The notes below the pieces were generated by a model. It worked only from the letters and a program-made list of their open reading frames with translations. It was not told the DNA's origin and searched no databases. From IMG/VR virus record IMGVR_UViG_3300046459_000548, positions 1-64,000 of that record: DNA of 64,000 bases; one strand, 5' to 3'. Shown here one piece after another: positions 1 to 64,000 of this stretch. Numbering within the stretch: the first letter of the stretch is position 1; each line of letters starts with the position of its first letter. Both the position numbers and the translations under genes were made by a program. This DNA comes from a virus.

Positions 1-137
1 AGCCGCGTCTCCGACGCGATCGGCCGACCCTCCGTCCAGTCCCCGCGGGCGATCCGCGCTTTCAGGATCTCGGCGAGCTGCCGGTACGGGGTGATCGGAC
101 CCTCGTGGTCAATCTCAGCATCGGGATCTACGGCCAT
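1..137 (-). CDS. GntR-family regulator, N-terminus only
   Basis: Only the first 45 residues lie in the window; the gene runs off the left edge. Read from the ATG at 137 on the minus strand, residues 15-38 (ITPYRQLAEILKARIARGDW) form the opening helix and turn of a GntR winged-helix domain. Such proteins are dimeric, ligand-controlled repressors; the effector domain is out of view. It is divergent from the small gene at 298, and two perfect palindromes lie in the gap. It may be a host gene rather than part of the mobile element. The gene family is clear; its target is unknown. Confidence 0.75.
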   Translation of the reverse strand, partial: MAVDPDAEIDHEGPITPYRQLAEILKARIARGDWTEGRPIASETR

Positions 138-180
138 GATCCGAAGCTAGACAGGGCGCCACAGACCAGCATCTTGGGCT

Positions 181-194
181 ACGTATCGATACGT
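181..194. promoter_or_regulatory. Perfect 14-bp palindrome, operator candidate
   Basis: ACGTATCGATACGT is a perfect dyad in the 160-bp gap between the divergent starts at 137 (minus) and 298 (plus). This is where an autoregulating GntR protein usually binds. The assignment to that protein is inference. Confidence 0.4.
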
Positions 195-226
195 CGTGAG
201 ACAGGCCGATACAAGTCGGGCTAGCC

Positions 227-236
227 TGCAATTGCA
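227..236. promoter_or_regulatory. Palindrome TGCAATTGCA, operator candidate
   Basis: This is a second perfect dyad in the same divergent gap, 33 bp from the first and closer to the plus-strand gene. It is AT-rich against a GC-rich background. It may be a binding site for a different regulator, or part of the plus-strand promoter. Confidence 0.3.
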
Positions 237-297
237 AGAGCCCCCGGGGCAGCGGGCCACGCAGCCCCGGAGGCAGCCGACGAACGGAGCGTCGACA

Positions 298-507
298 ATG
301 AACCACCCTACGGAGCCGCAGCCCGCGCACCAGACCGCCGACACGACCGACGCCATAGAACCGGCCGGGCCCACCCCGTGCCGCTGCGGAAGCCGGGATC
401 ACGAGGCCATCAGGATCGGCGACCAGCTGTCGCCCACCGGATCCGCCGTGCGCACCGTCTACGTGTGCCCCGCCGTCTCCGCCACCGGCCTGGACGGTGT
501 CCTGTGA
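298..507 (+). CDS. Small cysteine-containing protein
   Basis: 69 residues. The ATG at 298 is preceded by an AACGGAGC ribosome site; the longer upstream reading frame would cross the promoter gap. The N-terminal 25 residues are polar and probably disordered. A CRC motif (C28, C30) and C57 could hold a metal. It overlaps the next gene by 4 bp (GTGA), so the two are translationally coupled. I do not recognise the family. Confidence 0.6.
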   Translation: MNHPTEPQPAHQTADTTDAIEPAGPTPCRCGSRDHEAIRIGDQLSPTGSAVRTVYVCPAVSATGLDGVL

Positions 508-653
508 GGCCGCAGGTCATACGGGCCGCCCCGCCCACCCCGGAGTGGACCGCGCTCGTCAAGCACTTGCAGGCGTGCGAGAGGTGCCGGACCAGCGGGC
601 CGTGCGAGGCCGGGCAGCGGCTCGTCGAGGCGCACAAGGGTGCGCGCGGCTGA
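504..653 (+). CDS. Small Cys-rich protein
   Basis: 49 residues, starting at a GTG that overlaps the stop of the gene before. It contains CERC followed by CEAG (residues about 25-36), a CxxC-x6-C arrangement that could bind zinc. Pairs of very short Cys-rich genes next to XRE or GntR regulators are common in Streptomyces, but their role is not established. Nothing in the sequence points to a specific function. Confidence 0.6.
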   Translation: MRPQVIRAAPPTPEWTALVKHLQACERCRTSGPCEAGQRLVEAHKGARG

Positions 654-850
654 CCATTGGCCTGGACCTACTGGACCTTGAAATTGCCTGTCAGGTAAGC
701 CGTGGCCAGCGTTTGACCTGCGGTTACGGAAACGTGCGGGGTACACAGAGAGCGCACAGAGATATGCGCCGCATGCGCTTCCCATACCGCCCCCGCGTGC
801 TGTTGAATCTGGGTCAATCGCGCGGTCAACCGTTGCCGCCTGTGGACCGT

Positions 851-1081
851 TTAGCCGTGAAGGAGGTCAGTCACATGCATCCTCAACGCCTCGGCCACCA
901 GCAGCAGGTGGCTGAGTTTCATCTCGCTGCCGGCTTCCATGCGCTGGATCGTCGACCGGTCGAGCCCGCTGGTGTAAGCGAGGGTCTCCTGCGTCATGTC
1001 GAGGTGCAGCCGGCGCACACGGATGCGGTCGCCGGTGGCCCGGCGGGCATCGAGAACCCACTGGGGCTGATCGGCTGGCAC
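851..1081 (-). CDS. XRE-family DNA-binding protein
   Basis: 76 residues, almost entirely one Cro/CI-type helix-turn-helix: residues about 18-70 include the MTQETLAYTSGLDRSTIQRM helix pair and a final LLLVAEALRMHVTDLL helix. The start is a GTG at 1081 with only a weak upstream Shine-Dalgarno site, so the exact start is uncertain. Two TGATCA palindromes lie just upstream, fitting autoregulation. It probably represses element or neighbouring genes. A host origin is also possible, because it lies on the far side of the likely attachment region. Confidence 0.75.
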   Translation of the reverse strand: MPADQPQWVLDARRATGDRIRVRRLHLDMTQETLAYTSGLDRSTIQRMEAGSEMKLSHLLLVAEALRMHVTDLLHG

Positions 1082-1102
1082 CCGCTCAACGTCTTACGGA
1101 CC

Positions 1103-1144
1103 ATGATCATAAGTCAGCAGCAGTTTTGCGGCATTCTTTGATCA
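1103..1144. promoter_or_regulatory. Pair of TGATCA palindromes upstream of the XRE gene
   Basis: ATGATCAT (1103-1110) and TGATCA (1139-1144) have centres about 35 bp apart and lie just upstream of the XRE start at 1081. Paired dyads of this kind are typical operators for Cro/CI-like dimers. Function is inferred from position only. Confidence 0.35.
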
Positions 1145-1241
1145 TGAAAGTCGCGCGACGGACCGTCAGGTCGCCCCCGTAGAACAGGTGGGTGCCCACC
1201 GCGGGCAGCCACGACAACACTCTCCGCTCGACCCTGCGGTA

Positions 1242-1253
1242 TGGCATATGCCA
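1242..1253. promoter_or_regulatory. Perfect palindrome TGGCATATGCCA
   Basis: A 12-bp perfect dyad in the non-coding region between the XRE gene and the integrase, 27 bp from the LexA-type box. It could be a regulator site or an integrase core-type inverted repeat; the sequence does not decide. Confidence 0.25.
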
Positions 1254-1279
1254 CAGAGGTCCCGGTAGTGTTCTGGAAT

Positions 1280-1293
1280 CGAACGAGTGTTCG
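1280..1293. promoter_or_regulatory. LexA (SOS) box candidate
   Basis: CGAACGAGTGTTCG fits the actinobacterial SOS-box pattern CGAAC-N4-GTTCG exactly and is preceded by T, as in the fuller consensus TCGAAC-N4-GTTCGA. It is about 200 bp upstream of the minus-strand XRE gene. If active, LexA cleavage would raise transcription in this region during DNA damage, which would link induction of the element to the SOS response. Confidence 0.5.
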
Positions 1294-1455
1294 CTCGAAA
1301 GGGTGAAGTATCGCTTCGGCCCAGATCCGTTGGGCACTACGGAAGGTCGAAGCCCATAGACGCGCCGGCCCCGCGACAGGGCGGCCCCCGTTGTGGTGGC
1401 TGGCGCAAGCGCTCCCCCTGGCATCCCAGCTGGGGGGAGCGCGCCCTTCTGTGGG

Positions 1456-1759
1456 TGGGAGATTTGGGAGGCGAATGGGAGATGATCAAGCAGATGGAAC
1501 CCGGAGAAACACCCAAGCAACCCCGAGCAACGCTGATGCAATCGGGAGTCATGCAGGCCAAACGCTGGTATCTCGCAGGCAGGAAGACCGCTGCCGTCCG
1601 CCTGGGGCGACGCGGGGGATCGTCTCAGGCGGACGGGCGCAGCAGGATTGCGGCGATGCTCCCGACCCGGCTCGCGCGCTGGTCAGGAGTGGTATCCGAC
1701 TAGGCCGCGGCCTCATCCTCTTGATCTTGGTTTTCAAGATTGGGAGATTTCTGGGAGAT
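1456..1759. repeat. Four TGGGAGAT octamers around the integrase 3' end
   Basis: Direct copies of TGGGAGAT occur at 1456-1463, 1476-1483, 1741-1748 and 1752-1759, that is, as two pairs. The right pair lies inside the last codons of the integrase. Short direct repeats flanking a core are the usual look of tyrosine-integrase arm sites. This role is inference. Confidence 0.35.
1594..1636 (-). terminator. Hairpin downstream of integrase
   Basis: CCGTCCGCCTG (1594-1604) pairs perfectly with CAGGCGGACGG (1626-1636): an 11-bp stem with a 21-nt loop, about 65 bp beyond the integrase stop. There is no U-tract, as is common for Streptomyces terminators. It could also be part of the attachment-site structure. 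Confidence 0.4.
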
Positions 1760-3025
1760 CAACTCGGGAGAGCCCTTCTCCTGCGGACGGCTCGGCGCCT
1801 CCCACTCCCTGCGGTCCACGACGACCTTCAGAGAGGCCTCCCACAACGCCTGCAGATCCGCCGCGATCTCCAGCTCCATCAGCAGCGTCGTGTGGGAGTA
1901 CACGCCCTCAACTCCACCAAGAACATGCCGCATCCGGTCCTCCACCGCAACCCTCGGATGCTTCAGCTCATCCAGCCACACCTTCATCGAATGCCGCAGC
2001 CCGTGCGGCCCGATGCCCTGGATACCCGCCACAGCCTCCAGGTACGGCAGCCGCGACGGCCGGCCCAGCCGGTCCGGCATCGCCGGGTGGCCGTCCGCCC
2101 ACAGCCGCCACACCTCCTCATAGAACGAGGTCGTGTTCAGCTTGCCGCCCTTCGGCCCCGTGAACACCCACTCAGCCTTGTGGGAGGCCAGCACCTGCCG
2201 CAGCAGCTCCGCAAGGAACGGCGGCAGGATGATGCTGCCCGACGAGCCGTACTTCGGACCCACCTGGGCCGGCTTGCCGTCGACGTACTGATGCTGCGCC
2301 TGCACGAGGAGCCGACAGCCCTGCCCGTGGTCTTCGAGGATGAGGTGCTCGCGGCGAAGGCCGACTACCTCAGAGATGCGCAGCCCGCAGTAGGCGATCG
2401 TGAGCACCAGCGTGTAGCCGACAAGGCCGCGCATCTTCTCGGCGTTCCGCGCCAGGAGCAGGGCCTGCCGCGGCGTGGCCAGCACGGTCTCGTCCTTCTG
2501 CTGCTTCCCCTTGTATCTGCCGCGGCGCCGCGACTTGAGCGTGGGAACCGGGTTGTCGCCGCGGACCTTCGAGGCGGCGGCGTCCTCGAACAGGACCCGC
2601 AGCACCGACATCACCGACTTCACGTAGCGCGGCTTGTACCGCGTGCGGAGTTCCTTCTCCCACGTCTTGACCGCGACCTCGGACACGTCCGCCATCGCGA
2701 TCGCCCCCCACTTCGGGAGGATCACGGACCGCAGGCGCTGCCGGTACGTCTTGTCGCTGCGGTTGGCCAGCTCCACGGACTCGATCCAGATCTGCGCCCA
2801 CTCGGCGACCGTGATACGGCCGCTCCGGGGATCAATGAACGTCTTGCGCCGCACGTCGGTTTCCAGGCCGACGGCGTACTCACGGGCAGCACGCTCCGTA
2901 TAGAACGGCTGCTTGCTGTCGTCCCGGCTGACGGAGCCCCAGGTGCCGTCGGGCTTCAGATACCTGCCGCGCCAACGCCACTTGCGGGCCTTCTTGTCGT
3001 AGCCGCGCTTCTCGGCATGGGCCAT
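1700..3025 (-). CDS. int: Tyrosine site-specific integrase
   Basis: 441 residues. The ATG at 3025 follows a GAGGTG site. The order is the usual one: an N-terminal arm-binding part rich in basic residues (about 1-65), a core-binding SAM-like domain (about 72-160) and a catalytic domain (about 180-400). Visible catalytic residues are R216 in CGLRISEV, H341 and R344 in HGLRHS, H367 in RHVLG, and nucleophile Y376 in GVYSHTT. The enzyme would integrate and excise the element by strand exchange at att sites. The acidic, Gln-rich tail (about 410-441) is encoded over two TGGGAGAT repeats. The closest excisionase-like gene is at 4437. A long antisense frame over this gene is a shadow. Confidence 0.95.
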   Translation of the reverse strand: MAHAEKRGYDKKARKWRWRGRYLKPDGTWGSVSRDDSKQPFYTERAAREYAVGLETDVRRKTFIDPRSGRITVAEWAQIWIESVELANRSDKTYRQRLRSVILPKWGAIAMADVSEVAVKTWEKELRTRYKPRYVKSVMSVLRVLFEDAAASKVRGDNPVPTLKSRRRGRYKGKQQKDETVLATPRQALLLARNAEKMRGLVGYTLVLTIAYCGLRISEVVGLRREHLILEDHGQGCRLLVQAQHQYVDGKPAQVGPKYGSSGSIILPPFLAELLRQVLASHKAEWVFTGPKGGKLNTTSFYEEVWRLWADGHPAMPDRLGRPSRLPYLEAVAGIQGIGPHGLRHSMKVWLDELKHPRVAVEDRMRHVLGGVEGVYSHTTLLMELEIAADLQALWEASLKVVVDRREWEAPSRPQEKGSPELISQKSPNLENQDQEDEAAA

Positions 3026-3104
3026 CGATCACCTCGCAGGGGCGTGAAATGGAGCAGGGGTGCGGACGCCAGTGGGGGACGACGTCGCTGCCCCGTGCTC
3101 ATTC

Positions 3105-3320
3105 TCAACCAGTGATCGCCCTCAAGTTGCGGCGGACGAAGGAATAGTCCAGCCGCTTCCAGCCGGCAGCGTGCCGGCGGAGCACTCTCTCGAGGTGCTT
3201 CGCGCCCCGATCGGTGATCAGAGCGCGATCTATGTAGATCATGAAGTCTTCCTGGCTGTCGTCCAGCCAGATCTCAACGTTGCACGGCATACCAGACACT
3301 GCCAGAACCCGCACTGACAT
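3105..3320 (-). CDS. Small hypothetical protein
   Basis: 71 residues, starting at the ATG at 3320 behind a GGGGGACCT ribosome site. It contains VEIWLDDSQEDFMIYIDRAL and a basic C-terminal half. It sits between the integrase and the repressor on the same strand, 79 bp upstream of int, so it is probably co-transcribed with it. It might be a small integrase or repressor accessory protein, but no family was recognised. Confidence 0.6.
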   Translation of the reverse strand: MSVRVLAVSGMPCNVEIWLDDSQEDFMIYIDRALITDRGAKHLERVLRRHAAGWKRLDYSFVRRNLRAITG

Positions 3321-3423
3321 AGGTCCCCCAAGACCACTGCGGGCGGCCCCCTTTGTGGTCCGCATATGACACCACACTTCCCGCTGTGACGGGAGGGGAT
3401 GACCACAGTCAATGAGCAGGCGC

Positions 3424-3999
3424 TTACGAACCGTTCGCAGCTTGGGCTTCCCCGCCGTCGTCGGGGAGTCGGCGCAGCTTCCGTTCGGCTTCACGCCAGG
3501 CGAGAAGGGCCTCCTGGATCTGCTCCGGCGTGGCGTCTGGCTGCCCGTGGACCACGACGGTCATGCGGGCGCCTTCGACACCGGGCAGGTCGATCACGGT
3601 GGAGTCGAGCAGGGGGTCCTCGCTCTCCAGCTCGTCGACGATCCGCAGGGGAAGCTTGCGCCGCAACTTGCCCTCGATGGACGTGACGTCGGCTGACGCT
3701 TCGGAGGCTGATGCGAGTTTCGGTTCCCCGCCGTCGAGGATGGCGCGGCCTGAGCCTGCCGCCCATCCGAGATGAGGCTCGAGCCTGGCAAGGGACTGCG
3801 GCATGCGGCTGCGCGGCTTGCCGCTCTCAAGGTTCTGGACGCTCCCCTCGCTGACGCCGGCGAGTTCGGCGAGTTTGGGCTGCGTGAGGCCGCGCGTCTC
3901 GCGCGCCGATCGGATGGCGGATGCGAGTTCGGCCCACCGCAGTTTGGTCCGGTCCTCTGTCATGAGTTTCATCATGCCGCACGGTCTGGCAACACGCAC
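3424..3999 (-). CDS. XRE-family repressor with C-terminal extension
   Basis: 191 residues from a GTG at 3999 with AGGGGAT upstream (a shorter form could begin at 3963). A Cro/CI-type HTH covers about residues 22-80, including LTQPKLAELAGVSEGSVQNL. The remaining 110 residues are acidic, with a possible coiled segment near the end (EQIQEALLAWREAERKLRRL), and lack the Ser-Lys protease signature of CI/LexA. The position beside int, divergent from early genes and next to an imperfect operator, makes it the most likely lysogeny repressor. If so, induction would work through an antirepressor rather than self-cleavage. Confidence 0.75.
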   Translation of the reverse strand: MRVARPCGMMKLMTEDRTKLRWAELASAIRSARETRGLTQPKLAELAGVSEGSVQNLESGKPRSRMPQSLARLEPHLGWAAGSGRAILDGGEPKLASASEASADVTSIEGKLRRKLPLRIVDELESEDPLLDSTVIDLPGVEGARMTVVVHGQPDATPEQIQEALLAWREAERKLRRLPDDGGEAQAANGS

Positions 4000-4010
4000 C
4001 CACCGAATCC

Positions 4011-4040
4011 CCTAATTGACCAGGATTGATCGGTCTTAGG
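4011..4040. promoter_or_regulatory. Imperfect inverted repeat, operator candidate
   Basis: CCTAATTGACC (4011-4021) faces GGTCTTAGG (4032-4040). The half-sites match as CCTAA/TTAGG and GACC/GGTC with a 2-nt length difference. It lies 12 bp upstream of the repressor start and about 215 bp from the divergent XRE start, a typical site for repressor autoregulation. Confidence 0.45.
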
Positions 4041-4148
4041 GGCTCATTTTTGTTGCCTCGTTAGCGCCTTGTTACGCCTGCGTCACGTGTGCGCCCATGC
4101 ACGCCCCGCACACCTCTGGCCACAGATCAGGGCAACGAAACCGACAAC

Positions 4149-4186
4149 ACACCCAAGGAAGCCCGGGAAACACCCAACGAACCCCG
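4149..4186. repeat. Two copies of a 17-bp repeat also found at 1508
   Basis: ACACCCAAGGAAGCCCG (4149-4165) and ACACCCAACGAACCCCG (4170-4186) are direct repeats of ACACCCAAGCAACCCCG (1509-1525). All three are in the same orientation, and they bracket the integrase-repressor block. They could be integrase arm sites, regulator sites or traces of a duplication. Confidence 0.4.
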
Positions 4187-4252
4187 CACAACACCTTGCG
4201 GCTCCCCTTCGTTGCGTCTAGGTTATGCCTTGTGAGACCCAACGGAGCCGCA

Positions 4253-4450
4253 ATGAAAGCCATCCGCACGGCACGAGGGATCGGCCTGAGGCGGCTCGCC
4301 GAAGCCATCGGCATCGACCCCGGCTACCTCTCCCGCGTCGAAAACGGCCAACAAGGAGCAGGGGACGGGACCCTCCACCGCTACGCCGAAGAGCTCGACG
4401 TGCCCATCCAAGCCATAACCCACGAGGAGAAGCCCCGTGACCAGGAATGA
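4253..4450 (+). CDS. Small XRE-family protein (Cro-like)
   Basis: 65 residues, starting at the ATG at 4253 with AACGGAG at the correct spacing; a GTG at 4232 is possible. Nearly the whole protein is one HTH: IGLRRLAEAIGIDPGYLSRV (about residues 9-28) followed by ENGQQGAGDGTLHRYAEELD. It is divergent from the repressor at 3999, the classical position of a Cro-like early regulator. It overlaps the next gene by 14 bp, implying coupling. Confidence 0.75.
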   Translation: MKAIRTARGIGLRRLAEAIGIDPGYLSRVENGQQGAGDGTLHRYAEELDVPIQAITHEEKPRDQE

Positions 4451-4772
4451 CCTGGCTCCCCCCGCCGAGGCCGGCCGGGAGGCCATCCAGAACGCCGTCG
4501 ACACCACACTCATCCTGCGCCTGGCCAGTGCTGTCGAGCAGCTAACCGCCGTACAGAGCGCATCCGACCTCGAACTCCGCTGTTTCACCCCGGAAGAGGC
4601 CGCGCGAATCCTCGGCAAGACCGAGAACTGGGTCGTCGAGAACATCCAGGCCCGACGGATCCCCTTCACCTACGTCGGCAAGTCGCCCCGCCTCACCGCG
4701 GAGCACATCCGCTGGATCCGGGCGCAGGGCGAAGTGCTCCCGCACAAGTACGCCAAGCCCATCGCCGCCTAA
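4437..4772 (+). CDS. Excisionase-like helix-turn-helix protein
   Basis: 111 residues from a GTG at 4437 behind GAGGAGAAGC. The C-terminal half (about 42-105) is a MerR/BldC-type HTH: FTPEEAARILGKTENWVVEN, then RRIPFTYVGKSPRLTAEHIRWI, the usual pattern of excisionases and AlpA-like proteins. The N-terminal 40 residues form a helical, possibly coiled, segment (ILRLASAVEQLTAVQSASDL). Paired with the small XRE gene and facing the integrase block, it is the best candidate for the directionality factor or an early activator. Confidence 0.65.
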   Translation: MTRNDLAPPAEAGREAIQNAVDTTLILRLASAVEQLTAVQSASDLELRCFTPEEAARILGKTENWVVENIQARRIPFTYVGKSPRLTAEHIRWIRAQGEVLPHKYAKPIAA

Positions 4773-4879
4773 ACGCGGCAAGCCCCCACCGCCGGGCTTC
4801 CACACACCGGCAGCAGGGGCCTCGCGGCCCGAGAGCCGCGCGATCCACCCGCAGATCCCTGAGAGAACAGGAGTGGACC

Positions 4880-5713
4880 TTGTCCACATCGTCGCACGAG
4901 GTCGTGAAACTCGATCTCACCGCCGGCTCCATCCACACCGCGCTGGTCGCCGGCCAGCCGCACATCGTGCTCAAGCCCGCCATCGAAGACCTGGGCCTCA
5001 GCTACGCCGCCCAGTACCGCAAGCTGCAGACCCGCTCGTGGGCCTCCGTTGCTCAGACGGCAATGCAGATGCCGGGCGACGACCAGGTGCGCAACCACCT
5101 GACCGTGCCGGTCCGCACGTTCCTGATGCTCCTCGCGAACGTCAACGAGAACCGCGTCGCCGAGGCCATCCGCCCGACCCTCATCGCCTTCCAGAACGAG
5201 ACCGCGGACGCGATCGAGGCGTACTGGACGCAGGGCGGCGCCATCAACGAGCGCGCCACCGATGAGCAGTTGGACGCGCTGGAGCAGCAGATCGAGGAGC
5301 GCCGCATCCGCCGCGCACTCGGCCTGGTCCAGCTGATCGCAGCGATGGACGAGAGCGTCGACCCGAAGTGGAAGCGGTCCCGGCAGCTGCACCACTACGC
5401 GGAGGCGGCCGGCGAGATTGCACAGATCGCCCCGGAAGACCGGGCGCTGCTGGTCGAGACGTACCTGAAGGACCGTGGCCTGTCCCGCGACGAGTCGAAG
5501 TCGGTCCGGTCGTCGTTCGGCCGACGGGTGTCGCTGGCGTATCAGATGAAGCACAACGGCGAGAAGCCGAAGGACTCGATCGGCCTGGTGGATGGCCGTG
5601 AGCGCTCGGTGAAGTCGTACACCGAGGCGGACCGCCCGATGTTCGACAAGGTGTGGGACGAGTTCTATGCCGACCGCTACCCCTCCCAGCAGTGGCTCGG
5701 TGAGGCGTCGTGA
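4880..5713 (+). CDS. Phage antirepressor, P22 AR N-terminal type
   Basis: 277 residues from a TTG at 4880 with ACAGGAG upstream. Residues about 15-115 match the P22_AR_N domain: LVAGQPHIVLKPAIEDLGLS, the YAAQYRKLQTR segment, and VRTFLMLLANVNENRVAEAI. The middle (about 125-150) is a strong Glu/Arg helix (ALEQQIEERRIRRALGLVQL), probably a coiled coil. The C-terminal part has no family I recognise. Antirepressors of this type bind and inactivate lysogeny repressors, here most likely the product of the 3424-3999 gene. It starts a long run of tightly coupled early genes. Confidence 0.75.
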   Translation: MSTSSHEVVKLDLTAGSIHTALVAGQPHIVLKPAIEDLGLSYAAQYRKLQTRSWASVAQTAMQMPGDDQVRNHLTVPVRTFLMLLANVNENRVAEAIRPTLIAFQNETADAIEAYWTQGGAINERATDEQLDALEQQIEERRIRRALGLVQLIAAMDESVDPKWKRSRQLHHYAEAAGEIAQIAPEDRALLVETYLKDRGLSRDESKSVRSSFGRRVSLAYQMKHNGEKPKDSIGLVDGRERSVKSYTEADRPMFDKVWDEFYADRYPSQQWLGEAS

Positions 5714-5958
5714 TCACGATGAACCTTCCCGACGTCCCGATGTCGGATCACGTCGCCGCCCACACGGGCTGCCAACTCCCGCTCCGCGTCTTGCACGCGG
5801 TCGAGGAGGCCCGCCTCGCCGTCGAGGACGTCCGTCGTTTCCGTGCCCCGCTGTACGCGGAGGACCGGGAGGACGCGCTGGCCCGTGTCGCCGCCGCGAA
5901 CAAGGTGCTCGCCGCCTGCAACCCGGGGCTCATCGTCCGGATCGGAGATGCGGCATGA
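5710..5958 (+). CDS. Hypothetical small early protein
   Basis: 82 residues from a GTG at 5710 that overlaps the antirepressor stop by 4 bp. The sequence is mostly helical (VLHAVEEARLAVEDVRRFRA, then EDALARVAAANKVLAACNPG). The 4-bp overlaps on both sides argue that it is a real coupled gene. No family recognised. Confidence 0.65.
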   Translation: MITMNLPDVPMSDHVAAHTGCQLPLRVLHAVEEARLAVEDVRRFRAPLYAEDREDALARVAAANKVLAACNPGLIVRIGDAA

Positions 5959-6419
5959 GCATCCCCAACTTCCTGGCCACGCTTTCCGGTGGCGACCTGC
6001 CCGCGGATGCGGTGCGCGAGGACCGGTGCCTGAAGGCTCCGATCGGCTGCGGCCAGCCGCTCATCGCAGAGGACGCCACGGCCCGCGTCTTCTGGGACGA
6101 AGAGGAAGCCAGCCGCTACGAAGCCGAGTGGCGTATCACCGGCCTCTGCCCGGACTGCCAAGACGCCCTCGATGCAGGCGAACCAATCACCGATCTGGCC
6201 ACGGCCGTCGAGGTCATGGGCGCCCTGCCGATGCCCGCCGGACCGGCGCCCGCCGCCACCCCCCGCTGGCACCAGCTCCGCGCGGACCTGATCGCCACGT
6301 TCTCCCCCTACATGCCGGTGACGGGCGCGACCAAGGCAACCGACGTCCTGGATGCGCTGATCGTCGAGCTGGGCGCCCCCGGGCTCACCCCGCGCGGCGG
6401 AGCGGAGGCCGGGCGATGA
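5955..6419 (+). CDS. Hypothetical early protein with Cys pairs
   Basis: 154 residues from an ATG at 5955 that overlaps the previous stop. It has C25 (EDRCLKAPIGCGQPL) and a later GLCPDCQDAL, together a plausible four-Cys zinc site over residues about 25-70. The C-terminal half is Pro/Ala-rich, then helical. The layout resembles small Streptomyces phage proteins with one zinc knuckle, but the function is unknown. Confidence 0.65.
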   Translation: MSIPNFLATLSGGDLPADAVREDRCLKAPIGCGQPLIAEDATARVFWDEEEASRYEAEWRITGLCPDCQDALDAGEPITDLATAVEVMGALPMPAGPAPAATPRWHQLRADLIATFSPYMPVTGATKATDVLDALIVELGAPGLTPRGGAEAGR

Positions 6420-6745
6420 CGACGACCCCGCGCCCGATCCGCGACCTGGACGTACCGCCGGTCTGCCGCTTGTACGCCAGCCCCGACCACCGCGTGTGGC
6501 CCCTGGACCGCACCTACGTGGACGTCAACGGGAGCGAGTGGGAGTGGGACCGCCACGACTACGACCTCACCGCCGGCCCGGAGATGACGTCGTCGTCGTT
6601 CCCGTTCCTGCACCTGCCGCTGATCGGCCTCGCCGTGCACTGCGGCCTGCACTCGGACACCACCACCGCGACCGCCGCCGGGGAGCTGGTCTTCCAGATC
6701 CACGACGCCGCCGACGCCGGATACACGCCAGGAGACGACTCGTGA
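6416..6745 (+). CDS. Hypothetical protein, possibly phiSA1p31-like
   Basis: 109 residues, ATG at 6416, overlapping both neighbours by 4 bp. The segment RVWPLDRTYVDVNGSEWEWD resembles a motif I recall from small phiSA1p31-related proteins of Streptomyces and its phages, which have the pattern LDxxYxDxxGxxWxW. This resemblance is from memory and the family has no known function. Confidence 0.6.
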   Translation: MTTTPRPIRDLDVPPVCRLYASPDHRVWPLDRTYVDVNGSEWEWDRHDYDLTAGPEMTSSSFPFLHLPLIGLAVHCGLHSDTTTATAAGELVFQIHDAADAGYTPGDDS

Positions 6746-7077
6746 CCACGCTGAGCCTGACCGACATGACGACCAGCTTCCGCGCCCTGGAAACCCTCGC
6801 CGAGGAGTACCCGCAGCTGCCCGCCGCCACCTTCCACCTTCGCGGTGTCACGCTCGCCGCCGAGCAGGTCATCGACGTCCAGCTGCACCACGAGCCGGCC
6901 GCGTTCACCGCCTGGTGCGATGCGTTCGGCGTTGACACGGCGCCGCTCGAGACCCGCGGAACCGGGTTCGGCTACTACACGCGGGCCGTCGTCCGGTACG
7001 CCGGGGTCACGTTCGTCATCGTCCTCGACCACCTGGACCGCGAGTGGCGGACCGCACCCCTGGCGGTGGCGGTATGA
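6742..7077 (+). CDS. Hypothetical early protein
   Basis: 111 residues from a GTG at 6742 (GTGA overlap). The central part, LRGVTLAAEQVIDVQLHHEP, and the end, YAGVTFVIVLDHLDREWRTA, read as alternating beta strands of a small alpha/beta domain. No catalytic motif is visible and no family was recognised. It belongs to the coupled early run. Confidence 0.65.
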   Translation: MTTLSLTDMTTSFRALETLAEEYPQLPAATFHLRGVTLAAEQVIDVQLHHEPAAFTAWCDAFGVDTAPLETRGTGFGYYTRAVVRYAGVTFVIVLDHLDREWRTAPLAVAV

Positions 7078-7430
7078 GTACCTTGACGGCCGCCTGCGCC
7101 GACTGCCGGGAAATTCAGGCCAACCGCGCCTGGGTCCTGCGAGCCCTCGGTCACCCGGACTGCATCGCAGCGATCCGCGCTGAGCAGCTCGCGGCCCGCA
7201 AGTTCTGGATCCGCATCAATCCGCAGGGCTGCGTGGAGGGTTCCGCGCTGGGCGACTACGTCGGCCCGCTCGTCGAGGACGCGCACAAGCAGTTCACGTC
7301 CCGCGTCCGTGACAGGCGGCGCGAGGCGGCCGAGGGGTACCGGCACGAGCTCGTCGGGCACGCCGAGTGGAAGCGCCGCGCCGAGCCGTGCCTGCGCGGC
7401 AAGTGTCAGCACCGGAAGGCGGCGTCTTGA
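7074..7430 (+). CDS. Hypothetical early protein
   Basis: 118 residues, ATG at 7074 overlapping the previous stop. It begins with a CADC pair (about residues 8-11) and ends with CLRGKCQHRK, giving four Cys plus His for a possible zinc site that joins the two ends. The middle is basic and helical (KQFTSRVRDRRREAAEGYRH). It could bind nucleic acid, but this is speculation. Confidence 0.65.
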   Translation: MSTLTAACADCREIQANRAWVLRALGHPDCIAAIRAEQLAARKFWIRINPQGCVEGSALGDYVGPLVEDAHKQFTSRVRDRRREAAEGYRHELVGHAEWKRRAEPCLRGKCQHRKAAS

Positions 7431-7669
7431 TGGGCGCCGAGCTCGCCGACTACGGCCCGCAGCCGACCACCTCGGACGCCGCCCTGCAGCGCCAGGCCGC
7501 GGTCCGCATCGCCGACCAGATCGCCGCCGAGCATCCGCACCCGCTCGACGACGTGATGCCGCGGATCGCCGGCGCGGTCATCGCGAAGGACCCGGCGATC
7601 GCCGCCGGGGTGCTGGAGCTCCTCGCCGCACTCGGCATCCGACCCGACCAGATCCGGAGGACGAAGTGA
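7430..7669 (+). CDS. Hypothetical small helical protein
   Basis: 79 residues; its ATG at 7430 shares a base with the previous stop. It is almost all helix (AALQRQAAVRIADQIAAEHP, IAKDPAIAAGVLELLAALGI), without Cys or membrane segments. Both ends are coupled to neighbours. Function unknown. Confidence 0.65.
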   Translation: MGAELADYGPQPTTSDAALQRQAAVRIADQIAAEHPHPLDDVMPRIAGAVIAKDPAIAAGVLELLAALGIRPDQIRRTK

Positions 7670-7764
7670 TCGCCGGACTGTTCATCGCCGTCGCAGCCGT
7701 GGCCCTGCTCCTCGCCAGCGCCCGCGACGACCGCCGTAACCGCAACACCCGGGAGGGGCAGTGA
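7666..7764 (+). CDS. Very small single-pass membrane protein
   Basis: Only 32 residues: VIAGLFIAVAAVALLLASAR is a complete membrane helix, followed by a short basic tail (DDRRNRNTREGQ). The GTG at 7666 overlaps the previous stop by 4 bp, and its own stop overlaps the next start by 4 bp; this is strong evidence that it is translated. It precedes another single-pass membrane protein, an arrangement repeated at 14397-14767. Confidence 0.6.
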   Translation: MIAGLFIAVAAVALLLASARDDRRNRNTREGQ

Positions 7765-7979
7765 GCACCACCATCTGGATCGCCGTCGCGGTCATCGGCT
7801 GCGTCTGGCTGCTGATCGTCGTCCGCGAAGTCCGCTACCTGTCCCAAACCGCCCCGGCGCAGCCCGCACCCGACCGGCTCGCGTGGATCGACGACCGGGC
7901 CCGCACCGAGACCGACATGTCCCGCCGCGCCGCCTGGCGCTCCCTCCGCCGCGCCGTGCAGGAAGAGGACGAGCTGTGA
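7761..7979 (+). CDS. Small single-pass membrane protein
   Basis: 72 residues from a GTG at 7761. Residues about 4-23 (TIWIAVAVIGCVWLLIVVRE) form one membrane helix, followed by a charged cytoplasmic tail of about 45 residues. It is coupled to the 32-residue membrane protein before it and the soluble protein after it. It might act in superinfection exclusion or as a membrane anchor for early proteins; neither can be shown here. Confidence 0.65.
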   Translation: MSTTIWIAVAVIGCVWLLIVVREVRYLSQTAPAQPAPDRLAWIDDRARTETDMSRRAAWRSLRRAVQEEDEL

Positions 7980-8338
7980 CCACCCTGACCACCCCCACCG
8001 ACGCCGAGATAGCCGACCTCATCGGCAAGGCCGCCGACGTCATCGACACCAACGGGCACTGCAAGCGGGACCTGTACGACCACAAGCAGGCCGCGGGCGG
8101 CACCAAGCCGGCCAACTGCCGGGTCGACATCATCGGCGCCCTCAACATCGCCGCGCACGGCACGCCCGTCTACACCGGCCGCGACCTCCGCGTCTGGGCT
8201 GCTGAGCAGGCCATCCTCGCCCGGATCCCGGAGGCGGCGATCGTCTCCTGGAACGACGCCCGCGGCCACGGCAAGCGGGAAGCCGCCAAGCTCCTCCGCG
8301 ACACCGCGGCCAGCCTGAAGGCGGGGGTGGCGGCATGA
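7976..8338 (+). CDS. DUF6197-like protein
   Basis: 120 residues from a GTG at 7976 (4-bp overlap). The pattern AADVIDTNGHCKRDLYDHKQ, then CRVDIIGALNIAA and a late AAIVSWNDARGHGKREAAKL, matches the layout of DUF6197 proteins of actinobacteria and their phages: an N-terminal helix with nGh, a Cys followed by a GAL/GAI segment, and a VSWND motif before the last helix. The family's function is unknown to me. Confidence 0.65.
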   Translation: MTTLTTPTDAEIADLIGKAADVIDTNGHCKRDLYDHKQAAGGTKPANCRVDIIGALNIAAHGTPVYTGRDLRVWAAEQAILARIPEAAIVSWNDARGHGKREAAKLLRDTAASLKAGVAA

Positions 8339-8802
8339 GCCTCACCACCACCGCACCCGGCAAGCACACCGCCGCCTACCGCGAACTCGAAGCCCGCCTC
8401 GCCCAGGTGGAAGCCGACAACCAGGCGCTGATCGCCCGCAACGAAGAACTCGTCTGCGAGCTCACCGGCACCATCCTCTCCGCCAGCCGGTACTCCCTGC
8501 GGGCTGCCATAGCCGAGGACGAGAACGGTCGGCTGCTGAAGGCGAACGAGGGCCTGCGGCACAAGACGATCCGCGCGAAGGCCGAACAGGAGCGGCTCCG
8601 GCAGGCCGTCATCAACGCCCGGCCCCGCATCCGCGAGGTGCCGAGCGCCATGGTCCGCCCGTACTCGCCGGTCGTCGTCCTGCCCTACGTCTCCCCGGTC
8701 CCGCACCGCTCGACCGCCAACGACGCGACGCAGCAACTGCCGATCCTCGACCGGCCGCAGCCGGCCGTCTGGCCCGTGTACGCGACGCCCGCCACCACCT
8801 GA
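8335..8802 (+). CDS. Coiled-coil early protein
   Basis: 155 residues, ATG at 8335 overlapping the previous stop. Residues about 12-100 form a long heptad-rich helix (ARLAQVEADNQALIARNEEL, later IRAKAEQERLRQAVINARPR). The C-terminal 45 residues are Pro-rich and disordered. It is the last gene of the coupled run before a short gap and an HNH gene. No family recognised. Confidence 0.65.
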   Translation: MSLTTTAPGKHTAAYRELEARLAQVEADNQALIARNEELVCELTGTILSASRYSLRAAIAEDENGRLLKANEGLRHKTIRAKAEQERLRQAVINARPRIREVPSAMVRPYSPVVVLPYVSPVPHRSTANDATQQLPILDRPQPAVWPVYATPATT

Positions 8803-8883
8803 CTCCGCCGCCGCGCCGGATGAACCCGGCCGGCGAGGCGGCGGCCCAAAGCAGAAACCCCCGAGCGACGAAAGGAGAGGCGA

Positions 8884-9552
8884 ATGTCCGTATGGCGCTG
8901 CGAAGGCTGCGGGACCGAGGTGAACGGCAAGATCCGCCGCGGACGCTGCCAGCCCTGCTACCGCAAGCACCTCGCACGGCTACGCGAAGCCGGAGTGGGA
9001 GCTCCAGCGCAACCCAGGAAGTACCGGCCGCGGAAGCCCTTGCCTCGACTGGCTGCTGCGGAGCGCATCTTCCGGCACACCACTCCCGGCTGGGGAGGCT
9101 GCGTCCTCTACACGGGCCACCTGAGCGTGCAGGGGTACGGAGTGTCGACCGTCGACGGGCAGCCTGCGGGAGCGCACCGCCTGGTCTACCTCAGTCTCAT
9201 CGGCGAGATCTCTGACGGACTGATGCTCGACCACGTCTGCCACTCCAGTGACGCGGACTGCGCCGGCGGCCCGACCTGCATACATCGACGCTGCGTAAAT
9301 CCGAACCACCTCGAGCCCGTGACTGCCGCAGAGAACAACATGCGCGGCCGGAGCCGAAGCGCAGAGAACTTCCTGAAGACCCACTGCATGCACGGCCACC
9401 CCTTCACGCCGGAGAACACGCAGCTGCTGAAGAAGCTCCGGCACGACGGCCAGCCCCAGCGGCGATGCCGTGAATGCCGCCGCATCGCCAACAGGAAGTG
9501 GGCTGGCGGCAAGAAGAAGCGGCGCCAGCTTGTAGCCGCATCGCCCAAGTAG
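8884..9552 (+). CDS. HNH endonuclease with zinc-binding ends
   Basis: 222 residues; the ATG at 8884 follows a strong AAAGGAGAGGCG site. CEGC and CQPC near residues 6-26 form an N-terminal zinc ribbon. The HNH core runs over about 115-150: LMLDHVCHS with the Asp-His pair, then CIHRRCVNPNHLEPVT with Asn and His. The C-terminal tail THCMHGHPFTPENT...RRCRECR recurs in the HNH protein at 40579, so the two are paralogues of a homing-type family. It would cut DNA; whether it is a free-standing homing nuclease or has a packaging or repair role is not visible. Confidence 0.85.
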   Translation: MSVWRCEGCGTEVNGKIRRGRCQPCYRKHLARLREAGVGAPAQPRKYRPRKPLPRLAAAERIFRHTTPGWGGCVLYTGHLSVQGYGVSTVDGQPAGAHRLVYLSLIGEISDGLMLDHVCHSSDADCAGGPTCIHRRCVNPNHLEPVTAAENNMRGRSRSAENFLKTHCMHGHPFTPENTQLLKKLRHDGQPQRRCRECRRIANRKWAGGKKKRRQLVAASPK

Positions 9553-9556
9553 CAAC

Positions 9557-9581
9557 GCCCCGCCGGGCGAATCGGCGGGGC
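9557..9581 (+). terminator. Terminator after HNH gene
   Basis: GCCCCGCCG (9557-9565) pairs with CGGCGGGGC (9573-9581): a perfect 9-bp stem with a 7-nt loop, 4 bp after the HNH stop. There is no U-tract. It likely ends the early transcript that starts near 4.2 kb. Confidence 0.6.
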
Positions 9582-9611
9582 ATCCGACACCAGCATCCCA
9601 CGGAGTAGATC

Positions 9612-10115
9612 GTGACGACTGCAGTGACCGAGACCCAGGCGCAAGAGCGCGAGCGCCTCACCTACGAACAGCGCGAACTGGGCAAGACCATCCGCGAAGG
9701 CGGCACCGCCCCGGAGGCGCGCGAGCGGCTGCGCGCAGTCACCCTGCGCCTGCGGGAGATCGCGGCCACCGCGCCGCCCGGATATGCACTCCCGAAGGCA
9801 GCCGCAGATCTCGCCGCTCACGCGGAAGCGCACGGATGGATGGCCCTCGTGCAGTGGACTCCGCCCGCATACAGCGGCGAGCCCTACGTCAGCGTGCAGG
9901 TCGGGCGCCTGGTCACCGAAGCGGACGGATACCTCGGGCTCGGCGACCGCTGGAAGTTCGAGGTGTCGTGGCACTCCCGCGGATGCGCTCCGGGGAAGGT
10001 CCGCATGTTCGGCAACGGGCACGCGGTGACCCCGGCCAACCCGGGAGGCGGCTACGCCCCCTCGGTGAAGACGATCCGCGCCGTCATCGAGCAGCACTCG
10101 GCGCCCAGCGCCTGA
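9612..10115 (+). CDS. Hypothetical protein
   Basis: 167 residues from a GTG at 9612. Residues 8-55 are a charged helical hairpin (ERERLTYEQRELGKTIREGG); the rest looks like a compact alpha/beta domain with WTPPAYSGEPYVSVQVGRLV and WKFEVSWHSRGCAPGKVRMF. It opens the recombination/clamp cluster. No family recognised. Confidence 0.6.
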   Translation: MTTAVTETQAQERERLTYEQRELGKTIREGGTAPEARERLRAVTLRLREIAATAPPGYALPKAAADLAAHAEAHGWMALVQWTPPAYSGEPYVSVQVGRLVTEADGYLGLGDRWKFEVSWHSRGCAPGKVRMFGNGHAVTPANPGGGYAPSVKTIRAVIEQHSAPSA

Positions 10116-10183
10116 CCCCCACCAGCCCGTCTGCGGGCGTCGATCCCGCATCCGCCCGCCGGCGCGACCACTTGGAGAACCCC

Positions 10184-10345
10184 ATGAACGAGCACAGCAC
10201 CATCGAGACCACCACCGTCTTCCAGCCCGCTCTGTTCCCGCTGTCCGCGGTGCAGACCAGCGGCTACGCCACCCCCGAGCCCGAGTCGGACACCGAGGTC
10301 GTCGCCGACGACGACACCACGCAGCCCGCAGAGGACGCGGCCTGA
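10184..10345 (+). CDS. Small acidic protein upstream of clamp gene
   Basis: 53 residues; the ATG at 10184 follows a TTGGAG site, and the stop overlaps the clamp start by one base (TGATG). It is acidic towards the end (ESDTEVVADDDTTQPAEDAA) and probably unstructured. The segment VFQPALFPLSA might be a short clamp-binding or protein-docking peptide, but that is a guess. The tight coupling supports a real gene. Confidence 0.55.
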   Translation: MNEHSTIETTTVFQPALFPLSAVQTSGYATPEPESDTEVVADDDTTQPAEDAA

Positions 10346-11478
10346 TGCGGCTCACCATCCCGCAGCCGGAGCTGGCGGACGCCGTCAAGTGGGTCGAGAA
10401 GGGGCTGCCCGGCAACCCCCTCTACCCCGTGATGATGACCATGCGCTTCCAGGCCGCTGGCGACCGCCTGCTCATCTCCGGCTGGGACGGCGACACCGCG
10501 CTCCACGCCGAGCTGGACGCCGACGTCGAGGAGGAAGGCGTCGCGCTCCTGCCGGGCAGGTTCCTGGCCGGTGTCGTCGGCGCCCTGCGCAAGAGTGACC
10601 TGACGATCGAGTGCGGCAAGGGCCAGGGGGTCCTGACCGCGCCTGGCGTCCGGGTCGACATCCGCCCCAGCGATGCGGGCCAGTGGCCGGACCTGCCGAC
10701 TGCCCCCGCGGTCGCCGGGACGGTGGACGGGCCGGAGTTCATGCGGGCCTACACCCGCATCAAGCCCGCCTCCGTGAAGCCGAGCGAGGACGAGGTCAAC
10801 GAGCTCTCCGGCGTCGGCAGCGTGCGCCTGGTGGCCGCGGACGGCGAGCTCCGGCTGGCGACGACCGACCGCTTCAGGGTGGGCCTGGAGTCCGTCGCAT
10901 GGACGCCAAGCAGCGAGCTCGGGGACGCGTTCGCGCTCGTACCCACCCAGGCGATCGAGCGAGTGCGGCCGTTCGCCAAGGGCCGCCTCACGCTCGCCCT
11001 TCCGGCCAACGGCGCAGGTACGGCCGGCCTGAGCGGTGAGGGGCGCGAGGTCGTCACGAAGCTGTCGATCCCGAAGGCCTTCCCGAACGTCGACCGCGCG
11101 GTACCGAAGAAGATCGTGGCCAGCGCCCACCTGGAGGCCGCCGAGCTGATCGATGCGATCCGCACGGTCTCCATGGTCAACACGAAGATCACGCGCCCGG
11201 TCTGGCTGCGCTTCGACGGCGAGTCCGTGGCCGTCTCGGCGAGCGACCTGGACACGGCCGAGGTACGGATCGACGCCCGACTGGACGGCGATGTCGGCGA
11301 GTTCGAGGTCCCGTTCCGCGGCTACTACCTGACGGACGGACTCGCCCAGATCGAAGGCGCCGCACGGATCGACTTCAGCGGGCCGAAGCGTCCGGCGCTG
11401 ATCCAGGGCGCCGAGGGCGGCACCTACCGGTACGTCGTGCTGCCGATCGGCGATCCCGGCAGGGCGTCCACCACCTGA
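10345..11478 (+). CDS. dnaN: DNA polymerase III sliding clamp (beta)
   Basis: 377 residues, the usual length for a bacterial beta clamp, in three repeated clamp domains (about 1-120, 125-245, 250-370). Markers include RLATTDRFRVGLESVAW, equivalent to the ATDRYRL segment of DnaN, and the C-terminal GPKRPALIQ...TYRYVVLPI, equivalent to the last strand ending in MPVR. The protein would encircle DNA and tether the replicative polymerase. A phage-borne clamp is unusual and suggests a replisome partly independent of host DnaN. It stands just upstream of the exonuclease and annealase genes. Confidence 0.85.
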   Translation: MRLTIPQPELADAVKWVEKGLPGNPLYPVMMTMRFQAAGDRLLISGWDGDTALHAELDADVEEEGVALLPGRFLAGVVGALRKSDLTIECGKGQGVLTAPGVRVDIRPSDAGQWPDLPTAPAVAGTVDGPEFMRAYTRIKPASVKPSEDEVNELSGVGSVRLVAADGELRLATTDRFRVGLESVAWTPSSELGDAFALVPTQAIERVRPFAKGRLTLALPANGAGTAGLSGEGREVVTKLSIPKAFPNVDRAVPKKIVASAHLEAAELIDAIRTVSMVNTKITRPVWLRFDGESVAVSASDLDTAEVRIDARLDGDVGEFEVPFRGYYLTDGLAQIEGAARIDFSGPKRPALIQGAEGGTYRYVVLPIGDPGRASTT

Positions 11479-11496
11479 CCTCCACCTCCCATACCG

Positions 11497-11529
11497 CCGC
11501 GGCGAGCGCGCCCCCCTCGCGCTCCGCGG
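11497..11529 (+). terminator. Hairpin after clamp gene
   Basis: CCGCGG-GAGCGCG (11497-11510) pairs with CGCGCTC-CGCGG (11518-11529), with one bulged base and a 7-nt C-rich loop, 18 bp beyond the clamp stop. It probably attenuates or terminates transcription before the next gene at 11610. Confidence 0.55.
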
Positions 11530-11609
11530 CATCCAGGGCCGCCAGCCTCGCGGCAACCCCCCAGCCAACAGGCGGCGGCCCCACCTCACGACACCCGAAA
11601 GCAGGAACC

Positions 11610-11945
11610 ATGAGCACCAACAGCCCCGCGATCCCGCCGGACGTTGCCGCGCACGTCCTGTTCCACTACGGCCGCGACGGCGGCTACCAGGCAGGCGGGT
11701 TCACCGAGAGCCTCGTCACCGCCATCGACCGGTCCGACCCCGCCAATCGGGACCGACTCGCCCTCGGCTTCCCCGAGTACGTCGCCGCCGTCGCCGCGGT
11801 CCAGTACGACCCGAACGGCATCGCCCATCTCCAGGACATCGCCGCCGGACGGTGCACCCGCTGCAAGCAGGACGACGGGCCCATCACCGAGACCGGCCAG
11901 TGCGAAGCGTGCGCCCAGCCGATGCCCCTGGACGGTGTCGCATGA
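11610..11945 (+). CDS. Small protein with C-terminal zinc knuckle
   Basis: 111 residues, ATG at 11610 with AAAGCAGGAACC upstream. The C-terminal part has CTRCKQDDGPI...CEACAQPM, a CxxC-x13-CxxC zinc knuckle (about residues 82-105). The N-terminal 75 residues are helical. It overlaps the exonuclease start by 4 bp. It could be an accessory factor for the recombinase pair; family not recognised. Confidence 0.65.
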   Translation: MSTNSPAIPPDVAAHVLFHYGRDGGYQAGGFTESLVTAIDRSDPANRDRLALGFPEYVAAVAAVQYDPNGIAHLQDIAAGRCTRCKQDDGPITETGQCEACAQPMPLDGVA

Positions 11946-12847
11946 CCACCACCCAGCCCTCCCCGCCCGCCGGCCGCCTGATCGGCACCTTCGAGCCCGG
12001 CACGCCCGACTGGCATGCCGCCCGCGCCAACGGGATCGGCGGCTCCGAGATCTCCGCCGTGCTCGACCTCAGCCCCTACGAGTCCCGGTTCTCTCTGTGG
12101 CACCGCAAGCAGGGCAACCTCGGACCGGTCCAGGAAACCCCGGAAATGTACTGGGGCAAGAAGCACGAGCCGACGATCTGCGCCGAGTTCACCGACCGCC
12201 ACCCCGAACTCCTCGTCCTTCCGGCCGGCACCTACGCGGCCGACGACGTGCCGTGGTGGATCGCCAACCCCGACCGGCTTGGCTTCACCGCCGACGGCGA
12301 ACTCGAAGTCATCGAGGCGAAGACCGCCTACGACGACTTCGAGTGGGGCGAGGAAGGCACCGACCAGATCCCCGTCCACTACAAGGCGCAGGTCCGCTGG
12401 TATTGCCGAGCGCTCGGAGCCCGCCGCGCCCGCGTCGCGGTCCTCTTCGGCCTGTCCGACTACCGCGAATACGTCGTCGAACCCGACGACGAGGACGCCC
12501 ACCTCATGTACGTCGCAGGTCGGGAGTTCATGGACTCCCTCGCTGCCGGCCAGATCCCCGACATCGACGGCCACGTCGCCACCTTCCAGGCCGTGAAGGC
12601 GCTCCCGGAAGGAATGGAAGACGTCGACGTCGACATCGAGGCAGCCCTCCGCGACCGCTACTTCGCCGCCCTGGACGCCTTCAAGGCCGCCGAGGAGGAG
12701 AAGCGCCACGCCTCCGGGCTGGTCCTCGACCAGATCGACACCGGCCGCCGCGCCGTCGTCGGCAAGGACCGCATCGCTACCCGCACCGTCCGCAACGGCA
12801 AGACCTACTCCCTTCAGCCCGCACGAAACAGGAGCACCGCCGCATGA
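11942..12847 (+). CDS. YqaJ-type viral recombination exonuclease
   Basis: 301 residues from an ATG at 11942. It shows the PD-(D/E)XK layout of YqaJ/lambda-exonuclease proteins: GIGGSEISAVLDLSPYESR (about 30-48), WGKKHEPTICAEF with the conserved Glu (about 71-83), IANPDRLGF with the catalytic Asp (near 110), and LEVIEAKTAYDDFEW with the ExK pair (near 126). It would degrade the 5' strand of double-stranded ends, leaving 3' tails for the RecT protein encoded next. The genes overlap by 4 bp. A long helical C-terminus (about 220-290) is typical of the family. Confidence 0.9.
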   Translation: MTTTQPSPPAGRLIGTFEPGTPDWHAARANGIGGSEISAVLDLSPYESRFSLWHRKQGNLGPVQETPEMYWGKKHEPTICAEFTDRHPELLVLPAGTYAADDVPWWIANPDRLGFTADGELEVIEAKTAYDDFEWGEEGTDQIPVHYKAQVRWYCRALGARRARVAVLFGLSDYREYVVEPDDEDAHLMYVAGREFMDSLAAGQIPDIDGHVATFQAVKALPEGMEDVDVDIEAALRDRYFAALDAFKAAEEEKRHASGLVLDQIDTGRRAVVGKDRIATRTVRNGKTYSLQPARNRSTAA

Positions 12848-13677
12848 CCGATCAGACCGTCTCCAACGCCGTCGCCGTCCGCGACACCGGCCCCGCCGCC
12901 ATGGTCGAGCTGTACCGAGCCGACCTCGCCCTCGTCATGCCCAGCCACCTCCAGCAGCGCGTCGGCGCCTGGATCCGCTCCACCCAGGGCCTGCTGCGCC
13001 GCGACCCCAAACTGATGGAGGCCGCCCAGAACGATGTCGGCCAGTTCATCGCCGTCCTCATGGACGCCGGACGTCTCGGTCTGGAGCCCGGAACCGAGCA
13101 GTACTACCTCGTCCCCCGCTGGAACAAGAGGAAGCGCTGCACCGAGATCACCGGCGTGCGCGGCTACCAGGGCGAGATCGAGCTCATGTACCGGGCCGGC
13201 GCCATCTCCTCCGTGATCGTCGAAGTCGTCTACAGCAACGACGAGTTCCAGTTCCGGCCCGGCCGCGACGAGCGACCCGTGCACGACATCGACTGGGACG
13301 CCGAAGACCGCGGCGAACTCCGCCTCGCCTACGCCTACGCCGTCATGAAGGACGGAGCGACCAGCAAGGTCGTCGTCCTCAACAAGGGCCACATCGCGAA
13401 GGCCCTCGCCAAGTCCGACAGCGCGAGCGGCAAGTACCCCGAGCGCTCCCCGTGGAGCACGGACACCGAGGCGATGTGGCTGAAGACCGCGGCGCACCGG
13501 CTGACGAAGTGGGTGCCGACCTCCGCCGAGTACATGCGTGAGCAGCTGCGCTCCCAGGCTGTCGTCGCCGGTGAGCAGCACCCCGAGCCGCTGCCGCCGA
13601 CCGTCCCCATGCCAGCCCCCGGGACCGTCGACTCTGACTACGACGAGGGCCCCGTCGAGGGCGAAATCGTCGAATAA
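12844..13677 (+). CDS. recT: RecT single-strand annealing protein
   Basis: 277 residues, ATG at 12844 (4-bp overlap with the exonuclease). RecT family features: an N-terminal helical part; the core with GLEPGTEQYYLVPRWNKRKR, then TEITGVRGYQGEIELMYRAG (about 75-115); and a late MWLKTAAHRLTKWVPTSAEY helix. The last 45 residues are Pro-rich and acidic, a common SSB-interaction type tail. It anneals complementary strands exposed by the YqaJ exonuclease, for phage recombination and possibly concatemer formation. Confidence 0.9.
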   Translation: MTDQTVSNAVAVRDTGPAAMVELYRADLALVMPSHLQQRVGAWIRSTQGLLRRDPKLMEAAQNDVGQFIAVLMDAGRLGLEPGTEQYYLVPRWNKRKRCTEITGVRGYQGEIELMYRAGAISSVIVEVVYSNDEFQFRPGRDERPVHDIDWDAEDRGELRLAYAYAVMKDGATSKVVVLNKGHIAKALAKSDSASGKYPERSPWSTDTEAMWLKTAAHRLTKWVPTSAEYMREQLRSQAVVAGEQHPEPLPPTVPMPAPGTVDSDYDEGPVEGEIVE

Positions 13678-13747
13678 CCCACCCCGATTCGGCGGCCGGC
13701 CGTACCCGAAATACGGCCGGTCGCCACCAGATAGGAGAGCACACCCC

Positions 13748-13996
13748 ATGGCCAAGAAGCCCGTCATCCACCTCGCCGACCTGATCGGCTCCGTCCGCCG
13801 CTCCCCGAAGGGCACGCAGCTCGCCGTCCTCTGGCCGTCCCCGCCGCACCCCGCCCGCTGGATGGTCACCGACCGCTGGGGCTCCACCGGATACGAGCCC
13901 GACGAGACCGTCGCCGCATGGCCCGTCGTCGGCGCCGTCCCCTTCAGTCCGGCCGCCGGCATGGAGCTCGCCGAAATCAAGGAGTCCGCGTCATGA
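13748..13996 (+). CDS. Hypothetical small protein
   Basis: 82 residues, ATG at 13748 with ATAGGAGAGCAC upstream. Mostly beta (LAVLWPSPPHPARWMVTDRW). Coupled by 4 bp to the next gene. No family recognised; its place after recT suggests an accessory recombination or replication factor. Confidence 0.65.
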   Translation: MAKKPVIHLADLIGSVRRSPKGTQLAVLWPSPPHPARWMVTDRWGSTGYEPDETVAAWPVVGAVPFSPAAGMELAEIKESAS

Positions 13997-14400
13997 GCCA
14001 CACCGCACCCGCGTTCGACGGCACCGAGCTCGTCGCCGCGGCCCCCGCCAAGACCCGCCGCATAGTCGACGACTTCGAGGCGTGGATCGACGAGGTCACG
14101 CCGTACTACGTGGCCGAGGCCGACACCGGCGAGCCGTTCACCATCGACGAGGTCGCCCGCAAGCACCAGCTGCCCGACCCGCCCAAGCCGAAGTCGATGT
14201 GGGGGAGCCTCCCGATCCGCCTCCAGAACGAGGGGATCATCCGCCACCACGGCGGCAGCACCAGCGCACGCGCCGGACACAGCATGGTCCACGAATGGAT
14301 CGGCGTCCCCGTCGCCATGCGGGAGATGGTCGCCGCCCGGCGCCGCGAAGAGCGCGCCGCACGACGGGCCGCCCGCCAGCAGGAGAGGCGGGCAGCGTGA
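13993..14400 (+). CDS. Hypothetical protein, winged-helix-like
   Basis: 135 residues, ATG at 13993. Residues 20-100 read as a small helical domain with a wing (FTIDEVARKHQLPDPPKPKS, then LPIRLQNEGIIRHHGGSTSA), reminiscent of phage proteins that place helices before HHGG. The end is strongly basic (RRREERAARRAARQQERRAA), suggesting nucleic-acid contact. Function not known. Confidence 0.65.
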   Translation: MSHTAPAFDGTELVAAAPAKTRRIVDDFEAWIDEVTPYYVAEADTGEPFTIDEVARKHQLPDPPKPKSMWGSLPIRLQNEGIIRHHGGSTSARAGHSMVHEWIGVPVAMREMVAARRREERAARRAARQQERRAA

Positions 14401-14489
14401 AGGACATCGCCCTCTTCCTCGCCTGCCTCGCGCTCATGACCGGCATCGCCGCTGTCGCCTACGCCTCCATCACCGGGAGGCGGACGTGA
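14397..14489 (+). CDS. Very small single-pass membrane protein
   Basis: 30 residues from a GTG at 14397 that overlaps the previous stop; its stop overlaps the next start. IALFLACLALMTGIAAVAYA is one membrane helix, followed by SITGRRT. The layout (soluble gene, 30-residue membrane peptide, larger membrane protein, all coupled) repeats the one at 7666-7979. Confidence 0.6.
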   Translation: MKDIALFLACLALMTGIAAVAYASITGRRT

Positions 14490-14767
14490 GGGACAACCTG
14501 GCCGCCGTCCTCGACGCCGCCTACTGGGGCCTGGCCATATCCGCGACCGTCCTCGCCGTCACCACCGCGGCCGTGACCGTCATCGCCGGCTACTGGACCA
14601 CCCACTGCGCCATCTGGGCCGGACGCCGGATGCGGCACCACTGGGACCTCGCCCGCATGCAAAGCCGGCCCGCACCACGGCAGACCGCCACCCCGCAAGC
14701 CTGCGACGACTACTGGACCATCCGCCGCGCATGGCGACAGCCCACACGAGAGGAGGCCGGACGATGA
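14486..14767 (+). CDS. Small membrane protein
   Basis: 93 residues from a GTG at 14486. One hydrophobic stretch over residues about 12-38 (YWGLAISATVLAVTTAAVTV) is followed by a basic tail. Coupled by 4 bp to the 30-residue membrane peptide before it and to the next gene. Role unknown. Confidence 0.65.
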   Translation: MRDNLAAVLDAAYWGLAISATVLAVTTAAVTVIAGYWTTHCAIWAGRRMRHHWDLARMQSRPAPRQTATPQACDDYWTIRRAWRQPTREEAGR

Positions 14768-15621
14768 CCGGCACCACCGAAACCCACACCCCGTCCCGCG
14801 CCTGCTACCAGCGCGGATGCCGCCTGCCGGAATGTGCGCTCGAGGACTACCGCTACCGCAAGCAGATCCAACTCGAGCACTCCCGTGGGCGACGCCGGCA
14901 GGCCAGCGCCGACCAGCCCCGAATCCACGTACACCGCCTGCACGCCGCGAGCTGGAACGACTACGAGATCGCACGCGCCTCCGGGGTGTGCCGATCCACC
15001 ATCGCCAACGTGTCCAATGGGCAGCCCACCGTGCGCAACTGGGTCGCCCTCGCCATCCTGTCCGTCCCCATCGGACCGCCCCCCGCCCCGCAGAAGCCTG
15101 AGGTCGACGCCACCGGCAGCATCCGCCGCCTGCGAGCCCTCGCCGTCATCGGCCACCCCTTCCACACCGTTGCCCCCTTCGTCGGCTGCAGCGCCGACAA
15201 GCTGTGGCTGATCGCCAGGGGCTCCTACGAGACCGTCAACGCAGACACTGCAGCCGGCGTCGCCCGCGCCTACAAGGCACTCGCCACCAAGCCCGGAACC
15301 AGTCCGATCTCGCGAGCCCGCGCAGTCCGCCGCAACTGGCACGGCCCGCTCTCGTGGGACGACATCGACGACCCGAACTGCAAGCCGGAAGAGGCCAAGT
15401 CGTACAAGCCGGCCGACAAGTACCGGCGCGACCCCGACCGCACGCGGGAGATCGAACACCTCTACCTGCTCGGCGAATCTCCGCAGCAGATCGCCAAGAA
15501 GGTCGGCGGCAACGAGAAGTACATCAGCGACCAGCTCAACGCGGTTATCGCCAAGCGCGCCGCCAAAGCCGAACGGGAACGACTCGCGGCCAAGCGGCAG
15601 CGGAAGCAGGTGGCGGCGTGA
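14764..15621 (+). CDS. Putative DNA-binding protein with HTH and Cys motif
   Basis: 285 residues, ATG at 14764. The N-terminus has CYQRGCRLPECALEDYRYRK (about residues 12-31), a C-x4-C-x4-C motif common in small actinophage proteins. Two HTH-like stretches follow: NDYEIARASGVCRSTIANVS (near 67-86) and, at the C-terminus, YLLGESPQQIAKKVGGNEKY (near 235-254). The last 30 residues are a basic helix. It is likely a sequence-specific DNA-binding protein acting in the early region; the target is unknown. Confidence 0.65.
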   Translation: MTGTTETHTPSRACYQRGCRLPECALEDYRYRKQIQLEHSRGRRRQASADQPRIHVHRLHAASWNDYEIARASGVCRSTIANVSNGQPTVRNWVALAILSVPIGPPPAPQKPEVDATGSIRRLRALAVIGHPFHTVAPFVGCSADKLWLIARGSYETVNADTAAGVARAYKALATKPGTSPISRARAVRRNWHGPLSWDDIDDPNCKPEEAKSYKPADKYRRDPDRTREIEHLYLLGESPQQIAKKVGGNEKYISDQLNAVIAKRAAKAERERLAAKRQRKQVAA

Positions 15622-16046
15622 ACGGGCACCGCGTCGGCGCCGGCAGCCGCGAGCGCCTCTACGCCTCCACCACCAGCACCTTCGACCCCGACCAGGACCT
15701 CGACTACATCGCCATCGAGTACGCCCTCAACGGCGAACCCGTCACGCTGACCCGCCCGGAGAAGATCCACGCCGCCCGGATCCTCGACAGCCGTGGCCTC
15801 GAGCCCTCCGCCATCGCAAGGCGCATCGACTCCGACCGCACGACCGTGGCCGGCTGGAAAGCCAACGGCTGGAAGCCCGGAAAGCCTGCAGCGTCGGGCA
15901 AGCCGCGGCGTACCGAACCCGTCTGCGGCGAGGCCCGCATGTACCGCCGCCACCTCAAGGCAGGCGAGCGCTGTGACGTCTGCCGCGCCGCCAACGCCGC
16001 CGCCGACCGCCGCTACAAGGCCACCGGCAGCCGCAAAGCCGCCTAG
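15618..16046 (+). CDS. Putative DNA-binding protein with HTH and Cys-rich end
   Basis: 142 residues from a GTG at 15618 (4-bp overlap). Residues about 50-80 look like an HTH (ILDSRGLEPSAIARRIDSDR, TTVAGWKANGW). The C-terminus has a Cys pattern VCGEARMYRRHLKAGERCDV...C, similar in spacing to the N-terminal motif of the previous protein but placed at the other end. The two genes may be halves of a related regulator pair. Confidence 0.6.
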   Translation: MNGHRVGAGSRERLYASTTSTFDPDQDLDYIAIEYALNGEPVTLTRPEKIHAARILDSRGLEPSAIARRIDSDRTTVAGWKANGWKPGKPAASGKPRRTEPVCGEARMYRRHLKAGERCDVCRAANAAADRRYKATGSRKAA

Positions 16047-16061
16047 CCCGGACACGACGAA

Positions 16062-16082
16062 GCCCCGCCGTACAGGCGGGGC
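16062..16082. terminator. Bidirectional terminator
   Basis: GCCCCGCC (16062-16069) and GGCGGGGC (16075-16082) make a perfect 8-bp stem with a 5-nt loop between the convergent genes ending at 16046 (plus) and 16107 (minus). Position and stem strength fit a shared terminator. Confidence 0.65.
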
Positions 16083-16106
16083 CGGAGGAAGGAGGAGGAC
16101 GTGGAG

Positions 16107-16439
16107 TCAGGTCGAGTCGAGAGCACGGCGCTTCGCGATGTCGAGGGCCTCGCGGATGACGCGGGCGTCGCGCTTCGCGTCGGGCTTATCGCTCGCTTCC
16201 AAGTCGTCGAGGTGGCCGCGGAGCTCGCGCAGCAGGGTGATGTCTTCGTACTGCTCAGCCGGCACGACCATCGCCACGCGACTGCCGCGCTCCGTGAAGG
16301 CCCCGGGGCGCTTCCCCCAGCTGACCTCGCGGATGAGTGCGGTCAGCGCGGCGCGGGCGTGGGTCATCGGGACCTCGGCGACGCCGTCCTCTGCGATCTG
16401 AATGCGCTGGTCAGCAGGCATGAACAGAGTGTAAGTCAT
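16107..16439 (-). CDS. Phd/YefM-family antitoxin, orphan
   Basis: 110 residues. The start chosen is the ATG at 16439, preceded by GGAAGG; eight extra residues upstream are possible. VPMTHARAALTALIREVSWG (about 22-41), then RGSRVAMVVPAEQYEDI, is the Phd/YefM DNA-binding fold with its conserved V(A)MVVPxxQYE strand-helix. No toxin gene is adjacent: one side is a convergent terminator, the other a divergent HNH gene. It may be a solitary repressor, an anti-addiction gene acting against a host toxin, or a relic. It is the only minus-strand gene between 4 and 25 kb. Confidence 0.7.
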   Translation of the reverse strand: MTYTLFMPADQRIQIAEDGVAEVPMTHARAALTALIREVSWGKRPGAFTERGSRVAMVVPAEQYEDITLLRELRGHLDDLEASDKPDAKRDARVIREALDIAKRRALDST

Positions 16440-16549
16440 TTCCAATCCTTCCAATGTGGCCAATCTTTAAAGTAGTATGGCAGGTGCGACCAGGCACCGC
16501 CAGACGCCCTTGCTTCCGCATGTCCAAGATCAAGCCGAAAGAAGCCCTG

Positions 16550-17824
16550 ATGGCCGTCTCCAAGCGCCTCCGGTACGAGATCCTCCGCAGGGATCAGCAC
16601 ACGTGCAGGTACTGCGGCGCGGGTGCGCCCGAGGTTCCGCTGCGCGTCGATCACGTCACCCCTGTGGCGCTCGGCGGCACCGACACGCCCGACAACCTCG
16701 TCACCAGCTGCGAGCCCTGCAACAGCGGCAAGAGCAGCGCCACCGTCGACTCCGCGGTCGTCGCCAACGTCAGTGATGACGCGCTCCGTTGGGCCGACGC
16801 CATCAAGCAGGCCGCGGACGAACTGCGCTCCCAGGAGGAGCCGAAGCGCGCCTACCGCACCGCGTTCGAGCAGGCCTGGAACGGATGGACCTGGGAGCGC
16901 AACGGAAAGAAGGAGACCTTCACCCTCCCTGCGGGATGGAAGGCCAGCCTCGACAGCTTCCACGAGGCCGGACTGCCCCAGGAGGTCTGGGCCGACATCG
17001 TCGAGAAGACCATGACCAACAAGTCGGTCAGCAGCGAAAACCTCTTCCGCTACGCCTGCGGCATCGGCTGGCGCATGGTGCGCGAGCTGCATGACCGGGC
17101 GAAAGCCATCACGGGGCGGATGGAGCAGAGCAGCGACTCCGTCGACTCGGTGACCCGAGCCGCTTGGGACGTGTGGGAGAGCGAGCAGGCTGACGACGTC
17201 ACGCCAGAGTTGCGCGCGAGCTTCCGGGAGAGCGTCGCCAGCCTCGTCGGTAGTGAAGAAGGGCACCGCATCATCTTCGGCGCCCAGCAGGCCGCATGGT
17301 GCGGAGAGGCAGACGTAGCAGGAGCGCTACAGGCCAACGATCACAACGAGGCCTATCACCAATGGTGGTGCTCTTGGATCTCGACGGTTGGCGAGTATCC
17401 GTCAGATGAGCGCGGCGCTCGGATGCGAGAGCAGATCGACGCACTGCTTGCGGCGCGAGTATCGCGAGCCCGTATCGCGAGGGCCGCGGTGTACGCCGGC
17501 TCCCGTCACTCGGCACTACTTCACTTCGGGTTGGACCCAGAGGAGCTAAAGCTCGTCCGCGTGACGGACTGGTTCGCCCAGGCCATGGAGATCTGGCGCA
17601 GCGCCTTCTATGCCGCCGCTGGCCACTGGCCTGGCGAGGAGGCGCGGTCCGCCTTCATTGACAGCCTCAGCTGCGCCGCCTCCGACGACGACATCTTCAT
17701 TGCGGACATCCATGCGGCTGCCGCCGCGGCTGGCACCTATCAGGACCCCGAGATCAGCACCTGCCTGACGCGGCATCTGTCGGTGTTCGAGATCGCGTCC
17801 CGTCCTTTGGAGGTTGCTGCCTGA
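16550..17824 (+). CDS. HNH endonuclease domain protein with long C-terminal part
   Basis: 424 residues from the ATG at 16550, which has AAAGAAG upstream; an ATG at 16520 is also in frame. The HNH core lies at residues about 8-65: LRYEILRRDQHTCRYCGAGA, the DHVTPVALGG His pair, DNLVTSCEPCNSGKS. Two CxxC pairs bind the structural zinc. The remaining 350 residues are helical, with WNGWTWERNGKKETFTLPAG and repeated Trp/Glu segments, and no family I can name. It overlaps the replisome organiser start by one base, so it belongs to the replication operon. Confidence 0.75.
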   Translation: MAVSKRLRYEILRRDQHTCRYCGAGAPEVPLRVDHVTPVALGGTDTPDNLVTSCEPCNSGKSSATVDSAVVANVSDDALRWADAIKQAADELRSQEEPKRAYRTAFEQAWNGWTWERNGKKETFTLPAGWKASLDSFHEAGLPQEVWADIVEKTMTNKSVSSENLFRYACGIGWRMVRELHDRAKAITGRMEQSSDSVDSVTRAAWDVWESEQADDVTPELRASFRESVASLVGSEEGHRIIFGAQQAAWCGEADVAGALQANDHNEAYHQWWCSWISTVGEYPSDERGARMREQIDALLAARVSRARIARAAVYAGSRHSALLHFGLDPEELKLVRVTDWFAQAMEIWRSAFYAAAGHWPGEEARSAFIDSLSCAASDDDIFIADIHAAAAAAGTYQDPEISTCLTRHLSVFEIASRPLEVAA

Positions 17825-18675
17825 TGGCCCGCATCCGTTCCATCAAGCCGGAGTTCTTCACCTCCCTCACGATCGCCGACCTTCCGCTGTCCGCCCGGCT
17901 GACGTTCATCGGGTTGTGGACCTACGTCGACGACAACGGGGTGGGGCCCGCCGACGCACGGCTGATTCGCGCCGCTGTGTGGCCGCTCGAAGAGACTCCG
18001 GACATCCTCCAGAGGACTCGCGAGGATCTCCAGAGGCTTCAAGAAGCCGGTCTCGTCACCCTGTACGAGGCCTCCGGAAGGCCTCTCGTGGCCGTGAACG
18101 GCTGGGAAGAGCACCAGAAAGTCAGCCACCCACGGAAGCCGCGATTCCTCACCCCGGACGAGCTTCCGCAGCGCCGTGACCAGGAATCTTTCGACTCTCC
18201 GGAGGGTCTCCAGAGTCCTCCGGAGGACTGCGAGAGCGCTCCGGAGGATGACGCCCCTGAGCAGGGAGCAGGGAGCAGGGAGCAGGGAAAAGGAATTGAG
18301 GGAAATTCGGAGCCTCCGGCATCCGACGAACCCTCTGCCCGTCCCGACGTCGAGCGCGTCTGTGAGCACCTTGCCGCCGTCATCGAAAAGGGCGGCGGCA
18401 AGAAGCAGCGGATCACCAAGACGTGGCGCAACGACGTCCGGCTGCTGCTCGACGTCGACGGCGTAACGCCCGACAAGGCCATCGCCGCCATCGACTGGGC
18501 GCACGCCGATGACTTCTGGAATGCGCACATCCTCAGCCCCGGAAAGCTCCGGACGAAGTACGAAACCCTCCGGCGCCAGGCCGCCTCGCAGCAGCGCAAG
18601 CGCGCACCCCAGGGCCCGCCCACGGCACCCCGCCACATGACCGAAGAGGAGAAGCAGAGTGCACTCGAATTCTGA
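17824..18675 (+). CDS. Phage replisome organiser (winged helix, DnaD-like end)
   Basis: 283 residues. The N-terminus MARIRSIKPEFFTS and the segment LPLSARLTFIGLWTYVDDNG are typical of phage replication initiators with an N-terminal winged helix (about 5-110). A disordered acidic linker (about 115-180) contains EQGAGSREQGK, encoded by a heptamer repeat. The C-terminal part (about 190-270, ITKTWRNDVRLLLDVDGVTP) is helical, like DnaD-type domains. It would bind the phage origin and recruit the loader and helicase encoded next. Its 3' end overlaps the loader gene by 17 bp. Confidence 0.8.
   Translation: MARIRSIKPEFFTSLTIADLPLSARLTFIGLWTYVDDNGVGPADARLIRAAVWPLEETPDILQRTREDLQRLQEAGLVTLYEASGRPLVAVNGWEEHQKVSHPRKPRFLTPDELPQRRDQESFDSPEGLQSPPEDCESAPEDDAPEQGAGSREQGKGIEGNSEPPASDEPSARPDVERVCEHLAAVIEKGGGKKQRITKTWRNDVRLLLDVDGVTPDKAIAAIDWAHADDFWNAHILSPGKLRTKYETLRRQAASQQRKRAPQGPPTAPRHMTEEEKQSALEF
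18261..18288 (+). repeat. Heptanucleotide tandem repeat, 4 copies
   Basis: GCAGGGA is repeated four times without mismatch inside the linker of the replisome organiser. Seven is not a multiple of three, so gain or loss of a copy by slippage would shift the frame and remove the C-terminal domain. Confidence 0.9.
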
Positions 18676-19276
18676 CGAGCAGACCAGCCGCCAGTCGTGG
18701 ATCGACGAGCGCCGGGACGCGGCGGTCGCCACCTTCGCCGCCAAGATCCCGGGCATCTACCAGATGGATGTCGAGCTGGCCCCCGACATCGCGCGGTGGG
18801 CGGCCGGGGAATCCAACTGCCCCAGCCTTTTCATCGCCGGCCCGCTCGGCGTCGGCAAGACACACAGCGCCTGGCAGGCCATCCGCCGGTGGGTGCATAC
18901 CCAGTTCGGCGCCAACTACCGCGGCACCCCCGTCGTCGAAAGCTGGCGTTCCACCGCCCTGTTCGACGCCCTGCGGCCCGACGCGGACGGCAACTCCGGG
19001 CGGGCCATGGTCAAGCGGCTCCAGAACGTCGACCTGCTGTACCTCGACGACCTCGCCGCAGCCCGTCCGTCGTCGTGGACGCAGGAGCGCCTCTTCGAGA
19101 TCTTCGACGACCGGTACATCAACCGCCGGCCCGTCCTGATCACCAGCGACGTGCTGCCGAAGGAACTCCTGGACGTCACCGGCGAGCGCGTCCTGTCCCG
19201 CCTCGCCGAAATGTGCCGCGGCGGCGTGGTCCTCCTCGAGGGCGCCGACCGGCGGCGCGGCGTCGCTGCCGCCTAG
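18659..19276 (+). CDS. DnaC-like helicase loader ATPase
   Basis: 205 residues from a GTG at 18659. Walker A GPLGVGKTHS lies near residues 60-69, and Walker B VDLLYLDDLAAARPS near 124-138. VLITSDVLPKELLDVTGERV carries the sensor Ser/Thr region and a possible arginine finger follows in RVLSRLAEMCRGG. These are the marks of the AAA+ DnaC/IstB group, at close to the usual length. It would load the DnaB helicase (next gene) at the origin bound by the organiser (previous gene). Confidence 0.85.
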   Translation: MHSNSDEQTSRQSWIDERRDAAVATFAAKIPGIYQMDVELAPDIARWAAGESNCPSLFIAGPLGVGKTHSAWQAIRRWVHTQFGANYRGTPVVESWRSTALFDALRPDADGNSGRAMVKRLQNVDLLYLDDLAAARPSSWTQERLFEIFDDRYINRRPVLITSDVLPKELLDVTGERVLSRLAEMCRGGVVLLEGADRRRGVAAA

Positions 19277-19320
19277 AAGCCCCCAACTCCCACCCCAACC
19301 AGCAACCAGGAGATCAACGC

Positions 19321-20682
19321 GTGACCACCGAAACCGACATCTGGGGACCCGACGAGCTCGAGCCCACCACCGGGCCGGCCGACGTCGACGCCGAGCACGT
19401 CGTCGCCGCCTCCGTCATGGCCCGACCCGAACTCATCGACGAGACCGCCGCCGAGTTCGACCCTGCCGACATGACCATCGACTGGCTGCGCTGGGTATGG
19501 CACGCCACCGACGAGATCCGGCAGACCCTCACCAAGGGCGAGATCCGCTGGCAGGCCGTCCACCGGCAGCTCGTCGCCTGGAAGGCCTCCGGTTACCTGC
19601 CGATCCCGTGCCCCAGCGAGGACCAGGTCGCCGACCTGTACAACTCCGCCAACCCTGGCGCCATGGCCTGGTACGCGGCCCGCATCACCAAGGCGGCCGT
19701 CGCCGCCCGGCTCGTCGCCCACGGCCACAACGCGATCCTCCGCGGCCGGTCCGCGGCCTTCGACCCCGACGAGGACATCGCCGCCATCCAGGCCGAGTTG
19801 GACGGCGTCGCCCGCACCGGCGAGCAGGCCGACATCACGACGCTCAGCGATCTGCTCGGCGACTCCCTCGTCCGCGCCGTCACCGCGCCCACGCACGACG
19901 ACCGCATCCCGACCGGCTTCATCGACCTCGACGCCCTGCTCTGCGGGGGGTTCACCGCCGGCCAGCTCGTCGTCGTCGGCGCTCGACCGGCCATGGGCAA
20001 GACCACCCTCGCCCAGGACTTCGCGCGGGCGGCGGCCATCGCCAACGGGATTCCGACGCTCATCGAATCGCTGGAGATGACCAAGGAGGAACTCTCCGAC
20101 CGGATCCTGTGCGCCGAAGCCCGCATCGCCCACCACCATCTGAAGCAGGGCGCCGCCACCGACGTCGATATGGCACGTGCAGCTCGCCGTGTCCCCGACA
20201 TTCAGGCAGCTCCGCTCTACGTCAACGACTCGCCGATCCTGTCGATGCCGATGCTCCGCGGTCAGGTCCGCCACCTCGTCCGCACGGCGGGCCTCCGCCT
20301 CGTGATCATCGACTACCTGCAGCTGATGCAGGTCGCGAAGGCGGAGAACCGGCAGCAGGCCATTGCCGACCTGTCCCGCAGCCTGAAGCTCCTCGCCAAG
20401 GAGTTCGGCATCGTCGTGATCATCCTGTGCCAGCTCAACCGCGGCCCCGAACAGCGCACCGAGAAGAAGCCGATGGTCTCCGACCTGCGCGAGTCCGGGG
20501 CGATCGAGCAGGACGCCGACATGGTGATCCTCCTCCACCGCGAGGACGCCTACGAGAAGGAAAGCCCTCGAGCCGGTGAAGCCGACCTGATCGTCGGCAA
20601 GCACCGGGGCGGCCCCACCGCCACGATCACCTGCGCCTTCCAGGGCCATTACAGCCGATTCGTGGACATGGCTCAGACCTGA
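19321..20682 (+). CDS. dnaB: Replicative DNA helicase, DnaB family
   Basis: 453 residues from a GTG at 19321 with CAGGAGATCAAC upstream. The N-terminal helical domain (about 20-150) starts with DVDAEHVVAASVMARPELID. The RecA-like domain has Walker A VVGARPAMGKTTLAQDFARA (about 218-237), ESLEMTKEELSDRI with the catalytic Glu, Walker B LRLVIIDYLQLMQ (about 325-337), ILCQLNRGPEQR (motif H3) and VSDLRESGAIEQDADMVILL. It is the hexameric fork helicase of the element. No intein is present in it, unlike TerL further right. Confidence 0.95.
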   Translation: MTTETDIWGPDELEPTTGPADVDAEHVVAASVMARPELIDETAAEFDPADMTIDWLRWVWHATDEIRQTLTKGEIRWQAVHRQLVAWKASGYLPIPCPSEDQVADLYNSANPGAMAWYAARITKAAVAARLVAHGHNAILRGRSAAFDPDEDIAAIQAELDGVARTGEQADITTLSDLLGDSLVRAVTAPTHDDRIPTGFIDLDALLCGGFTAGQLVVVGARPAMGKTTLAQDFARAAAIANGIPTLIESLEMTKEELSDRILCAEARIAHHHLKQGAATDVDMARAARRVPDIQAAPLYVNDSPILSMPMLRGQVRHLVRTAGLRLVIIDYLQLMQVAKAENRQQAIADLSRSLKLLAKEFGIVVIILCQLNRGPEQRTEKKPMVSDLRESGAIEQDADMVILLHREDAYEKESPRAGEADLIVGKHRGGPTATITCAFQGHYSRFVDMAQT

Positions 20683-20927
20683 TGGCCGCCAGCCTCGAGC
20701 CCGAGGACTTCGCCGCCCTCCGCAAGGACGGCGACCTCGTCGGCTTCCTGCTCGCGCTCACCAGCACCGCCCCGTCGAAGCCAGCCCCGGCCGAACCCGA
20801 AGCGCCGGCCGAACCCGAGTACTTCATAGCCCACCGCGGGGCCTGGCCCATCGGCACCGCACCCAGCGGACCAACCCCGATGAACGGCCGATGCAGCTGC
20901 CCGAATTGCAGCCGAGGAGCCGCCTGA
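20682..20927 (+). CDS. Small protein with C-terminal CxxC
   Basis: 81 residues; the ATG at 20682 shares a base with the helicase stop. A helical N-terminus (LEPEDFAALRKDGDLVGFLL) is followed by a Pro/Glu-rich linker and a final CSCPNC motif that might bind zinc. Probably an accessory protein of the replication operon. No family recognised. Confidence 0.65.
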   Translation: MAASLEPEDFAALRKDGDLVGFLLALTSTAPSKPAPAEPEAPAEPEYFIAHRGAWPIGTAPSGPTPMNGRCSCPNCSRGAA

Positions 20928-21109
20928 TGCCCCGCCCCTGGCTGCGTCACCCGCCCGCCACGATCCGCCCCACTACCTGCCCGTCGGGTCTGCCGCGGTA
21001 CGCGACGGTCCGGCTGGCGTCGGCGGCCGTCCTCGGCCACGTCGGCGCCGCCCGTCTCGCACCGGCCTGCTGTGACCGGTGTGGCGGCGTGCACCTGCAA
21101 GCCGCGTGA
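20927..21109 (+). CDS. Small basic protein
   Basis: 60 residues, ATG at 20927 sharing a base with the stop of the gene before. Arg-rich, with CCDRCGGVHL near the end and one Cys earlier (TTCPSG), so a four-Cys zinc site is possible. The coupling supports a real gene; function unknown. Confidence 0.55.
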   Translation: MPRPWLRHPPATIRPTTCPSGLPRYATVRLASAAVLGHVGAARLAPACCDRCGGVHLQAA

Positions 21110-21221
21110 CCTCGCCCGTTGTTTGCCGCCCGACCCTCGGGCCGGGGAAACGGCGCACACCAGCCCGGTGTGGGCGGGATGCGAAATGTGGACAAACCAA
21201 CTCACCGACAGGAGAAGCCTG

Positions 21222-21584
21222 ATGACCACCGACACCCAGACCAACGTGATCACCGACCCGGAGACGGAGGCCACCCACTACGGAATCCCCGTCTGCCACA
21301 TCGGCGAGGACGGCGACATGCTCGCCCTCGGCCACCCCGGCACCCGCCGCGCGTTCGCCGCCTTCAACCGGCACGCCCGCGTCTTCTGCAACCTCGCCAA
21401 CCTCGCCGACGACCAGAACGCCAGCCTCGACGACTGGTCGGACGTGATCACCGAGCAGTGGGTCGTCTTCCGGAAGGCCGACCCGAACAACTGCTGGGAA
21501 GACCCGGACAGCGAGTGGTTCTTCGACCGGGTCACCGAAGGCACGCCCGGTGCGCAGCCCGTGACGATCCTCGACATCTCCTGA
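21222..21584 (+). CDS. Hypothetical protein
   Basis: 120 residues. The ATG at 21222 follows ACAGGAGAAGCCTG, a much better ribosome site than that of the upstream in-frame GTG codons. The sequence is acidic with WSDVITEQWVVFRKADPNNC and CWEDPDSEWFFDRVTEG. A compact domain is likely, but I do not recognise it. Confidence 0.65.
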   Translation: MTTDTQTNVITDPETEATHYGIPVCHIGEDGDMLALGHPGTRRAFAAFNRHARVFCNLANLADDQNASLDDWSDVITEQWVVFRKADPNNCWEDPDSEWFFDRVTEGTPGAQPVTILDIS

Positions 21585-21646
21585 CGCCGCGGCCCGCCCG
21601 CAGTAGGCACAAACCCCAGCGAACCGCCCACCGAACGGAGAACCCC

Positions 21647-22234
21647 ATGACCGACCAGAAGCCCCCCACCGAGCAGCAGCTCGACGAGTACGCGCAGCTC
21701 GCCAACGCGGCCTACGTAGGCCCGTGGCGCAACGATCAGACGCAGGATGACACCGCCGTCGTCTACGCTCCGGCCACCACCGAGAAGGGCAGCGAGTACG
21801 CCCACGTCCTCTTCGGAGCCGACTGGGGCACTGACGCCGACGCTGCGTTCATCGCCGCCGCCCGGACTGCGGTGCCCGCCCTCGTCGCGGAAGTCCGCCG
21901 CCTGCGCGCCGAGCTGGCCACCGCTCTGCGCCCGAACACTCCGCGGCTGTGCGCATGCGGCCACAGCAACCTCGCCCACACGGTCCCGGCGCCGCACTCG
22001 TGCTTTGCGCACGGCCAGACCTGCCCGTGTCAGGGCTACCGACAGTTGCCGCATGACGAGGCCGTGGCCCAGCTCGCACGGAACCGACAGGCCGCCGCCG
22101 AACGCGCCGTCGTCGAGGAGGCGCACGTCGTCGCCGACGACAGCGATGACCCCGAGCACGTTGACGACTGCCCTGGCTGCGAAGCGTTCACCCTCACCGG
22201 CCACCGCGCCGCCCCACCGCAGCCCACCCCGTGA
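21647..22234 (+). CDS. Hypothetical protein with zinc knuckle
   Basis: 195 residues, ATG at 21647 with ACGGAGAACCCC upstream. The N-terminal half (about 8-95) contains ATTEKGSEYAHVLFGADWGT and AAFIAAARTAVPALVAEVRRLR, the pattern of small actinobacterial proteins that count down clinical-style 'days of attendance' annotations wrongly; I attach no function. The centre has CACGHSNLAHTVPAPHSC...CPCQGY, a Cys/His-rich zinc motif also common in Streptomyces phage early proteins. The end is acidic with one CPGC pair. Confidence 0.65.
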   Translation: MTDQKPPTEQQLDEYAQLANAAYVGPWRNDQTQDDTAVVYAPATTEKGSEYAHVLFGADWGTDADAAFIAAARTAVPALVAEVRRLRAELATALRPNTPRLCACGHSNLAHTVPAPHSCFAHGQTCPCQGYRQLPHDEAVAQLARNRQAAAERAVVEEAHVVADDSDDPEHVDDCPGCEAFTLTGHRAAPPQPTP

Positions 22235-22244
22235 CCGCACGCAC

Positions 22245-22273
22245 GGCCGCCGCTGTTCGACCCAGCGGCGGCC
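22245..22273 (+). terminator. Strong hairpin after 22234
   Basis: GGCCGCCGCTG (22245-22255) pairs perfectly with CAGCGGCGGCC (22263-22273), with a 7-nt loop, 10 bp after the stop. It likely terminates or attenuates the transcript. Confidence 0.6.
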
Positions 22274-22311
22274 GGCCCCCCAATCCTCTCGCACGATCAA
22301 GGAGCGGCAGC

Positions 22312-22941
22312 ATGACCGACACCACCGACCCGCATCGCGGCTTCCGCGCCGTGTTCACCGTGACCATCGAGACCCGCAAGGGCGGCGACTACTACTTCGA
22401 CCACGCCGACTTCGTCCGCCACGTCGGCCCGTGGATCGAAGGCGACCTCGACGACCGCGACGACATCCGCACGGTGACGATCACCGAGCAGCCCGCCGAC
22501 CGGGCCGAGCTGTCCGGCGCCGAGCGGCAGTTCCTCACCTTCGCCCTGGACCTGGCCGCCGATCAGATGGCCTCGCGCGGCAACGAGTTCGGTGCCGAGG
22601 ACACCGCGGCCCTGGAGAAGCTGCGCGGCATGGCCGACGGGGCGCAGCAGCCCAAAATCTGCGAGCTCCCGCACCTCACGATCGCCGAGGAAGACGCCTG
22701 CGAGCAGCACCGGCTCGGCGGCGAGGCGCAGCAGCCCGAGACGCAGGGCGGCGACGAGTCGTTCGGCACGGCCGACTGCACCTGCATCCCGTTCGTCCGC
22801 GAGGGCGGTACGGCCCGCTACTGCCGACCCGGCGACACCGTCGACCAGATCAGCGGCTGGGAGCGGGGTGGCGACTGCCCGCACCACCGGCCGACCGTCG
22901 TCGTGGCGCGGCAGGCCGACACCGCGGGGGAGCAGCAGTGA
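22312..22941 (+). CDS. Hypothetical protein
   Basis: 209 residues, ATG at 22312 with AAGGAGCGGC upstream. The first 65 residues look like a small alpha/beta fold (FRAVFTVTIETRKGGDYYFD, RTVTITEQPADRAELSGAER). The remainder is a low-complexity Glu/Gln linker ending in a Cys/His-rich segment (CTCIPF...YCRPG...CPHHRP) that may hold zinc. It overlaps the next gene by 4 bp. Confidence 0.6.
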   Translation: MTDTTDPHRGFRAVFTVTIETRKGGDYYFDHADFVRHVGPWIEGDLDDRDDIRTVTITEQPADRAELSGAERQFLTFALDLAADQMASRGNEFGAEDTAALEKLRGMADGAQQPKICELPHLTIAEEDACEQHRLGGEAQQPETQGGDESFGTADCTCIPFVREGGTARYCRPGDTVDQISGWERGGDCPHHRPTVVVARQADTAGEQQ

Positions 22942-23282
22942 GCTGGGACGAGACTCCGTGCACCAACGAGCGTTACCTCGCCCACTTCGGCTTGCAGGTC
23001 GACCCCTGGCTGCTCGACGAGTGCACCGAATGCGAGTTCTGCGGCAGCTGCGTGATCCACATCTGCTACCGCGACGACGCCGACACGCTGCTGCACCTCG
23101 ACTGGTTCAAGGACTTCGCCAACCCCGGCGAACCCGAGTGCGGTTCGGTCGGCGGCCCGCCGAACCTCGTGCCGTCGCAGTACCAGCCGCGCGCCTGCCA
23201 GTTGCCCGCCGGACACGACGGCAAGCACCGCGCCCGCATGGGCTGGCACTGGGCCGCCACGAAGACCGCGCCCACCGCCTGA
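22938..23282 (+). CDS. Cys-rich hypothetical protein
   Basis: 114 residues from a GTG at 22938 (4-bp overlap). CTECEFCGSCVIHICY (about residues 30-45) packs five Cys in 16 residues, and three further Cys follow in CGS, CQLP and the start. It has WGW-type aromatic content at the end (MGWHWAATK). It is likely a zinc-binding or disulfide-rich protein; the family is unknown. Confidence 0.6.
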   Translation: MSWDETPCTNERYLAHFGLQVDPWLLDECTECEFCGSCVIHICYRDDADTLLHLDWFKDFANPGEPECGSVGGPPNLVPSQYQPRACQLPAGHDGKHRARMGWHWAATKTAPTA

Positions 23283-23292
23283 CCCCGCCCCT

Positions 23293-23317
23293 GCCGCCCC
23301 TGCGCCGCGGGGGCGGC
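23293..23317 (+). terminator. Hairpin after 23282
   Basis: GCCGCCCC (23293-23300) pairs with GGGGCGGC (23310-23317), an 8-bp stem with a 9-nt loop, starting 10 bp after the stop codon. Confidence 0.5.
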
Positions 23318-23341
23318 ACCCCGCACCGAAAGGCACTACCG

Positions 23342-23518
23342 ATGACGACCCGGATCCTGCGGCTGCTGGTCGACGAAGAGTTCGGCCGCCTGCTCGCCCT
23401 GTACCTGCGGCGCGGCGAGAAGCCTCGCGGCGCCCTGCTGATCGCGCTCCGTCTGCGGGCTACCGCCGACGGGCTGCTCCTGCCCAACGGGCGGATCAAG
23501 AACGGGGGCCGACCGTGA
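23342..23518 (+). CDS. Small hypothetical protein
   Basis: 58 residues, ATG at 23342 with CCGAAAGGCACTACCG upstream. Mostly helix (LRLLVDEEFGRLLALYLRRG) with a basic end. It overlaps the following GTG by 4 bp. Confidence 0.55.
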   Translation: MTTRILRLLVDEEFGRLLALYLRRGEKPRGALLIALRLRATADGLLLPNGRIKNGGRP

Positions 23519-23856
23519 GCGCTCCGTCGTCGGCCCCGCACGGCGAGCACGCCGGAACCCCGGGCGCCGGCTGGGAGACGGAACTCGGGTCGACCGGCGA
23601 GCAGTACGTGCCGGACGGGCAGCCGGATCCGACAGCGAACCGGGCGGCACGACGGGCGGCGAGACGGGGGCGGAAGCGCTCAGACGGCCGCACAGCGCTT
23701 CGGCAGGGTCCGACTGGACCTCAGGGGGCCCGAGAAGCCGCCTGTACGCCTCTCTCGCCGCCTAGCGGCCCGCCGCGGTCCCCGTCTTGCTTCGACCCCC
23801 TGAACGCCAGCGACAGCCTCCCTGCACCGCCGCCGACCCGAACGGAGACCCGATGA
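23515..23856 (+). CDS. Hypothetical low-complexity protein
   Basis: 113 residues from a GTG at 23515. Its 4-bp overlaps with both neighbours argue for translation. The N-terminal 40 residues are Gly/Pro-rich and acidic, then comes a basic ANRAARRAARRGRKRSDGRT stretch; the last 45 residues are Pro/Ser-rich and look like random high-GC translation. Either the whole is disordered or the true protein ends earlier because of a frameshift. Confidence 0.45.
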   Translation: MSAPSSAPHGEHAGTPGAGWETELGSTGEQYVPDGQPDPTANRAARRAARRGRKRSDGRTALRQGPTGPQGAREAACTPLSPPSGPPRSPSCFDPLNASDSLPAPPPTRTETR

Positions 23857-24005
23857 CCCCCGAGCCGCCACCCCTCAAGCAGATGCTGCACCTCGTCGAC
23901 CGGGCCGAACGCGGCGTCATCCTCCCCGCCGAAGCCGCCCGACTCCGCATCGCCATACGGGCGTTGTATGCCCGCGCCTACCCGCAGGCGGGGGAGGGCC
24001 GGTGA
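23853..24005 (+). CDS. Small hypothetical protein
   Basis: 50 residues; the ATG at 23853 overlaps the previous stop by 4 bp. Helical with LKQMLHLVDRAERGVILPAE and an Arg-rich end. Small proteins with this AERGVILPxEAxxLR pattern occur often in Streptomyces phages and prophages in my memory, with no known role. Confidence 0.6.
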   Translation: MTPEPPPLKQMLHLVDRAERGVILPAEAARLRIAIRALYARAYPQAGEGR

Positions 24006-24369
24006 CCGGCCTCAGCTCGAACCGGCCGGGCCCGCCTCACCGCCGACGCCGTCCGGCTCCGCAGGCGTCGGGCGAGGCCGCTGCCGTGGCACTTTCTCCC
24101 TGGCCACCCCGGCAGCGGCGCGAGCCAACTGTGTCCGCAGCTGGTCGAACGCCTGAGGCGACAGATCCCGCATTTTCCGGCTCCTGGTCATGCGCCACTA
24201 ACGCCGCACCGGGCGAGCCGACACCGCAATACGGCCAAATGGGGCGCGGCGTGAACCTCGGCACCCACCTCGACTGGCGCTTCAACGCGCAACTGTCCGG
24301 TTCGCGACCTTGCCCCCGTCATGTCCCACCCCCACCCTGACCAGGTTGGCTGACAATCGAGGGGGGCTC
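24006..24369. other. Stretch without a convincing gene
   Basis: The open frames here translate into Pro/Arg/Ser-rich sequence on both strands, without conserved-looking segments. Towards the right end there is GAGGGGGG just before the GTG at 24370, which is the ribosome site of the next gene. No repeat or strong hairpin was seen, so a promoter for the next gene is the most likely content. Confidence 0.4.
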
Positions 24370-25206
24370 GTGGCATTCGGCAACGGCGAAGCGTTACGGC
24401 AGATCGGCATCCAGCTCAGGCAGGCCTTGACGGACCTCGCCGCGGTGAAGCAGCAGCTCACAGACCAGCAGCACGCCATCGACCAGATCCGGTTCGACAC
24501 CACCGCGGCCATCAACACCGGGCTCACCGAGAACCGGGCCGTGATCCGCGACGGCCTCACCCGCGCCAACGAGACGATCTCCGACCCGCTCACCCAGATC
24601 GGCTCCGAACTCGTCGCCATCCGCGGCGGCATCGGGCAGTTGGACAACCAGATCAGGACCGCAGCAGCAGCGGCGGTCGTTCAGCAACCGGCGCCCGAGC
24701 CAGCTCAGGAACCGGAGGCCGCGCCCGTCGAAGACCAAGCGCCCCCGGCGCCCGAGCCGGCCGTCGAACCAGAACCCGAGGCGCCGCACTGGGTCGAACA
24801 CGACCTCGACACCCTCCGAGCCGCAGCCGGCATCTCCGCGGCCAAACTCCACGCCCACCGCGACCTGTGGGCATTCCTCGTAGAACACGCAGGCCGCGAC
24901 CCGCACTTCCACATCCCCGGCGACGTCACCGCCAAGGGGGGAACCGTCCAAGTCGACGTCTCCGGGCGGAGCCTCGTCGCCGCACTCACCAGCCTCCGCT
25001 CCGTCTACCGGGCCGCCCATGTCGATCCGGGCACTGGAGCGATTGCCGAGCACCTGTACGAGCGCATCGCCAAGACCGTGAAGGACATCGCGGCATCGCC
25101 CCACAGCGGGGACGGTGCGGATCCCGTGGTCATCGTCATCGACGACCGGATCAAGCCAGAGGGCGAGCGGCCGCCAGCGCCATCCGAGCCCAACGACGAG
25201 AGCTGA
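24370..25206 (+). CDS. Coiled-coil protein with C-terminal domain
   Basis: 278 residues from a GTG at 24370 with GAGGGGGGCTC upstream. Residues 10-95 are a long coiled coil (LTDLAAVKQQLTDQQHAIDQ). A Pro/Glu/Ala linker (about 105-135) leads to a folded domain (about 140-245) with ISAAKLHAHRDLWAFLVEHA, VTAKGGTVQVDVSGRSLVAA and YERIAKTVKDIA. The tail is acidic. It is the last plus-strand gene before the minus-strand island. The shape recalls a structural or chromosome-associated protein, but the family is unknown. Confidence 0.65.
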   Translation: MAFGNGEALRQIGIQLRQALTDLAAVKQQLTDQQHAIDQIRFDTTAAINTGLTENRAVIRDGLTRANETISDPLTQIGSELVAIRGGIGQLDNQIRTAAAAAVVQQPAPEPAQEPEAAPVEDQAPPAPEPAVEPEPEAPHWVEHDLDTLRAAAGISAAKLHAHRDLWAFLVEHAGRDPHFHIPGDVTAKGGTVQVDVSGRSLVAALTSLRSVYRAAHVDPGTGAIAEHLYERIAKTVKDIAASPHSGDGADPVVIVIDDRIKPEGERPPAPSEPNDES

Positions 25207-25212
25207 ACGCGA

Positions 25213-25249
25213 AGCGCCCCCGCCCGGATTGCTCCGTGGCGGGGGCGCT
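25213..25249. terminator. Strong bidirectional terminator
   Basis: AGCGCCCCCGCC (25213-25224) and GGCGGGGGCGCT (25238-25249) form a perfect 12-bp stem with a 13-nt loop, between the convergent ends at 25206 and 25261. It separates the replication region from the minus-strand island. Confidence 0.75.
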
Positions 25250-25260
25250 GTGCTGTGCCG

Positions 25261-25620
25261 TCAGGCGGCGAGTAGCTCGATCTCGATCGCGAGGGCGCCC
25301 AGCGCCTCCTTCTCGGGCGGGTAGATCCCGCGGATGTTCGCGAGCTGCTCATCGCGGCCAGCTGCCGGGTTCACGTTCGCCGGCCCCTCACCGTCCAGGA
25401 GCGCCTCGAAGTCCGGGTATGCGGTGACCCGCTTCACGAGTACGTCGCACGTCTCGTCGGTGCCCTTGATCCGGAACCGGATCGTGTCCCCGGCAGCCAT
25501 GTCCGCGAGGTGCGGATACCGCACCCGGACCTCGATCGATTTGCGGCCCGCGGCGACGAGATCGAAGTATCTGCGGTACAGATTCAGGTCGTGTCTGCGG
25601 GCGGTGGTCGTGTCGCTCAT
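25261..25620 (-). CDS. ASCH-domain protein
   Basis: 119 residues from an ATG at 25620 that overlaps the stop of the gene upstream (ATGA). The whole protein is an ASCH (PUA-like) fold: LNLYRRYFDLVAAGRKSIEV opens with the typical helix-strand, MAAGDTIRFRIKGTDETCDV is the beta-barrel core, and ALLDGEGPANVNPAAGRDEQ and IYPPEKEALGALAIEIELL follow the EYPxeee...vvviei pattern of the family's end. ASCH proteins bind RNA or modified nucleosides, and some hydrolyse N4-acetylcytidine. Translational coupling to a synthetase-like protein suggests a shared task on tRNA or nucleotides; this is inference. Confidence 0.85.
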   Translation of the reverse strand: MSDTTTARRHDLNLYRRYFDLVAAGRKSIEVRVRYPHLADMAAGDTIRFRIKGTDETCDVLVKRVTAYPDFEALLDGEGPANVNPAAGRDEQLANIRGIYPPEKEALGALAIEIELLAA

Positions 25621-26726
25621 GGGGTGGTGACGCTCCTTGTCGGGTTGGACATGAGGCGGCCGAGTTCGCCGGCCGAATACGCGCGGAAGAAGTGCCGCGG
25701 ATCGGCGAGCAGGACGTCGGCCATGTCGAGCAGTTGGCTGGCGTACTCGGACAACGATCCCTGCCACAGGCGGGTATCGAGCATCCACGGGGCAGCGCCC
25801 TCCGGCAATGCTGCCTTGCCCTCCCGGATGAGGCTCTTGGACAGCTTCGCCCCGGTGTCCGTGACGACCTGCGGGCAGAACAGCCGCGTCGGCAACTGCC
25901 CGGCCGTGAGCCCGATCGCCGTCAGGGCGTTGTCGACGAGAGTCGAGCCGAACACCCAGTCGCCACCCTTGACCATCACACTCAAGCGTTCGCGGTCCGT
26001 GCTGGCGGCGAGCTCCTTGACGAGATTGCGGTACAGCGTCGCGAGGTCGAGATAGCCGCCGCTGCCGGGGGCGATGACGACCTCGTATGGGCCGTGATGC
26101 AGGCAGACGGCGTGCACCACGGCGTAGTCGTCGCCGAGTAGAACACGGGTCCGCTCCGCATGCTTCTCCGCCCACCCGCAATCAGGCTGCGGGCAGGGAA
26201 CGCGGACGTGCGGGCTGCCGTGAGCCGGGTCCAGCCACCAGCGGGCAGCATCGATCCGGCGGTGAGCACGCAGCCAGGTCAGCCGGAAGTGCTCGCCGGC
26301 CTGCTGGCGGGAGTACATCGCGATCGAGTACGGGACCGACAGGCGGTCGGACAGCGCGGCGAACAGAGGCCGGTACAACTCGTCGACCTGGCCGGCGAGA
26401 GTGTCCTCGCCGAGGGCCTGGGCGTAGGCGCGCTGATACCGGTGCCCCGACGCCGGGTCGGTGACGATCTCGTGCGGGGCGTTGTCGAGGGCGCCGAACA
26501 TGACGTCGACGGGGATGCCGAAGCGGTCTCGGGCCCGGGCCGCGGCGGCGAAAGTCAGGGACTGCACCAGCGAGGTGCCCAGATGGGGCACACCGTTGAT
26601 CTGGGTGCCGACCACGAACGTGATACGCGAAGGGCGTGTGGTCCGCACGCGGGGTGAGAGGACGTCCTCGACGGCGCCGAGCGCGTTGGCCAGCACCGTG
26701 TTCGGAGAAACGGGAAATGCAGGCAT
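25617..26726 (-). CDS. Class I aminoacyl-tRNA synthetase-like protein (LysRS-I-like)
   Basis: 369 residues, ATG at 26726. A Rossmann-type catalytic domain is indicated by VVGTQINGVPHLGTSLVQSL (about 38-57), where PHLGT stands for the HIGH motif, and by TDTGAKLSKSLIREG (about 298-312), where KLSKS stands for KMSKS. A zinc knuckle CPQPDCGW...CLHHG lies near residues 187-220. This layout is closest to class I lysyl-tRNA synthetase, but that enzyme has about 500 residues; the anticodon-binding helical domain is missing here. So a housekeeping synthetase is unlikely; it more likely adenylates an amino acid or acts on tRNA in a dedicated pathway. The similarity is from motif reading only. Confidence 0.7.
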   Translation of the reverse strand: MPAFPVSPNTVLANALGAVEDVLSPRVRTTRPSRITFVVGTQINGVPHLGTSLVQSLTFAAAARARDRFGIPVDVMFGALDNAPHEIVTDPASGHRYQRAYAQALGEDTLAGQVDELYRPLFAALSDRLSVPYSIAMYSRQQAGEHFRLTWLRAHRRIDAARWWLDPAHGSPHVRVPCPQPDCGWAEKHAERTRVLLGDDYAVVHAVCLHHGPYEVVIAPGSGGYLDLATLYRNLVKELAASTDRERLSVMVKGGDWVFGSTLVDNALTAIGLTAGQLPTRLFCPQVVTDTGAKLSKSLIREGKAALPEGAAPWMLDTRLWQGSLSEYASQLLDMADVLLADPRHFFRAYSAGELGRLMSNPTRSVTTP

Positions 26727-26749
26727 GTCTGCTCCCTGGACGGGGCTGG

Positions 26750-27061
26750 TCAGATTTCCGTGGTGACGAACGGCGCCGGCAACTGCGGCAGGTCGACGTC
26801 AAAGACCTGGGCGAGCAGATAGCGGGCCACAGTGTCGTGCTCCAGCTCGCTACGCCCGGCAGGCATGGACAGGATGATCTCGCCGCTCTTGCGCTGGACG
26901 ACCGCGCCGTAGAAGCCGGCGTCCGCGATCGAGCTCTCGAAGAGCTCCACCCCGGTCTCGATCAGGAGGTCAGGCAGCGGGGCGTCGAGCAGACGATCGG
27001 GCGTGACGGACGCCGCAGGGGCGGAGGTGGCGACGGCGGGAGCAGGGATTGCTAAGGTCAT
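26750..27061 (-). CDS. Small protein in synthetase-like operon
   Basis: 103 residues; the ATG at 27061 follows an AAAAGGAC site. It lies 23 bp upstream of the synthetase-like gene on the same strand and so is probably the first gene of that operon. The N-terminal 20 residues are Ala/Pro-rich; the rest has a strand-rich core (GFYGAVVQRKSGEIILSMPA) and a helix (ELEHDTVARYLLAQVFDVDL). It has a carrier-protein-like size but no Ser-attachment motif was recognised. Function unknown. Confidence 0.65.
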   Translation of the reverse strand: MTLAIPAPAVATSAPAASVTPDRLLDAPLPDLLIETGVELFESSIADAGFYGAVVQRKSGEIILSMPAGRSELEHDTVARYLLAQVFDVDLPQLPAPFVTTEI

Positions 27062-27126
27062 GGGTGTAGTCCTTTTCTGACGGGACGGATTGCAGATCAG
27101 CGGCTGGAACCGCTGGTTGATGAACT

Positions 27127-27150
27127 GGCCGGGCGTTCGAGCGCCCGGCC
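27127..27150. terminator. Terminator between GIY-YIG gene and next operon
   Basis: GGCCGGGCG (27127-27135) pairs with CGCCCGGCC (27142-27150), a 9-bp stem with a 6-nt loop. It lies just past the stop of the minus-strand GIY-YIG gene (27171), isolating it from the operon that starts at 27061. A short T-run follows on the plus strand. Confidence 0.6.
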
Positions 27151-27170
27151 GTTCGCTTTTGTGCGGTGAC

Positions 27171-27929
27171 CTACTCGGGGTCAGGGACTGCGACGTAGAG
27201 AATCTGAGGGCGGCCCACCTTGGGTTTCCTTTTGCCAGCCACCCTGAATCGTCCAGTTGCAGTCAAGCGCCGCGAGTAGACGCGCACGGTGCCCTCCGGA
27301 GCGCCCAGCCGCTCCCTTAGGTCTGACTGGCTGAAGGGCTGGTCACCGAATGCTTTCAAGGCGAGCCCGTGAAGGCGGCGAGCCTCGAAGCGCTTCGGCT
27401 CGCGATCCGCACCCCGGCGCCGTTTAGCCTCCCGATTCCGAAAGAAGGGCTCAATCGCGGCCCACGAGAACAGCCAAGTGCCGCTTACTTGGCACCAGTC
27501 GCTTTGAGGGACAGGCCACAGTGGGTCCGACTGGGCAATCCTGATGAGCCCGGTTCGCGTCAGGGGTGCGGTGTAGCCGAGCGCGACCGCGCGCCGGACC
27601 ATCTCTGAGAACGTGACCAGGTCATCCTGGTCGACGGTGGGGAATGGGCCCCTTGGGCGGGCCGACACTCGCGTCGCATCGAGGGCGTGCCTTTTGTTGT
27701 GGAGTGGCTTCTCTTCCCTGATGGCGCGGACCTCGGCCAGCGCCGCCTCCAGCCGACTGGGATACCAGCTGGTCTCCGATGAGGCCGCGGTGGGCCACCA
27801 TGTCAGCGCAGCGTCGCGTGCGTGTTGGGAGAATCTTGCGTTCGGACTGTTGGTTATCCCGACATAGAGCAGGGTTCCGTCAGGGTCGAAGAACCGGTAG
27901 AGCGCGGTGCGCTCGGGAGATGCGGGCAT
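27171..27929 (-). CDS. GIY-YIG nuclease-domain protein with C-terminal winged helix
   Basis: 252 residues from the ATG at 27929, which follows TAAGGAGCGGC; further upstream in-frame codons lack a ribosome site. The N-terminal GIY-YIG domain (about 5-75) shows ALYRFFDPDGTLLYVGITNS with the two motif halves, R21-like NARFSQHARD, and later SRLEAALAEVRAIREEKPLHNK with the catalytic Glu and the Asn. The remainder (about 85-250) contains two HTH-like parts (ALGYTAPLTRTGLIRIAQSD and LRERLGAPEGTVRVYSRRLT). GIY-YIG nucleases act in homing, repair or restriction; the added DNA-binding parts favour a sequence-targeted nuclease or regulator. Confidence 0.8.
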   Translation of the reverse strand: MPASPERTALYRFFDPDGTLLYVGITNSPNARFSQHARDAALTWWPTAASSETSWYPSRLEAALAEVRAIREEKPLHNKRHALDATRVSARPRGPFPTVDQDDLVTFSEMVRRAVALGYTAPLTRTGLIRIAQSDPLWPVPQSDWCQVSGTWLFSWAAIEPFFRNREAKRRRGADREPKRFEARRLHGLALKAFGDQPFSQSDLRERLGAPEGTVRVYSRRLTATGRFRVAGKRKPKVGRPQILYVAVPDPE

Positions 27930-28028
27930 GCCGCTCCTTACTGAGCGTGTGGCGTGGGCCACTCGCACGGACAGAACCGTAAGGCTTACTCATTCAGGTA
28001 TCAAGCCCGAGCGTTCGGATATGCAAAA

Positions 28029-28051
28029 GCCCCCGGTCGGAGGCCGGGGGC
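28029..28051 (-). terminator. Rho-independent terminator of GntR gene
   Basis: GCCCCCGG (28029-28036) pairs with CCGGGGGC (28044-28051). Read on the minus strand, the stem is followed by TTTT, a textbook intrinsic terminator 18 bp past the GntR stop. Confidence 0.8.
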
Positions 28052-28068
28052 GTGCAAGTGGGAGACAG

Positions 28069-28833
28069 TCAGGGGCAGTCGACGCTGTACGCCATCTTGA
28101 AGCGGTGCGCCGGCTTCGTGAGCAGCGAGACCTCGATCGGCCGCTGCTCGTCGCTGTACACGACGCGGAAGATCTCGATCACCGGTACATCGCGCGGGAT
28201 CTCGAGGTGTACGTACTCCTCGGTGGTGGCCGGTCGCGCGCCAAGCACGTCATCCTGTGAGCGGGTCGGGTATCCCATCTCCTCCAGTAGGAGCGGCGAT
28301 CCGCCCGGGATGAGCCTCCGGTCCTCGAGCCGCGTCCCGCGCGCCAGCTCGATCGGGTAGTACGAATGCACCAGTTCGGCTGGCTTGCCATCGAGGTAGC
28401 CGATGCGGGACCGGCGCATCGCCGTCCCGTCCTCGTCTAGGCCGAGAGCGAGGCGGACTTGTTTCGGCGGTTTCACCTCGCCGACCTCGAGCATCTTGTA
28501 CTTGCCGTGCTGCTGGTTCTTCGTGGCCTCGGTCAGCCACCGGTACGGCTGCCCCGGCTCGGAGGGGCGCAGGCTGTGTGCGGGGCTGATTGCCTGGGAG
28601 CCTTCGTTGCGCACGAAGACGCCGACTCCAGTCTGGCCCTCGAGGAACCTTTCGTCTTTGAGGATCTGGAGGGCGCGCTGAATGGTCACGTTCGACGTTT
28701 CGAACTGTTCCCTCAGCTTCTCGTTTGTGGGGACCCGGGCTCCAGGTTCCCAGTCGCCCGACATGATCAGCTTTCTGATCTCGGCGGCGATGCGCTCACC
28801 GAGGGGGCGCTTGTCCTCGTGCGGCTCGGGCAT
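28069..28833 (-). CDS. GntR/UTRA transcriptional regulator (KorSA-type position)
   Basis: 254 residues, ATG at 28833. The N-terminal GntR winged helix (about 8-75) has LGERIAAEIRKLIMSGDWEP, LREQFETSNVTIQRALQILK and FLEGQTGVGVFV. The C-terminal UTRA domain (about 105-250) has AELVHSYYPIELARGTRLED and PIEVSLLTKPAHRFKM. Regulators of this family (KorSA, KorA-like) repress transfer and excision genes in actinomycete conjugative elements. It lies 1 bp after the UTRA-only paralogue and faces the transfer-side HTH gene across a divergent region with inverted operator-like sites. Confidence 0.85.
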   Translation of the reverse strand: MPEPHEDKRPLGERIAAEIRKLIMSGDWEPGARVPTNEKLREQFETSNVTIQRALQILKDERFLEGQTGVGVFVRNEGSQAISPAHSLRPSEPGQPYRWLTEATKNQQHGKYKMLEVGEVKPPKQVRLALGLDEDGTAMRRSRIGYLDGKPAELVHSYYPIELARGTRLEDRRLIPGGSPLLLEEMGYPTRSQDDVLGARPATTEEYVHLEIPRDVPVIEIFRVVYSDEQRPIEVSLLTKPAHRFKMAYSVDCP

Positions 28834-28834
28834 G

Positions 28835-29365
28835 TCAGTCGACCTCGATCTCGTAGTGGAGGCGGCGAGGCGCCTTCATGACCATGAACTGCACTTCGAT
28901 GGGGCTCCCGTCTTCGGCGGTGGTCGTGCGTAGCAGCGTCAGGACACTCGAGCCCTCAGGGAGGGAGAGCGCGGTGCGCTCGAAGTCGTCCGCCTCCCGG
29001 AACTCCAGATCCTCGGAGACGTGCCGGGCGTGGTAGCCGAGTTCGGCCAGCAGTGTGGGTGCGCCGCCTTTGATCTTCTTCTTCTCGAGGAGCGCTGTAC
29101 CGCGCGCGATCTCGAGCGGGTAATACGAGTCGGCGAGTTCGATCGCTTCATCGTCGAGCAGGATGACCCGGCGGCGAACAGCGACCTTCTCGCCGGCTCC
29201 GAGAGAGAGGGTGGCGGCCACCTCTCGCGGCGGCACGACCTCGGCGACCTCGGTGAGTTGCTGACCGCCTCGTTGCCGCATCTCCTCACTCCAGGCGTCC
29301 GCTTGCCCCTGTTCGCGAGGCGTGACGTAGGCGAGTGAGTCATTCCGTCGCTGATTCTCGGCCAT
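28835..29365 (-). CDS. UTRA-domain-only protein (GntR paralogue lacking HTH)
   Basis: 176 residues from the ATG at 29365. It aligns with the UTRA part of the next gene: AIELADSYYPLEIARGTALL against AELVHSYYPIELARGTRLED, LLAELGYHARHVSEDLEFRE against LLEEMGYPTRSQDDVLGARP, and PIEVQFMVMKAPRRLHYEIE at the end. There is no winged helix: only about 30 polar residues precede the domain. It is the promoter-proximal gene of a two-gene operon. It could sequester ligand, form inactive heterodimers with the full-length repressor, or serve as a separate sensor. Confidence 0.8.
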   Translation of the reverse strand: MAENQRRNDSLAYVTPREQGQADAWSEEMRQRGGQQLTEVAEVVPPREVAATLSLGAGEKVAVRRRVILLDDEAIELADSYYPLEIARGTALLEKKKIKGGAPTLLAELGYHARHVSEDLEFREADDFERTALSLPEGSSVLTLLRTTTAEDGSPIEVQFMVMKAPRRLHYEIEVD

Positions 29366-29412
29366 CTCTTGAGCCTCCCCTCCACTGATGATGCTCGTTC
29401 TGACCTCCCAAC

Positions 29413-29500
29413 CTTAAGCCCTTGATGATTACAGATGCCTGCACCCGCTTGGCCGAATCTGCGTCGCGAGGCTTGCTACGTTATGCATCAAGGCTTTAAG
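29413..29500. promoter_or_regulatory. Inverted pair of operator-like sites in divergent promoter region
   Basis: CTTAAGCCCTTGATGAT (29413-29429) is repeated in inverted form as ATGCATCAAGGCTTTAAG (29483-29500), sharing CATCAAGG and CTTAAG/CTTTAAG. The two sites lie between the divergent starts at 29365 and 29538 and overlap plausible promoter elements (TTGCTA at 29473, TTTAAG at 29495). They are the likely operators of the GntR/UTRA pair, controlling both directions. Confidence 0.55.
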
Positions 29501-29537
29501 GTCGTTGACAGATGCGAAACCCGCGATCGGAGGCGCA

Positions 29538-29738
29538 ATGCTGCGAGTTCGGGACGTCGCGACGCACTTCCGAGTGCACCCCGCGACCGTCTATCGATGG
29601 ATCCACCAGGGCTTTGTTCCTGCCTACAGGAACGGCCAGCCCTACCAGCCCGGAGACGGTGCCACCGGCACGCTCCGCATTCCCGAGTCCGTCCTGAATT
29701 CGACGGACACCCCTCAGCCGTCCACGGAGGTGGCCTGA
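29538..29738 (+). CDS. Excisionase/BldC-like HTH protein
   Basis: 66 residues; the ATG at 29538 follows GGAGGCGCA. The single HTH (MLRVRDVATHFRVHPATVYR, then WIHQGFVPAYRNGQPY and a closing strand with GTLRIPESVL) is the BldC/excisionase form of the MerR fold. It is divergent from the GntR pair and begins the transfer module, the usual place of Xis or a small activator in actinomycete integrative elements. A TTG at 29505 is an alternative start. Confidence 0.75.
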   Translation: MLRVRDVATHFRVHPATVYRWIHQGFVPAYRNGQPYQPGDGATGTLRIPESVLNSTDTPQPSTEVA

Positions 29739-30178
29739 TGTCCAGCATCACCACAACCCCCACCCAGGCCACCTCGATGTCGCCGGCCGACCGCATGGCC
29801 CACGACGACTCCTCCCACGTGACGTGGCGGGCCCGCGAGAAGTATCTGCGCGGCCTGAACGTCAACGGTCGTATCCGCACCGCAGGCGACCAGCTGCTCG
29901 CCGACATGGCCGGCCGGTGGGCGCTCATCGAGGTCACCGTCGAATACGTGTCCCCGGTCTCCCCGGACGGCAGCATCGTCCTCGTGGTCGCCGGACGCGA
30001 CCGGCAGGGTGAGGCCCTCGTTCAGATGGACGCCCAGGACCGGGCCGAAGCGCTCGACTGGATGGACCGGGACTACGCCTCCCTCCTCGGCAAGGCGACC
30101 GTCCTGTACGGGCAGCCCGCACTCGACCTGCGGCGCGTCACCCTCGCCCAGCCGCAGAGCGTGAAGGCGGCGGCGTGA
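29738..30178 (+). CDS. Hypothetical protein of transfer module
   Basis: 146 residues, ATG at 29738 overlapping the HTH stop by one base. Helical N-terminus, then ALIEVTVEYVSPVSPDGSIV and LVVAGRDRQGEALVQMDAQD suggest a small beta-rich domain. Genes of this size between Xis and Tra are common in Streptomyces integrative elements and mostly uncharacterised. Confidence 0.6.
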   Translation: MSSITTTPTQATSMSPADRMAHDDSSHVTWRAREKYLRGLNVNGRIRTAGDQLLADMAGRWALIEVTVEYVSPVSPDGSIVLVVAGRDRQGEALVQMDAQDRAEALDWMDRDYASLLGKATVLYGQPALDLRRVTLAQPQSVKAAA

Positions 30179-30348
30179 TGGCCACGGCGACCCGTCCGGC
30201 GATGCCCGCCGAGTTCTCCGACTCGCTGGATCTCGCGATCTACCGCGAGACCAAGAACCAGGTGCCGGCCGACGAGCGCTCCACCTGCCCGCTGCACCTG
30301 AACTGGCGGGACCGTTGCTCCCAGCTGCACGTGGCGGGTGGTCGCTGA
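30178..30348 (+). CDS. Small protein with Cys pair
   Basis: 56 residues; its ATG at 30178 shares a base with the stop before it and its stop shares a base with the next ATG, so it is tightly coupled. SDSLDLAIYRETKNQVPADE is followed by ERSTCPLHLNWRDRCSQLHV, with C and H residues spaced for a small metal site. Similar short STCPxHxxWxxxC proteins recur in Streptomyces plasmids in my memory. Function unknown. Confidence 0.6.
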   Translation: MATATRPAMPAEFSDSLDLAIYRETKNQVPADERSTCPLHLNWRDRCSQLHVAGGR

Positions 30349-30578
30349 TGGACCCCGCTCTGATCCGGGCCGTCGCCGCGCAGCTGACCCGCCTGTCACT
30401 GCGTGAGCCGGGCGAGGCGACCTGCCGCATCATGCTGGGCGGTCTGCCGCTGGCCAGTGCTTTCGACTGCTGGCACAGCGTGGACTTGTCGGCTGCGGGA
30501 CTCCACCGGGCAGCCGTGCTCCTCGAAGTTCCGGGCGTGACACCCCGACTGGCGCCGGTCCTGCAGCTCCGGCGCTAG
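30348..30578 (+). CDS. Small hypothetical protein
   Basis: 76 residues, ATG at 30348, coupled to the previous gene. Helical with LIRAVAAQLTRLSLREPGEA and GLHRAAVLLEVPGVTPRLAP. Ends 12 bp before a strong terminator. Confidence 0.6.
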   Translation: MDPALIRAVAAQLTRLSLREPGEATCRIMLGGLPLASAFDCWHSVDLSAAGLHRAAVLLEVPGVTPRLAPVLQLRR

Positions 30579-30590
30579 ACCCCCAAGACC

Positions 30591-30634
30591 GCCGCGGCAG
30601 CGGTCCGACAATCCCCCCGTCCCGCTGCCGCGGC
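30591..30634 (+). terminator. Strong intrinsic terminator
   Basis: GCCGCGGCAGCGG (30591-30603) pairs perfectly with CCGCTGCCGCGGC (30622-30634), a 13-bp stem followed by TTT. It closes the small operon that starts at 29538. Confidence 0.75.
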
Positions 30635-30687
30635 TTTCCACCCCGCACCACCCCTCATCCCGGCATGACCAACCGAGGAGATCAGCC

Positions 30688-31080
30688 ATGCCTTCTACCG
30701 ACCAGGCCGTCCGCTCCAGCATCGAGGACGTCGACGATGCCGTGGGCAAACTGCGGATCGACTACCGTCGCGCAGGCTTCCAGGGCATCCACACCGGAGC
30801 CGTCCCGTTCGGCCGATTCGGCAACCTCGTCGGCTCCGAGGTCACGGCAGAGCAGCGCATCGACGTCGGCAACACCGGCGAGTACGTGTCCGTCCGCCAC
30901 ACCTTCGTCGTCACCTGCACTGGCTTCGGCTGCACCGACCCCGTCGCCGAAGTCGCGACACGCAACCTGATCTTCGACTGTGACCACGGCGACATCACCG
31001 AAGAGGGTCGGCTCGCCGCCCGCAAGCAGGCCCAAGCCCACGCCGAGACGTGCCGCGCCCTGCCCCGCACCACCGCCTGA
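30688..31080 (+). CDS. Hypothetical protein with late Cys residues
   Basis: 130 residues, ATG at 30688 with CGAGGAGATCAGCC upstream. QRIDVGNTGEYVSVRHTFVV and CTGFGCTDPVAEVATRNLIF, followed by FDCDHGDITEEGRLAARKQA, suggest a small strand-rich core with Cys/His for a zinc site. It ends with a helix. Isolated between terminators. No family recognised. Confidence 0.6.
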   Translation: MPSTDQAVRSSIEDVDDAVGKLRIDYRRAGFQGIHTGAVPFGRFGNLVGSEVTAEQRIDVGNTGEYVSVRHTFVVTCTGFGCTDPVAEVATRNLIFDCDHGDITEEGRLAARKQAQAHAETCRALPRTTA

Positions 31081-31128
31081 CCCCACCCCCCATCCCATTC
31101 CTGATTGACCACCTTGAAGGGCACCCCC

Positions 31129-31329
31129 ATGTCTCTGACTCTGATCACCTCCGCCCCGTCGTCGGATGCCGAGTACCGCACCGGCCTGATCTCCCGCTAC
31201 CTGACCGCCCGCAGCTCGCGGACACGGAAGGCGCTGCGGGCCGAGGCCGCGGCCTACGACCGGGCCAACAAGGACGCCCCGTCTCTGACGGATGAGCTGT
31301 TCGGCGCGAGCCTCGGCGACGTCGCCTGA
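31129..31329 (+). CDS. Small hypothetical protein
   Basis: 66 residues, ATG at 31129 (AAGGGCACCCCC upstream). A helical, basic centre (LISRYLTARSSRTRKALRAE) and an acidic end. Single-gene unit bounded by hairpins. The chance of being real is good because of the ribosome site and codon pattern; function unknown. Confidence 0.5.
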   Translation: MSLTLITSAPSSDAEYRTGLISRYLTARSSRTRKALRAEAAAYDRANKDAPSLTDELFGASLGDVA

Positions 31330-31334
31330 GCCCC

Positions 31335-31390
31335 TAGACCGCCGTGGCGGCGAGGAACCCAATCCCCCGCGGACTCGCCGCCACGGTCTA
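31335..31390 (+). terminator. Strong hairpin after 31329
   Basis: TAGACCGCCGTGGCGGCGAG (31335-31354) faces CTCGCCGCCACGGTCTA (31374-31390): 17 paired bases with a 3-nt bulge and a 19-nt loop, 6 bp after the stop. Confidence 0.7.
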
Positions 31391-31433
31391 CGACCCCGCC
31401 CCCACCCCAGCCCCAACCCGAGAGGAACCCGCG

Positions 31434-31646
31434 ATGAGCAGCACCGAGTCCGACTACTTCGAGATCGCCACCGACAAGGCCCTGTTCAAGAAGGACGGAG
31501 CTGCCCCCTTCGGCGCCCCGGCCGGCACCCGCGTCGAGTCGTTCAAGGAGACCGGCGACTGGGTCGACATCCACCTGTCCAGCGGCTACCAGATCAGCCT
31601 GCACGAGTCGCGGATCGCCTACATCCTCACCCGCAACGCCGCCTGA
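31434..31646 (+). CDS. Small hypothetical protein
   Basis: 70 residues, ATG at 31434 (CGAGAGGAACCCGCG upstream). YFEIATDKALFKKDGAAPFG and WVDIHLSSGYQISLHESRIA suggest a small beta domain. Shares one base with the next gene's ATG. Confidence 0.6.
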   Translation: MSSTESDYFEIATDKALFKKDGAAPFGAPAGTRVESFKETGDWVDIHLSSGYQISLHESRIAYILTRNAA

Positions 31647-32059
31647 TGGCCGACGTGGTGATCGTGTCGTTCGGCTTCCTGCACGATTCCGCCCCGGATG
31701 CGGACGTGGTTCTGGATTTGCGGCGTGCGTTCCGTGACCCGCACGTCGACCCGCGCATGCGGGAGTTGACCGGCCGCGACCGGCTCGTCCAGCGGACCGT
31801 GCTCGGAACGCTCGGGGTTCGCCCCCTGCTGCGGGCCACCGTCCGGCAGGTCGCCGCCTACAGCCAGGGCCCGTCCGTCGACCGGATCGTCATCGGCTCC
31901 GGATGTGCGGGCGGCAGGCACCGGTCGGTGGTTGTCGCCGAACGGCTCGCCCGACGGCTCCGGCGCCGTGGCCACCGCGTCACCGTCACCCACCGCGACC
32001 TGCACCAGCCCGTCGTGCAGCGCCCCAACACCACCACACCTCCCGAGAGGAGCGCCTGA
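31646..32059 (+). CDS. Stand-alone RapZ C-terminal-like protein
   Basis: 137 residues, ATG at 31646. It begins directly with VIVSFGFLHDSAPDADVVLD and continues RRAFRDPHVDPRMRELTGRD, GSGCAGGRHRSVVVAERLAR and a final VTVTHRDLHQPVV. These match the C-terminal domain of RapZ/YvcJ (FGFKYGxPxDADxVFDVRFLPNP, IGCTGGxHRSVxxAExLA, HRD), without the P-loop kinase domain. In RapZ this half binds small RNAs and glucosamine-6-phosphate. Free-standing copies are known in Streptomyces plasmids and integrative elements; their role is unknown. Confidence 0.8.
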   Translation: MADVVIVSFGFLHDSAPDADVVLDLRRAFRDPHVDPRMRELTGRDRLVQRTVLGTLGVRPLLRATVRQVAAYSQGPSVDRIVIGSGCAGGRHRSVVVAERLARRLRRRGHRVTVTHRDLHQPVVQRPNTTTPPERSA

Positions 32060-32292
32060 TGAGCGCGTCGACCACGAGCTACTGCTTGATCATGACGGTC
32101 CAGCCTGCGCAGCGGGACCGCGGCGTTACGGCTCTCGCCACGATCAGCAGGGTCATTGACGTCCCCGCAGGCACGACCCGCGATCAGCTCTTCAACGACG
32201 CCTGCGAGTACGTAGCCGGCCAGTTGCGGGACAAGGGCCTGCCGGGCGGCCACAACGTCCTCTTCTACTCCCTTGAACCCAACGATCTTTAA
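32059..32292 (+). CDS. Small hypothetical protein
   Basis: 77 residues, ATG at 32059 overlapping the RapZ-like stop. Sequence reads as a small alpha/beta unit (YCLIMTVQPAQRDRGVTALA, TTRDQLFNDACEYVAGQLRD, NVLFYSLEPND). It ends 9 bp before the SpdB-like gene. Family not recognised. Confidence 0.6.
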   Translation: MSASTTSYCLIMTVQPAQRDRGVTALATISRVIDVPAGTTRDQLFNDACEYVAGQLRDKGLPGGHNVLFYSLEPNDL

Positions 32293-32301
32293 GGAGGAAT
32301 C

Positions 32302-33417
32302 ATGAGCTTCACCGACAAGTTCAAGGCCCCGGGCCGCCGCCTGGACGTGTTCGCCGTCGTCGAGAAGCTACTGACGCTCGCCTCGCTCACCCTGGTCGCC
32401 ATCACGGTCGGCGGGCAGCTGGGCGAGATGATCGGCCTGCACGGCAGGGTCGGCATGCTCGTCGGCTGGTCGATCGCCGTCGTGTACGACGCCCTGTGGA
32501 TCGGGGCGCTGCGCATGTCGGAGATCGCGATCCGGCAGCGCTCGAAGGTCGGCATGGCCGTCATGCTCGGCCTGTCCGCCGTCGCGGTCGGCGTCTCGGC
32601 AACGATCCTGCTGATCCTCGGCCACGCCAAGGTATTCGCCTTCGTACCGGTCGCCGCCGCCCTGTTCATGGGGCTGCGCCTGTTCGCCAGCAACGTCCTT
32701 GCCGACCCGGCGACGGCCGCCCGCATCGCCGAGCAGTCCGCGGCGGACCGCAACGCCCGAGCCCTGGCCGCGGCCGGCGCCCGGCATCTGCGGTCCGAGG
32801 CGACGACGGATGTGCTGACGGAGACCGCCGGCCATCTCGCGGAGATGCAGCGGCAGATCGCCCGAGCCGATGTTCTGACGAAGGCGCAGGCTGAAATCAA
32901 CGAGGCCCGCGCCAACGCCGAGAAGCGCCTGCAGGACTCCGAGAAGAAGCACGGTGTGGCGGCGCTGGCCTTCGCCGAACGCGACCTGATTCTGACCGTC
33001 TCCCGGCCCGCGGTCACGGCAGGCGGAGACACCCCGCCCGAGCTGGAGGGTCACACGGTGGTCACACAGGCCACCCCGGAAATCGCGACCGTGACCACAC
33101 CCCCCGTGACCGAGCCCGAAACCGAGGTCCCGGTTGCGGGGGAGACGCTGCCCCGGCAGGCGCCAGTAGCCAACCCGATGGAGCTCTCCGAGCTGGCCGT
33201 GGCGGCGGGCGTACCGCTGCCGAAGCCGGGGGCGAAGCTCACCGACGAGCAGCTGTCCGTGGTGCTGCGCTGGCTGCGGTACGCCATGGAGCCGCCGCGC
33301 TCTTACCGCCAGGCGCAGAAGGACTTCCGTGACGCCGGGTTCACCGCCCGAGAGGAGCGCATCCGCCACGCCTGGGCGGAGATCGAGGAGCGCGAGACCG
33401 GCGCCCTCACTAGCTAG
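32302..33417 (+). CDS. Membrane protein of transfer module, SpdB/DUF2637-like
   Basis: 371 residues, ATG at 32302 with TAAGGAGGAATC upstream, an optimal site. Four hydrophobic segments fill residues about 18-130 (LLTLASLTLVAITVGGQLGE, GMLVGWSIAVVYDALWIGAL, VGMAVMLGLSAVAVGVSATI, LGHAKVFAFVPVAAALFMGL). Then comes a helical cytoplasmic region (about 145-225), a Pro/Thr linker with ATP-VTT-PVTEPE repeats, and a C-terminal domain (about 285-365) with ERIRHAWAEIEERE. Spread (Spd) proteins of Streptomyces plasmids have this membrane-first layout and help DNA spread between hyphal compartments. The match is by layout, not by a specific motif. Confidence 0.65.
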   Translation: MSFTDKFKAPGRRLDVFAVVEKLLTLASLTLVAITVGGQLGEMIGLHGRVGMLVGWSIAVVYDALWIGALRMSEIAIRQRSKVGMAVMLGLSAVAVGVSATILLILGHAKVFAFVPVAAALFMGLRLFASNVLADPATAARIAEQSAADRNARALAAAGARHLRSEATTDVLTETAGHLAEMQRQIARADVLTKAQAEINEARANAEKRLQDSEKKHGVAALAFAERDLILTVSRPAVTAGGDTPPELEGHTVVTQATPEIATVTTPPVTEPETEVPVAGETLPRQAPVANPMELSELAVAAGVPLPKPGAKLTDEQLSVVLRWLRYAMEPPRSYRQAQKDFRDAGFTAREERIRHAWAEIEERETGALTS

Positions 33418-33507
33418 CCGGCATGCCCAGTGAGGCCCAGCCCCCACGGTCTGGTCCTTGCTGAGACTGCCGGAAGCAGTCGACATAGCAAAACCGCAGG
33501 TCAAGCC

Positions 33508-33560
33508 CGGTGAGTGAACCGGTGAGCGGAACCCTCGCAGACCCGGCAAGCAGACCCGGA
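33508..33560. repeat. Direct repeats including GACCCGGA (TRS-like), possible clt-type site
   Basis: Non-coding DNA after the SpdB-like gene has CCGGTGAG at 33508-33515 and 33519-33526, then GACCCGGC (33540-33547) and GACCCGGA (33553-33560), 13 bp apart. GACCCGGA is, as I recall, the 8-bp repeat recognised by TraB of plasmid pSVH1. The presence of this octamer here and a TraB-like gene 2 kb away fits a cis-acting transfer site, although only one exact copy is present. Confidence 0.35.
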
Positions 33561-33606
33561 CAGGGTCGCGCCCGACACCACCACCCATGAGAGGAGATCA
33601 GCAGAC

Positions 33607-33795
33607 GTGAGCGGATCAACGTACTGGCCCACAGAGATCAAGCGGGCGGACAGGCGCTCACCCAAGGCGGGCGCGACCCGCCGGCTGGACCGGCTGCGCA
33701 GCACCTTGCGCGACCTCGACCCAGTCATCGCCAACCGGGCATGGGGCGAGATCGGTGAAGCCCTCCAGCGCATCACCGACCGCTACACGCAGTAA
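33607..33795 (+). CDS. Small hypothetical protein of transfer module
   Basis: 62 residues from a GTG at 33607 with GAGAGGAGATCAGCAGAC upstream. Basic, helical (KAGATRRLDRLRSTLRDLDP, WGEIGEALQRITDRY). Preceded by the TRS-like repeats and followed by palindromes. A small DNA-binding role is possible but unproven. Confidence 0.55.
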   Translation: MSGSTYWPTEIKRADRRSPKAGATRRLDRLRSTLRDLDPVIANRAWGEIGEALQRITDRYTQ

Positions 33796-33818
33796 ACGTT
33801 CACTCGTTCATTCACCCC

Positions 33819-33862
33819 AGGGACAGATGAACATTCCCTGTGCTACGCGCGCACGTGCGCGC
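33819..33862. promoter_or_regulatory. Inverted repeat and 16-bp palindrome in intergenic region
   Basis: CAGGGA (33819-33824) faces TCCCTG (33835-33840). Right after it, GCGCGCACGTGCGCGC (33847-33862) is a perfect 16-bp dyad. GTTCA-containing repeats (GTTCACTC, GTTCATTCACC, GTTCACCC) surround them at 33798-33880. The block lies between a small gene and the next membrane protein gene. It may be a terminator followed by an operator, or part of a transfer locus. Confidence 0.4.
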
Positions 33863-33911
33863 ACAAAGCAGACGTTCACCCGCCCCAGTCACGGACCGTG
33901 AAAGGAAAACG

Positions 33912-35159
33912 ATGGAGATCCTGCTCATCGCGGCATGCGCGTGGCTCGTCCACACGGCAGGCGCGCAGAGCGAGCAGTCGAAAATGGGGCTGTCCCCGGC
34001 ACAGCGCGACATCCTGCGCGAGACGACCCGGCACGAGAAAGCCGTCCAGAAGATCGCCGACAGGCACGGCGTCGCCCCGCCAGCCGGCAACAAGCCTGGC
34101 GTCTCGCCGTGGAAGGAACCGCCGTCCACGGAGAACGGGCCGGCGCTCACCCTCCCGGAGGCGTTCCGGTCCGGCTACCGGAACCGCACCGCCGTCGAAC
34201 GGGTGGCCACCCCGATAGGGCGTCGGGCCGGCGGATGGACCGCGCAGGGCGTGGCCTGGGTCCAGGACACAGGCAAGGGTGCGCTGCGCGAATACCGCAA
34301 GCGCCGACGTGCCGGCGGCCACGAAGATCCGGCGCCGGTGCTCGTGCCGATGCCGCCCGCCCAACCGCCGATCGTTCCGCCGATGCCGACGGAGCCGCCG
34401 ATAGCGGGCACCGACGACGGCGTGACGGTCAAGAAGCCCGAGGTCACAGACGAAACCGACCCATCCAGCATCCCGAAGGCGGCAACGGCTCCCGAAGCCG
34501 CCGCAGATGGGGCCGAGCCGGAACCGAAGGCTCTCGGGCCGGAGGAGTTCGACGAGTGGGTCAAGGGCCCCCTCGAGGTTCCAGTCGACCGTGACACCTC
34601 CGGGGATACGAAGCCCGCCGCTACGGCCCCCGCTGCCGACCCCGCGCCGACGGCGCCGGAGTCCCAGCCGGCCGTAACCGAACCCGCGAACGACAAGGAG
34701 CCGGCTGCCGCCGGTGAAGGAGTAGGACGCATGGCAGCAGAAGTCACCTACGAGTCCGTCATGGACGAGAGCGACGAGCTCTCCCTGATGTGCGACGACG
34801 ACGTCAGGGTCTACGGCCGGATCCGTATCCGGTCGGAGCGTGAGATCGGACGCGGCGACGCGCTGATCGCCGCCCTGGAAAACGCCGGATTCGGCCCGTC
34901 CGTCATCGGCTGGGTCGCCCGCTGCAAGGAGCAGTACCAGGTGATCCACGGCCAGCTCGACGAGCTGGAGACCAACACGATCGCCCAAGGCGAGCAGGTC
35001 GTGAAGGCCAAGGCCTTGTTGGAGGCCGGGCAGGGGGTCTACGCCGACATCGCCAAGGACATGGAGTCGGTCGCCGAGCGGGGCTCCTACGTCTCCGATG
35101 CCGTCGACGCCGAGGACACCTCCGCCCACACCGAGGTCTACGAGACGAAGGCGGCCTGA
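33912..35159 (+). CDS. Membrane-anchored protein of transfer module
   Basis: 415 residues; the ATG at 33912 follows AAAGGAAAACG. A short hydrophobic N-terminus (EILLIAACAWLVHTAGAQSE) could be an anchor or a signal. The centre (about 130-275) is a long Pro/Ala/Glu-rich disordered linker. The C-terminal 130 residues form a helical domain with ELSLMCDDDVRVYGRIRIRS and YQVIHGQLDELETNTIAQGE, a likely coiled coil. The gene is 2 bp from the next one. Genes of this form just upstream of Tra occur in Streptomyces integrative elements; the family name is not known to me. Confidence 0.6.
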   Translation: MEILLIAACAWLVHTAGAQSEQSKMGLSPAQRDILRETTRHEKAVQKIADRHGVAPPAGNKPGVSPWKEPPSTENGPALTLPEAFRSGYRNRTAVERVATPIGRRAGGWTAQGVAWVQDTGKGALREYRKRRRAGGHEDPAPVLVPMPPAQPPIVPPMPTEPPIAGTDDGVTVKKPEVTDETDPSSIPKAATAPEAAADGAEPEPKALGPEEFDEWVKGPLEVPVDRDTSGDTKPAATAPAADPAPTAPESQPAVTEPANDKEPAAAGEGVGRMAAEVTYESVMDESDELSLMCDDDVRVYGRIRIRSEREIGRGDALIAALENAGFGPSVIGWVARCKEQYQVIHGQLDELETNTIAQGEQVVKAKALLEAGQGVYADIAKDMESVAERGSYVSDAVDAEDTSAHTEVYETKAA

Positions 35160-35161
35160 CC

Positions 35162-35554
35162 ATGAGCGAAACGAGCACCGCACGATCGGTCGTCACTTAC
35201 GCCGCCGTGCTCGCCAGGGCTGCGGCCTACGGCATCCGGGCCAGCACCACCAGGCGGGCCGTGGAGCGGCTCCAGTCGCGCTTCCAGGAGCGCGCCGACT
35301 CGGCCCGGTATCTGTCCGAGGCGATGACCGTCCTGCATGTCGACGAGCCCACCACCACCGCCTACATGGAGATCGCGACCCTGTCGAACGCGATGGCCGG
35401 GAACGTCGGCCAGATCGTCTCCGCCTCCGACTCGCTGGCCACCTCAGCCCAAGGCCTGGACTCGGAGACGAAGGCCCAGCACGGGCGGATGGCCGACGCC
35501 AACCGCACCCACAGCGTGCAGATGGCCGACCGCGAGTTCATCAAGCGCCAGTAG
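35162..35554 (+). CDS. Helical protein of transfer module
   Basis: 130 residues, ATG at 35162, 2 bp after the previous stop. Almost all helical (LARAAAYGIRASTTRRAVER, AYMEIATLSNAMAGNVGQIV, IVSASDSLATSAQGLDSETK), with the look of a coiled-coil signalling or scaffold segment. It lies between the membrane-anchored protein and the Tra pump, so it probably takes part in the same machinery. Function unknown. Confidence 0.6.
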   Translation: MSETSTARSVVTYAAVLARAAAYGIRASTTRRAVERLQSRFQERADSARYLSEAMTVLHVDEPTTTAYMEIATLSNAMAGNVGQIVSASDSLATSAQGLDSETKAQHGRMADANRTHSVQMADREFIKRQ

Positions 35555-35630
35555 AGGCCAGACACGCCCCACGAAGGGCGGGGCCAGCCCTGACCCCGCC
35601 CTTCACCACCGCAGACTCGGAGAGAACCGG

Positions 35631-38192
35631 ATGGCAACGCCGACCCTAACCAAGCCCGAAGCTAAGACCGAAGAGCCGCAGCAGGAACTCACTGGACTGC
35701 GCGCCCGCATGGAGCAGTCGATCAACCCCGGCCTGTACGTCGGCGCCGGGCTGGGCGTCGCCTCGGCGTACCTCACCGGCGACCCGCTGCTGCTGACCAC
35801 CGTCGGCGCCACCGGTGTCGCTGCCGGCTGGGCCGCGTTGGGCATGAACCCCGGCCCGTGGCGGTGGCTGCCCGGCCAGGGAGAGCCGTGGGAATGGATG
35901 TGCCGCCGCAGCAACCGCAGCTACCGGCGCAAGGTCCGTCGGATGCGTATTCGGCTCGACTCCGACGCGCAGGCCGTCGCGGTCGGCCCGGGCAAGACGA
36001 AGCCGATCATCATCGGCGTCACCGACGGCTGGCGCACCCGCGACGACCGGCCGGAACTGGTCCGCGAGGCCACCGCCGAAGCCCACCGGGTCCGCTGCGC
36101 TCTCCTCCGCAAGGTGTGGGCGCAGGCGCTGCCGAACTGGAACTCCGGCTGGTGGCGCAAGTACACGGCCGCCGAGATGGCGCTCCGGGCCGGACCGCTT
36201 GCCGCAATCCCCGCCAGCGGATTCGTCGAGATGCCCTGGTGGGCACACCTCACGGTCGTCAGCATCGGAGCCGGCTGGGGATCCCGCACCTGGCACCGCC
36301 CCGCCCCCGCGGCCATCGACACGGCCGGCCCGAAGGGCGCCGACTGGTATGTGGCCCGCTGGGCGGAGTGGATCGCCTGCGAGCGAGGCCCGCTGCCCGA
36401 CTCCAAGCTGGCCAGTGTCGCCGTCGACGCCGACAAGCTCACCGCGATCATCGTGTCCACCACGGCGAAGCCGGCACTGTCCGTCGACCAGGACTCGATC
36501 AGCATCGCGTTCGGGGTGCCGCCCCGGGCAGTGAACGTGTACCGGCCCGACGACATGGCCGCCTCCCGGGCCAAGCTGACGGTGCGGCTGCGCACCAAGG
36601 CCGCCGAGCTGGACATGGGCGATCTCGTGGCCGTCTGGGACGAGTACAGCCCCTACACGGGCAGCGAGCTGCACGAGCCGGAGAAGACCGAGTTCGGGCG
36701 CCGCTTCCAGCTGCTCATGCCGCGGAAGGGCTCTTCCGTCGCCGACGTGCAGCCGCGCGCCATTGCCCAGGCCCTAGACCTCAAAGGCGAAGACGCCGTA
36801 TCCCGCCTTCACCTGCGGGTCATCGACGCCCGCCGCATCGAGGTCAACGAGATGAGCACCAACCCGCTTCAGGGCGGCGTGGCGCTCGACCTGGATGCCC
36901 TGACCATGGACGACCAGGGCTACATCACGGTCGGCAAGGACATCTACGGCCGCCCGGCCAAGTGGCGGCTGCTGAAATTCGACCGCAAGCGCCGCGGCCT
37001 GTCCGGGCAGCCGTCCGCGTCCGCCGTGCACTCCTTCGGCTCCGGCACCACCGGCTCCGGTAAGACCAGCCTCGAAGAAGACCTCCAGGTCGCACAGCGA
37101 AAGAACGGCTTCATCTCCTGGCTCGCCGACGGCAAGGGCGGCGCCGGGTATGCCTCCTGGCTGACCGAACTCGACTGGCTCCTCAAGTCGCCCTACGGGG
37201 CGATGCTCATGGGGCAGGCAGCCAACTCGGTCAGCGAGTACCGGTTCGCCGAGCAGATGAAACTGCAGTGGCTCGACGACGAAGGCTTCACCGAGAACGG
37301 GCGCAGTTTCTTCGTCATGAACGACCCGTTCAAGCCCATGGTCTGCACGTGGGACGAGTTCAACGAGATGATCCTCAAGGACCCGACCGCGTTCCACGTC
37401 AAGCCGCTCCTGCGGTCCGTGTCCAGCATCGGACGCCTCTCCCGCGCCGCCGGGATGGCCGCCCGCGTGCTGCTCCAGATCCCCAACCTGGACTCGATCG
37501 GCTCAGACGCGTCCGCCAACGCCATCCGCGACATGCTGCAGTCCGGCAACATCGCGCTGTTCCGCACCGCCCGCTCCGACGTGGACCTCATGTCGCTCGG
37601 ATCCCGGACCCCCGAGTTCCGGCTCGCCCCGCTGCTCGAGCGTTTCCCGGACGGCTCCGAGACCGGCGGCCTGTTCTACATCGCCGACGGCAAAGCCCAG
37701 TACACCGCCTCCCGGGCCATGTTCCACAGCAACCCCGCCCGCATCGCCCGCCAGTTCCCCCTGCATGCCATCAGCTGGCAGGAAGCCGACGCCGCCTGCA
37801 AGGCCGGGCCCGCCGGGCTCGCCTACCTGCGGCGCGACGAATACCGCAACCTCGACGCCGGCGACGAGGAGGCGTTCCTCCGCGAGCTCGTCGCCAAAGA
37901 GCAGGAGGGCAGCAAGAAGGGCAAGACCGTCATCGACGTCAAGCCCGCAGTGGCCGCCGAGGTTGATGACGACGACCTCGACGACCTTGTCCCGCCCACC
38001 CGCTCGCAGCTCGTCTGGCACGCGGTCGACGGCGGCGCCCGCCGCAACAAGCAGATCGCCGAGGTCACCGACCTGACCCGCACCAACGTCGCCGGCGCAA
38101 CAGCCCGCCTGGAGCGCCTCGGCAAGCTCGCCAAGAAGGAACGTGACTGGCACACCGCAGAACCGCTCGACACCGCATCCATCAGCGCCTAA
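35631..38192 (+). CDS. FtsK/SpoIIIE-type DNA translocase, TraB-like conjugation pump
   Basis: 853 residues, ATG at 35631 (GGAGAGAACCGG upstream). Two hydrophobic regions (about 33-66 and 190-222) anchor it in the membrane. A middle domain precedes the motor, whose Walker A is FGSGTTGSGKTSLEEDLQVA (about 467-486) and Walker B PMVCTWDEFNEM (Asp about 575). LLRSVSSIGRLSRAAGMAAR and IALFRTARSDVDLMSLGSRT fit the FtsK RecA-like fold. The C-terminus (about 785-840) is a winged helix: LVWHAVDGGARRNKQIAEVT, LTRTNVAGATARLERLGKLA, as in the TraB part that reads 8-bp TRS repeats. It would move double-stranded DNA between cells. In a prophage context, a role in segregation is an alternative. Confidence 0.85.
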   Translation: MATPTLTKPEAKTEEPQQELTGLRARMEQSINPGLYVGAGLGVASAYLTGDPLLLTTVGATGVAAGWAALGMNPGPWRWLPGQGEPWEWMCRRSNRSYRRKVRRMRIRLDSDAQAVAVGPGKTKPIIIGVTDGWRTRDDRPELVREATAEAHRVRCALLRKVWAQALPNWNSGWWRKYTAAEMALRAGPLAAIPASGFVEMPWWAHLTVVSIGAGWGSRTWHRPAPAAIDTAGPKGADWYVARWAEWIACERGPLPDSKLASVAVDADKLTAIIVSTTAKPALSVDQDSISIAFGVPPRAVNVYRPDDMAASRAKLTVRLRTKAAELDMGDLVAVWDEYSPYTGSELHEPEKTEFGRRFQLLMPRKGSSVADVQPRAIAQALDLKGEDAVSRLHLRVIDARRIEVNEMSTNPLQGGVALDLDALTMDDQGYITVGKDIYGRPAKWRLLKFDRKRRGLSGQPSASAVHSFGSGTTGSGKTSLEEDLQVAQRKNGFISWLADGKGGAGYASWLTELDWLLKSPYGAMLMGQAANSVSEYRFAEQMKLQWLDDEGFTENGRSFFVMNDPFKPMVCTWDEFNEMILKDPTAFHVKPLLRSVSSIGRLSRAAGMAARVLLQIPNLDSIGSDASANAIRDMLQSGNIALFRTARSDVDLMSLGSRTPEFRLAPLLERFPDGSETGGLFYIADGKAQYTASRAMFHSNPARIARQFPLHAISWQEADAACKAGPAGLAYLRRDEYRNLDAGDEEAFLRELVAKEQEGSKKGKTVIDVKPAVAAEVDDDDLDDLVPPTRSQLVWHAVDGGARRNKQIAEVTDLTRTNVAGATARLERLGKLAKKERDWHTAEPLDTASISA

Positions 38193-38205
38193 AGGAGATC
38201 AACTC

Positions 38206-38433
38206 ATGACCATCGCTATCAGCACCCTGTTCTTCCTCGCCTGCGTCGGCATGGCCTGGTGGTTCAAGAAGGACTCCTCGTTCCGCCCCCGCGAGTTCAT
38301 CGCCGTCTCCGTGTTCTGGATCCTCCTCGTCGCCACCCCCTTCGGCGGCGGCCTCGTCGACAAGATGCAGACCGTGATCGGGAACAGCGCCCGGGCGGGC
38401 GTCGACAGCGTCAGCTCCGTCTCCAGCAAGTAG
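38206..38433 (+). CDS. Small membrane protein
   Basis: 75 residues; the ATG at 38206 follows AAAGGAGATCAACTC. Two hydrophobic segments (TIAISTLFFLACVGMAWWFK and FIAVSVFWILLVATPFGGGL) separated by a charged loop, then a polar end. It lies 13 bp after the pump gene, the common location of Spd-type membrane proteins in Streptomyces elements. Confidence 0.65.
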   Translation: MTIAISTLFFLACVGMAWWFKKDSSFRPREFIAVSVFWILLVATPFGGGLVDKMQTVIGNSARAGVDSVSSVSSK

Positions 38434-38514
38434 CCCAAGCCTGGCGGCCCGCAACCGGCGGGCCGCCTGCATCAACCAGACCCCGCGCCGCCTGGCCCGG
38501 AAGGAGCCCAGCCC

Positions 38515-39006
38515 ATGCCCGCACAGCCTGAGCCCACCGACCGGGCCGAAATCCAGAAGCTCGCCAACGCCGTCGAGGAGGCGCTCGCGGGGGAGATGCG
38601 GACCTCGTACCGCGACGACAGCTCCGACGTGCCGTCATGGCGGGACGGATCCCGCATCGGCACCACCCCGCCCGTTCAGCAGCCCGACAGCCGGATCGCA
38701 CCCCAGTGGGCCGTCGGCATCGCCGTCGCGTCCGTCGGCGTCGGAGCCGGCTCGACCGGCCTCGGCTGCGCGGCGTGGCTCCTCTTCAAGGGGCTGTCGC
38801 TCGTCAGCGTCCCGGGCCTCGAGCGATTCGCGCTCATCGTCATCGCCCCGTTCGCCGGTGCGGCCATGGTGGTCACCGCCATCGGCGCCGCAATCGGCAA
38901 AGCCCGGACCACGATCACCACCATCCACAACCACGGCCCGGTGGACCAGCGGGAGATCCACACTAAGACCACCGGCGTGTGGGCCAAAACCAACAACCAG
39001 CAGTGA
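38515..39006 (+). CDS. Membrane protein of transfer module
   Basis: 163 residues, ATG at 38515 with GGAAGGAGCCCAGCCC upstream. The N-terminal 60 residues are soluble and polar; two membrane helices follow (VGIAVASVGVGAGSTGLGCA and FALIVIAPFAGAAMVVTAIG); the tail carries TTITTIHNHGPVDQREIHTK. Similar proteins follow tra in many Streptomyces integrative elements, in my memory. Spread function is plausible. Confidence 0.65.
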   Translation: MPAQPEPTDRAEIQKLANAVEEALAGEMRTSYRDDSSDVPSWRDGSRIGTTPPVQQPDSRIAPQWAVGIAVASVGVGAGSTGLGCAAWLLFKGLSLVSVPGLERFALIVIAPFAGAAMVVTAIGAAIGKARTTITTIHNHGPVDQREIHTKTTGVWAKTNNQQ

Positions 39007-39059
39007 AGCGACCGCACCCGCCGATAGCCTGCCGACTCCAACATCCCTGGGGGGAATGT

Positions 39060-39311
39060 ATGACCAGCTACAGCGACGTACAGAAGGCCGTGAGAGTCGA
39101 GAAGTTCAGGATCTGGTTCGCGTGGGCGTGCGGCGGCTGGGTCGGCCTGGGCGTAGCCTTCGCCACTCAGCGCATCCACATCGTCAGCGTCGTCACGCAG
39201 GTTCTGTTCGTCGGACTGGGGGCCCTGTCCACCATCGCCGCAGTGCGGATGAGCAACGCCCTCAATCGCAAGGCCGAAGCCGCACGCAAGGAAGTGCTGG
39301 GCGACCTGTAA
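39060..39311 (+). CDS. Small membrane protein
   Basis: 83 residues; the ATG at 39060 has GGGGGGAATGT upstream. Two hydrophobic stretches (FRIWFAWACGGWVGLGVAFA and IVSVVTQVLFVGLGALSTIA) are followed by a charged end. It is the last gene of the transfer module; a GC-rich hairpin (GGCCCCG at 39342, CGGGGCC at 39361) follows and overlaps the end of the convergent gene. Confidence 0.6.
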   Translation: MTSYSDVQKAVRVEKFRIWFAWACGGWVGLGVAFATQRIHIVSVVTQVLFVGLGALSTIAAVRMSNALNRKAEAARKEVLGDL

Positions 39312-39324
39312 GCGCGGCTGGCCG

Positions 39325-39528
39325 TCAGCCGGAAACGCCAGGGCCCCGATCCTCACGGACCGGGGCCTTCGTCGTGCGGGCGGGGACGGCGCGGGCGACC
39401 CAGTCGCGGCCGGCCGCGTCCGTCGGGCTCGTCACCGGTACCGCCCCCATGCGCTCGCAGATCAGGTCCAGTTCCCGCTGGCAGGAGGCCTCGCTCTTCG
39501 CGCGCACCATGTAGACGACGTCGCTCAT
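39325..39528 (-). CDS. Small hypothetical protein
   Basis: 67 residues, ATG at 39528. SDVVYMVRAKSEASCQRELD and LICERMGAVPVTSPTDAAGR form a small alpha/beta unit; the last 20 residues are basic. Convergent with the transfer module. No family recognised. Confidence 0.55.
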   Translation of the reverse strand: MSDVVYMVRAKSEASCQRELDLICERMGAVPVTSPTDAAGRDWVARAVPARTTKAPVREDRGPGVSG

Positions 39529-39580
39529 ACCGGCAGTGTGCCCGGGGTGGCGGGGGAGACGGGGCGGAATGCGGGAAGCG

Positions 39581-39931
39581 CTACGGGCGCCACGCCTCGT
39601 CGTAGCCGGGACGGTCGGCGTAGGGCAGCGCCATGATCTGGATCTGCATGGCAACAGCCCCAGCCGCGAGACGGTATGCCCGCTCGCCGCCGGTCGCGAG
39701 TCTACGGAACTCGGCGTAGTGGTCGAGGGCCTGCCGCTTGGCGTCGATCTCCCGCAGCAGTCGAGCCGGAACGCCGCAGTCGCAGGTCCCGGTCTCCCGG
39801 TCGGGGTAGAGCACCTCCGGTAGCGACTCGCAGTCGCGGGCATGCCAGGCCTTTTCCGTGCGTGGGTCGGCGATCTTTGCCGCATCCTCGTCGAGTTGGG
39901 CGCGCAGCCACTCGGGCAGGCCGTCGGTCAT
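39581..39931 (-). CDS. DUF6221-family protein
   Basis: 116 residues from an ATG at 39931 (an ATG at 39940 is also in frame). It has the pattern I know from DUF6221 proteins of Streptomyces: an N-terminal LPEWLRAQLDEDAAKIADPR, ARLLREIDAKRQALDHYAEF in the middle, and the end IMALPYADRPGYDEAWRP. CDCGVP gives a small Cys pair. Such proteins are common in actinobacterial prophages and accessory islands. Function unknown. Confidence 0.75.
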   Translation of the reverse strand: MTDGLPEWLRAQLDEDAAKIADPRTEKAWHARDCESLPEVLYPDRETGTCDCGVPARLLREIDAKRQALDHYAEFRRLATGGERAYRLAAGAVAMQIQIMALPYADRPGYDEAWRP

Positions 39932-39990
39932 GGCGTCCATCCTTCCTGATAGTCGCGCGCCCCGGCGTGTTCCCAGGCGAGGAGCCGGAG

Positions 39991-40431
39991 TTGCTGATCG
40001 TTCACCCCGCCGAGACCCGCAGTCTCGCGATCCCCTTCGCACTGTACATAGTGGGCCTCTCGTACATCCGGTCCGTCCGGTACCTGGTGGTGCGGCGCCC
40101 CGACCAGTCGTACCGGTCGCAGCTCATCACCTTCGCCCTCGCCCCGCTGTCGAGCCTGCTCAACGTGTACCTGTGCAGCATCCTGCAGTACGCGGGCCTC
40201 GCCACGTTCCTCAAGACGGGCTGGTCGACGCGGGCGCACGTCGAGGTGTCCATCGGCGAAGCACCCGACCTGGCGCCGGCCACTGTCATCGGCGTCGAAG
40301 GAACCGACCCGGACGACACGACCCCCATGCCGCGCGCCGAGGCGCCCACTGTGCAGCTGGCGAAGCTCCTTGACCCGCTGACGGACGCGACGCTGGAGAT
40401 GCGGCTCCCCGGGCGGGAGGGCGCCGCTTGA
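39991..40431 (+). pseudogene. C-terminal remnant of a NodC/hyaluronan-synthase-type glycosyltransferase
   Basis: About 146 residues from a TTG at 39991 with GAGGAGCCGGAG upstream (a GTG at 39967 lacks a site). Two hydrophobic stretches (AIPFALYIVGLSYIRSVRYL; LAPLSSLLNVYLCSILQYAG) lead into GLATFLKTGWSTRAHVEVS, which is the pattern of the last cytoplasmic part of processive family-2 glycosyltransferases (…TGWGTR…). The catalytic GT-A domain is absent: the frame upstream is meaningless and a divergent gene starts at 39931. It may be a relic cut by recombination, or a small protein in its own right. Confidence 0.5.
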
Positions 40432-40456
40432 CGCCGCGGCGATGACCCGCACCGCG

Positions 40457-40488
40457 CAGGGCCCGCCTCCAGTCCGGGGCGGGCCCTG
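40457..40488 (+). terminator. Strong hairpin after 40431
   Basis: CAGGGCCCGCC (40457-40467) pairs perfectly with GGCGGGCCCTG (40478-40488), an 11-bp stem with a 10-nt loop, 25 bp after the stop. Confidence 0.7.
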
Positions 40489-40506
40489 CTACGCAACTTG
40501 CACACC

Positions 40507-40538
40507 TTGTCAGCGCGATGATGCACCATTGGTATAAC
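40507..40538 (+). promoter_or_regulatory. Promoter candidate for HNH gene
   Basis: TATAAC at 40533-40538 is a good -10 element in an AT-rich island about 40 bp before the HNH start. TTGTCA at 40507-40512 could be the -35 element, although the 20-bp spacer is long. Confidence 0.35.
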
Positions 40539-40578
40539 GCATCACTCGCTTCCCGTACCACCGTCGAGGAGCACCGTC

Positions 40579-41277
40579 ATGCACGACCCCACACCTCTCC
40601 CGCCCGCCAAGCTCTGCGAGTGCGGATGCGGTAAGCCCACACCCCTTGCCAAGCAGAACCAGTCGTGGTCCGGGAGGAAGAAGGGTGAGCCAGCCCGCTT
40701 TATTGCGGGCCATAACGCCCGACTTGGAAAGCCTGAAGTGTGTGAAGCGCCGGACTGCGCAAGTAAGCCCTTCGGGGGCGGCCTCTGTTCGAAGCACTAT
40801 CAACGCCAGCGGCGGCACGGAAACCTGACCGGCAAGGTTCCGCAGGGGCCCGCCGAAGAGCGCTTCTGGCGATACGTCGATAAGACGGACGAGTGCTGGA
40901 CCTGGACGGGAGGGCGGGCCAACGACGGTTACGGCCGCTTCTTCATCAGCGAAGGCGACGGTAACGTCGCGGCGCACCGCTTCTCGTACCAACTGCACAA
41001 CGGCGAAATACCGGCCGGCCTCATCATCTGCCACCGATGCGACAACCCTCCGTGCGTGAGGCCAGACCATCTGTTCCTAGGCACTCACCTCGACAACGTG
41101 CAGGACATGTTCAGTAAGGGCCGCAACGTCAACGGTTACGCCAGAAGGACCCACTGTAAGAACGGCCATCCATTCGACGAGGAAAACACTCTGGTTCAGC
41201 CCGGTGGGTGGCGTCGCTGCCGAGCATGCCGCCACCTCGGCTACGTCAAACGGGTCGCAAAGAAGCGAGGTGCCTGA
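40579..41277 (+). CDS. HNH endonuclease, homing type
   Basis: 232 residues, ATG at 40579 (GAGGAGCACCGTC upstream). N-terminal Cys clusters (CECGCGKP; CEAPDCASK...GLCSKHYQRQ) form zinc ribbons. The HNH_3-type core (about 90-175) includes CWTWTGGRANDGYGRFFISE, LIICHRCDNPPCVRPDHLFL and GTHLDNVQDMFSKGRN. The tail THCKNGHPFDEENT...RRCRACR matches the HNH protein at 8884, so the two share an origin. Homing nucleases of this type are common between phage genes. It shares a base with the next gene's ATG. Confidence 0.85.
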   Translation: MHDPTPLPPAKLCECGCGKPTPLAKQNQSWSGRKKGEPARFIAGHNARLGKPEVCEAPDCASKPFGGGLCSKHYQRQRRHGNLTGKVPQGPAEERFWRYVDKTDECWTWTGGRANDGYGRFFISEGDGNVAAHRFSYQLHNGEIPAGLIICHRCDNPPCVRPDHLFLGTHLDNVQDMFSKGRNVNGYARRTHCKNGHPFDEENTLVQPGGWRRCRACRHLGYVKRVAKKRGA

Positions 41278-41927
41278 TGACTGAGGCCATCCACGACGAC
41301 GGCTACATCTGGCCGACCTGCGACCCCTGCGGACGGCAGCTCCGCCACGACGAACTCGGCCGCCGGGCTTGCCGCCTCTGCCAGGACCGTGTCGACCAAG
41401 CGCTCCGCCAACTGCCCGGACCCGACGGCCTATACGCCCAACTCGCCACCCGGCTCGCCCCAGGCCGAGGAGGCGACGGCCAGGTCGTGTCCGTCTCCCG
41501 CACCGCGCCGCTCCCACTCCGTCTCGAACCCCTCAGCCTCATGGCCCGCGGTGGCGTCGTCACCGTCCTCCAGGCCTGGCAGGTCGACTGGCACGAGCTC
41601 CTCGGCTGGCCCCATCCGCGCTGGCAGGGTGGCCTTCAGCAGCAACTCGACAACGCGGTCAAAGCATTGCGCGCCAACCTCGACTGGGCGGCCACTGAAC
41701 ACCCGGCCTTCGGCGACTTCACGCACGAGACTCACAGCCTGGTCCGCCAGTGCGAGCGGCAGATAACCGGCGAGCGGCCCGAACGCCCAATCGCCGTCGC
41801 CTGCCCGTGCGGGACAGTTCTGCGGGTCACCGTCTCCACCCCGGGCTCACGCTGCCGCGGCTGCGGAACGCAGTACGCGCGCACCGAAGTTCTCGACCTG
41901 CCGCTGGCCGAACGATCTGCTGCGTAA
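41277..41927 (+). CDS. Hypothetical protein with two zinc ribbons
   Basis: 216 residues, ATG at 41277. Four Cys at the start (CDPCGRQL...CRLC, about 15-36) and four at the end (CPCGTVLRVTVSTPGSRCRG...C, about 175-200) make two zinc ribbons that flank a helical middle (LQQQLDNAVKALRANLDWAA; VRQCERQITGERPERP). The central VLQAWQVDWHELLGWPHPRW is Trp-rich. This layout is frequent in Streptomyces phage proteins of unknown function. It may bind nucleic acid. Confidence 0.65.
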   Translation: MTEAIHDDGYIWPTCDPCGRQLRHDELGRRACRLCQDRVDQALRQLPGPDGLYAQLATRLAPGRGGDGQVVSVSRTAPLPLRLEPLSLMARGGVVTVLQAWQVDWHELLGWPHPRWQGGLQQQLDNAVKALRANLDWAATEHPAFGDFTHETHSLVRQCERQITGERPERPIAVACPCGTVLRVTVSTPGSRCRGCGTQYARTEVLDLPLAERSAA

Positions 41928-41948
41928 TCACCCAATCACCCAACGAAT

Positions 41949-41962
41949 CTGCGCTTGCGCAG
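41949..41962. promoter_or_regulatory. Palindrome CTGCGCTTGCGCAG upstream of HTH gene
   Basis: A 6-bp inverted repeat with a 2-bp centre in the gap before the HTH gene at 42053. A direct repeat AATCACCC AATCACCC lies just upstream. It is a possible operator; function is inferred from position. Confidence 0.3.
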
Positions 41963-42021
41963 GTCACCGGCCGTATGTCACAGTGCCCACATCCGGATAC
42001 TCGTGTGTCCGCAGCTACAAC

Positions 42022-42046
42022 AGCCCCCAGCTTCCGGCCGGGGGCT
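42022..42046 (+). terminator. Intrinsic terminator just before HTH gene
   Basis: AGCCCCC (42022-42028) and GGGGGCT (42040-42046) form a 7-bp stem followed by TTCT. It ends transcription only 6 bp before the next start codon, so it may act as an attenuator controlling that gene. Confidence 0.55.
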
Positions 42047-42052
42047 TTCTGC

Positions 42053-42313
42053 ATGTCGGGGGTGAGCGTGAACGTCACCGAGCTGTACCCCGAAGATCTC
42101 GTCTTCGAGCATGAGGCAACCGCAGTAACCGGCGTGCCTGGCACGGTGATTCGGCAGTGGGCCCGGCGCGGGAAGATTCGCCGCTTCACCGGTCGGCCCG
42201 GCGAGTACTCGGGTCAGGGACACGAGTTCAAGACCATGTACGCCCTCCCCGAAGTGCAGGCTCTTGCCTCCGCCTACCGGCCGATGCCCCAACGGGCACC
42301 CCGCGCCGCCTAG
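42053..42313 (+). CDS. MerR/BldC-like HTH protein
   Basis: 86 residues from an ATG at 42053 (GTG at 42062 is an alternative). FEHEATAVTGVPGTVIRQWA (about 21-40) is the HTH, followed by a wing with RRGKIRRFTGRPGEYSGQGH and the YALPEVQALASAYRP helix. It is the third excisionase-type HTH in the window. It may regulate the late genes that start to its right, as it lies at the border between small accessory genes and the tail genes. Confidence 0.65.
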   Translation: MSGVSVNVTELYPEDLVFEHEATAVTGVPGTVIRQWARRGKIRRFTGRPGEYSGQGHEFKTMYALPEVQALASAYRPMPQRAPRAA

Positions 42314-42317
42314 AACC

Positions 42318-42407
42318 CCTGCGTCGGTGGTGACGCAGGCCGGGCCTTGAAGCGCTACGCGCTCGGCCCACCTCGTCCGCCCGGTCCTGTGGGGGGCCGG
42401 GCGGACG
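42318..42407 (+). terminator. Two hairpins after HTH gene
   Basis: CCTGCGTC/GACGCAGG (42318-42339, 8-bp stem) is followed by CGTCCGCCCGG/CCGGGCGGACG (42374-42407, 11-bp perfect stem). Both lie in the gap between the HTH gene and the next small gene, so a double terminator is likely. Confidence 0.6.
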
Positions 42408-42432
42408 CAAACTTCCCGGGAAGGCGGTGCGT

Positions 42433-42636
42433 ATGGCGGCAGTCGGCACGAGCACTCTTCGCTGCCCCATCTGCGCCATCGACCTCGACGCGCCAGTCTC
42501 GGCGATCCCCTACGAGCGTCGCTCCGGCCCGACGATGTACCTGTCGTTCGACCTGGCCCAGGTCCGCGACCACATTGCCGAGCACGACCTCGGATCGGCT
42601 GTCGCCACAGACCTGCCGCTCCCAAGCACCCCCTAG
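42433..42636 (+). CDS. Small protein with CxxC motif
   Basis: 67 residues, ATG at 42433 (GGGAAGGCGG upstream; a GTG at 42427 is possible). CPICAIDLDAPV near residue 11 and DHIAEHDLGSA near residue 50 may form a CxxC/HxxxH zinc finger. Small proteins of this shape lie next to late genes in several Streptomyces prophages in my memory. Function unknown. Confidence 0.55.
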   Translation: MAAVGTSTLRCPICAIDLDAPVSAIPYERRSGPTMYLSFDLAQVRDHIAEHDLGSAVATDLPLPSTP

Positions 42637-42666
42637 ACCCGGGTCCTGCCGCTCATCAGGCCCCGA

Positions 42667-42707
42667 CGTCCCGCCGCCCCACATTCCCCCCGTCGGGCGG
42701 CGGGACG
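42667..42707 (+). terminator. Strong hairpin after 42636
   Basis: CGTCCCGCCGCCC (42667-42679) pairs perfectly with GGGCGGCGGGACG (42695-42707), a 13-bp stem with a 15-nt loop. Confidence 0.7.
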
Positions 42708-42729
42708 GCCCGACACCCAGAGGAGCTCC

Positions 42730-42948
42730 GTGCGCCGCCCCCTCGTTACCGCCCTGTTCGTCGCCGCATTCCTAGTCGGGCCGGTCGCCTGCACCCACGA
42801 CAGTCCCATCCCGGCGCCCAGCACCACGCGGCCGACACCGAGCAAGACGCCCAGCACGGCGCCGTCCCCGACGCTCGCACCGACTTCACCCGTACCGAGC
42901 CCGAGCGGACCGCCGGTCAGCAGCCAGGCCTCATCCGACGGACCCTGA
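42730..42948 (+). CDS. Small Pro/Ser/Thr-rich lipoprotein
   Basis: 72 residues from a GTG at 42730 with AGAGGAGCTCC upstream. Residues 1-21 form a lipoprotein signal peptide: VTALFVAAFLVGPVAC, with the lipobox ending at C21. The remainder is Pro/Ser/Thr-rich with PSKTPSTAPSPTLAPTSPVP and no fold. Prophage-encoded lipoproteins at this position often act in superinfection exclusion, by blocking phage entry at the cell surface; that role is inference. It is the first gene of the tail-fibre group. Confidence 0.65.
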   Translation: MRRPLVTALFVAAFLVGPVACTHDSPIPAPSTTRPTPSKTPSTAPSPTLAPTSPVPSPSGPPVSSQASSDGP

Positions 42949-42958
42949 GGAGACTGCC

Positions 42959-43405
42959 GTGGCCGGCATCGTTTTCAACATCGCCCTCGGGCGGCTCGCC
43001 TACTACACGTCCCTGCCCGCCGCGAACGACGGCCTCGTCCTGATCGCCCTGGAAAGCAGCGGGCTGGAGACCGACGCCGTCCTGCGCGACAAGGACGACT
43101 TCGCCGCAGTGGTCGCCGGTAGCACCAACGAGCAGGCCACCGTCGGACGCAAGCCGCTCACCGGCGTCACCGTCACCGTCGACGACACCAACGACCGCGT
43201 CGCGCTCGATGCCTCCGACGTCACCTGGTCATCGCCGACGGGCAACGCCATCGGTGCGGTGGTGATCTGCTACGACCCCGACACCACCGGCGGGACAGAC
43301 GCCGACCTGATCCCGCTCACCAAGCACGACCTGGCCTGGACCCCGGACGGCAACACCTTCAACCTGACCATCACGGACTTCGCCCGGGTCACCTCCGCCG
43401 CGTAA
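42959..43405 (+). CDS. Phage structural protein, minor tail type
   Basis: 148 residues from a GTG at 42959. The start AGIVFNIALGRLAYYTSLPA, AANDGLVLIALESSGLETDA and the end LVLIPLTKHDLAWTPDGNTF-like segments match a small protein I know from tail-fibre regions of actinophages, mostly annotated as minor tail or virion protein. It is rich in beta strands and lacks Cys except one. It is probably an adaptor in the tail tip. Separated by 30 bp from the next structural gene. Confidence 0.65.
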   Translation: MAGIVFNIALGRLAYYTSLPAANDGLVLIALESSGLETDAVLRDKDDFAAVVAGSTNEQATVGRKPLTGVTVTVDDTNDRVALDASDVTWSSPTGNAIGAVVICYDPDTTGGTDADLIPLTKHDLAWTPDGNTFNLTITDFARVTSAA

Positions 43406-43435
43406 GCAGTCCGGCGAAGGGAGCGGGAGGTCGCC

Positions 43436-44506
43436 GTGGCGAGCTTCACCGACGACTTTAATCGCGCCAACAGCACCGACCTGGGCGCCGGGTGGGTCGA
43501 GGTCTCAGGCGACTGGTCGATCGTCTCCAACCAGCTCTCGCCGGGCGCAGCGGGCGGCACGATCATTCTGCGCGCCGCCGGTGCGATGGCGGGCAACGAC
43601 AACTACGCGCAAGCCACGATCGCCGCCACCACCACAGCGAGCCAAGGCGTGTGGTGCCGCGGCAACAGCAACATCACCCAGGGCTACCTGTGGCGCAACA
43701 ACGGCACGACCTGGGACCTTTTCCAGGTCTTCGGAGGCTCTTTCACCAACATCGGCACCTATGCGGCAGCAGCCGTCGCAGGTGACGTCGCGAAAGTCCA
43801 GGCCGTCGGCACGACGATCAAAGGGTTCGTCAACGGTGTCCAGCGGGTCAGCGTCACGGACACCGCCGTCACGACGGGCACCAGCGTCGGTATCCGCTCG
43901 GACTCGGCTGGCGCGGTCCGCTACGACGATTTCGCCGCCGCGGACGTGACCGCCGGTGCGACCCTCGCCACCGCAGCCGCCACCGAGACCGCACAGCCGT
44001 TGACCGGCGCCAAGACGACAACGCTCAACCCCGCAGCCGCCACCCACACAGCGCAGCCCCTTACAGGCGCGAAGACCGGGACCCTCACCGCAGCCGCCAC
44101 GCCGGAGTCAGCGCAGCCACTTGCCGGCAGCAAGACGGTCACGCTCGGCACCGCACTTGAAACCGCCGCTACGCAAGCCCTCGCCGGAGCCAAGACGGCA
44201 CCGCTGTCTGCCGTGGCACAAACCGAGACCGCCCAGCCCCTCGCGGTCGTGACCAGCCGAAGTCTCGGCACAGCCATCGTCGTTGAGGCAGCCTGGCCGC
44301 TGTCGGGCGCCAAGAGCGCCGCCCTCGGCCCAGCGTTGGAGACCAGCATCGCGAGGCCACTCGTTACAGCCGGCGGACCCGACGTGGACATCGACGTCAC
44401 CGTCGGCAGTCCGTACAGCCCGTGGACGGCAGGCCAGCCCTACGCGTCCGCCTGGACTGTGCATGCGGGCCGGGCCAGCGACTGGGAGGTGGGCGCACCG
44501 TGCTGA
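43436..44506 (+). CDS. Minor tail protein with LamG-like domain and 20-residue repeats
   Basis: 356 residues from a GTG at 43436. The N-terminal 175 residues are a concanavalin-like (LamG) jelly roll: FTDDFNRANSTDLGAGWVEV, WCRGNSNITQGYLWRNNGTT, YDDFAAADV. Such domains bind sugars. About seven 20-residue repeats follow (ETAQPLTGAK-type, about 184-310), then a short beta-rich end with VTVGSPYSPWTAGQPYASAW. The repeats probably form an extended stalk. It belongs to the host-contact part of the virion. Confidence 0.75.
   Translation: MASFTDDFNRANSTDLGAGWVEVSGDWSIVSNQLSPGAAGGTIILRAAGAMAGNDNYAQATIAATTTASQGVWCRGNSNITQGYLWRNNGTTWDLFQVFGGSFTNIGTYAAAAVAGDVAKVQAVGTTIKGFVNGVQRVSVTDTAVTTGTSVGIRSDSAGAVRYDDFAAADVTAGATLATAAATETAQPLTGAKTTTLNPAAATHTAQPLTGAKTGTLTAAATPESAQPLAGSKTVTLGTALETAATQALAGAKTAPLSAVAQTETAQPLAVVTSRSLGTAIVVEAAWPLSGAKSAALGPALETSIARPLVTAGGPDVDIDVTVGSPYSPWTAGQPYASAWTVHAGRASDWEVGAPC
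43985..44365 (+). repeat. 60-bp period coding repeat, about 7 units
   Basis: ETAQPL-like hexapeptides start at about 43985, 44045, 44105, 44165, 44225, 44285 and 44339. The period is 60 bp (20 residues), with consensus ETAQPLxGAKTxxLxxAxAT. The last units are degenerate (EAAWPL, ETSIARPL). Confidence 0.8.
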
Positions 44507-44787
44507 TCCCCGCCACCTCCACTGAATACCTGCACGTGCCGGTCACCGCCCCATCCGGGACCGACCTCACCGGCGTCCCGGTACGGATCGCGGTGGTCGC
44601 CCACCGCGCTGACCCCGCCGACAGCGAGTGGCAGGCCGCGGACTGGGTGGACGGGGCGGCCCGGCTCCTCGTCGGCCCCGACAGCGGCCTGGTCCTCGCC
44701 ACAGGCGACTACCGGGTGTGGATCAACATCGACCCGCCCGGAGCCGAGAACGTCGTCCGCAAAGCCGGAATCCTCAGCGTCACCTAG
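44500..44787 (+). CDS. Small tail-region protein
   Basis: 95 residues from a GTG at 44500 with TGGGAGGTGGGCGCACC upstream; it overlaps the previous gene by 7 bp. EYLHVPVTAPSGTDLTGVPV, RIAVVAHRADPADSEWQAAD and the end YRVWINIDPPGAENVVRKAG read as an immunoglobulin-like beta sandwich. Small proteins of this type are common beside actinophage tail fibres. Role probably structural. Confidence 0.65.
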   Translation: MLIPATSTEYLHVPVTAPSGTDLTGVPVRIAVVAHRADPADSEWQAADWVDGAARLLVGPDSGLVLATGDYRVWINIDPPGAENVVRKAGILSVT

Positions 44788-44841
44788 AAGGGGGCGAGTC
44801 CGATCGCGGACAACCTGAGCAACACCGCCGAGAACCGCACG

Positions 44842-45186
44842 ATGGACTGGATGATGGGCTCGACCACCACGGCACCCACCACCCCCCTCAAGGTCGCGCT
44901 CGTCACCGCAGCAGGCGACGATGCAACCGCGGGCACCGAAGTCACCGGCGGCTCCTACACCCGCAAGACCCTCACCGTCGCCGCTGCGTCAGGCGGCAGC
45001 GTTGCCAACAGTGCGGACCTCGACTGGACCGGCATGCCCGCGTGCACCATCGTCGGCTGGGAGATCTGGGACTCCGCAGGCACGCCCATCCGCTGGTGGT
45101 ACGGGCCGCTCGACGCGAGCAAGACCCTCGCCGCCGGTGACGAGTTCAAGCTGACCGCCGGATCGCTCACGCTGTCGCTGAGCTGA
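44842..45186 (+). CDS. Phage structural protein of tail region
   Basis: 114 residues from the ATG at 44842. The reading frame remains open upstream as ADNLSNTAENRTMDWM, which resembles the conserved start of this family in actinophages; the only start there would be a rare ATC at 44803 behind GGGGGCGAG. The core has LKVALVTAAGDDATAGTEVT, GGSYTRKTLTV and WEIWDSAGTPIRWWYGPLDA, the pattern of phage tail-fibre accessory proteins. It probably assembles with the fibre. Confidence 0.7.
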   Translation: MDWMMGSTTTAPTTPLKVALVTAAGDDATAGTEVTGGSYTRKTLTVAAASGGSVANSADLDWTGMPACTIVGWEIWDSAGTPIRWWYGPLDASKTLAAGDEFKLTAGSLTLSLS

Positions 45187-45198
45187 CAGGAGGCGCGC

Positions 45199-46320
45199 GT
45201 GCCGTCCTTCAGTAGCCTCTCCGACAACTTCAACGACGGCGTGATCGGCCCGAACTGGGGAAACTCCTACGGCGGTGCCAACGAGACCGGCGGGCAGGCG
45301 CGCGTCCCCTGCGTGGCAGGCTCCTACGGCGGCTATCAGACCGCCTACTCGTGGACGCTCGCCGGCGCCACCATCTTCATGAAAGTCGTCACCGTGCCTG
45401 CCGCATCGACAGCGACGGACGCGTACTGCGGGGTCCTCGTCAACGCCCCCGATATCGCCACGAGCGGCGTCCGTATCGGGTTCACGATCAACGCCGTGAC
45501 GGGGATGCTGCGGATGCAGTCCGACACCGGCTACTACGACCCCACCGGCGTCGAGATCACCTACGATCCGGTGGCACACGCCTTCCTGAGGCTGTCCGAA
45601 GACGGCACCAACGTGCACTGGGACACCAGCCCCGACGGCACCACATGGACCAACCGGCGCACCCTCGCGACCCCGGCCTGGATTCCCGCCAGCATCGACA
45701 CGTGCGCCCTCGACATGTCCGCACACCGCGACGCCGGAACCACCGACTATGCGGCCTACGACCTGTTCAACACCCTGTCCGACGGCGCCGTATACACCGG
45801 CAGCGGCAGCGGGACGGCCCAGTCGACGGTCACCGCCGCAGGTATCCACATCGGCGTCGGCAGCGGCAGCGGCAGCGCGCAGACCGCGTCCGCCGCCAGC
45901 GGACTCGCCGTCTATCACGGCTCGGCTATCGGCAGCGCCCAGACCGACGCGGTGGCCTCCGCCTCAGCCGGACCCGAATACCCGGAGGTGGCCGGATTGA
46001 GCGCGGGCGACTGGGACCTCTACATCGAGCAGGGCAGCACGTTCGTTCAGACGTACACGGTCACCGACCCCGGTTTCACCTGGGATGGCTGGGCTGCGCG
46101 TGCGCAGATCAGGGCGACAGCCGCGACGGACGCCGAACTCCTCCTCGATCTCACCTCGCACCTCACCGTCACCGGCCCTGCTATCCGCCTGGCGATCCCC
46201 GCATCCGTGACCGAGACCCTGACCCGTAACGGCCGCTGGGACCTGGAAGTTTTCCAGGGCGCCACGGTGGTGCGCCTCCTCAACGGGAAGGCGACCGTCT
46301 CCCCGGAGGTGACCCAGTGA
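45199..46320 (+). CDS. Minor tail protein with LamG-like domain
   Basis: 373 residues from a GTG at 45199 with CAGGAGGCGCGC upstream. The N-terminal 200 residues are a second concanavalin-type domain (LSDNFNDGVIGPNWGNSYGG, YCGVLVNAPDIATSGVRIGF, NVHWDTSPDGTTWTNRRTLA). A Gly/Ser repeat linker (TGSGSGTAQSTVTAAG; GSGSGSAQTASAA) follows. The C-terminal 100 residues (DWDLYIEQGSTFVQTYTVTD to GKATVSPEVTQ) are an Ig-like baseplate domain often placed before tailspikes. It overlaps the tailspike start by 4 bp. Likely in the receptor-binding complex. Confidence 0.75.
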   Translation: MPSFSSLSDNFNDGVIGPNWGNSYGGANETGGQARVPCVAGSYGGYQTAYSWTLAGATIFMKVVTVPAASTATDAYCGVLVNAPDIATSGVRIGFTINAVTGMLRMQSDTGYYDPTGVEITYDPVAHAFLRLSEDGTNVHWDTSPDGTTWTNRRTLATPAWIPASIDTCALDMSAHRDAGTTDYAAYDLFNTLSDGAVYTGSGSGTAQSTVTAAGIHIGVGSGSGSAQTASAASGLAVYHGSAIGSAQTDAVASASAGPEYPEVAGLSAGDWDLYIEQGSTFVQTYTVTDPGFTWDGWAARAQIRATAATDAELLLDLTSHLTVTGPAIRLAIPASVTETLTRNGRWDLEVFQGATVVRLLNGKATVSPEVTQ

Positions 46321-49300
46321 AACTCGAGGTCACAGGCGAGCGGCCCGTCGACGCCATCAACGTCACCAGCGGCCAGCAGTCCACCGTCATCGACGTCACT
46401 GCAGGAACCGTCACCTCCGTCAACGGCCGCACCGGCGCCGTCACCATCAGCTCCAGCGACGTCGGCGCCCCCGACTGGATCAACGTCGTGCAGCGGGGGG
46501 CAGTAGGCGACGGCATCGCCGACGACACGGCAGCCCTCCAGGCCGCCATCGACGCCTGCCAGCCCGGCGGAACTGTGTACCTGCCGCGCGGCGTCTACAA
46601 GACGACCGCCACGCTGGACCTGAAGAACGGCGTCACCCTGCGCGGCTCCCACGCCAACCTGATGGTCGGGCCCGGCATGGGCGATGCCGACTACCCGTGC
46701 TACATCCAGGCAGCCGGCCCGTTCACCGGCACCTCGGTGATCCAGATCATCGGTGACGCCGACGGCATCCATCCGGCCATCTCCGGTGAGCAGCGCATCC
46801 TCAACCTGATGATCGACGGCTCCCAGCTCGGCGGATCGTCGGTCGACGGTCTGTTCGCCCGCGGTAACGTACAGAACGTCGTCCTCGACAACGTGACGAT
46901 CCGGCAGATGCCGAACAACGGGATCGTCACCGCGAGCCGCGGCGACGGCACGTTCCCGTACTCGTGGCGCCTCCACCATGTCATGGTCGACAACTGCCAC
47001 GCCAACGGCATTCTCTTCACCGGCAATACGGATATCACGCTCGACGACGTGCAGGTCATCGGCTGCTGGGCGCAAGGCTTCGTCCTCACCAACTGCACGA
47101 ACGCCCAGCTCATTGCCTGCCGGGCCGAATGGATGGGCAGCCACGGCTACCACCTGACCGGCGCTTGGGGAGACTGGGCCGGATCCGGCGGCATGCAGAT
47201 GACCGGCTGCTCCACCGACCGCAACGGCCAGCACGGCGTCCTCGTCGACGCCACCGGCAACACTCCGATCCTCATCTCCAGCCTCCAGACCCGCCGCGAC
47301 GGCCGCAACGGCGGCGCCGGCGGCGGTGGATACGCCGGCCTGGCCGTCATTGGCGCCACCGTGCCCGTCACCATCGACGGCATCAACTGCTACCCCGGCG
47401 TCGACGACGGAGGCGCTTCCATCAACTCGCCGCAGTACGGGGCGCGCCTGTCCGGTTCCTCCACGGTCACGCTCGACAACGCGCTCCTGCACGCCGACAC
47501 CGCGGGCCTCCTCGATGACGGCACCAACACCCTGATCTCCCTCGGCTCCAACATCGTCACCGCTGCGGGTGCCACCACCTCCACGGCCCGCACCCTACGG
47601 CCGCGCATCCTCGACTGGGTCAACGTCAAGCAGCGAGGCGCCAAAGGCGACGGCACCACCGACGACACTGCCGTCATCCAGGCGGCCCTCACCGCGGCGC
47701 AGCCCGGCGACACGATCTACCTGCCGGCCGGTACCTACCGGACGAGCGCGCCCCTCACGGTGCCGCCCGGCGTCACGCTCCGCGGCTCGCATGGCGATCA
47801 CTTCGACAACCTCACCGGCTGGACGCAGGTCAACGCCCGCATCAAGCCGCTCGCGACGTTCTCCGGGGTGGCCTGCATCCTCATCCTGGACGCGCCCCTC
47901 GGCGGGTATGCGGCCAAGTCGTGCGAGCAGCGACTCCTGGACCTCACCCTCGACGGCACCGCCCTGCCCGGCGGCAACACGGTCGACGGCATTCAGGCGC
48001 AGGGCACCATCCGGGGGATGATCTACGAGAACCTGTCGATCAAGAAGTTCGGCGGGCACGCGATCTACTTCACCTACAACTTCTCGGCCCCGCCAGGCCT
48101 CCCGCAAGCCCCGTATTCGAACCGGCTGCGCCGCATCGTCGCCTCCGACTGCGGCGGCAACACGTACTCCTTCAACAACATGACCGACTCGACGCTCATG
48201 GACGTCGAGTCGATCGGCAGTGCGGGCTACGGCTTCTTCTTGTCCGGCTGCGGCAACAGCACCCTCATCGCCTGCCGTGCCGAATGGAATCTCCGCGGCT
48301 TCCACATCGTGCCCGGCAACGCGCAGCTGTCCCTGATCGGCTGCTCGACGGACCGCAACACCCAGAACGGCATGCTGATCACCGGTGGCAGCGCGGGTGC
48401 CACGGTGGCCATCACCAACGCACGGTTGAACCGGGATGGCCGCAACGGCAACAGCGGCGGCGGAGGCTACGCAGGCCTCACCGTCGACACCTGCCCCGCC
48501 ATGGTCGTCGCCACCGACATCAACGTCCTCACCGGCGTCGACGACGACGGCAGCGGAACCCGCAGCCCCCAGTACGGCGTCAACGTCCTCGGCTCCGCCT
48601 ACGTTGCTGTTACCAGCGGCATCCTCAACGCGGCCACCACCGGATTCCGGGACGGCGGCACCAACACCACACTGCTGCGCGGCCCCAACGTTGGCGAACT
48701 CGTCGGCAACCCCGCGTCGCCCAGCTCGACCACGTCCTACGGGCTGCGCTCCACCCCGACCGCAGCCCAGTTCATCGACAGCTCGGCCGTCGCGCACAAC
48801 CTCATCCGGCCCTCCGCGCCGCTGCCCGTGGACCACGGCTTCCTCGCCTGGGCATACGACCCTTCACCCGCCGGAACCTTCACGGTCTTCACTGGCGGCG
48901 TCATCCAGCTCGTCCGCATCCCCATCCGGGCGACCCGCACCATCACCAACATCTGCCTATACATCGGTACCGCAGGCAACACCCTCACCGCAGGCGCCAG
49001 CTGGGCAGGCCTCTATGACTCCACTGGAGCCCGCCTCGGCCAAACCGCTGACCAGGCCGCCGCGTGGATCAGCACCGGCCTCAAGACCATGGCCATCGCG
49101 GGCGGCCCGGTCACCTTGAACGAGGGCTACTACTGGGTTGCCTGCGTGTCCACCGGCACCACCATCCCCGCCCTCCTGCGGGCATCCGGTGTCGGCGGAG
49201 GCCCTATCAACGTCGGGCTCAGCGCGTCGAACACCAGGTTCGGAACGTTCGGCACCAGCCAGACGACGCTGCCGACGACGATCACGCCCGGCTCCATCGG

Positions 49301-49337
49301 ACAGGCCAACAACGCCTACTGGGCGGCCCTGAGCTAA
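46317..49337 (+). CDS. Tailspike with two pectate-lyase-type beta-helices
   Basis: 1006 residues from a GTG at 46317. Residues 1-50 hold the linker VNGRTGAVTISSSDVGAPDW, typical of phage fibre necks. Two right-handed beta-helix domains follow: about 53-400 starts WINVVQRGAVGDGIADDTAA, and about 432-800 starts WVNVKQRGAKGDGTTDDTAV. Both then share TVYLPRGVYKTT/TIYLPAGTYRTS, GVTLRGSH, CRAEW and GCSTDRN motifs, so the unit was duplicated. The C-terminal 170 residues (from about 838, FLAWAYDPSPAGTFTVFTGG) form a separate beta domain. Spikes of this type degrade or bind surface polysaccharides. Confidence 0.85.
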   Translation: MKLEVTGERPVDAINVTSGQQSTVIDVTAGTVTSVNGRTGAVTISSSDVGAPDWINVVQRGAVGDGIADDTAALQAAIDACQPGGTVYLPRGVYKTTATLDLKNGVTLRGSHANLMVGPGMGDADYPCYIQAAGPFTGTSVIQIIGDADGIHPAISGEQRILNLMIDGSQLGGSSVDGLFARGNVQNVVLDNVTIRQMPNNGIVTASRGDGTFPYSWRLHHVMVDNCHANGILFTGNTDITLDDVQVIGCWAQGFVLTNCTNAQLIACRAEWMGSHGYHLTGAWGDWAGSGGMQMTGCSTDRNGQHGVLVDATGNTPILISSLQTRRDGRNGGAGGGGYAGLAVIGATVPVTIDGINCYPGVDDGGASINSPQYGARLSGSSTVTLDNALLHADTAGLLDDGTNTLISLGSNIVTAAGATTSTARTLRPRILDWVNVKQRGAKGDGTTDDTAVIQAALTAAQPGDTIYLPAGTYRTSAPLTVPPGVTLRGSHGDHFDNLTGWTQVNARIKPLATFSGVACILILDAPLGGYAAKSCEQRLLDLTLDGTALPGGNTVDGIQAQGTIRGMIYENLSIKKFGGHAIYFTYNFSAPPGLPQAPYSNRLRRIVASDCGGNTYSFNNMTDSTLMDVESIGSAGYGFFLSGCGNSTLIACRAEWNLRGFHIVPGNAQLSLIGCSTDRNTQNGMLITGGSAGATVAITNARLNRDGRNGNSGGGGYAGLTVDTCPAMVVATDINVLTGVDDDGSGTRSPQYGVNVLGSAYVAVTSGILNAATTGFRDGGTNTTLLRGPNVGELVGNPASPSSTTSYGLRSTPTAAQFIDSSAVAHNLIRPSAPLPVDHGFLAWAYDPSPAGTFTVFTGGVIQLVRIPIRATRTITNICLYIGTAGNTLTAGASWAGLYDSTGARLGQTADQAAAWISTGLKTMAIAGGPVTLNEGYYWVACVSTGTTIPALLRASGVGGGPINVGLSASNTRFGTFGTSQTTLPTTITPGSIGQANNAYWAALS

Positions 49338-49345
49338 GGAGCGCC

Positions 49346-50053
49346 ATGGCCGACGACCTTCTCGTCATCATCCCGACCCGCGGCAGGCCCGGCGCCGTGC
49401 CGGAGATCGTGCAGACGTGGGACGACACCGGGGCCACGGCCGACCTGCTGTTCGCGGTCGACACCGACGATCCGGAGCTCGCCGCGTACAAGAAGCACGC
49501 CGCCGCGCTCAAGGGTGACAGGCGGGTGCGGTTCACGTTCGGCAAGCGGCGCCGCATGGTCGGCACGCTCAACACGCAGGCAGTGAAGGCGGCGAAGAGC
49601 TATCGGTTCCTCGCCTTCCTCGGAGACGACCATCGGCCCCGGCCAGCCGACCGTCCGTGGGACGCCCGCTTCCGCGAGTGCCTGTCGGGCGGGCCCGGCA
49701 TCGTCTACGGCAACGACCTGCTGCAGGGCGAGAACATGCCGACGGCCGTCGCGATGACGTCGGACATCGTGGCCACACTGGACTACATGGCGCCGCCCGC
49801 GATGGTGCATCTCTGCGTCGACCTGGTCTGGAAGGACTGGGGGACCGGCATGCAGCGGATCACCTACCTCGACGACGTAATCATCGAGCACCTGCACCCG
49901 GCGAACGGCAAGGCCGAGGTCGACGCGGGCTACGAAGAGGTCAACAGCCCCGAGCAGGTGTCCAGCGACTCAGCCGCCTACTACGACTACCGCGACAACG
50001 GCGGCCTCGAAGCCGACCTGGAGAAGCTGCGAGCGCTCGTCGCGTCCGCCTGA
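49346..50053 (+). CDS. GT-A-fold glycosyltransferase-like protein
   Basis: 235 residues; the ATG at 49346 follows AAGGAGCGCC, 8 bp after the tailspike. DLLVIIPTRGRPGAVPEIVQ (about 4-23) is the nucleotide-binding start of family-2-like glycosyltransferases, and FLAFLGDDHRPR (about 91-102) carries the DD/DxD-type metal site. VYGNDLLQGENMPTAVAMTS and ITYLDDVIIEHLHP follow in the acceptor half. No membrane segment is seen. It may add sugars to tail proteins or to host teichoic or wall polymers. Confidence 0.75.
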   Translation: MADDLLVIIPTRGRPGAVPEIVQTWDDTGATADLLFAVDTDDPELAAYKKHAAALKGDRRVRFTFGKRRRMVGTLNTQAVKAAKSYRFLAFLGDDHRPRPADRPWDARFRECLSGGPGIVYGNDLLQGENMPTAVAMTSDIVATLDYMAPPAMVHLCVDLVWKDWGTGMQRITYLDDVIIEHLHPANGKAEVDAGYEEVNSPEQVSSDSAAYYDYRDNGGLEADLEKLRALVASA

Positions 50054-50093
50054 CCCACAACACCCATACGCCTGCGGCTGATCCCCGCAGGAA

Positions 50094-50127
50094 GGAAGCC
50101 CCGGCGGCCCCGAGCTCCGGGGCTTCC
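50094..50127 (+). terminator. Hairpin after glycosyltransferase gene
   Basis: GGAAGCCCCGG (50094-50104) pairs with CCGGGGCTTCC (50117-50127), an 11-bp stem with a 12-nt loop. A smaller CCTGCGG/CCGCAGG hairpin precedes it. Confidence 0.65.
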
Positions 50128-50146
50128 GCATATCTCGGGAGCCCCA

Positions 50147-50593
50147 ATGGACGTGCAGTTCACCGACCGATATGAGGCGCTCGGCATCGAGCCCCCCAGC
50201 CTGCTCACCGTCTGTCGAGGGCAGTGCGAGGGAACGGGTGTCGTGCCCGTGTTCATGGACACGCCCACGGCGGCCCAGCGACGAGGGCGCAACGGAATCG
50301 TGGGCCCGGACGAAACGGACCCAGAACTGATCAGGCAGTGGCGCATTGCCGAGGCGCTGGACCCCAGCGACGACGGATGGCACTTCGTTACCTGCCCACG
50401 GTGCATCGGGACGGGGAAGCGCAGAGGCCGCTTCCCGCGCCTTCACAACCTGCCGAATCTCGTCCACTGCCAGTGGCGATTCTTCAGAAGTTGCATTCTC
50501 AACATGGACTGCCGAGTCGACCCGGATGCTCGCTGGTCGAGGGTCAAGCACCTGAAGCTCGCGGTGCCCATCCTCTTCGGTAGGCGTCCGTGA
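50147..50593 (+). CDS. Hypothetical protein with DnaJ-type zinc motif
   Basis: 148 residues, ATG at 50147 with CTCGGGAGCCCCA upstream. CRGQCEGTG and CPRCIGTGK, about 60 residues apart, are a split CxxCxGxG pair as in the DnaJ zinc domain, which would hold one zinc. The C-terminal half (CRVDPDARWSRVKHLKLAVP) is basic. It shares a base with the epimerase start. Similar proteins recur near tail genes of Streptomyces phages in my memory. Function unknown. Confidence 0.65.
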   Translation: MDVQFTDRYEALGIEPPSLLTVCRGQCEGTGVVPVFMDTPTAAQRRGRNGIVGPDETDPELIRQWRIAEALDPSDDGWHFVTCPRCIGTGKRRGRFPRLHNLPNLVHCQWRFFRSCILNMDCRVDPDARWSRVKHLKLAVPILFGRRP

Positions 50594-51462
50594 TGCGCGT
50601 CCTCCTCACCGGCCACAAGGGGTTCGTAGGTCGTCACCTGCACGCCGCACTCGAAGCTCAAGGCGACGACGTGACCGGCATCGACCTCGCCGACGGCAGT
50701 GGTGACGCCCTCGACTTCTTCCGGACCGACGACACCCGCTACGACCTCGCGGTCCACGCTGCGGCGATCGTCGGCGGCCGGGCCAGCATCGACGGATCGC
50801 CCCTCAGTGTCGGCACGAACCTGGCCCTCGACGCCTGGTACATGCGCTGGCTCATCCGCACCGGAACGCCGAGGGCCGTGTACTTCAGCTCGTCTGCCGC
50901 GTATCCGGTCGCGCTTCAGCAGCCCGGCGACGTGCGGCGTCTGTACGAAGAGGACATCAATCTCTCGTACATGGAAGAGCCCGACGCCACCTATGGCTGG
51001 GCGAAGCTGACGGGGGAGAAGCTCGCCTCCTACGCCGAAGCCGAAGGTTGCCGCATCCTCATCCCGCGCCCGTTCAGCGGCTACGGCGAAGACCAGGACC
51101 AGGCGTACCCGTTCCCGGCCTTCATCCAGCGGGCCAAGCGGCGCGACGACCCGTTCGAGATCTGGGGATCCGGCGACTCCACACGCGACTGGATCCACAT
51201 CGACGACCTGATCGGCGCCACCCTTGCACTCCTCGACGCCGACGTCACTGGGCCCGTCAACCTCGGCTGGGGCAGGGCGACCAGCTTCGACGAGCTCGCC
51301 CGCATCGTGTGCTCGGCCGCCGGCTACCGGCCGCATCTGAAGCACCGGGCAAACGCACCCCGAGGCGTCCACCACCGCGTCAGCGACCCGGCACGGATGC
51401 TCGACCACTACGTACCCACCGTGACCCTCGAAGAGGGTGTGCGGCGGGCGCTCGAAGCCTGA
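50593..51462 (+). CDS. NAD-dependent sugar epimerase/dehydratase (extended SDR)
   Basis: 289 residues, ATG at 50593. The N-terminal Rossmann motif is LLTGHKGFVGRHLHAALEAQ (GxxGxxG, residues 4-23). Catalytic residues are S in YFSSSAAYP (near 98-106) and YxxxK in ATYGWAKLTGEK (Tyr about 133, Lys about 137). The substrate half has IPRPFSGYGEDQDQAYPFPA and GSGDSTRDWIHIDDLIGATL, as in GDP-L-fucose synthase and UDP-glucose epimerase relatives. It would make a nucleotide sugar, probably for the nearby glycosyltransferases. Confidence 0.9.
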   Translation: MRVLLTGHKGFVGRHLHAALEAQGDDVTGIDLADGSGDALDFFRTDDTRYDLAVHAAAIVGGRASIDGSPLSVGTNLALDAWYMRWLIRTGTPRAVYFSSSAAYPVALQQPGDVRRLYEEDINLSYMEEPDATYGWAKLTGEKLASYAEAEGCRILIPRPFSGYGEDQDQAYPFPAFIQRAKRRDDPFEIWGSGDSTRDWIHIDDLIGATLALLDADVTGPVNLGWGRATSFDELARIVCSAAGYRPHLKHRANAPRGVHHRVSDPARMLDHYVPTVTLEEGVRRALEA

Positions 51463-51475
51463 CGGGAGGCACCGC

Positions 51476-51679
51476 ATGAATGCCGCGCAGCAGTTCGGCT
51501 ACCGCCACATCCCCAGCTTCAAGCGCGAGGAAGGCGGCCTCTACAACCTGTACGTGGGCGTCTACTCGCGGGTCTACGCCGCCCGCATGCGCTACCTCCA
51601 CAAGCGTGGACGCCACGGACGCGGCGCCCCACACAGCATCGCTCCGCGCTGCCAGTGGTGCGGCGACCCCATCACCTGA
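51476..51679 (+). CDS. Small basic protein with Cys pair
   Basis: 67 residues; the ATG at 51476 follows GGGAGGCACCGC. Basic and aromatic (LYNLYVGVYSRVYAARMRYL), ending in CQWCGDPIT, which might be half of a zinc site. 13 bp after the epimerase gene. No family recognised. Confidence 0.55.
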   Translation: MNAAQQFGYRHIPSFKREEGGLYNLYVGVYSRVYAARMRYLHKRGRHGRGAPHSIAPRCQWCGDPIT

Positions 51680-51697
51680 ACCCACGGAGCCCGCGCC

Positions 51698-51910
51698 ATG
51701 GCCAGGTATCTGATCTGCCATCCGATCGGGCAACAGCGCGAGGACATGCTCCTCGAAGACGACGCGCTCACCCTCGAATTCATCGGCGATTGGGCAATCT
51801 TCAGCGACGCCAGCGGCATCTGCCTCGCCATCCCGGCAGCGCAAGGCGCCCACATACAGCGGGTCGACGAGGACCAGGAGCCGCAGGTGCAGAGGAGTGA
51901 TGTCGCATGA
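51698..51910 (+). CDS. Small hypothetical protein
   Basis: 70 residues, ATG at 51698. Beta-rich (YLICHPIGQQREDMLLEDDA, LTLEFIGDWAIFSDASGICL) with an acidic end. Overlaps the next gene by 4 bp. Confidence 0.6.
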   Translation: MARYLICHPIGQQREDMLLEDDALTLEFIGDWAIFSDASGICLAIPAAQGAHIQRVDEDQEPQVQRSDVA

Positions 51911-52170
51911 CCGCAGGACGCGAAGCCACCCCCAAGGATGCGGCGGCAACCGAGCGACTCATGCGCTACTGGGCGGAAGGGGCCGGCGCAGCGAAGATCC
52001 AATGGGGCGTGCCGGGAGACTTCGATCGCTGCGTGGTCGAACTCGGGAAGTACGTCAGCCCCAGTGTCGTGAAGGGCCTATGCAGCAGCCTCCACGTGCG
52101 GGCCACAGGTGCGCGGCCGGGCCACGCTCCTGGCGAAGAGGCCGCGGGTAAGACGAAGGACGGCGGCTGA
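51907..52170 (+). CDS. Small hypothetical protein upstream of HNH gene
   Basis: 87 residues, ATG at 51907 (ATGA overlap). Helical with DAAATERLMRYWAEGAGAAK and FDRCVVELGKYVSPSVVKGL. Proteins of this type often precede the packaging-associated HNH gene in actinophages. It shares a base with the HNH start. Function unknown. Confidence 0.65.
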   Translation: MTAGREATPKDAAATERLMRYWAEGAGAAKIQWGVPGDFDRCVVELGKYVSPSVVKGLCSSLHVRATGARPGHAPGEEAAGKTKDGG

Positions 52171-52481
52171 TGGGCAGCCAGGGCCGGCGCTCAGCACCGC
52201 TTCCCAAGGGCTGGCACCGCATCCGTGCCCGCGTCCTCAGGCGTGACCGCTGGGTGTGCCAGTGGCCCATCATCACGGGCGGCATCTGCGGCGAACCCGC
52301 CAACCAGGTCGACCACAAGGTCGGCGCGGCACAAGGCGTCGACGACCATAGCGATGCGAACCTTTGGGCGTTGTGCGAGTGGCACCACAACCAGAAGACC
52401 GGGCGCGAGGCATCGGCCGTGGCTCACGCGCTACAGCCGAGAGCAAGGCCACAAGAGAAGCACCCAGGGTTCATCAACTGA
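52170..52481 (+). CDS. HNH endonuclease, packaging-associated type
   Basis: 103 residues, ATG at 52170. Compact HNH fold: LPKGWHRIRARVLRRDRWVC (about 11-30), then CGEPANQVDHKVGAAQGVDD with the His of the first motif, and NLWALCEWHHNQKTGREASA with the closing Asn and His. Small HNH proteins next to terminase genes are required for DNA packaging in several HK97-like phages, where they act with TerL at cos sites. Here TerS and TerL follow within 2 kb, which supports that role. Confidence 0.85.
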   Translation: MGSQGRRSAPLPKGWHRIRARVLRRDRWVCQWPIITGGICGEPANQVDHKVGAAQGVDDHSDANLWALCEWHHNQKTGREASAVAHALQPRARPQEKHPGFIN

Positions 52482-52498
52482 CCTGGGACAATGGGGAG

Positions 52499-53191
52499 AT
52501 GAAGCCCTGTCTTGTCTGCGCCACGCCCATTGAACGAGGCAGACGCAAGGGCGGGCCGCTTCCCACCTATTGCTCAACGGCATGCAAGAACAGGTCACGC
52601 CAAGAGCGCGACCGCGAGAACGGCGTCACGGAGACGCGCAAGCTTCAGGCCCGCGAGAAGGCCGAGCGGCACCGTGCTCAACGTCCCGTCCGTCCCTGCC
52701 CGTACTGCAGCGACCCCATGGCCGGCAACCGTCGGAAGCAGTGCGGCAAGACTGAGTGCGTGAAGCGGGCCAAGGCGGATCGCATGCGGGAGTACATGCG
52801 CACGCGTAGGGCTGACCCCGAGATTGCTGCCAAGCATCTTGAGTACGACCGCAAGGCGCAGCAAAAGCGCCTTGAGACAGTGGGCCATTGGCGCACGGTC
52901 TACCCCGAGCATGCGGCCCGCCTGGATGCCCAGCGCCGCATGCTTATACAGGTCGCCACAGTCGAGGAGTTCGCACCTCGCGATGTCTATGAGCGCGACG
53001 GGTGGGCGTGCCGGCTCTGCTCTCTACCCATCGACCCGACTGTTGCCTGGCCCGACTCCATGAGCGCATCGGTCGACCACGTCGTGCCCCTGTCTAAGGG
53101 CGGCGAGCACTCCATGGCCAACACGCAGGCCGCCCACCTCGGGTGCAACAGCCGCAAGGGTGATCGACTGGCCGGCCGGGATCTCGCGTGA
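52499..53191 (+). CDS. HNH protein with N-terminal zinc ribbons
   Basis: 230 residues; the ATG at 52499 follows ATGGGGAG closely, so the ribosome site is short. CLVCATPIE...YCSTACKNRS (about 4-30) and CPYCSDPMAGNRRKQCGKTEC (about 65-85) make two zinc ribbons of the kind found in phage homing proteins. A basic helical linker leads to a C-terminal HNH core (about 155-225): VYERDGWACRLCSLPI, SVDHVVPLSKGGEH, NTQAAHLGCNSRKGDRL. It may be a second, homing-type nuclease beside the packaging one. Confidence 0.8.
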   Translation: MKPCLVCATPIERGRRKGGPLPTYCSTACKNRSRQERDRENGVTETRKLQAREKAERHRAQRPVRPCPYCSDPMAGNRRKQCGKTECVKRAKADRMREYMRTRRADPEIAAKHLEYDRKAQQKRLETVGHWRTVYPEHAARLDAQRRMLIQVATVEEFAPRDVYERDGWACRLCSLPIDPTVAWPDSMSASVDHVVPLSKGGEHSMANTQAAHLGCNSRKGDRLAGRDLA

Positions 53192-53210
53192 TCACGATTC
53201 CAAGATCACC

Positions 53211-53225
53211 TGGGGGGTCCCCCCA
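53211..53225. repeat. TGGGGGGTCCCCCCA inverted repeat, possible cos region
   Basis: A perfect dyad of six G and six C around a T, in the 239-bp gap between the HNH genes and the primase/terminase genes. The flanks contain AT-rich segments and AAGATCA copies at 53202 and 53225. G/C-runs beside an HNH-terminase junction are typical of cohesive-end sites; the cut position cannot be read. Confidence 0.35.
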
Positions 53226-53430
53226 AGATCATCAAAATTTACGGATCGGCCACGTTAGCAAGGCTGGGCGTGAGCAACACTGGGACTTGTTGATCATGGG
53301 CTGACCTGCGGTGATGCGAAAGGCGTCATGGTGATCTATCGCACGGCTCGAAAGGCCGGCGACTTGACCTGACATCATTTCCGCACGTCAGAGGCTTGTA
53401 GCCGTTACGCATAGCCGCTACGCTGGTGCC

Positions 53431-54033
53431 ATGACGACGAAGCGCTGCGAGCACTGCGGGGGACCACTTCCGGTCCTGGCTCGCGGTGACGCGCGCTTCT
53501 GTTCGGGTCGTTGCCGCACCGCGGCCTGTCGCCGGCGACAGCGGGCGACAGATCCGGTTCCTTCGGCGATGACTCGGCGCCGACAGTGGGTGCGACACAC
53601 GGACCGGAAGGTGCCACTGGCTGTTGGCCGGCGGCACGTCGGGCCTGCATCATCGACTGATTCGTCGACGTGGGCCACGTACCGCACCGCAGACCGGTCA
53701 CCGGCAGGGCAAGGCCTGGGGTTCGTCCTCACCGCCGAGGACCGCATCGTGTGCATCGACTTGGACCACGCCATGCGCGACGGTGAACTGCTGCCGTGGG
53801 CGCGGAACATCGTGGACCGTCTGCCAGCCTCGTACATCGAGGTGTCGCCCTCCGGGACCGGGCTGCATATCTGGGGGACTGGCGAGGTTGGCCGGGGCCG
53901 GAAGGTTCGCCGCGGCGAGGTCGCGATCGAGGTGTATGACCGGGCCCGGTACATCACGGTGACCCGTCAGCCGTTTGAAGATGCTCCGTCGAAGCTCGCC
54001 GACCTGTCGAAGGTAATTGCCGACTTGCTGTGA
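53431..54033 (+). CDS. Archaeo-eukaryotic-type primase fragment (bifunctional primase N-domain)
   Basis: 200 residues, ATG at 53431. CEHCGGPLP...FCSGRCRTAACRRRQ (about 6-36) is a zinc ribbon. Residues 75-185 read as a primase-polymerase domain: FVLTAEDRIVCIDLDHAMRD with the DxD metal site, SYIEVSPSGTGLHIWGTGEV with the conserved Ser and His, and VAIEVYDRARYITVTRQPFE with the third acidic residue. The helicase part found in full-length relatives is missing. It may prime the element's own replication or be a reduced copy. It lies just upstream of TerS. Confidence 0.7.
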   Translation: MTTKRCEHCGGPLPVLARGDARFCSGRCRTAACRRRQRATDPVPSAMTRRRQWVRHTDRKVPLAVGRRHVGPASSTDSSTWATYRTADRSPAGQGLGFVLTAEDRIVCIDLDHAMRDGELLPWARNIVDRLPASYIEVSPSGTGLHIWGTGEVGRGRKVRRGEVAIEVYDRARYITVTRQPFEDAPSKLADLSKVIADLL

Positions 54034-54046
54034 GGGGGTGGCCCTG

Positions 54047-54505
54047 ATGGCTGGTCGCGGCATGGCACCGAAGGCGACGCGCTCGCGTTCGACGGACGCC
54101 AAGGCCCGGGATGCGGAGATGCGGCGCATCGAGGACGACGGCGAGTTGCGCGGACCTCCCCTGCCTGAGGGAGTCCTCCCGGATGGTGAGGACTGGCACC
54201 CTCGAACTCGGCAGTGGTGGGACACCTGGCGAAGGTCTCCGCAAGCTCAGACGTTTATCGACACCGACTGGGACTTCCTTCTCGACACGGCACTTCTCCA
54301 CGCGATCATGTGGAGCCGCGGTAGATGGGAATTCGCCTCCGAGGTCCGTCTGCGGGCCGCGAAGTACGGGGCGACGCCGGAGGACCCGATGCGCCTGAAG
54401 TTGAAGATCGAGACTCCGGCGGACAGGCAGCCTCCTGCCGAGACGCCGCGGACGACGTCGGATCGTCGTAAGAACCTGCGGATCGTTGACGACGCCGCCG
54501 GGTAG
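54047..54505 (+). CDS. Terminase small subunit
   Basis: 152 residues. The ATG at 54047 is placed 8 bp after GAGGGGG (a GTG at 54038 is possible). The basic, disordered start (KATRSRSTDAKARDAEMRRI) is followed by LPEGEDWHPRTRQWWDT-type segment (DWHPRTRQWWDTWRRSPQAQ, about 43-62) and WDFLLDTALLHAIMWSRGRW, the layout of small terminases of HNH-linked HK97-like phages. It would recognise the packaging site and load TerL. Confidence 0.75.
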   Translation: MAGRGMAPKATRSRSTDAKARDAEMRRIEDDGELRGPPLPEGVLPDGEDWHPRTRQWWDTWRRSPQAQTFIDTDWDFLLDTALLHAIMWSRGRWEFASEVRLRAAKYGATPEDPMRLKLKIETPADRQPPAETPRTTSDRRKNLRIVDDAAG

Positions 54506-54513
54506 GGGGTGCC

Positions 54514-57177
54514 GTGCCTTGGAATGGCGGTACGCCCGAGCAGCCCTTTCCATCGCTGGGCCCGCAGATCGTCGAGCACATCGAGGAGTTCCTCTGCCAC
54601 GGCCCTGGCGACGTTGTCGGCGAGCCGATCGAACTGGACGATGAGTTCTACGCGTTCATCGTCAAGGCCTACCGTCTCGACCCGGAGACGGGCCGCCGTA
54701 TGTACCGGCGGGCGTTCCTGTCACGCGCGAAAGGGCGGGCCAAGTCGGAGATCGCCGGGATGCTCGTGTGCGCGGAGGCCCTGTTCCCGGTCCGCTTCGA
54801 CGGATGGGATGCGAACGGGGAGCCGGTCGGACGGCCGGTGAAGTCGCCGTTCATCCGCTGCCTGGCCACGGAAGAAGGCCAGTCGGGAAACACCTACGAC
54901 AACGTCTCGACGATGCTCGAGTATCTGGTCGAGAACCACGGTGACGACTTCCCGGGGATCGACATCGGCAAGTCGGCGCAGTCGTCGAGCCGGATCATCC
55001 TGCATCACCAGCGCGGCGAAATCACCCCGTCGACGGCGTCGTCTGCGGCGAAGGACGGCGGCAAGGAGACCTTCGCGGTGTTTGATGAGCCCATGGCTCT
55101 CGACACCCCCATACCAACCCCCGACGGCTGGAAGCAGATTGGCGACCTGAAAACCGGCGACTACGTCTACGGCGTGGACGGCCGCCCGATCCTCGTCTGG
55201 GGCGTAGCGCCGATCAAGCGCGATCGCCCCTGCTTCCGCGTGACCTTCGATGACGGCGCATCGGTGGTTACCGACGCCACTCACCGCTGGCACGTCTTCG
55301 ACCGCAAGTCCACTAAAAAGTGGGCCGAGTGGACGACGCAGCAGATGGCGGACGCCAACTGGTACGGCGGCAAGCGGTTCGCCGTGGCGCAGGCTGCAGC
55401 GCTGGAAGCCGACGAAACGACGCTCCCGCTGGACCCGTATGTCCTGGGATTGTGGCTCGGCGACGGAGACGAGCGCGCTGCAACGCTCGCCGTGGGTCGC
55501 GACGACCTCGACGGCATGCTCGCAGAGCTTCACCGCGTCGGGTTCACGACCTCCGTCTACGACTACTCGGAAGATCGGGGCGCCGTCGCGGTCCGGTTCA
55601 ACCACGGCCAGCGGTACGGCAAGAGCGGCACCTCGCAAGGCGCGCTGCGGGCGCTGGGAGTGCTGGAGAACAAGCATGCTCCGGACTCCTACCTATGGGC
55701 GTCCCGCGAGCAGCGCTTGGCGCTCCTGCAGGGCCTGATGGACAGCGACGGCTACGTCAACGAGCGCGGGAACTGCATCTTCACGAGCTCCTCGCGCGCC
55801 CTGGCGGACGCTGTTGTCCAGCTGGTGCGCTCGCTGGGCTGGCGCACGAGCGCAGGCCACTGGAGTTCGGACGAGCGCTGGAAGTCGCGGGTCACGGGAA
55901 CGTGGCGGGTCTCTTTCACGCCGTCAGGGATGGTTCCGTTCCGCATGAAGCGCAAGGCGGAGCGCTGCCGCCCGGTGGTCGCCGAGAAGACTCGGGCGAT
56001 CACGTCCATTGAGCCGGTGGAGTCGGTACCTGTCCGCTGCATCGCGGTGGACTCCGAAGATCACCTGTTCCTGGCTGGCGAGTCGATGCTTCCGACGCAC
56101 AACACGCACCTGTACGTGCTTCCGGAGCTGCGGCGCATGCACGGCACGGTCCGCCGCAACCTGCGGAAGCGCAAGGAAGCTGAACCGTGGTGCCTTGAGA
56201 CGTCGACGATGTACGAGCCGGGCCAGGACTCGGTGGCCGAAGCGACGCACACGTACTACAAGGCGATCAAGGAGGGGCGAGTTCGGGACGCGGACGCTGC
56301 CGGTCTCCTCTTCGATCATCGTCAGGCGAAGGACGGTACGGACCTCGCGGATCGTGACGCGCTCCTTGCTGGGCTCCGCGAGGCTTACGGGCCGGCCGCG
56401 GCCTGGATGGATCTGGACGGCATCGTTGCGGAGATTTGGGATCCGCAGTCGGCGCCTTCGGATTCGCGCCGGTACTGGTTGAACCAGCCGGTTGCGGCGG
56501 AGGATGCGCTGCTGGATCCGGCGGAGTGGGCGAAGTGTGCGTCGGAGCTTCGGCTCGAGGACGGCGACGACATCGTTCTCGGCTTCGATGGCGGCAAGTC
56601 GGATGACGCGACCGCGCTGGTCGCAATGCGGGTGTCGGACCGTCTCGTGCAGCCGCTGGGAATCTGGGAGCGCCCGGATGGTCCGCTGGCGAAGGGCTGG
56701 GAGGTCGACCGTAAGCAGGTCTCTGATCTGGTGGCGCATGCCTTCGGCCGCTACGGGGTGCGGGCGTTTTTCGCCGACGTGAAGCTGTGGGAGTCGTACA
56801 TCGACGAGTGGACGGACACCTACCGGGATGAACTGTTGGCGAAGGCGTCTGCGAAGTCGCTGATCGGCTACGACATGCGGGGGCATCAGCAGGAGTTGAC
56901 GAAGGCGACTGAGGCGCTGGTGCAGGCGATCGCAGACGGCAAGCTCCCGCACACGAACCATCCGATCTTGAACCGGCATGTCGGCAACGCGCGGCGCCGG
57001 CCGAACCGTTTCGGCGTCAGCTTCGGCAAGGAGTCGCGTGAGTCGCCAAAGAAAGTGGACGGGTTCGCGGCGATGCAGCTGGCGGATATGGCGAGGCGGG
57101 CGCTGCTCGCGTCGTCTGAGTGGACGAAGCGGCAGAAGAAGCGGCAGCGGACGGGGCGGGTTCATGGCTTTGGGTGA
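54514..57177 (+). CDS. Terminase large subunit, interrupted by an intein
   Basis: 887 residues from a GTG at 54514; 549 remain after removal of the intein (residues 193-530). In the ATPase half, RAFLSRAKGRAKSEIAGMLV (about 66-85) is the Walker A region of this TerL group, and FAVFDE (187-192) plus T531-HLYVLPELRRMHG give the Walker B strand FAVFDE-THLY once the intein is spliced out. The nuclease half has LGFDGGKSDDATALVAMRVS (near 688-707), FFADVKLWESYIDEW and NRHVGNARRRPN. It powers DNA entry into the procapsid and cuts the genome. Activity depends on splicing, since the intein splits the Walker B motif. Confidence 0.95.
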   Translation: MPWNGGTPEQPFPSLGPQIVEHIEEFLCHGPGDVVGEPIELDDEFYAFIVKAYRLDPETGRRMYRRAFLSRAKGRAKSEIAGMLVCAEALFPVRFDGWDANGEPVGRPVKSPFIRCLATEEGQSGNTYDNVSTMLEYLVENHGDDFPGIDIGKSAQSSSRIILHHQRGEITPSTASSAAKDGGKETFAVFDEPMALDTPIPTPDGWKQIGDLKTGDYVYGVDGRPILVWGVAPIKRDRPCFRVTFDDGASVVTDATHRWHVFDRKSTKKWAEWTTQQMADANWYGGKRFAVAQAAALEADETTLPLDPYVLGLWLGDGDERAATLAVGRDDLDGMLAELHRVGFTTSVYDYSEDRGAVAVRFNHGQRYGKSGTSQGALRALGVLENKHAPDSYLWASREQRLALLQGLMDSDGYVNERGNCIFTSSSRALADAVVQLVRSLGWRTSAGHWSSDERWKSRVTGTWRVSFTPSGMVPFRMKRKAERCRPVVAEKTRAITSIEPVESVPVRCIAVDSEDHLFLAGESMLPTHNTHLYVLPELRRMHGTVRRNLRKRKEAEPWCLETSTMYEPGQDSVAEATHTYYKAIKEGRVRDADAAGLLFDHRQAKDGTDLADRDALLAGLREAYGPAAAWMDLDGIVAEIWDPQSAPSDSRRYWLNQPVAAEDALLDPAEWAKCASELRLEDGDDIVLGFDGGKSDDATALVAMRVSDRLVQPLGIWERPDGPLAKGWEVDRKQVSDLVAHAFGRYGVRAFFADVKLWESYIDEWTDTYRDELLAKASAKSLIGYDMRGHQQELTKATEALVQAIADGKLPHTNHPILNRHVGNARRRPNRFGVSFGKESRESPKKVDGFAAMQLADMARRALLASSEWTKRQKKRQRTGRVHGFG
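55090..56103 (+). other. Class 3-type intein with LAGLIDADG endonuclease inside TerL
   Basis: Residues 193-530 of TerL (338 residues). It starts with Pro (PMALDTPIPTPDGWKQIGDL), without the usual Cys/Ser nucleophile. Block B VVTDATHRWHVF places Trp at intein position 67. Block F SVPVRCIAVDSEDHLFLAGE holds Cys at intein position 317. The end is SMLPTHN followed by Thr+1. Pro1, Trp67, block F Cys and Thr+1 are together the WCT signature of class 3 inteins. The endonuclease part has LDPYVLGLWLGDGDE and LLQGLMDSDGYV, the two LAGLIDADG motifs. It would splice itself out and could home into empty TerL genes. Confidence 0.9.
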
Positions 57178-57192
57178 GGGGGTGGGCGGCGC

Positions 57193-58608
57193 GTGGTGAT
57201 GGGCACGAATGAGACGGTGTCGACGGCGCAGCGCCTGCTAAAGCTGCGGGCCGATGAGCAGGTCCGGCTGAAGAAGATCGCCGACTATATGGCTGGCCGG
57301 CATGCGAGCGTGTATGTGCCGCGGGGTGCGCGGGCGGAGTACCGGTGGCTGCTGGAGCGGGCCAAGGTCAAGATCCTGCCGCTGATCGTGACGGTCGTCG
57401 CGCAGAACATGTACGTCGACGGGTACCGGCCGGCAGGCAAGGACGAGAACGCAGCGCCGTGGGCGACGTGGCAGGCGAACCGTCTGGATGCCCGTCAGCA
57501 TGGCGTCCACCGGGCGGCGCTGACGTATGGGGCCGCGTATACGGTGGTGATGCCGGGCACTCCGACGCCGGTGGTCACCCCGTTTTCGCCGCGTCGGTTG
57601 ACGGCCTTGTATGCGGATCCGGTGAATGACGAGTGGCCGCTGTATGCGGTCGAGGACCGGGTGGAGAACACGCCGGACGGTCAGCAGCGTGTGGTCCGCG
57701 TCTATGACGATCAGGCCAGGTATTCGCTGGTGTCGAAGGTCGACGGCTCGGACTTGCGGGCGGCGAAGGATACGCCGGTTCAGGAGCATGGTCTGGGCGT
57801 GTGTCCGGTGGTCCGGTTCGTCAACACCGACGATCTGGACGGCGACGGGGTGATGGGCGAGGTCGAGCCACTGATCGACGCCCAGGATCAGCTGAACATG
57901 ACCACCTTCAATCTGATGATGGCGCAGCAGTATGCGGCGTTCCGGCAGCGCTGGGTGACGGGCATGGTGCCTCCGGAGGACGAGTCAGGGAATCCGGTGG
58001 AGCCGTTCCGGTCCCGGGTGGATGGCCTGTTCGTCGCCGAGGACGCCGACACGAAGTTCGGCGAGTTCGGCGCTACGGACCTGAAGGGCTACCTGGACTC
58101 GACGGAGGCGACGATCCGGCACATTGCGACGCTGTCGCAGGTGCCTCCGTATCACCTGCTCGGGCACATGACGAACCTGTCGGCGGAAGCGCTGGCTGCG
58201 GCCCGGGACGGCCTGGACCGCAAGTGCGGTGAGCGCGAGTCGTCGTTCGGTGAGGCGTGGGAGCAGACGCTGCGTCTGGCGGGTCTCGCCGCTGGCGATC
58301 GGGAGGCGTGGGCGGACACTTCAGCGCAGGTCGTGTGGCGGGATACGTCGGCGCGGTCGCTGGCTCAGACAGTCGATGCGCTCGGCAAGCTGGTGACGAT
58401 GCTGGGTGTGCCGCCGCAGGAGCTTTGGGAGCGGGTACCGGGTGTGACGCAGACGGATGTGGAGCGCTGGAAGACGGCTGCCCACGAGACGGATGCGATG
58501 GCCCGCATGAACGACATCATCGCCAAGCAGATGGCTCCGCAGGTGCAGCAGCTCAATGGGGCGACTCCGGCTTCTCCGCCGCCTGCTGATCCGAAGGTAG
58601 CGGCGTGA
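57193..58608 (+). CDS. Portal protein
   Basis: 471 residues from a GTG at 57193 (GAGGGGGTGGGCGGC upstream; start within 6 bp uncertain because of GTGGTGATG). SPP1/HK97-like portal features: VTVVAQNMYVDGYRPAGKDE, YGAAYTVVMPGTPTPVVTPF (about 110-129), QDQLNMTTFNLMMAQQYAAF, and TIRHIATLSQVPPYHLLGHM followed by NLSAEALAAARDGLDRKCGE. It forms the dodecameric ring at one capsid vertex through which DNA enters. The C-terminal MAPQVQQLNGATPASPPPAD is disordered. It overlaps the MuF-like gene by 4 bp. Confidence 0.9.
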   Translation: MVMGTNETVSTAQRLLKLRADEQVRLKKIADYMAGRHASVYVPRGARAEYRWLLERAKVKILPLIVTVVAQNMYVDGYRPAGKDENAAPWATWQANRLDARQHGVHRAALTYGAAYTVVMPGTPTPVVTPFSPRRLTALYADPVNDEWPLYAVEDRVENTPDGQQRVVRVYDDQARYSLVSKVDGSDLRAAKDTPVQEHGLGVCPVVRFVNTDDLDGDGVMGEVEPLIDAQDQLNMTTFNLMMAQQYAAFRQRWVTGMVPPEDESGNPVEPFRSRVDGLFVAEDADTKFGEFGATDLKGYLDSTEATIRHIATLSQVPPYHLLGHMTNLSAEALAAARDGLDRKCGERESSFGEAWEQTLRLAGLAAGDREAWADTSAQVVWRDTSARSLAQTVDALGKLVTMLGVPPQELWERVPGVTQTDVERWKTAAHETDAMARMNDIIAKQMAPQVQQLNGATPASPPPADPKVAA

Positions 58609-59384
58609 CGGCGAGTTCGCAGTTGGCGTCGGGATATCGGCGGACGCAGGCGCTGCTGGCGGCCCGACTGGTGCAGCAGATCGCCAGGACGTGGCGGCAG
58701 CTGGTGAACCCGGCGAACGTCGATGCGTCGTGGCCTGCTCTGCGGGCGCTGCTGGTTCCGCTGGTGCAGCAGACCCGGGCGCAGTCGGCGACGCTGGCTG
58801 CCTCGGCATATATGCAGGCGCGGCATGCGGCTGGGGTTGAGGATGGGCTGTTCCATCCGCCCGTGCCGAGCGCCTTGGAGTTGCCGCGGCTGGAGGCCAT
58901 GTTGGATGTGACCGGCCCGGTGGAGTTCAAGCGTGCCATCGCCGCAGGCAAGACCGAGCAGCAGGCGGTGGACGCCGCGGCGGTGCGGATGGCGGGGTCG
59001 ACGCAGTATCTGGCGTTGGAGGGCGGCCGGTCGGTCATGCAGGAGGCGATCCGGCATGACGAGCGGGCGACGGGCTGGTCGCGGGTCACGGACAACGATC
59101 CGTGTGCATGGTGCGCGATGCTCGCCTCCCGCGGCCCGGTGTACAAGTCGGCGAAGACTGCGGGAGATCCACGGAAGGGCGGCACCTCGTACCACGACCA
59201 CTGCGGGTGCCAGGCGTGGCCTGCGTTCACGATGGACGAGCCGTTCGTCGGCCTCGCCGAGAAGCTGTATGAGGACTGGCGGCGTGAGACGCGGGGCACT
59301 GGCGGCCAGGATGCGGTGAACGCATTCCGTCGGTGGTGGGAAGCCGAAGGCCGGGCCGGGTACACGGCTCCGGCTCGACCGTAG
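58605..59384 (+). CDS. MuF-like head morphogenesis protein
   Basis: 259 residues from a GTG at 58605 (4-bp overlap with the portal gene). The C-terminal part has the Cys/His block VTDNDPCAWCAMLASRGPVY, then YHDHCGCQAWPAF (about 160-210), characteristic of phage MuF-type minor head proteins that bind the portal and are packaged. The N-terminal half is helical (RTQALLAARLVQQIARTWRQ). No toxin domain is fused, unlike some MuF proteins. Confidence 0.85.
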   Translation: MTASSQLASGYRRTQALLAARLVQQIARTWRQLVNPANVDASWPALRALLVPLVQQTRAQSATLAASAYMQARHAAGVEDGLFHPPVPSALELPRLEAMLDVTGPVEFKRAIAAGKTEQQAVDAAAVRMAGSTQYLALEGGRSVMQEAIRHDERATGWSRVTDNDPCAWCAMLASRGPVYKSAKTAGDPRKGGTSYHDHCGCQAWPAFTMDEPFVGLAEKLYEDWRRETRGTGGQDAVNAFRRWWEAEGRAGYTAPARP

Positions 59385-59399
59385 CGAGGGGAGGTGATC

Positions 59400-59663
59400 A
59401 TGGCGCAGCAGTCAGACCAGGAGATGCAGGATCTGGTGAAGGCCGGCAAGGCGATGCCCGCACCCGGGAAGTCGCCGGGCCGTTTCCCGATCGAGAACCG
59501 TCAGGACCTGGAGAACGCGATCCGCGCGGTGGGCCGGGTTCAGCCCAACACCGATGCGGCACGGGCTTCCGTGCGCCGCTTCATCCAGAAGCGGGCCGGC
59601 GAGCTCAAGCTGGAGAGCCTCATCCCGTCCAACTGGGCGGCGGACGGTTCACTGAAGCCCTGA
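59400..59663 (+). CDS. Small head-region protein
   Basis: 87 residues; the ATG at 59400 follows GAGGGGAGG at 5 bp. The centre has GRFPIENRQDLENAIRAVGR and VRRFIQKRAGELKLESLIPS, a pattern common to small proteins found beside MuF and scaffold genes of actinophages, and to host DUF6582-like proteins. It may be a minor capsid or processing factor. Confidence 0.75.
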   Translation: MAQQSDQEMQDLVKAGKAMPAPGKSPGRFPIENRQDLENAIRAVGRVQPNTDAARASVRRFIQKRAGELKLESLIPSNWAADGSLKP

Positions 59664-59816
59664 CCGCCCTCGGGGTGCCGGGTCGCCGCCGACAGGCAGC
59701 GGCTACCGGCAGCCCCCTATTTTGTGCGCTTGCCGACACGGCGGGCGCCTTTTTCATGCCCGAACGCCGTCTGCCCGGCAGGGCGAGGCGGCCATCCCGA
59801 CACGGGAGTCTCCATC

Positions 59817-60458
59817 ATGTCCGAATCCACTCCTGAGGCGGCCGTGGAGCCGTCCGGTGATGCGCAGGCGCAGCAAATGATTGCCGACGCTGTCACCGCA
59901 GGCCAGTTCCTCAACAAGCCCCAGGCTCCCCAGCCTGCGGCCACCCCCGTTACCCCGGCGGGCACCGAACCGGAGCCGAAGGACTGGGAGTCCGAGGCGA
60001 CGAAATGGAAGGCCCTGGCCAGGCAGCACGAGAACAAGCACCTGGCCGCTCTCGGCTTCAAGTCGAAGGACGAGATCGAAGCGCTGCGGCAGGCCGCCCA
60101 GAAGCACCAGGAAGCCGAGGACGCCCAGAAGACGGAGATCCAGCGGGCGACCGAGCGGGCGCAGACCTTCGAACAGCAGCTCGCCGACATGAAGGCGACG
60201 AACGCCCGGCTACTGGCCGCCGCGACACACAACATCCCCCCGGAGCTCATCGACCTCCTCGGATCGGGCACGGACGAAGAGATCAGCTCGCGGGCCGAAC
60301 TCCTCGCCGAACGTCTCAAGGCGTCGGCGCCGACCCCTGCAGTACCCAGCACGCAGCGCCCTGTTGAGGCGCTGACCGCCGGAGCGGCCCCGGCTTCCAG
60401 TTCGGCCGCCGCGACCCCGGACCAGTGGATTCGCAGCATGGCCGGCCGCACCCCCTGA
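59817..60458 (+). CDS. Scaffolding protein
   Basis: 213 residues, ATG at 59817 (ACGGGAGTCTCCATC upstream). Acidic, low-complexity ends and a central coiled coil (about 65-130: ATKWKALARQHENKHLAALG, AEDAQKTEIQRATERAQTFE, QQLADMKATNARLLAAATHN). Position directly before the major capsid gene, size and coiled-coil content are typical of HK97-type scaffolds that shape the procapsid and leave before packaging. Confidence 0.85.
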   Translation: MSESTPEAAVEPSGDAQAQQMIADAVTAGQFLNKPQAPQPAATPVTPAGTEPEPKDWESEATKWKALARQHENKHLAALGFKSKDEIEALRQAAQKHQEAEDAQKTEIQRATERAQTFEQQLADMKATNARLLAAATHNIPPELIDLLGSGTDEEISSRAELLAERLKASAPTPAVPSTQRPVEALTAGAAPASSSAAATPDQWIRSMAGRTP

Positions 60459-60532
60459 CCTGACCTGATCGCAGCTACCGGAGTTCCCACGCTACGGGGC
60501 CGGGGCCGCTGCATGCTCGGAAGGAGCACCCC

Positions 60533-61486
60533 GTGGCAACGACGTACAACTCTCTCATCAGCCGGGACGCCAGCAATGACCCGCTGGTGCCCACCCCTGT
60601 CAGCGCCGAGATCATCCAGGAGCTGCCGTCGATGTCGGCGCTGCTCACGCGGGCCAAGCAGGTCCCGATGAGCACGAAGACGCAGCGCCAGCCCGTCCTC
60701 GACGTGATGCCGCTCGCCTACTTCGTGGGCGGCGACACGGGTCTGAAGCAAACCACGGCGCAGGACTGGAAGAACGTCGACCTGATCGTCGAGGAGATCG
60801 CGGCGATCGTCCCGATCCCCGAGGCGTACCTCGACGACGCGCAGATGCCGATCTGGGACCAGGTCCGGCCGCGCCTCGTGGAGGCCATCGGCTCGAAGAT
60901 CGACGGCGCGGGTCTGTTCGGCACGGACAAGCCGTCGACGTGGCCGACCGCGATCTACCAGTCGGCGGTGGCCGCCGGAAACGTGGTCGTGTCCGGTGCG
61001 GGCGCCGACTTCGCGGTGGACGTCGCGTCCGCGGCGGGCAAGGTGTCCGAGGACGGGTTCGCCGTCAACGGCTTCGTGTCCCGCCCGGGTCTGACGTGGA
61101 AGCTGAACGGCATCCGGTCCGCCCAGGGCGTGCCGATCTACCAGCCGAACCTGCAGGGAACGCCGGGCGGCACGCTGTACGGCTACCCCATGTCGGAGCT
61201 CGCCAACGGCGCCTGGGTCTCCTCTGAGGCCGAGGTCATCATGGGCGACTGGTCGAAGGCCATCATCGGCCTGCGGCAGGACATCAGCTTCAAGATGTTC
61301 ACCGAGGGTGTCATCTCGGACGACAACGGCAAGGTCATCCTCAACCTGATGCAGCAGGACTCGGTGGCGATGCGCGTCGTCATGCGGGTGGCGTTCGCCA
61401 CGGCCAACCCGGCGACCCGGATCAACACGAACTCGGCGACCCGGTCCCCGTTTGCGGTCGTCCAGGCGACGACGCACCAGTCCTGA
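60533..61486 (+). CDS. Major capsid protein, HK97 fold
   Basis: 317 residues from a GTG at 60533 with GGAAGGAGCACCCC upstream. SAEIIQELPSMSALLTRAKQ, the E-loop-like PVLDVMPLAYFVGGDTGLKQ, the spine helix IPEAYLDDAQMPIWDQVRPR and the P-domain end GDWSKAIIGLRQDISFKMFT, DSVAMRVVMRVAFATANPAT are the order seen in HK97-fold capsid proteins. The scaffold is a separate gene, so no long N-terminal delta domain is present. It builds the icosahedral head. Confidence 0.9.
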   Translation: MATTYNSLISRDASNDPLVPTPVSAEIIQELPSMSALLTRAKQVPMSTKTQRQPVLDVMPLAYFVGGDTGLKQTTAQDWKNVDLIVEEIAAIVPIPEAYLDDAQMPIWDQVRPRLVEAIGSKIDGAGLFGTDKPSTWPTAIYQSAVAAGNVVVSGAGADFAVDVASAAGKVSEDGFAVNGFVSRPGLTWKLNGIRSAQGVPIYQPNLQGTPGGTLYGYPMSELANGAWVSSEAEVIMGDWSKAIIGLRQDISFKMFTEGVISDDNGKVILNLMQQDSVAMRVVMRVAFATANPATRINTNSATRSPFAVVQATTHQS

Positions 61487-61553
61487 TTCCGCCCCGGCGG
61501 CCGGCTTCTCCCGCGCCGAGCCGGCCGCCGCCCGGTGGAGATCGGAGACCCTG

Positions 61554-62567
61554 GTGCGTGTTCTGGCAATGCTTCACGCCTACCCCCCGGCGCACAATGC
61601 GGGGGCCGAATGGGCAGCTCACGGGCTGCTGAGAGATTTGGCGGCCCGCGGCCATCAGGTCGATGTGCTGTTGTCCCAGTCAGCCGGCGTGACTGTCGGC
61701 TACGAACTCGACGGGGTCAGGGTTCATCCGTACCGCGGCAAGGGCGATCCGATGCCCTGGATGCGCGGCGACGGCCGGGCGCACGTGGTGGTGACTCACC
61801 TGGAGAACACGCCGCGCGCGTCGATCCTCGCCGACTTGAACGCGATTCCGGTCGTGCACCTGCTGCACAACACGTTCTCCTTCACCAAGGCGTGGCTGGT
61901 CAAGGGCCTTCCGTCGCTGGTGGTGTACAACACGGCGTGGATGCGTGCCGACGTGGAGGCGTGGTGGGAGGCGGACCGGGGCGACCGGCCGATGCCTCCC
62001 GGCATGGTGGTCCGGCCCCCGGTGTACGTCGACGATTACCGGGCCACGCCGGGAAGCTGCGTCACCCTGATCAACCTGACGGAAGAGAAGGGCGCCAAGG
62101 TCTTCTACGGACTCGCCGAGCGGATGCCGCGCCGCAAATTTCTGGGCGTGGTCGGCGGCTATGGGCAGCAGATCGTCCGCGACGACCTCCCGAACGTGGA
62201 AATAGTCGAGCACACTCCTGGCCACGACATGGCCAAGCAGGTGTACGGGCGAACGAAAGTGCTGCTGGTGCCGTCGGTGTACGAGTCCTACGGGCGCGTC
62301 GCCGTGGAGGCCATGTGCTCGGGCATCCCCGTTGTCGCGCACCCCACGCCGGGGCTACTGGAGTCGTGCAGCGACGCCGGGGTCTTCTGTGACCGGGACG
62401 ACCTGGACGCGTGGGAGGCCGCAGTGAAGCGCCTCAACTCGCCGAAAATCTATCCGGAGGCATCGAAGGCCGCAGCGGCGCGAGCTGCTGAACTCGACCC
62501 GCGGACCCAACTCGATGCCTGGTGCACGGCGGTGGAGGGGGTGGCTGCACGTGGACGCCCTCGCTGA
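61554..62567 (+). CDS. GT4-family glycosyltransferase, copy 1
   Basis: 337 residues from a GTG at 61554 with GGAGACCCTG upstream. GT-B fold: N-terminal VLAMLHAYPPAHNAGAEWAA (about 3-22), C-terminal nucleotide-sugar domain with VTLINLTEEKGAKVFYGLAE, and VPSVYESYGRVAVEAMCSGIPV, whose E-x7-E pair contacts the sugar nucleotide. No membrane segment. It lies directly after the major capsid gene and overlaps the connector gene by 17 bp, so it is expressed with the head genes. It likely glycosylates virion proteins; modification of host surface glycans is an alternative. Confidence 0.85.
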   Translation: MRVLAMLHAYPPAHNAGAEWAAHGLLRDLAARGHQVDVLLSQSAGVTVGYELDGVRVHPYRGKGDPMPWMRGDGRAHVVVTHLENTPRASILADLNAIPVVHLLHNTFSFTKAWLVKGLPSLVVYNTAWMRADVEAWWEADRGDRPMPPGMVVRPPVYVDDYRATPGSCVTLINLTEEKGAKVFYGLAERMPRRKFLGVVGGYGQQIVRDDLPNVEIVEHTPGHDMAKQVYGRTKVLLVPSVYESYGRVAVEAMCSGIPVVAHPTPGLLESCSDAGVFCDRDDLDAWEAAVKRLNSPKIYPEASKAAAARAAELDPRTQLDAWCTAVEGVAARGRPR

Positions 62568-63180
62568 CCTGACCGCCCTGGCGGCCCGTCTCGGACGGCC
62601 ACTCCTGTCTGCGGAAGCCGACCGGGCCAGCGTCCTGCTGGACGACGCATCCGCGATGGTGCGCTCCTATACCGGGCAGACGTTCGCCCGGACCGACAAC
62701 GACACGATTGTGGTCCGCGCCCAGCAGGGCGAGATCCGGCTTCCCCAGCGCCCCGTCCGCGACGTGACGGTCGTGATCGCTGTCGGCGCGGGCGGCGCCC
62801 CGGACCTTCCGGTCGTCGGCTGGCAGTGGGACGGCCTGGACATCATCCGTACCTGCCAGGAATCGCCGGTGATCAACCTGCCGGAACGCTGGCACGAGGA
62901 AGACATTGCGGCCTATCCGGGCACCTATCGGGTGACCTACAGCCACGGCGGCACTGTCCCGCCCGACGTGGTGGCCGTTGTGGCGCGCATGGTGCTGCGG
63001 ACGCTGACCGCGCCGACGATGGCGGGCGGCGTGACGGGCGAGACCCTCGGCCCGTACAGCTACCGCACGGACGGGTCCGGCGTGGGCACGGGCGTGGTCA
63101 TGACGGACGACGACCGCAAGACGCTGGCCCTGGCCGGCTACCGGCGTAAGGCGGCCATGTCGATGGTGAGGTTCCGGTGA
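62551..63180 (+). CDS. Head-tail connector protein
   Basis: 209 residues from a GTG at 62551, inside the end of the glycosyltransferase gene. ALADLTALAARLGRPLLSAE, then RASVLLDDASAMVRSYTGQT and YPGTYRVTYSHGGTVPPDVV followed by a helix, and SYRTDGSGVGTGVVMTDDDR match the gp6/YqbG-like connector proteins that bind beneath the portal ring. It overlaps the second glycosyltransferase gene by 4 bp. Confidence 0.85.
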   Translation: MDALADLTALAARLGRPLLSAEADRASVLLDDASAMVRSYTGQTFARTDNDTIVVRAQQGEIRLPQRPVRDVTVVIAVGAGGAPDLPVVGWQWDGLDIIRTCQESPVINLPERWHEEDIAAYPGTYRVTYSHGGTVPPDVVAVVARMVLRTLTAPTMAGGVTGETLGPYSYRTDGSGVGTGVVMTDDDRKTLALAGYRRKAAMSMVRFR

Positions 63181-64000
63181 CCGGGCTGAATGTGGTGGCG
63201 CGGCTGCACGCCTATCCGCCGGACCACAATGCGGGCGCTGAGTGGATGGTCCACGAGATGCTGCGCGCCCTCGTGCAGCGCGGACACCGGGCGACGGTGT
63301 GGCTGTCGCAGTGGGCGGAAACCCGCGAGCCGTATGACGTGGACGGTGTTCACGTGATGCCGGACGGGTCCGGCGGGAATTTCGCTCTGGCGGCGGCCAG
63401 GGCGGATGCGCTGGTCAGTCATCTGGAGAGCGTGCCGTATGCGGCAGCCTTGGCTCGCGGCCACGGCGTCCCCTTGATCGTGGTGTGCCACAACACGTTC
63501 GACCTGACATGGCAGCCGATGAGGGAGGGGTCGACGGCGCTCGCGGTCGCCAACTCGCAGTGGATGCTCACCGAGGCCGAGGCTTTCTTCGAGGGCCGCA
63601 CGTGCGGGCCGGACCGGTGGCTGACGGTACGGCCGCCCGTACACGCTGCCGAGTACCAGACACGCCCCGGCGACTGCATCACGCTGATCAACTGCACGAT
63701 GACCAAGGGGGCGGGGGTTCTGGCCGAGCTCGCGGAACGCATGCCGGACCGCAAGTTCCTGGCGGTGCGCGGCGGATACGGTGAGCAGCAGCCGCCCGAC
63801 CTGCCGAACGTCGCCGTCCTGGACCACGTCCCGGGCCGTGCCATGCGGGATGAGGTGTATGCCCGCACCCGGATCCTGCTGATGCCGTCGGACTACGAAT
63901 CGTGGGGCCGTGTAGGCGTGGAGGCCGTGGCCTCCGGTATCCCCGTCATCGCACACCCCACCGAAGGCCTCACGGAATCCCTCGGCCCAGCGGGCACCTT
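63177..64000 (+). CDS. GT4-family glycosyltransferase, copy 2, partial
   Basis: The gene starts at a GTG at 63177 and is open to the right edge (274 residues visible). NVVARLHAYPPDHNAGAEWM is clearly paralogous to the start of copy 1, and ILLMPSDYESWGRVGVEAVA again has the E-x7-E motif. CITLINCTMTKGAGVLAELA is equivalent to the copy 1 hinge segment. The duplication sits around the connector gene, with all three genes overlapping. Different acceptor specificity of the two enzymes is likely but unproven. Confidence 0.85.
   Translation, partial: MTGLNVVARLHAYPPDHNAGAEWMVHEMLRALVQRGHRATVWLSQWAETREPYDVDGVHVMPDGSGGNFALAAARADALVSHLESVPYAAALARGHGVPLIVVCHNTFDLTWQPMREGSTALAVANSQWMLTEAEAFFEGRTCGPDRWLTVRPPVHAAEYQTRPGDCITLINCTMTKGAGVLAELAERMPDRKFLAVRGGYGEQQPPDLPNVAVLDHVPGRAMRDEVYARTRILLMPSDYESWGRVGVEAVASGIPVIAHPTEGLTESLGPAGT

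Follow-up and report, generated by a model that had tools for sequence, protein, structure and literature searches.

A phage gene for an aminoacyl-tRNA synthetase-like protein that overlaps a gene for an ASCH protein raises the question of what the two products might do together, and why a virus would carry them. The pair lies in the 64-kb window analyzed here (the whole stretch of 64,000 nucleotides), which is part of a virus record of 92,199 bases. The record encodes an integrase, replication genes, a terminase, a portal, a major head protein and tail genes, and it thus belongs to a temperate actinophage of the Streptomyces type.

The probable transcription unit and its products

Three minus-strand open reading frames between positions 25261 and 27061, with an ATGA overlap between the last two, had been listed in a preliminary description of this DNA, and their coordinates, starts and stops were confirmed. 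In the order of probable transcription, the first gene encodes an acidic protein of 103 residues (26750..27061), the second a class I lysyl-tRNA synthetase (LysRS)-like protein of 369 residues (25617..26726), and the third an ASCH protein of 119 residues (25261..25620). Each reading frame has an ATG start, a TGA stop and a Shine-Dalgarno-like stretch (AAAAGGA, AGGGAG and AAGGAG), and the ATGA is shared by the TGA of the synthetase-like gene and the ATG of the ASCH gene. A strong hairpin on the minus strand just past the ASCH stop (25213..25249; 71-nt stretch, -43 kcal/mol, z -5.0) probably marks the end of the unit, with a long U run absent. A second strong hairpin (27126..27151; 111-nt stretch, -47.7 kcal/mol, z -4.6), downstream of a GIY-YIG gene and ahead of the 103-residue gene, is a probable boundary on the other side. 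The 64-kb window contains no tRNA gene, positions 24000-29500 around the unit contain no Rfam RNA family, and none of the three proteins (0/3) matched a PADLOC model.

Homologs in other virus records share 52-93% identity. When dN/dS was computed against seven relatives, values of 0.16-0.19 were obtained for the synthetase-like gene, indicating purifying selection, and of 0.07-0.16 for the ASCH gene. Together with motifs that stay invariant down to 24% identity, these figures argue for coding beyond chance. The 103-residue gene evolves faster (dN/dS 0.28-0.37) and is confined to the nearest virus relatives (L002, L004, L005 and L006); its product has no family in Pfam, NCBIfam, PADLOC or PHROGs. 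The reading frame described earlier is present, but on grounds of conservation we rejected it as a third component of the system. It is a local neighbor, either a passenger or a regulator, outside the core.

The features previously noted in the second product could all be located. A HIGH-like PHLGT motif occupies residues 47-51, a KMSKS-like GAKLSKS motif residues 292-298 (KLSKS 294-298), and a zinc knuckle spans residues 178-212 (C178-x4-C183...C208-x2-H211-G212); GGD at 254-256 stands where class I LysRS has GxDH. The C-terminus lies about 70 residues past KLSKS, and bona fide Streptomyces class I LysRS has 573-619 residues against 369 here, so the anticodon-binding domain is missing. Ten representatives with 24-69% identity to the window protein, drawn from the window type, the fused type, a Streptomyces cluster-type copy, Streptosporangiales, Pantoea and Macrococcus, share without exception Q42, N44, P47-H48-x-G50-T51, C178-P179, C183, C208, H211-G212, G254-x-D256 and G292-x-K294-x-x-K297-S298.

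Searches of Pfam, NCBIfam and PADLOC returned no match to this protein, and PHROGs returned phrog_35625, 'tRNA synthetase', over the whole length (2e-178). An AlphaFold2 model built from 51 sequences (mean pLDDT 89.7, pTM 0.89) was compared with the PDB using Foldseek. The structure comparison proposed in the preliminary description came out in its favor: the model has a HUP/Rossmann fold and its top match is the class I LysRS 1irx (E 5.7e-8, TM 0.50), with GluRS, MetRS, GlnRS and CysRS ranked below. PDB sequence searches with the single protein or a profile gave nothing useful, and kinship with LysRS is drawn from the fold comparison and from a relative on a Macrococcus plasmid. This relative matches the class I LysRS family PF01921 at 2.5e-5 and 23.8 bits, short of the curated cut-off of 27; the window protein has no match to PF01921 even at an E of 10. 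Profile comparison with Streptomyces LysRS1 is weak and confined to the N-terminal half. The C-terminal half is misaligned in a MAFFT alignment with LysRS, and the lysine-pocket residues there are left out of our claims. On sequence and model, we regard the protein as a divergent, motif-complete class I synthetase-like enzyme lacking the anticodon-binding domain.

It is scarcely credible that this is an ordinary lysyl-tRNA synthetase brought by the phage to aid translation. The PHROG label and the closest solved fold would suit such a role, but the missing domain, the missing PF01921 match and the lack of tRNA genes in the window all speak against it, and a full class I LysRS is already present in 3/3 host genomes checked.

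The third product was correctly called an ASCH protein: its PF04266 score of 38.7 bits clears the cut-off of 21.2 (E 1.7e-9), and it carries the G-x-K-x-x-E-x-R signature (G25, K27, E30 and R32). Invariant residues among the ASCH relatives are K27, E30, R32, N84, I96-R97 and Y100. It also matches phrog_19935, 'RNA-binding protein' (7e-44), and PDB 2z0t (1.1e-7), on which the ASCH part of a fused homolog superposes with a TM of 0.90 (normalized to the 109-residue target) and 1.5 Å. By these sequence matches the domain is a genuine ASCH domain. Binding of RNA or modified bases is known for ASCH and PUA domains (PMC7641849), and ZmASCH is a ribonuclease specific for single-stranded RNA (PMC5615036). 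The pI of the ASCH proteins ranges from 5.0 to 9.3; they are not consistently basic, and surface charge is uninformative on RNA binding. The E. coli member YqfB is an N4-acylcytosine amidohydrolase with catalytic residues Lys21, Thr24 and Arg26 (PMC6972931). The window protein keeps the lysine and the arginine, but the nucleophile Thr24 is replaced by Glu30, and by this comparison we rejected YqfB-type hydrolysis of N4-acylcytosine as its function.

Pairing, fusion and mobility

The preliminary description proposed that the synthetase-like and ASCH genes work jointly, and suggested a survey of gene neighborhoods. Our first survey covered virus contigs, phages, plasmids and 80 genome loci, the best 80 of the 171 found in a species-level genome set. 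The ASCH gene lies directly behind the synthetase-like gene, or is fused to it, at every actinobacterial locus where the contig continues; one locus (L085) stops at the contig end. Within a Streptomyces group of 247 genomes, ASCH is adjacent in 29/30 full-length synthetase-like copies, a count taken from two tables; the query itself had led to a few of the 247 genomes. Of 141 loci with a LysRS-like match, some of them redundant, 135 contain an ASCH gene of either type. ASCH is missing from six: three are short loci trimmed around fragments, one stops at a contig end, and the other two are a Pantoea locus and the copy in a Streptomyces cluster. This survey, too, came out in favor of the earlier idea, with relatives of both genes fused or co-occurring in nearly all cases.

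About ten copies are natural LysRS-ASCH fusions of ~480-490 residues, most of them belonging to an operon that includes a P-loop gene. The fusions were found in Glycomyces, Actinomadura, Actinokineospora, Amycolatopsis, Prauserella, Streptomyces and uncultured Pseudonocardiales. One fusion modeled alone gave a pLDDT of 89.5 and a pTM of 0.88, with both domains confident. The tree requires at least two changes between the fused and the separate state, the second of which (L071) rests on one draft genome. In the main fused clade the operon consists of a ~300-residue protein, an AAA_28 P-loop protein and the LysRS-ASCH fusion, an arrangement constant in all loci examined. The distances of both proteins are also correlated, with a Mantel r of 0.85 for 97 pairs and 0.70 for the 88 closest, and 0/2000 permutations gave a value as high. 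The pairing of the LysRS-like enzyme with ASCH is real and deep.

The family occurs in the Streptomyces phages Picard and Mojorita and on plasmids of Streptomyces, Amycolatopsis, Prauserella, Pantoea and Macrococcus. Picard encodes the pair as gp28 and gp29, at 69% and 80% identity, directly before the integrase. The earlier statement that neither protein belongs to the standard phage functions needs qualifying, as PHROGs holds both families and Picard carries both genes. Matches were found in 41/247 genomes of the Streptomyces group, about a quarter of them fragments only, and several Streptomyces genomes retain ASCH with the synthetase gene decayed or missing. Upstream partners vary by clade and include a divergent HTH/TPR regulator with a methyltransferase, DUF218 with WbqC, and an HATPase; tRNA genes near the relatives are rare. 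Outside Actinomycetota the survey consisted of plasmid and virus records, and the relatives known there come from plasmids. Phages, plasmids and chromosomes carry the family as mobile accessory cargo, outside core translation.

Such mobility, together with the tight two-gene overlap, the frequent chromosomal decay, the integrase adjoining the Picard pair and the divergent HTH/TPR regulators at many chromosomal loci, would suit a toxin-antitoxin or phage defense module. One protein would harm translation or RNA, through tRNA aminoacylation or by cutting RNA in the manner of ZmASCH, and the other would restrain it or sense modified nucleic acid. The PADLOC candidate model PDC-M11B, moreover, matches the ASCH protein of the Macrococcus plasmids (2.6e-13). 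We nevertheless consider a conflict module decidedly unlikely: PADLOC matches are lacking for the window proteins, and two lineages keep the enzyme alone, in loci of small-molecule type. A lone ASCH protein would suit an antitoxin, but the enzyme-only copies speak against an obligate toxin.

The proposed reaction

We favor, tentatively and at somewhat less than an even chance, a ligase that adenylates an amino acid and is provided with a nucleic-acid or nucleotide acceptor by its ASCH partner. The two core genes would then encode one enzyme in two pieces, which in other actinobacteria is a single chain, with ASCH at the C-terminal position in the chain where LysRS has its anticodon-binding domain. 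In a first step the LysRS-like domain would convert ATP and an amino acid, which need not be lysine, to an aminoacyl-AMP; in a second, the amino acid would be passed to a nucleotide, a nucleoside or a (possibly modified) RNA base held in the ASCH cleft. We infer adenylate formation because the HIGH and KMSKS motifs are intact. The nature of the acceptor is more weakly inferred, by analogy: a nucleic acid or nucleotide is suggested by what is known of ASCH domains, namely binding of RNA or modified bases and the activity of ZmASCH, and by the enzymes of nucleotide type that recur near relatives (AAA_28, a NUDIX domain fused to an orphan ASCH relative, and LOG-type and Ham1-type enzymes in Pantoea). 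Among the functions guessed at earlier, an aminoacyl adduct would fit best, formed with, or on, a nucleotide or RNA that ASCH binds. With more reserve we suggest the fuller picture of a mobile, phage-borne enzyme in which ASCH replaces the anticodon-binding domain and selects the base, RNA end or nucleotide that receives the amino acid.

A dedicated tRNA or RNA partner was also considered and set aside: none is seen beside the pair in the window, and tRNA genes seldom lie near relatives. A special case of the favored reading is that the pair charges a modified base of host tRNA during infection, as GluQ-RS does; its probability lies inside that of the broader claim, the one overlap among our estimates. 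GluQ-RS, a synthetase paralog consisting of the catalytic domain only, is a precedent (PMC3542578), and recognition of a modified base is possible for ASCH/PUA domains (PMC7641849). This case is quite unlikely, however, in that tRNA genes do not accompany the pair and its patchy occurrence in Streptomyces (41/247 genomes, fragments counted) is unlike that of a fixed tRNA modification.

Divergent relatives bear on the choice of acceptor. A subfamily in Streptosporangiales (~30% identity) has at its locus a different ASCH-like protein, encoded on the opposite strand and not adjacent to the LysRS-like gene. Macrococcus plasmids encode a homolog of this ASCH-like protein, whose gene shares 8 bases with the LysRS-like gene there. 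A joint profile of these partners matches PDB 5y6c, 5guq, 5gus and 5y6b (3.5e-5 to 4.7e-4), the four ZmASCH crystal structures; its alignment with the window-type ASCH is confined to the signature motif. The 137-residue Macrococcus partner is recognized only jointly with the Streptosporangiales proteins; profile comparison of this protein alone with the PF04266-type ASCH found no relation. Two relatives of the enzyme without ASCH, L114 from Streptomyces and L013 from Pantoea, lie in clusters of small-molecule type. The Streptomyces cluster (G290/L114) encodes a PLP synthase, an AurF N-oxygenase, an ornithine-cyclodeaminase-like protein, a carbamoyltransferase, a methyltransferase, the LysRS-like protein, PhyH and transporters. 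Methyltransferase, LOG, DMT and Ham1 genes are found at the Pantoea locus, AdoMet-decarboxylase-like, AlaDh/PNT-like, methyltransferase and M20 peptidase genes at the Streptosporangiales loci (L152-L156), and two ATP-grasp genes and an MFS gene at the Macrococcus locus.

These settings speak for the main rival, a tRNA-free ligase that couples an amino acid to a small amine or hydroxyl, with ASCH binding or hydrolyzing the molecule or an unstable intermediate. The CysRS-like MshC and the MetRS-like half of PyrN are precedents, and the role of ASCH would resemble that of the PyrN cupin. PyrN is a strong precedent. The MetRS-like/cupin pair likewise occurs both separate and fused (PMC8664883), and the fusion model has PyrN among its Foldseek matches. 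We consider a small-molecule ligase somewhat unlikely all the same. None of the loci examined in phages, on plasmids and in the fused clade has a cluster of this kind, and the constant neighbors in the fused clade are the P-loop gene and the ~300-residue gene. The constant partner, furthermore, is ASCH, and RNA or cytosine nucleosides are the substrates of its characterized bacterial members.

The reading with a nucleic-acid or nucleotide acceptor has points against it as well. The two enzymes without ASCH suggest that the chemistry is not strictly ASCH-dependent. The uneven charge of the ASCH proteins also counts against it, as do the lack of a visible RNA partner beside the pair, the several Streptomyces genomes that keep ASCH without an intact synthetase and the non-adjacent, opposite-strand ASCH gene of Streptosporangiales.

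Comparison with known systems

Once released from anticodon recognition, synthetase catalytic domains are known to give rise to new chemistry, of which mycothiol, hydrazines and glutamyl-queuosine are examples. ASCH is a widespread domain with a largely obscure role. If the proposed reaction is correct, an aminoacylated nucleotide or RNA base would give ASCH a concrete function and represent a new post-transcriptional or metabolite modification, of a kind so far undescribed for RNA or nucleotides. It would also explain why temperate phages of antibiotic producers carry the pair. The single-chain fusions make this chemistry directly testable.

What is already known is that both families exist in PHROGs under generic names and that synthetase catalytic domains have been repurposed (GluQ-RS, MshC and PyrN). 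To our knowledge, the coupling of a LysRS1-like catalytic domain to ASCH, as seen in phages and plasmids, is undescribed; no paper joining ASCH to a tRNA synthetase was found in the open literature, which is weak evidence as subscription papers are largely uncovered by it. Picard gp28/gp29 (phrog_35625/phrog_19935) differ in nothing essential from the window pair, and their annotation as 'tRNA synthetase' and 'RNA-binding protein' names no joint function.

Class I LysRS (LysRS1; PF01921, 1irx) shares with the window enzyme the catalytic fold, the HIGH and KMSKS motifs, the zinc knuckle and GxD. It differs in its length (~570-620 residues versus 369), its anticodon-binding domain and its membership of PF01921, and it has no ASCH companion; the structural similarity is limited to a TM of ~0.5. 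Q42 and N44, invariant in the LysRS-like family, are serine in the aligned Streptomyces LysRS. The ASCH protein has the genuine domain and signature of PF04266, 2z0t, ZmASCH (5guq) and YqfB, but is distinguished from them by its coupling to a synthetase-like enzyme and, from YqfB, by Glu30 in place of Thr24. GluQ-RS is likewise a synthetase paralog cut to its catalytic domain; it is, however, derived from GluRS, chromosomal and without an ASCH partner, whereas the fold of the window enzyme is nearest to LysRS1, with GluRS ranked lower. The PyrN/Spb40-type enzymes, which form N-N bonds, pair a MetRS-like rather than a LysRS-like domain with a cupin rather than ASCH, and the lysine N-hydroxylase is not seen adjoining the window pair. 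Amino-acid activation by these enzymes proceeds without tRNA (PMC8664883), and they resemble the pair described here in joining a synthetase-like domain to a small beta-barrel partner, either as separate proteins or as a single chain.

Window genes beside the LysRS-like/ASCH unit

The LysRS-like/ASCH unit has as its neighbour a gene for a 265-aa protein with an N-terminal GIY-YIG nuclease-type domain (window 27171-27968, minus strand), and a strong hairpin lies between the two. A weak winged-helix match (E 0.09) follows the N-terminal domain of this protein. A GntR-UTRA regulator adjoining a second UTRA protein is encoded at window 28069-29365, also on the minus strand. The second protein, of 176 aa, is without the DNA-binding half and is possibly a co-regulator sensing a ligand.

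Separated and decayed copies

In the Streptomyces genome G290, a LysRS-like copy (42% identity) without ASCH sits inside a cluster of small-molecule type (loci L114:11-6992 and L126:9936-11591). The cluster encodes MFS, a PLP synthase (SbnA-like), an AurF N-oxygenase, an ornithine-cyclodeaminase-like protein (SbnB-like), a carbamoyltransferase, a methyltransferase, the LysRS-like protein, PhyH and transporters; its product is possibly an N-oxidised compound derived from diaminopropionate.

Two ASCH relatives are orphans: one is fused to a NUDIX domain and adjoined by methyltransferase genes (L120:3756-4625), and the other overlaps a gene for an NsdA-family TPR regulator (L122). Only fragments of the synthetase-like gene are left in genomes G254, G293, G300 and G401, where the ASCH match persists alongside, itself partial in G401.

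Streptosporangiales and plasmid loci

Gene content is conserved around a divergent LysRS-like gene in Streptosporangiales (L152-L156): an M20 peptidase, an HTH protein, a ZmASCH-type protein (a different ASCH kind), a divergent AlaDh/PNT-like dehydrogenase and one or two methyltransferases, with an S-adenosylmethionine-decarboxylase-like protein also seen in L153 and L154. L115:3827-5392 is an in-frame chimera of an M20 peptidase front and a LysRS-like back half beginning at the zinc knuckle; it looks like the result of a deletion inside a locus of this type.

On Pantoea plasmid pJZ29-01, genes for a methyltransferase, a LysRS-like protein, LOG/TIGR00730, a DMT transporter and a Ham1-like NTP pyrophosphatase form a single run (L013:5264-9044), which looks like a nucleotide-related biosynthetic operon. 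The Macrococcus ZmASCH-like partner (L014:7007-7420) matched PDC-M11B, a candidate defence model in PADLOC (2.6e-13).
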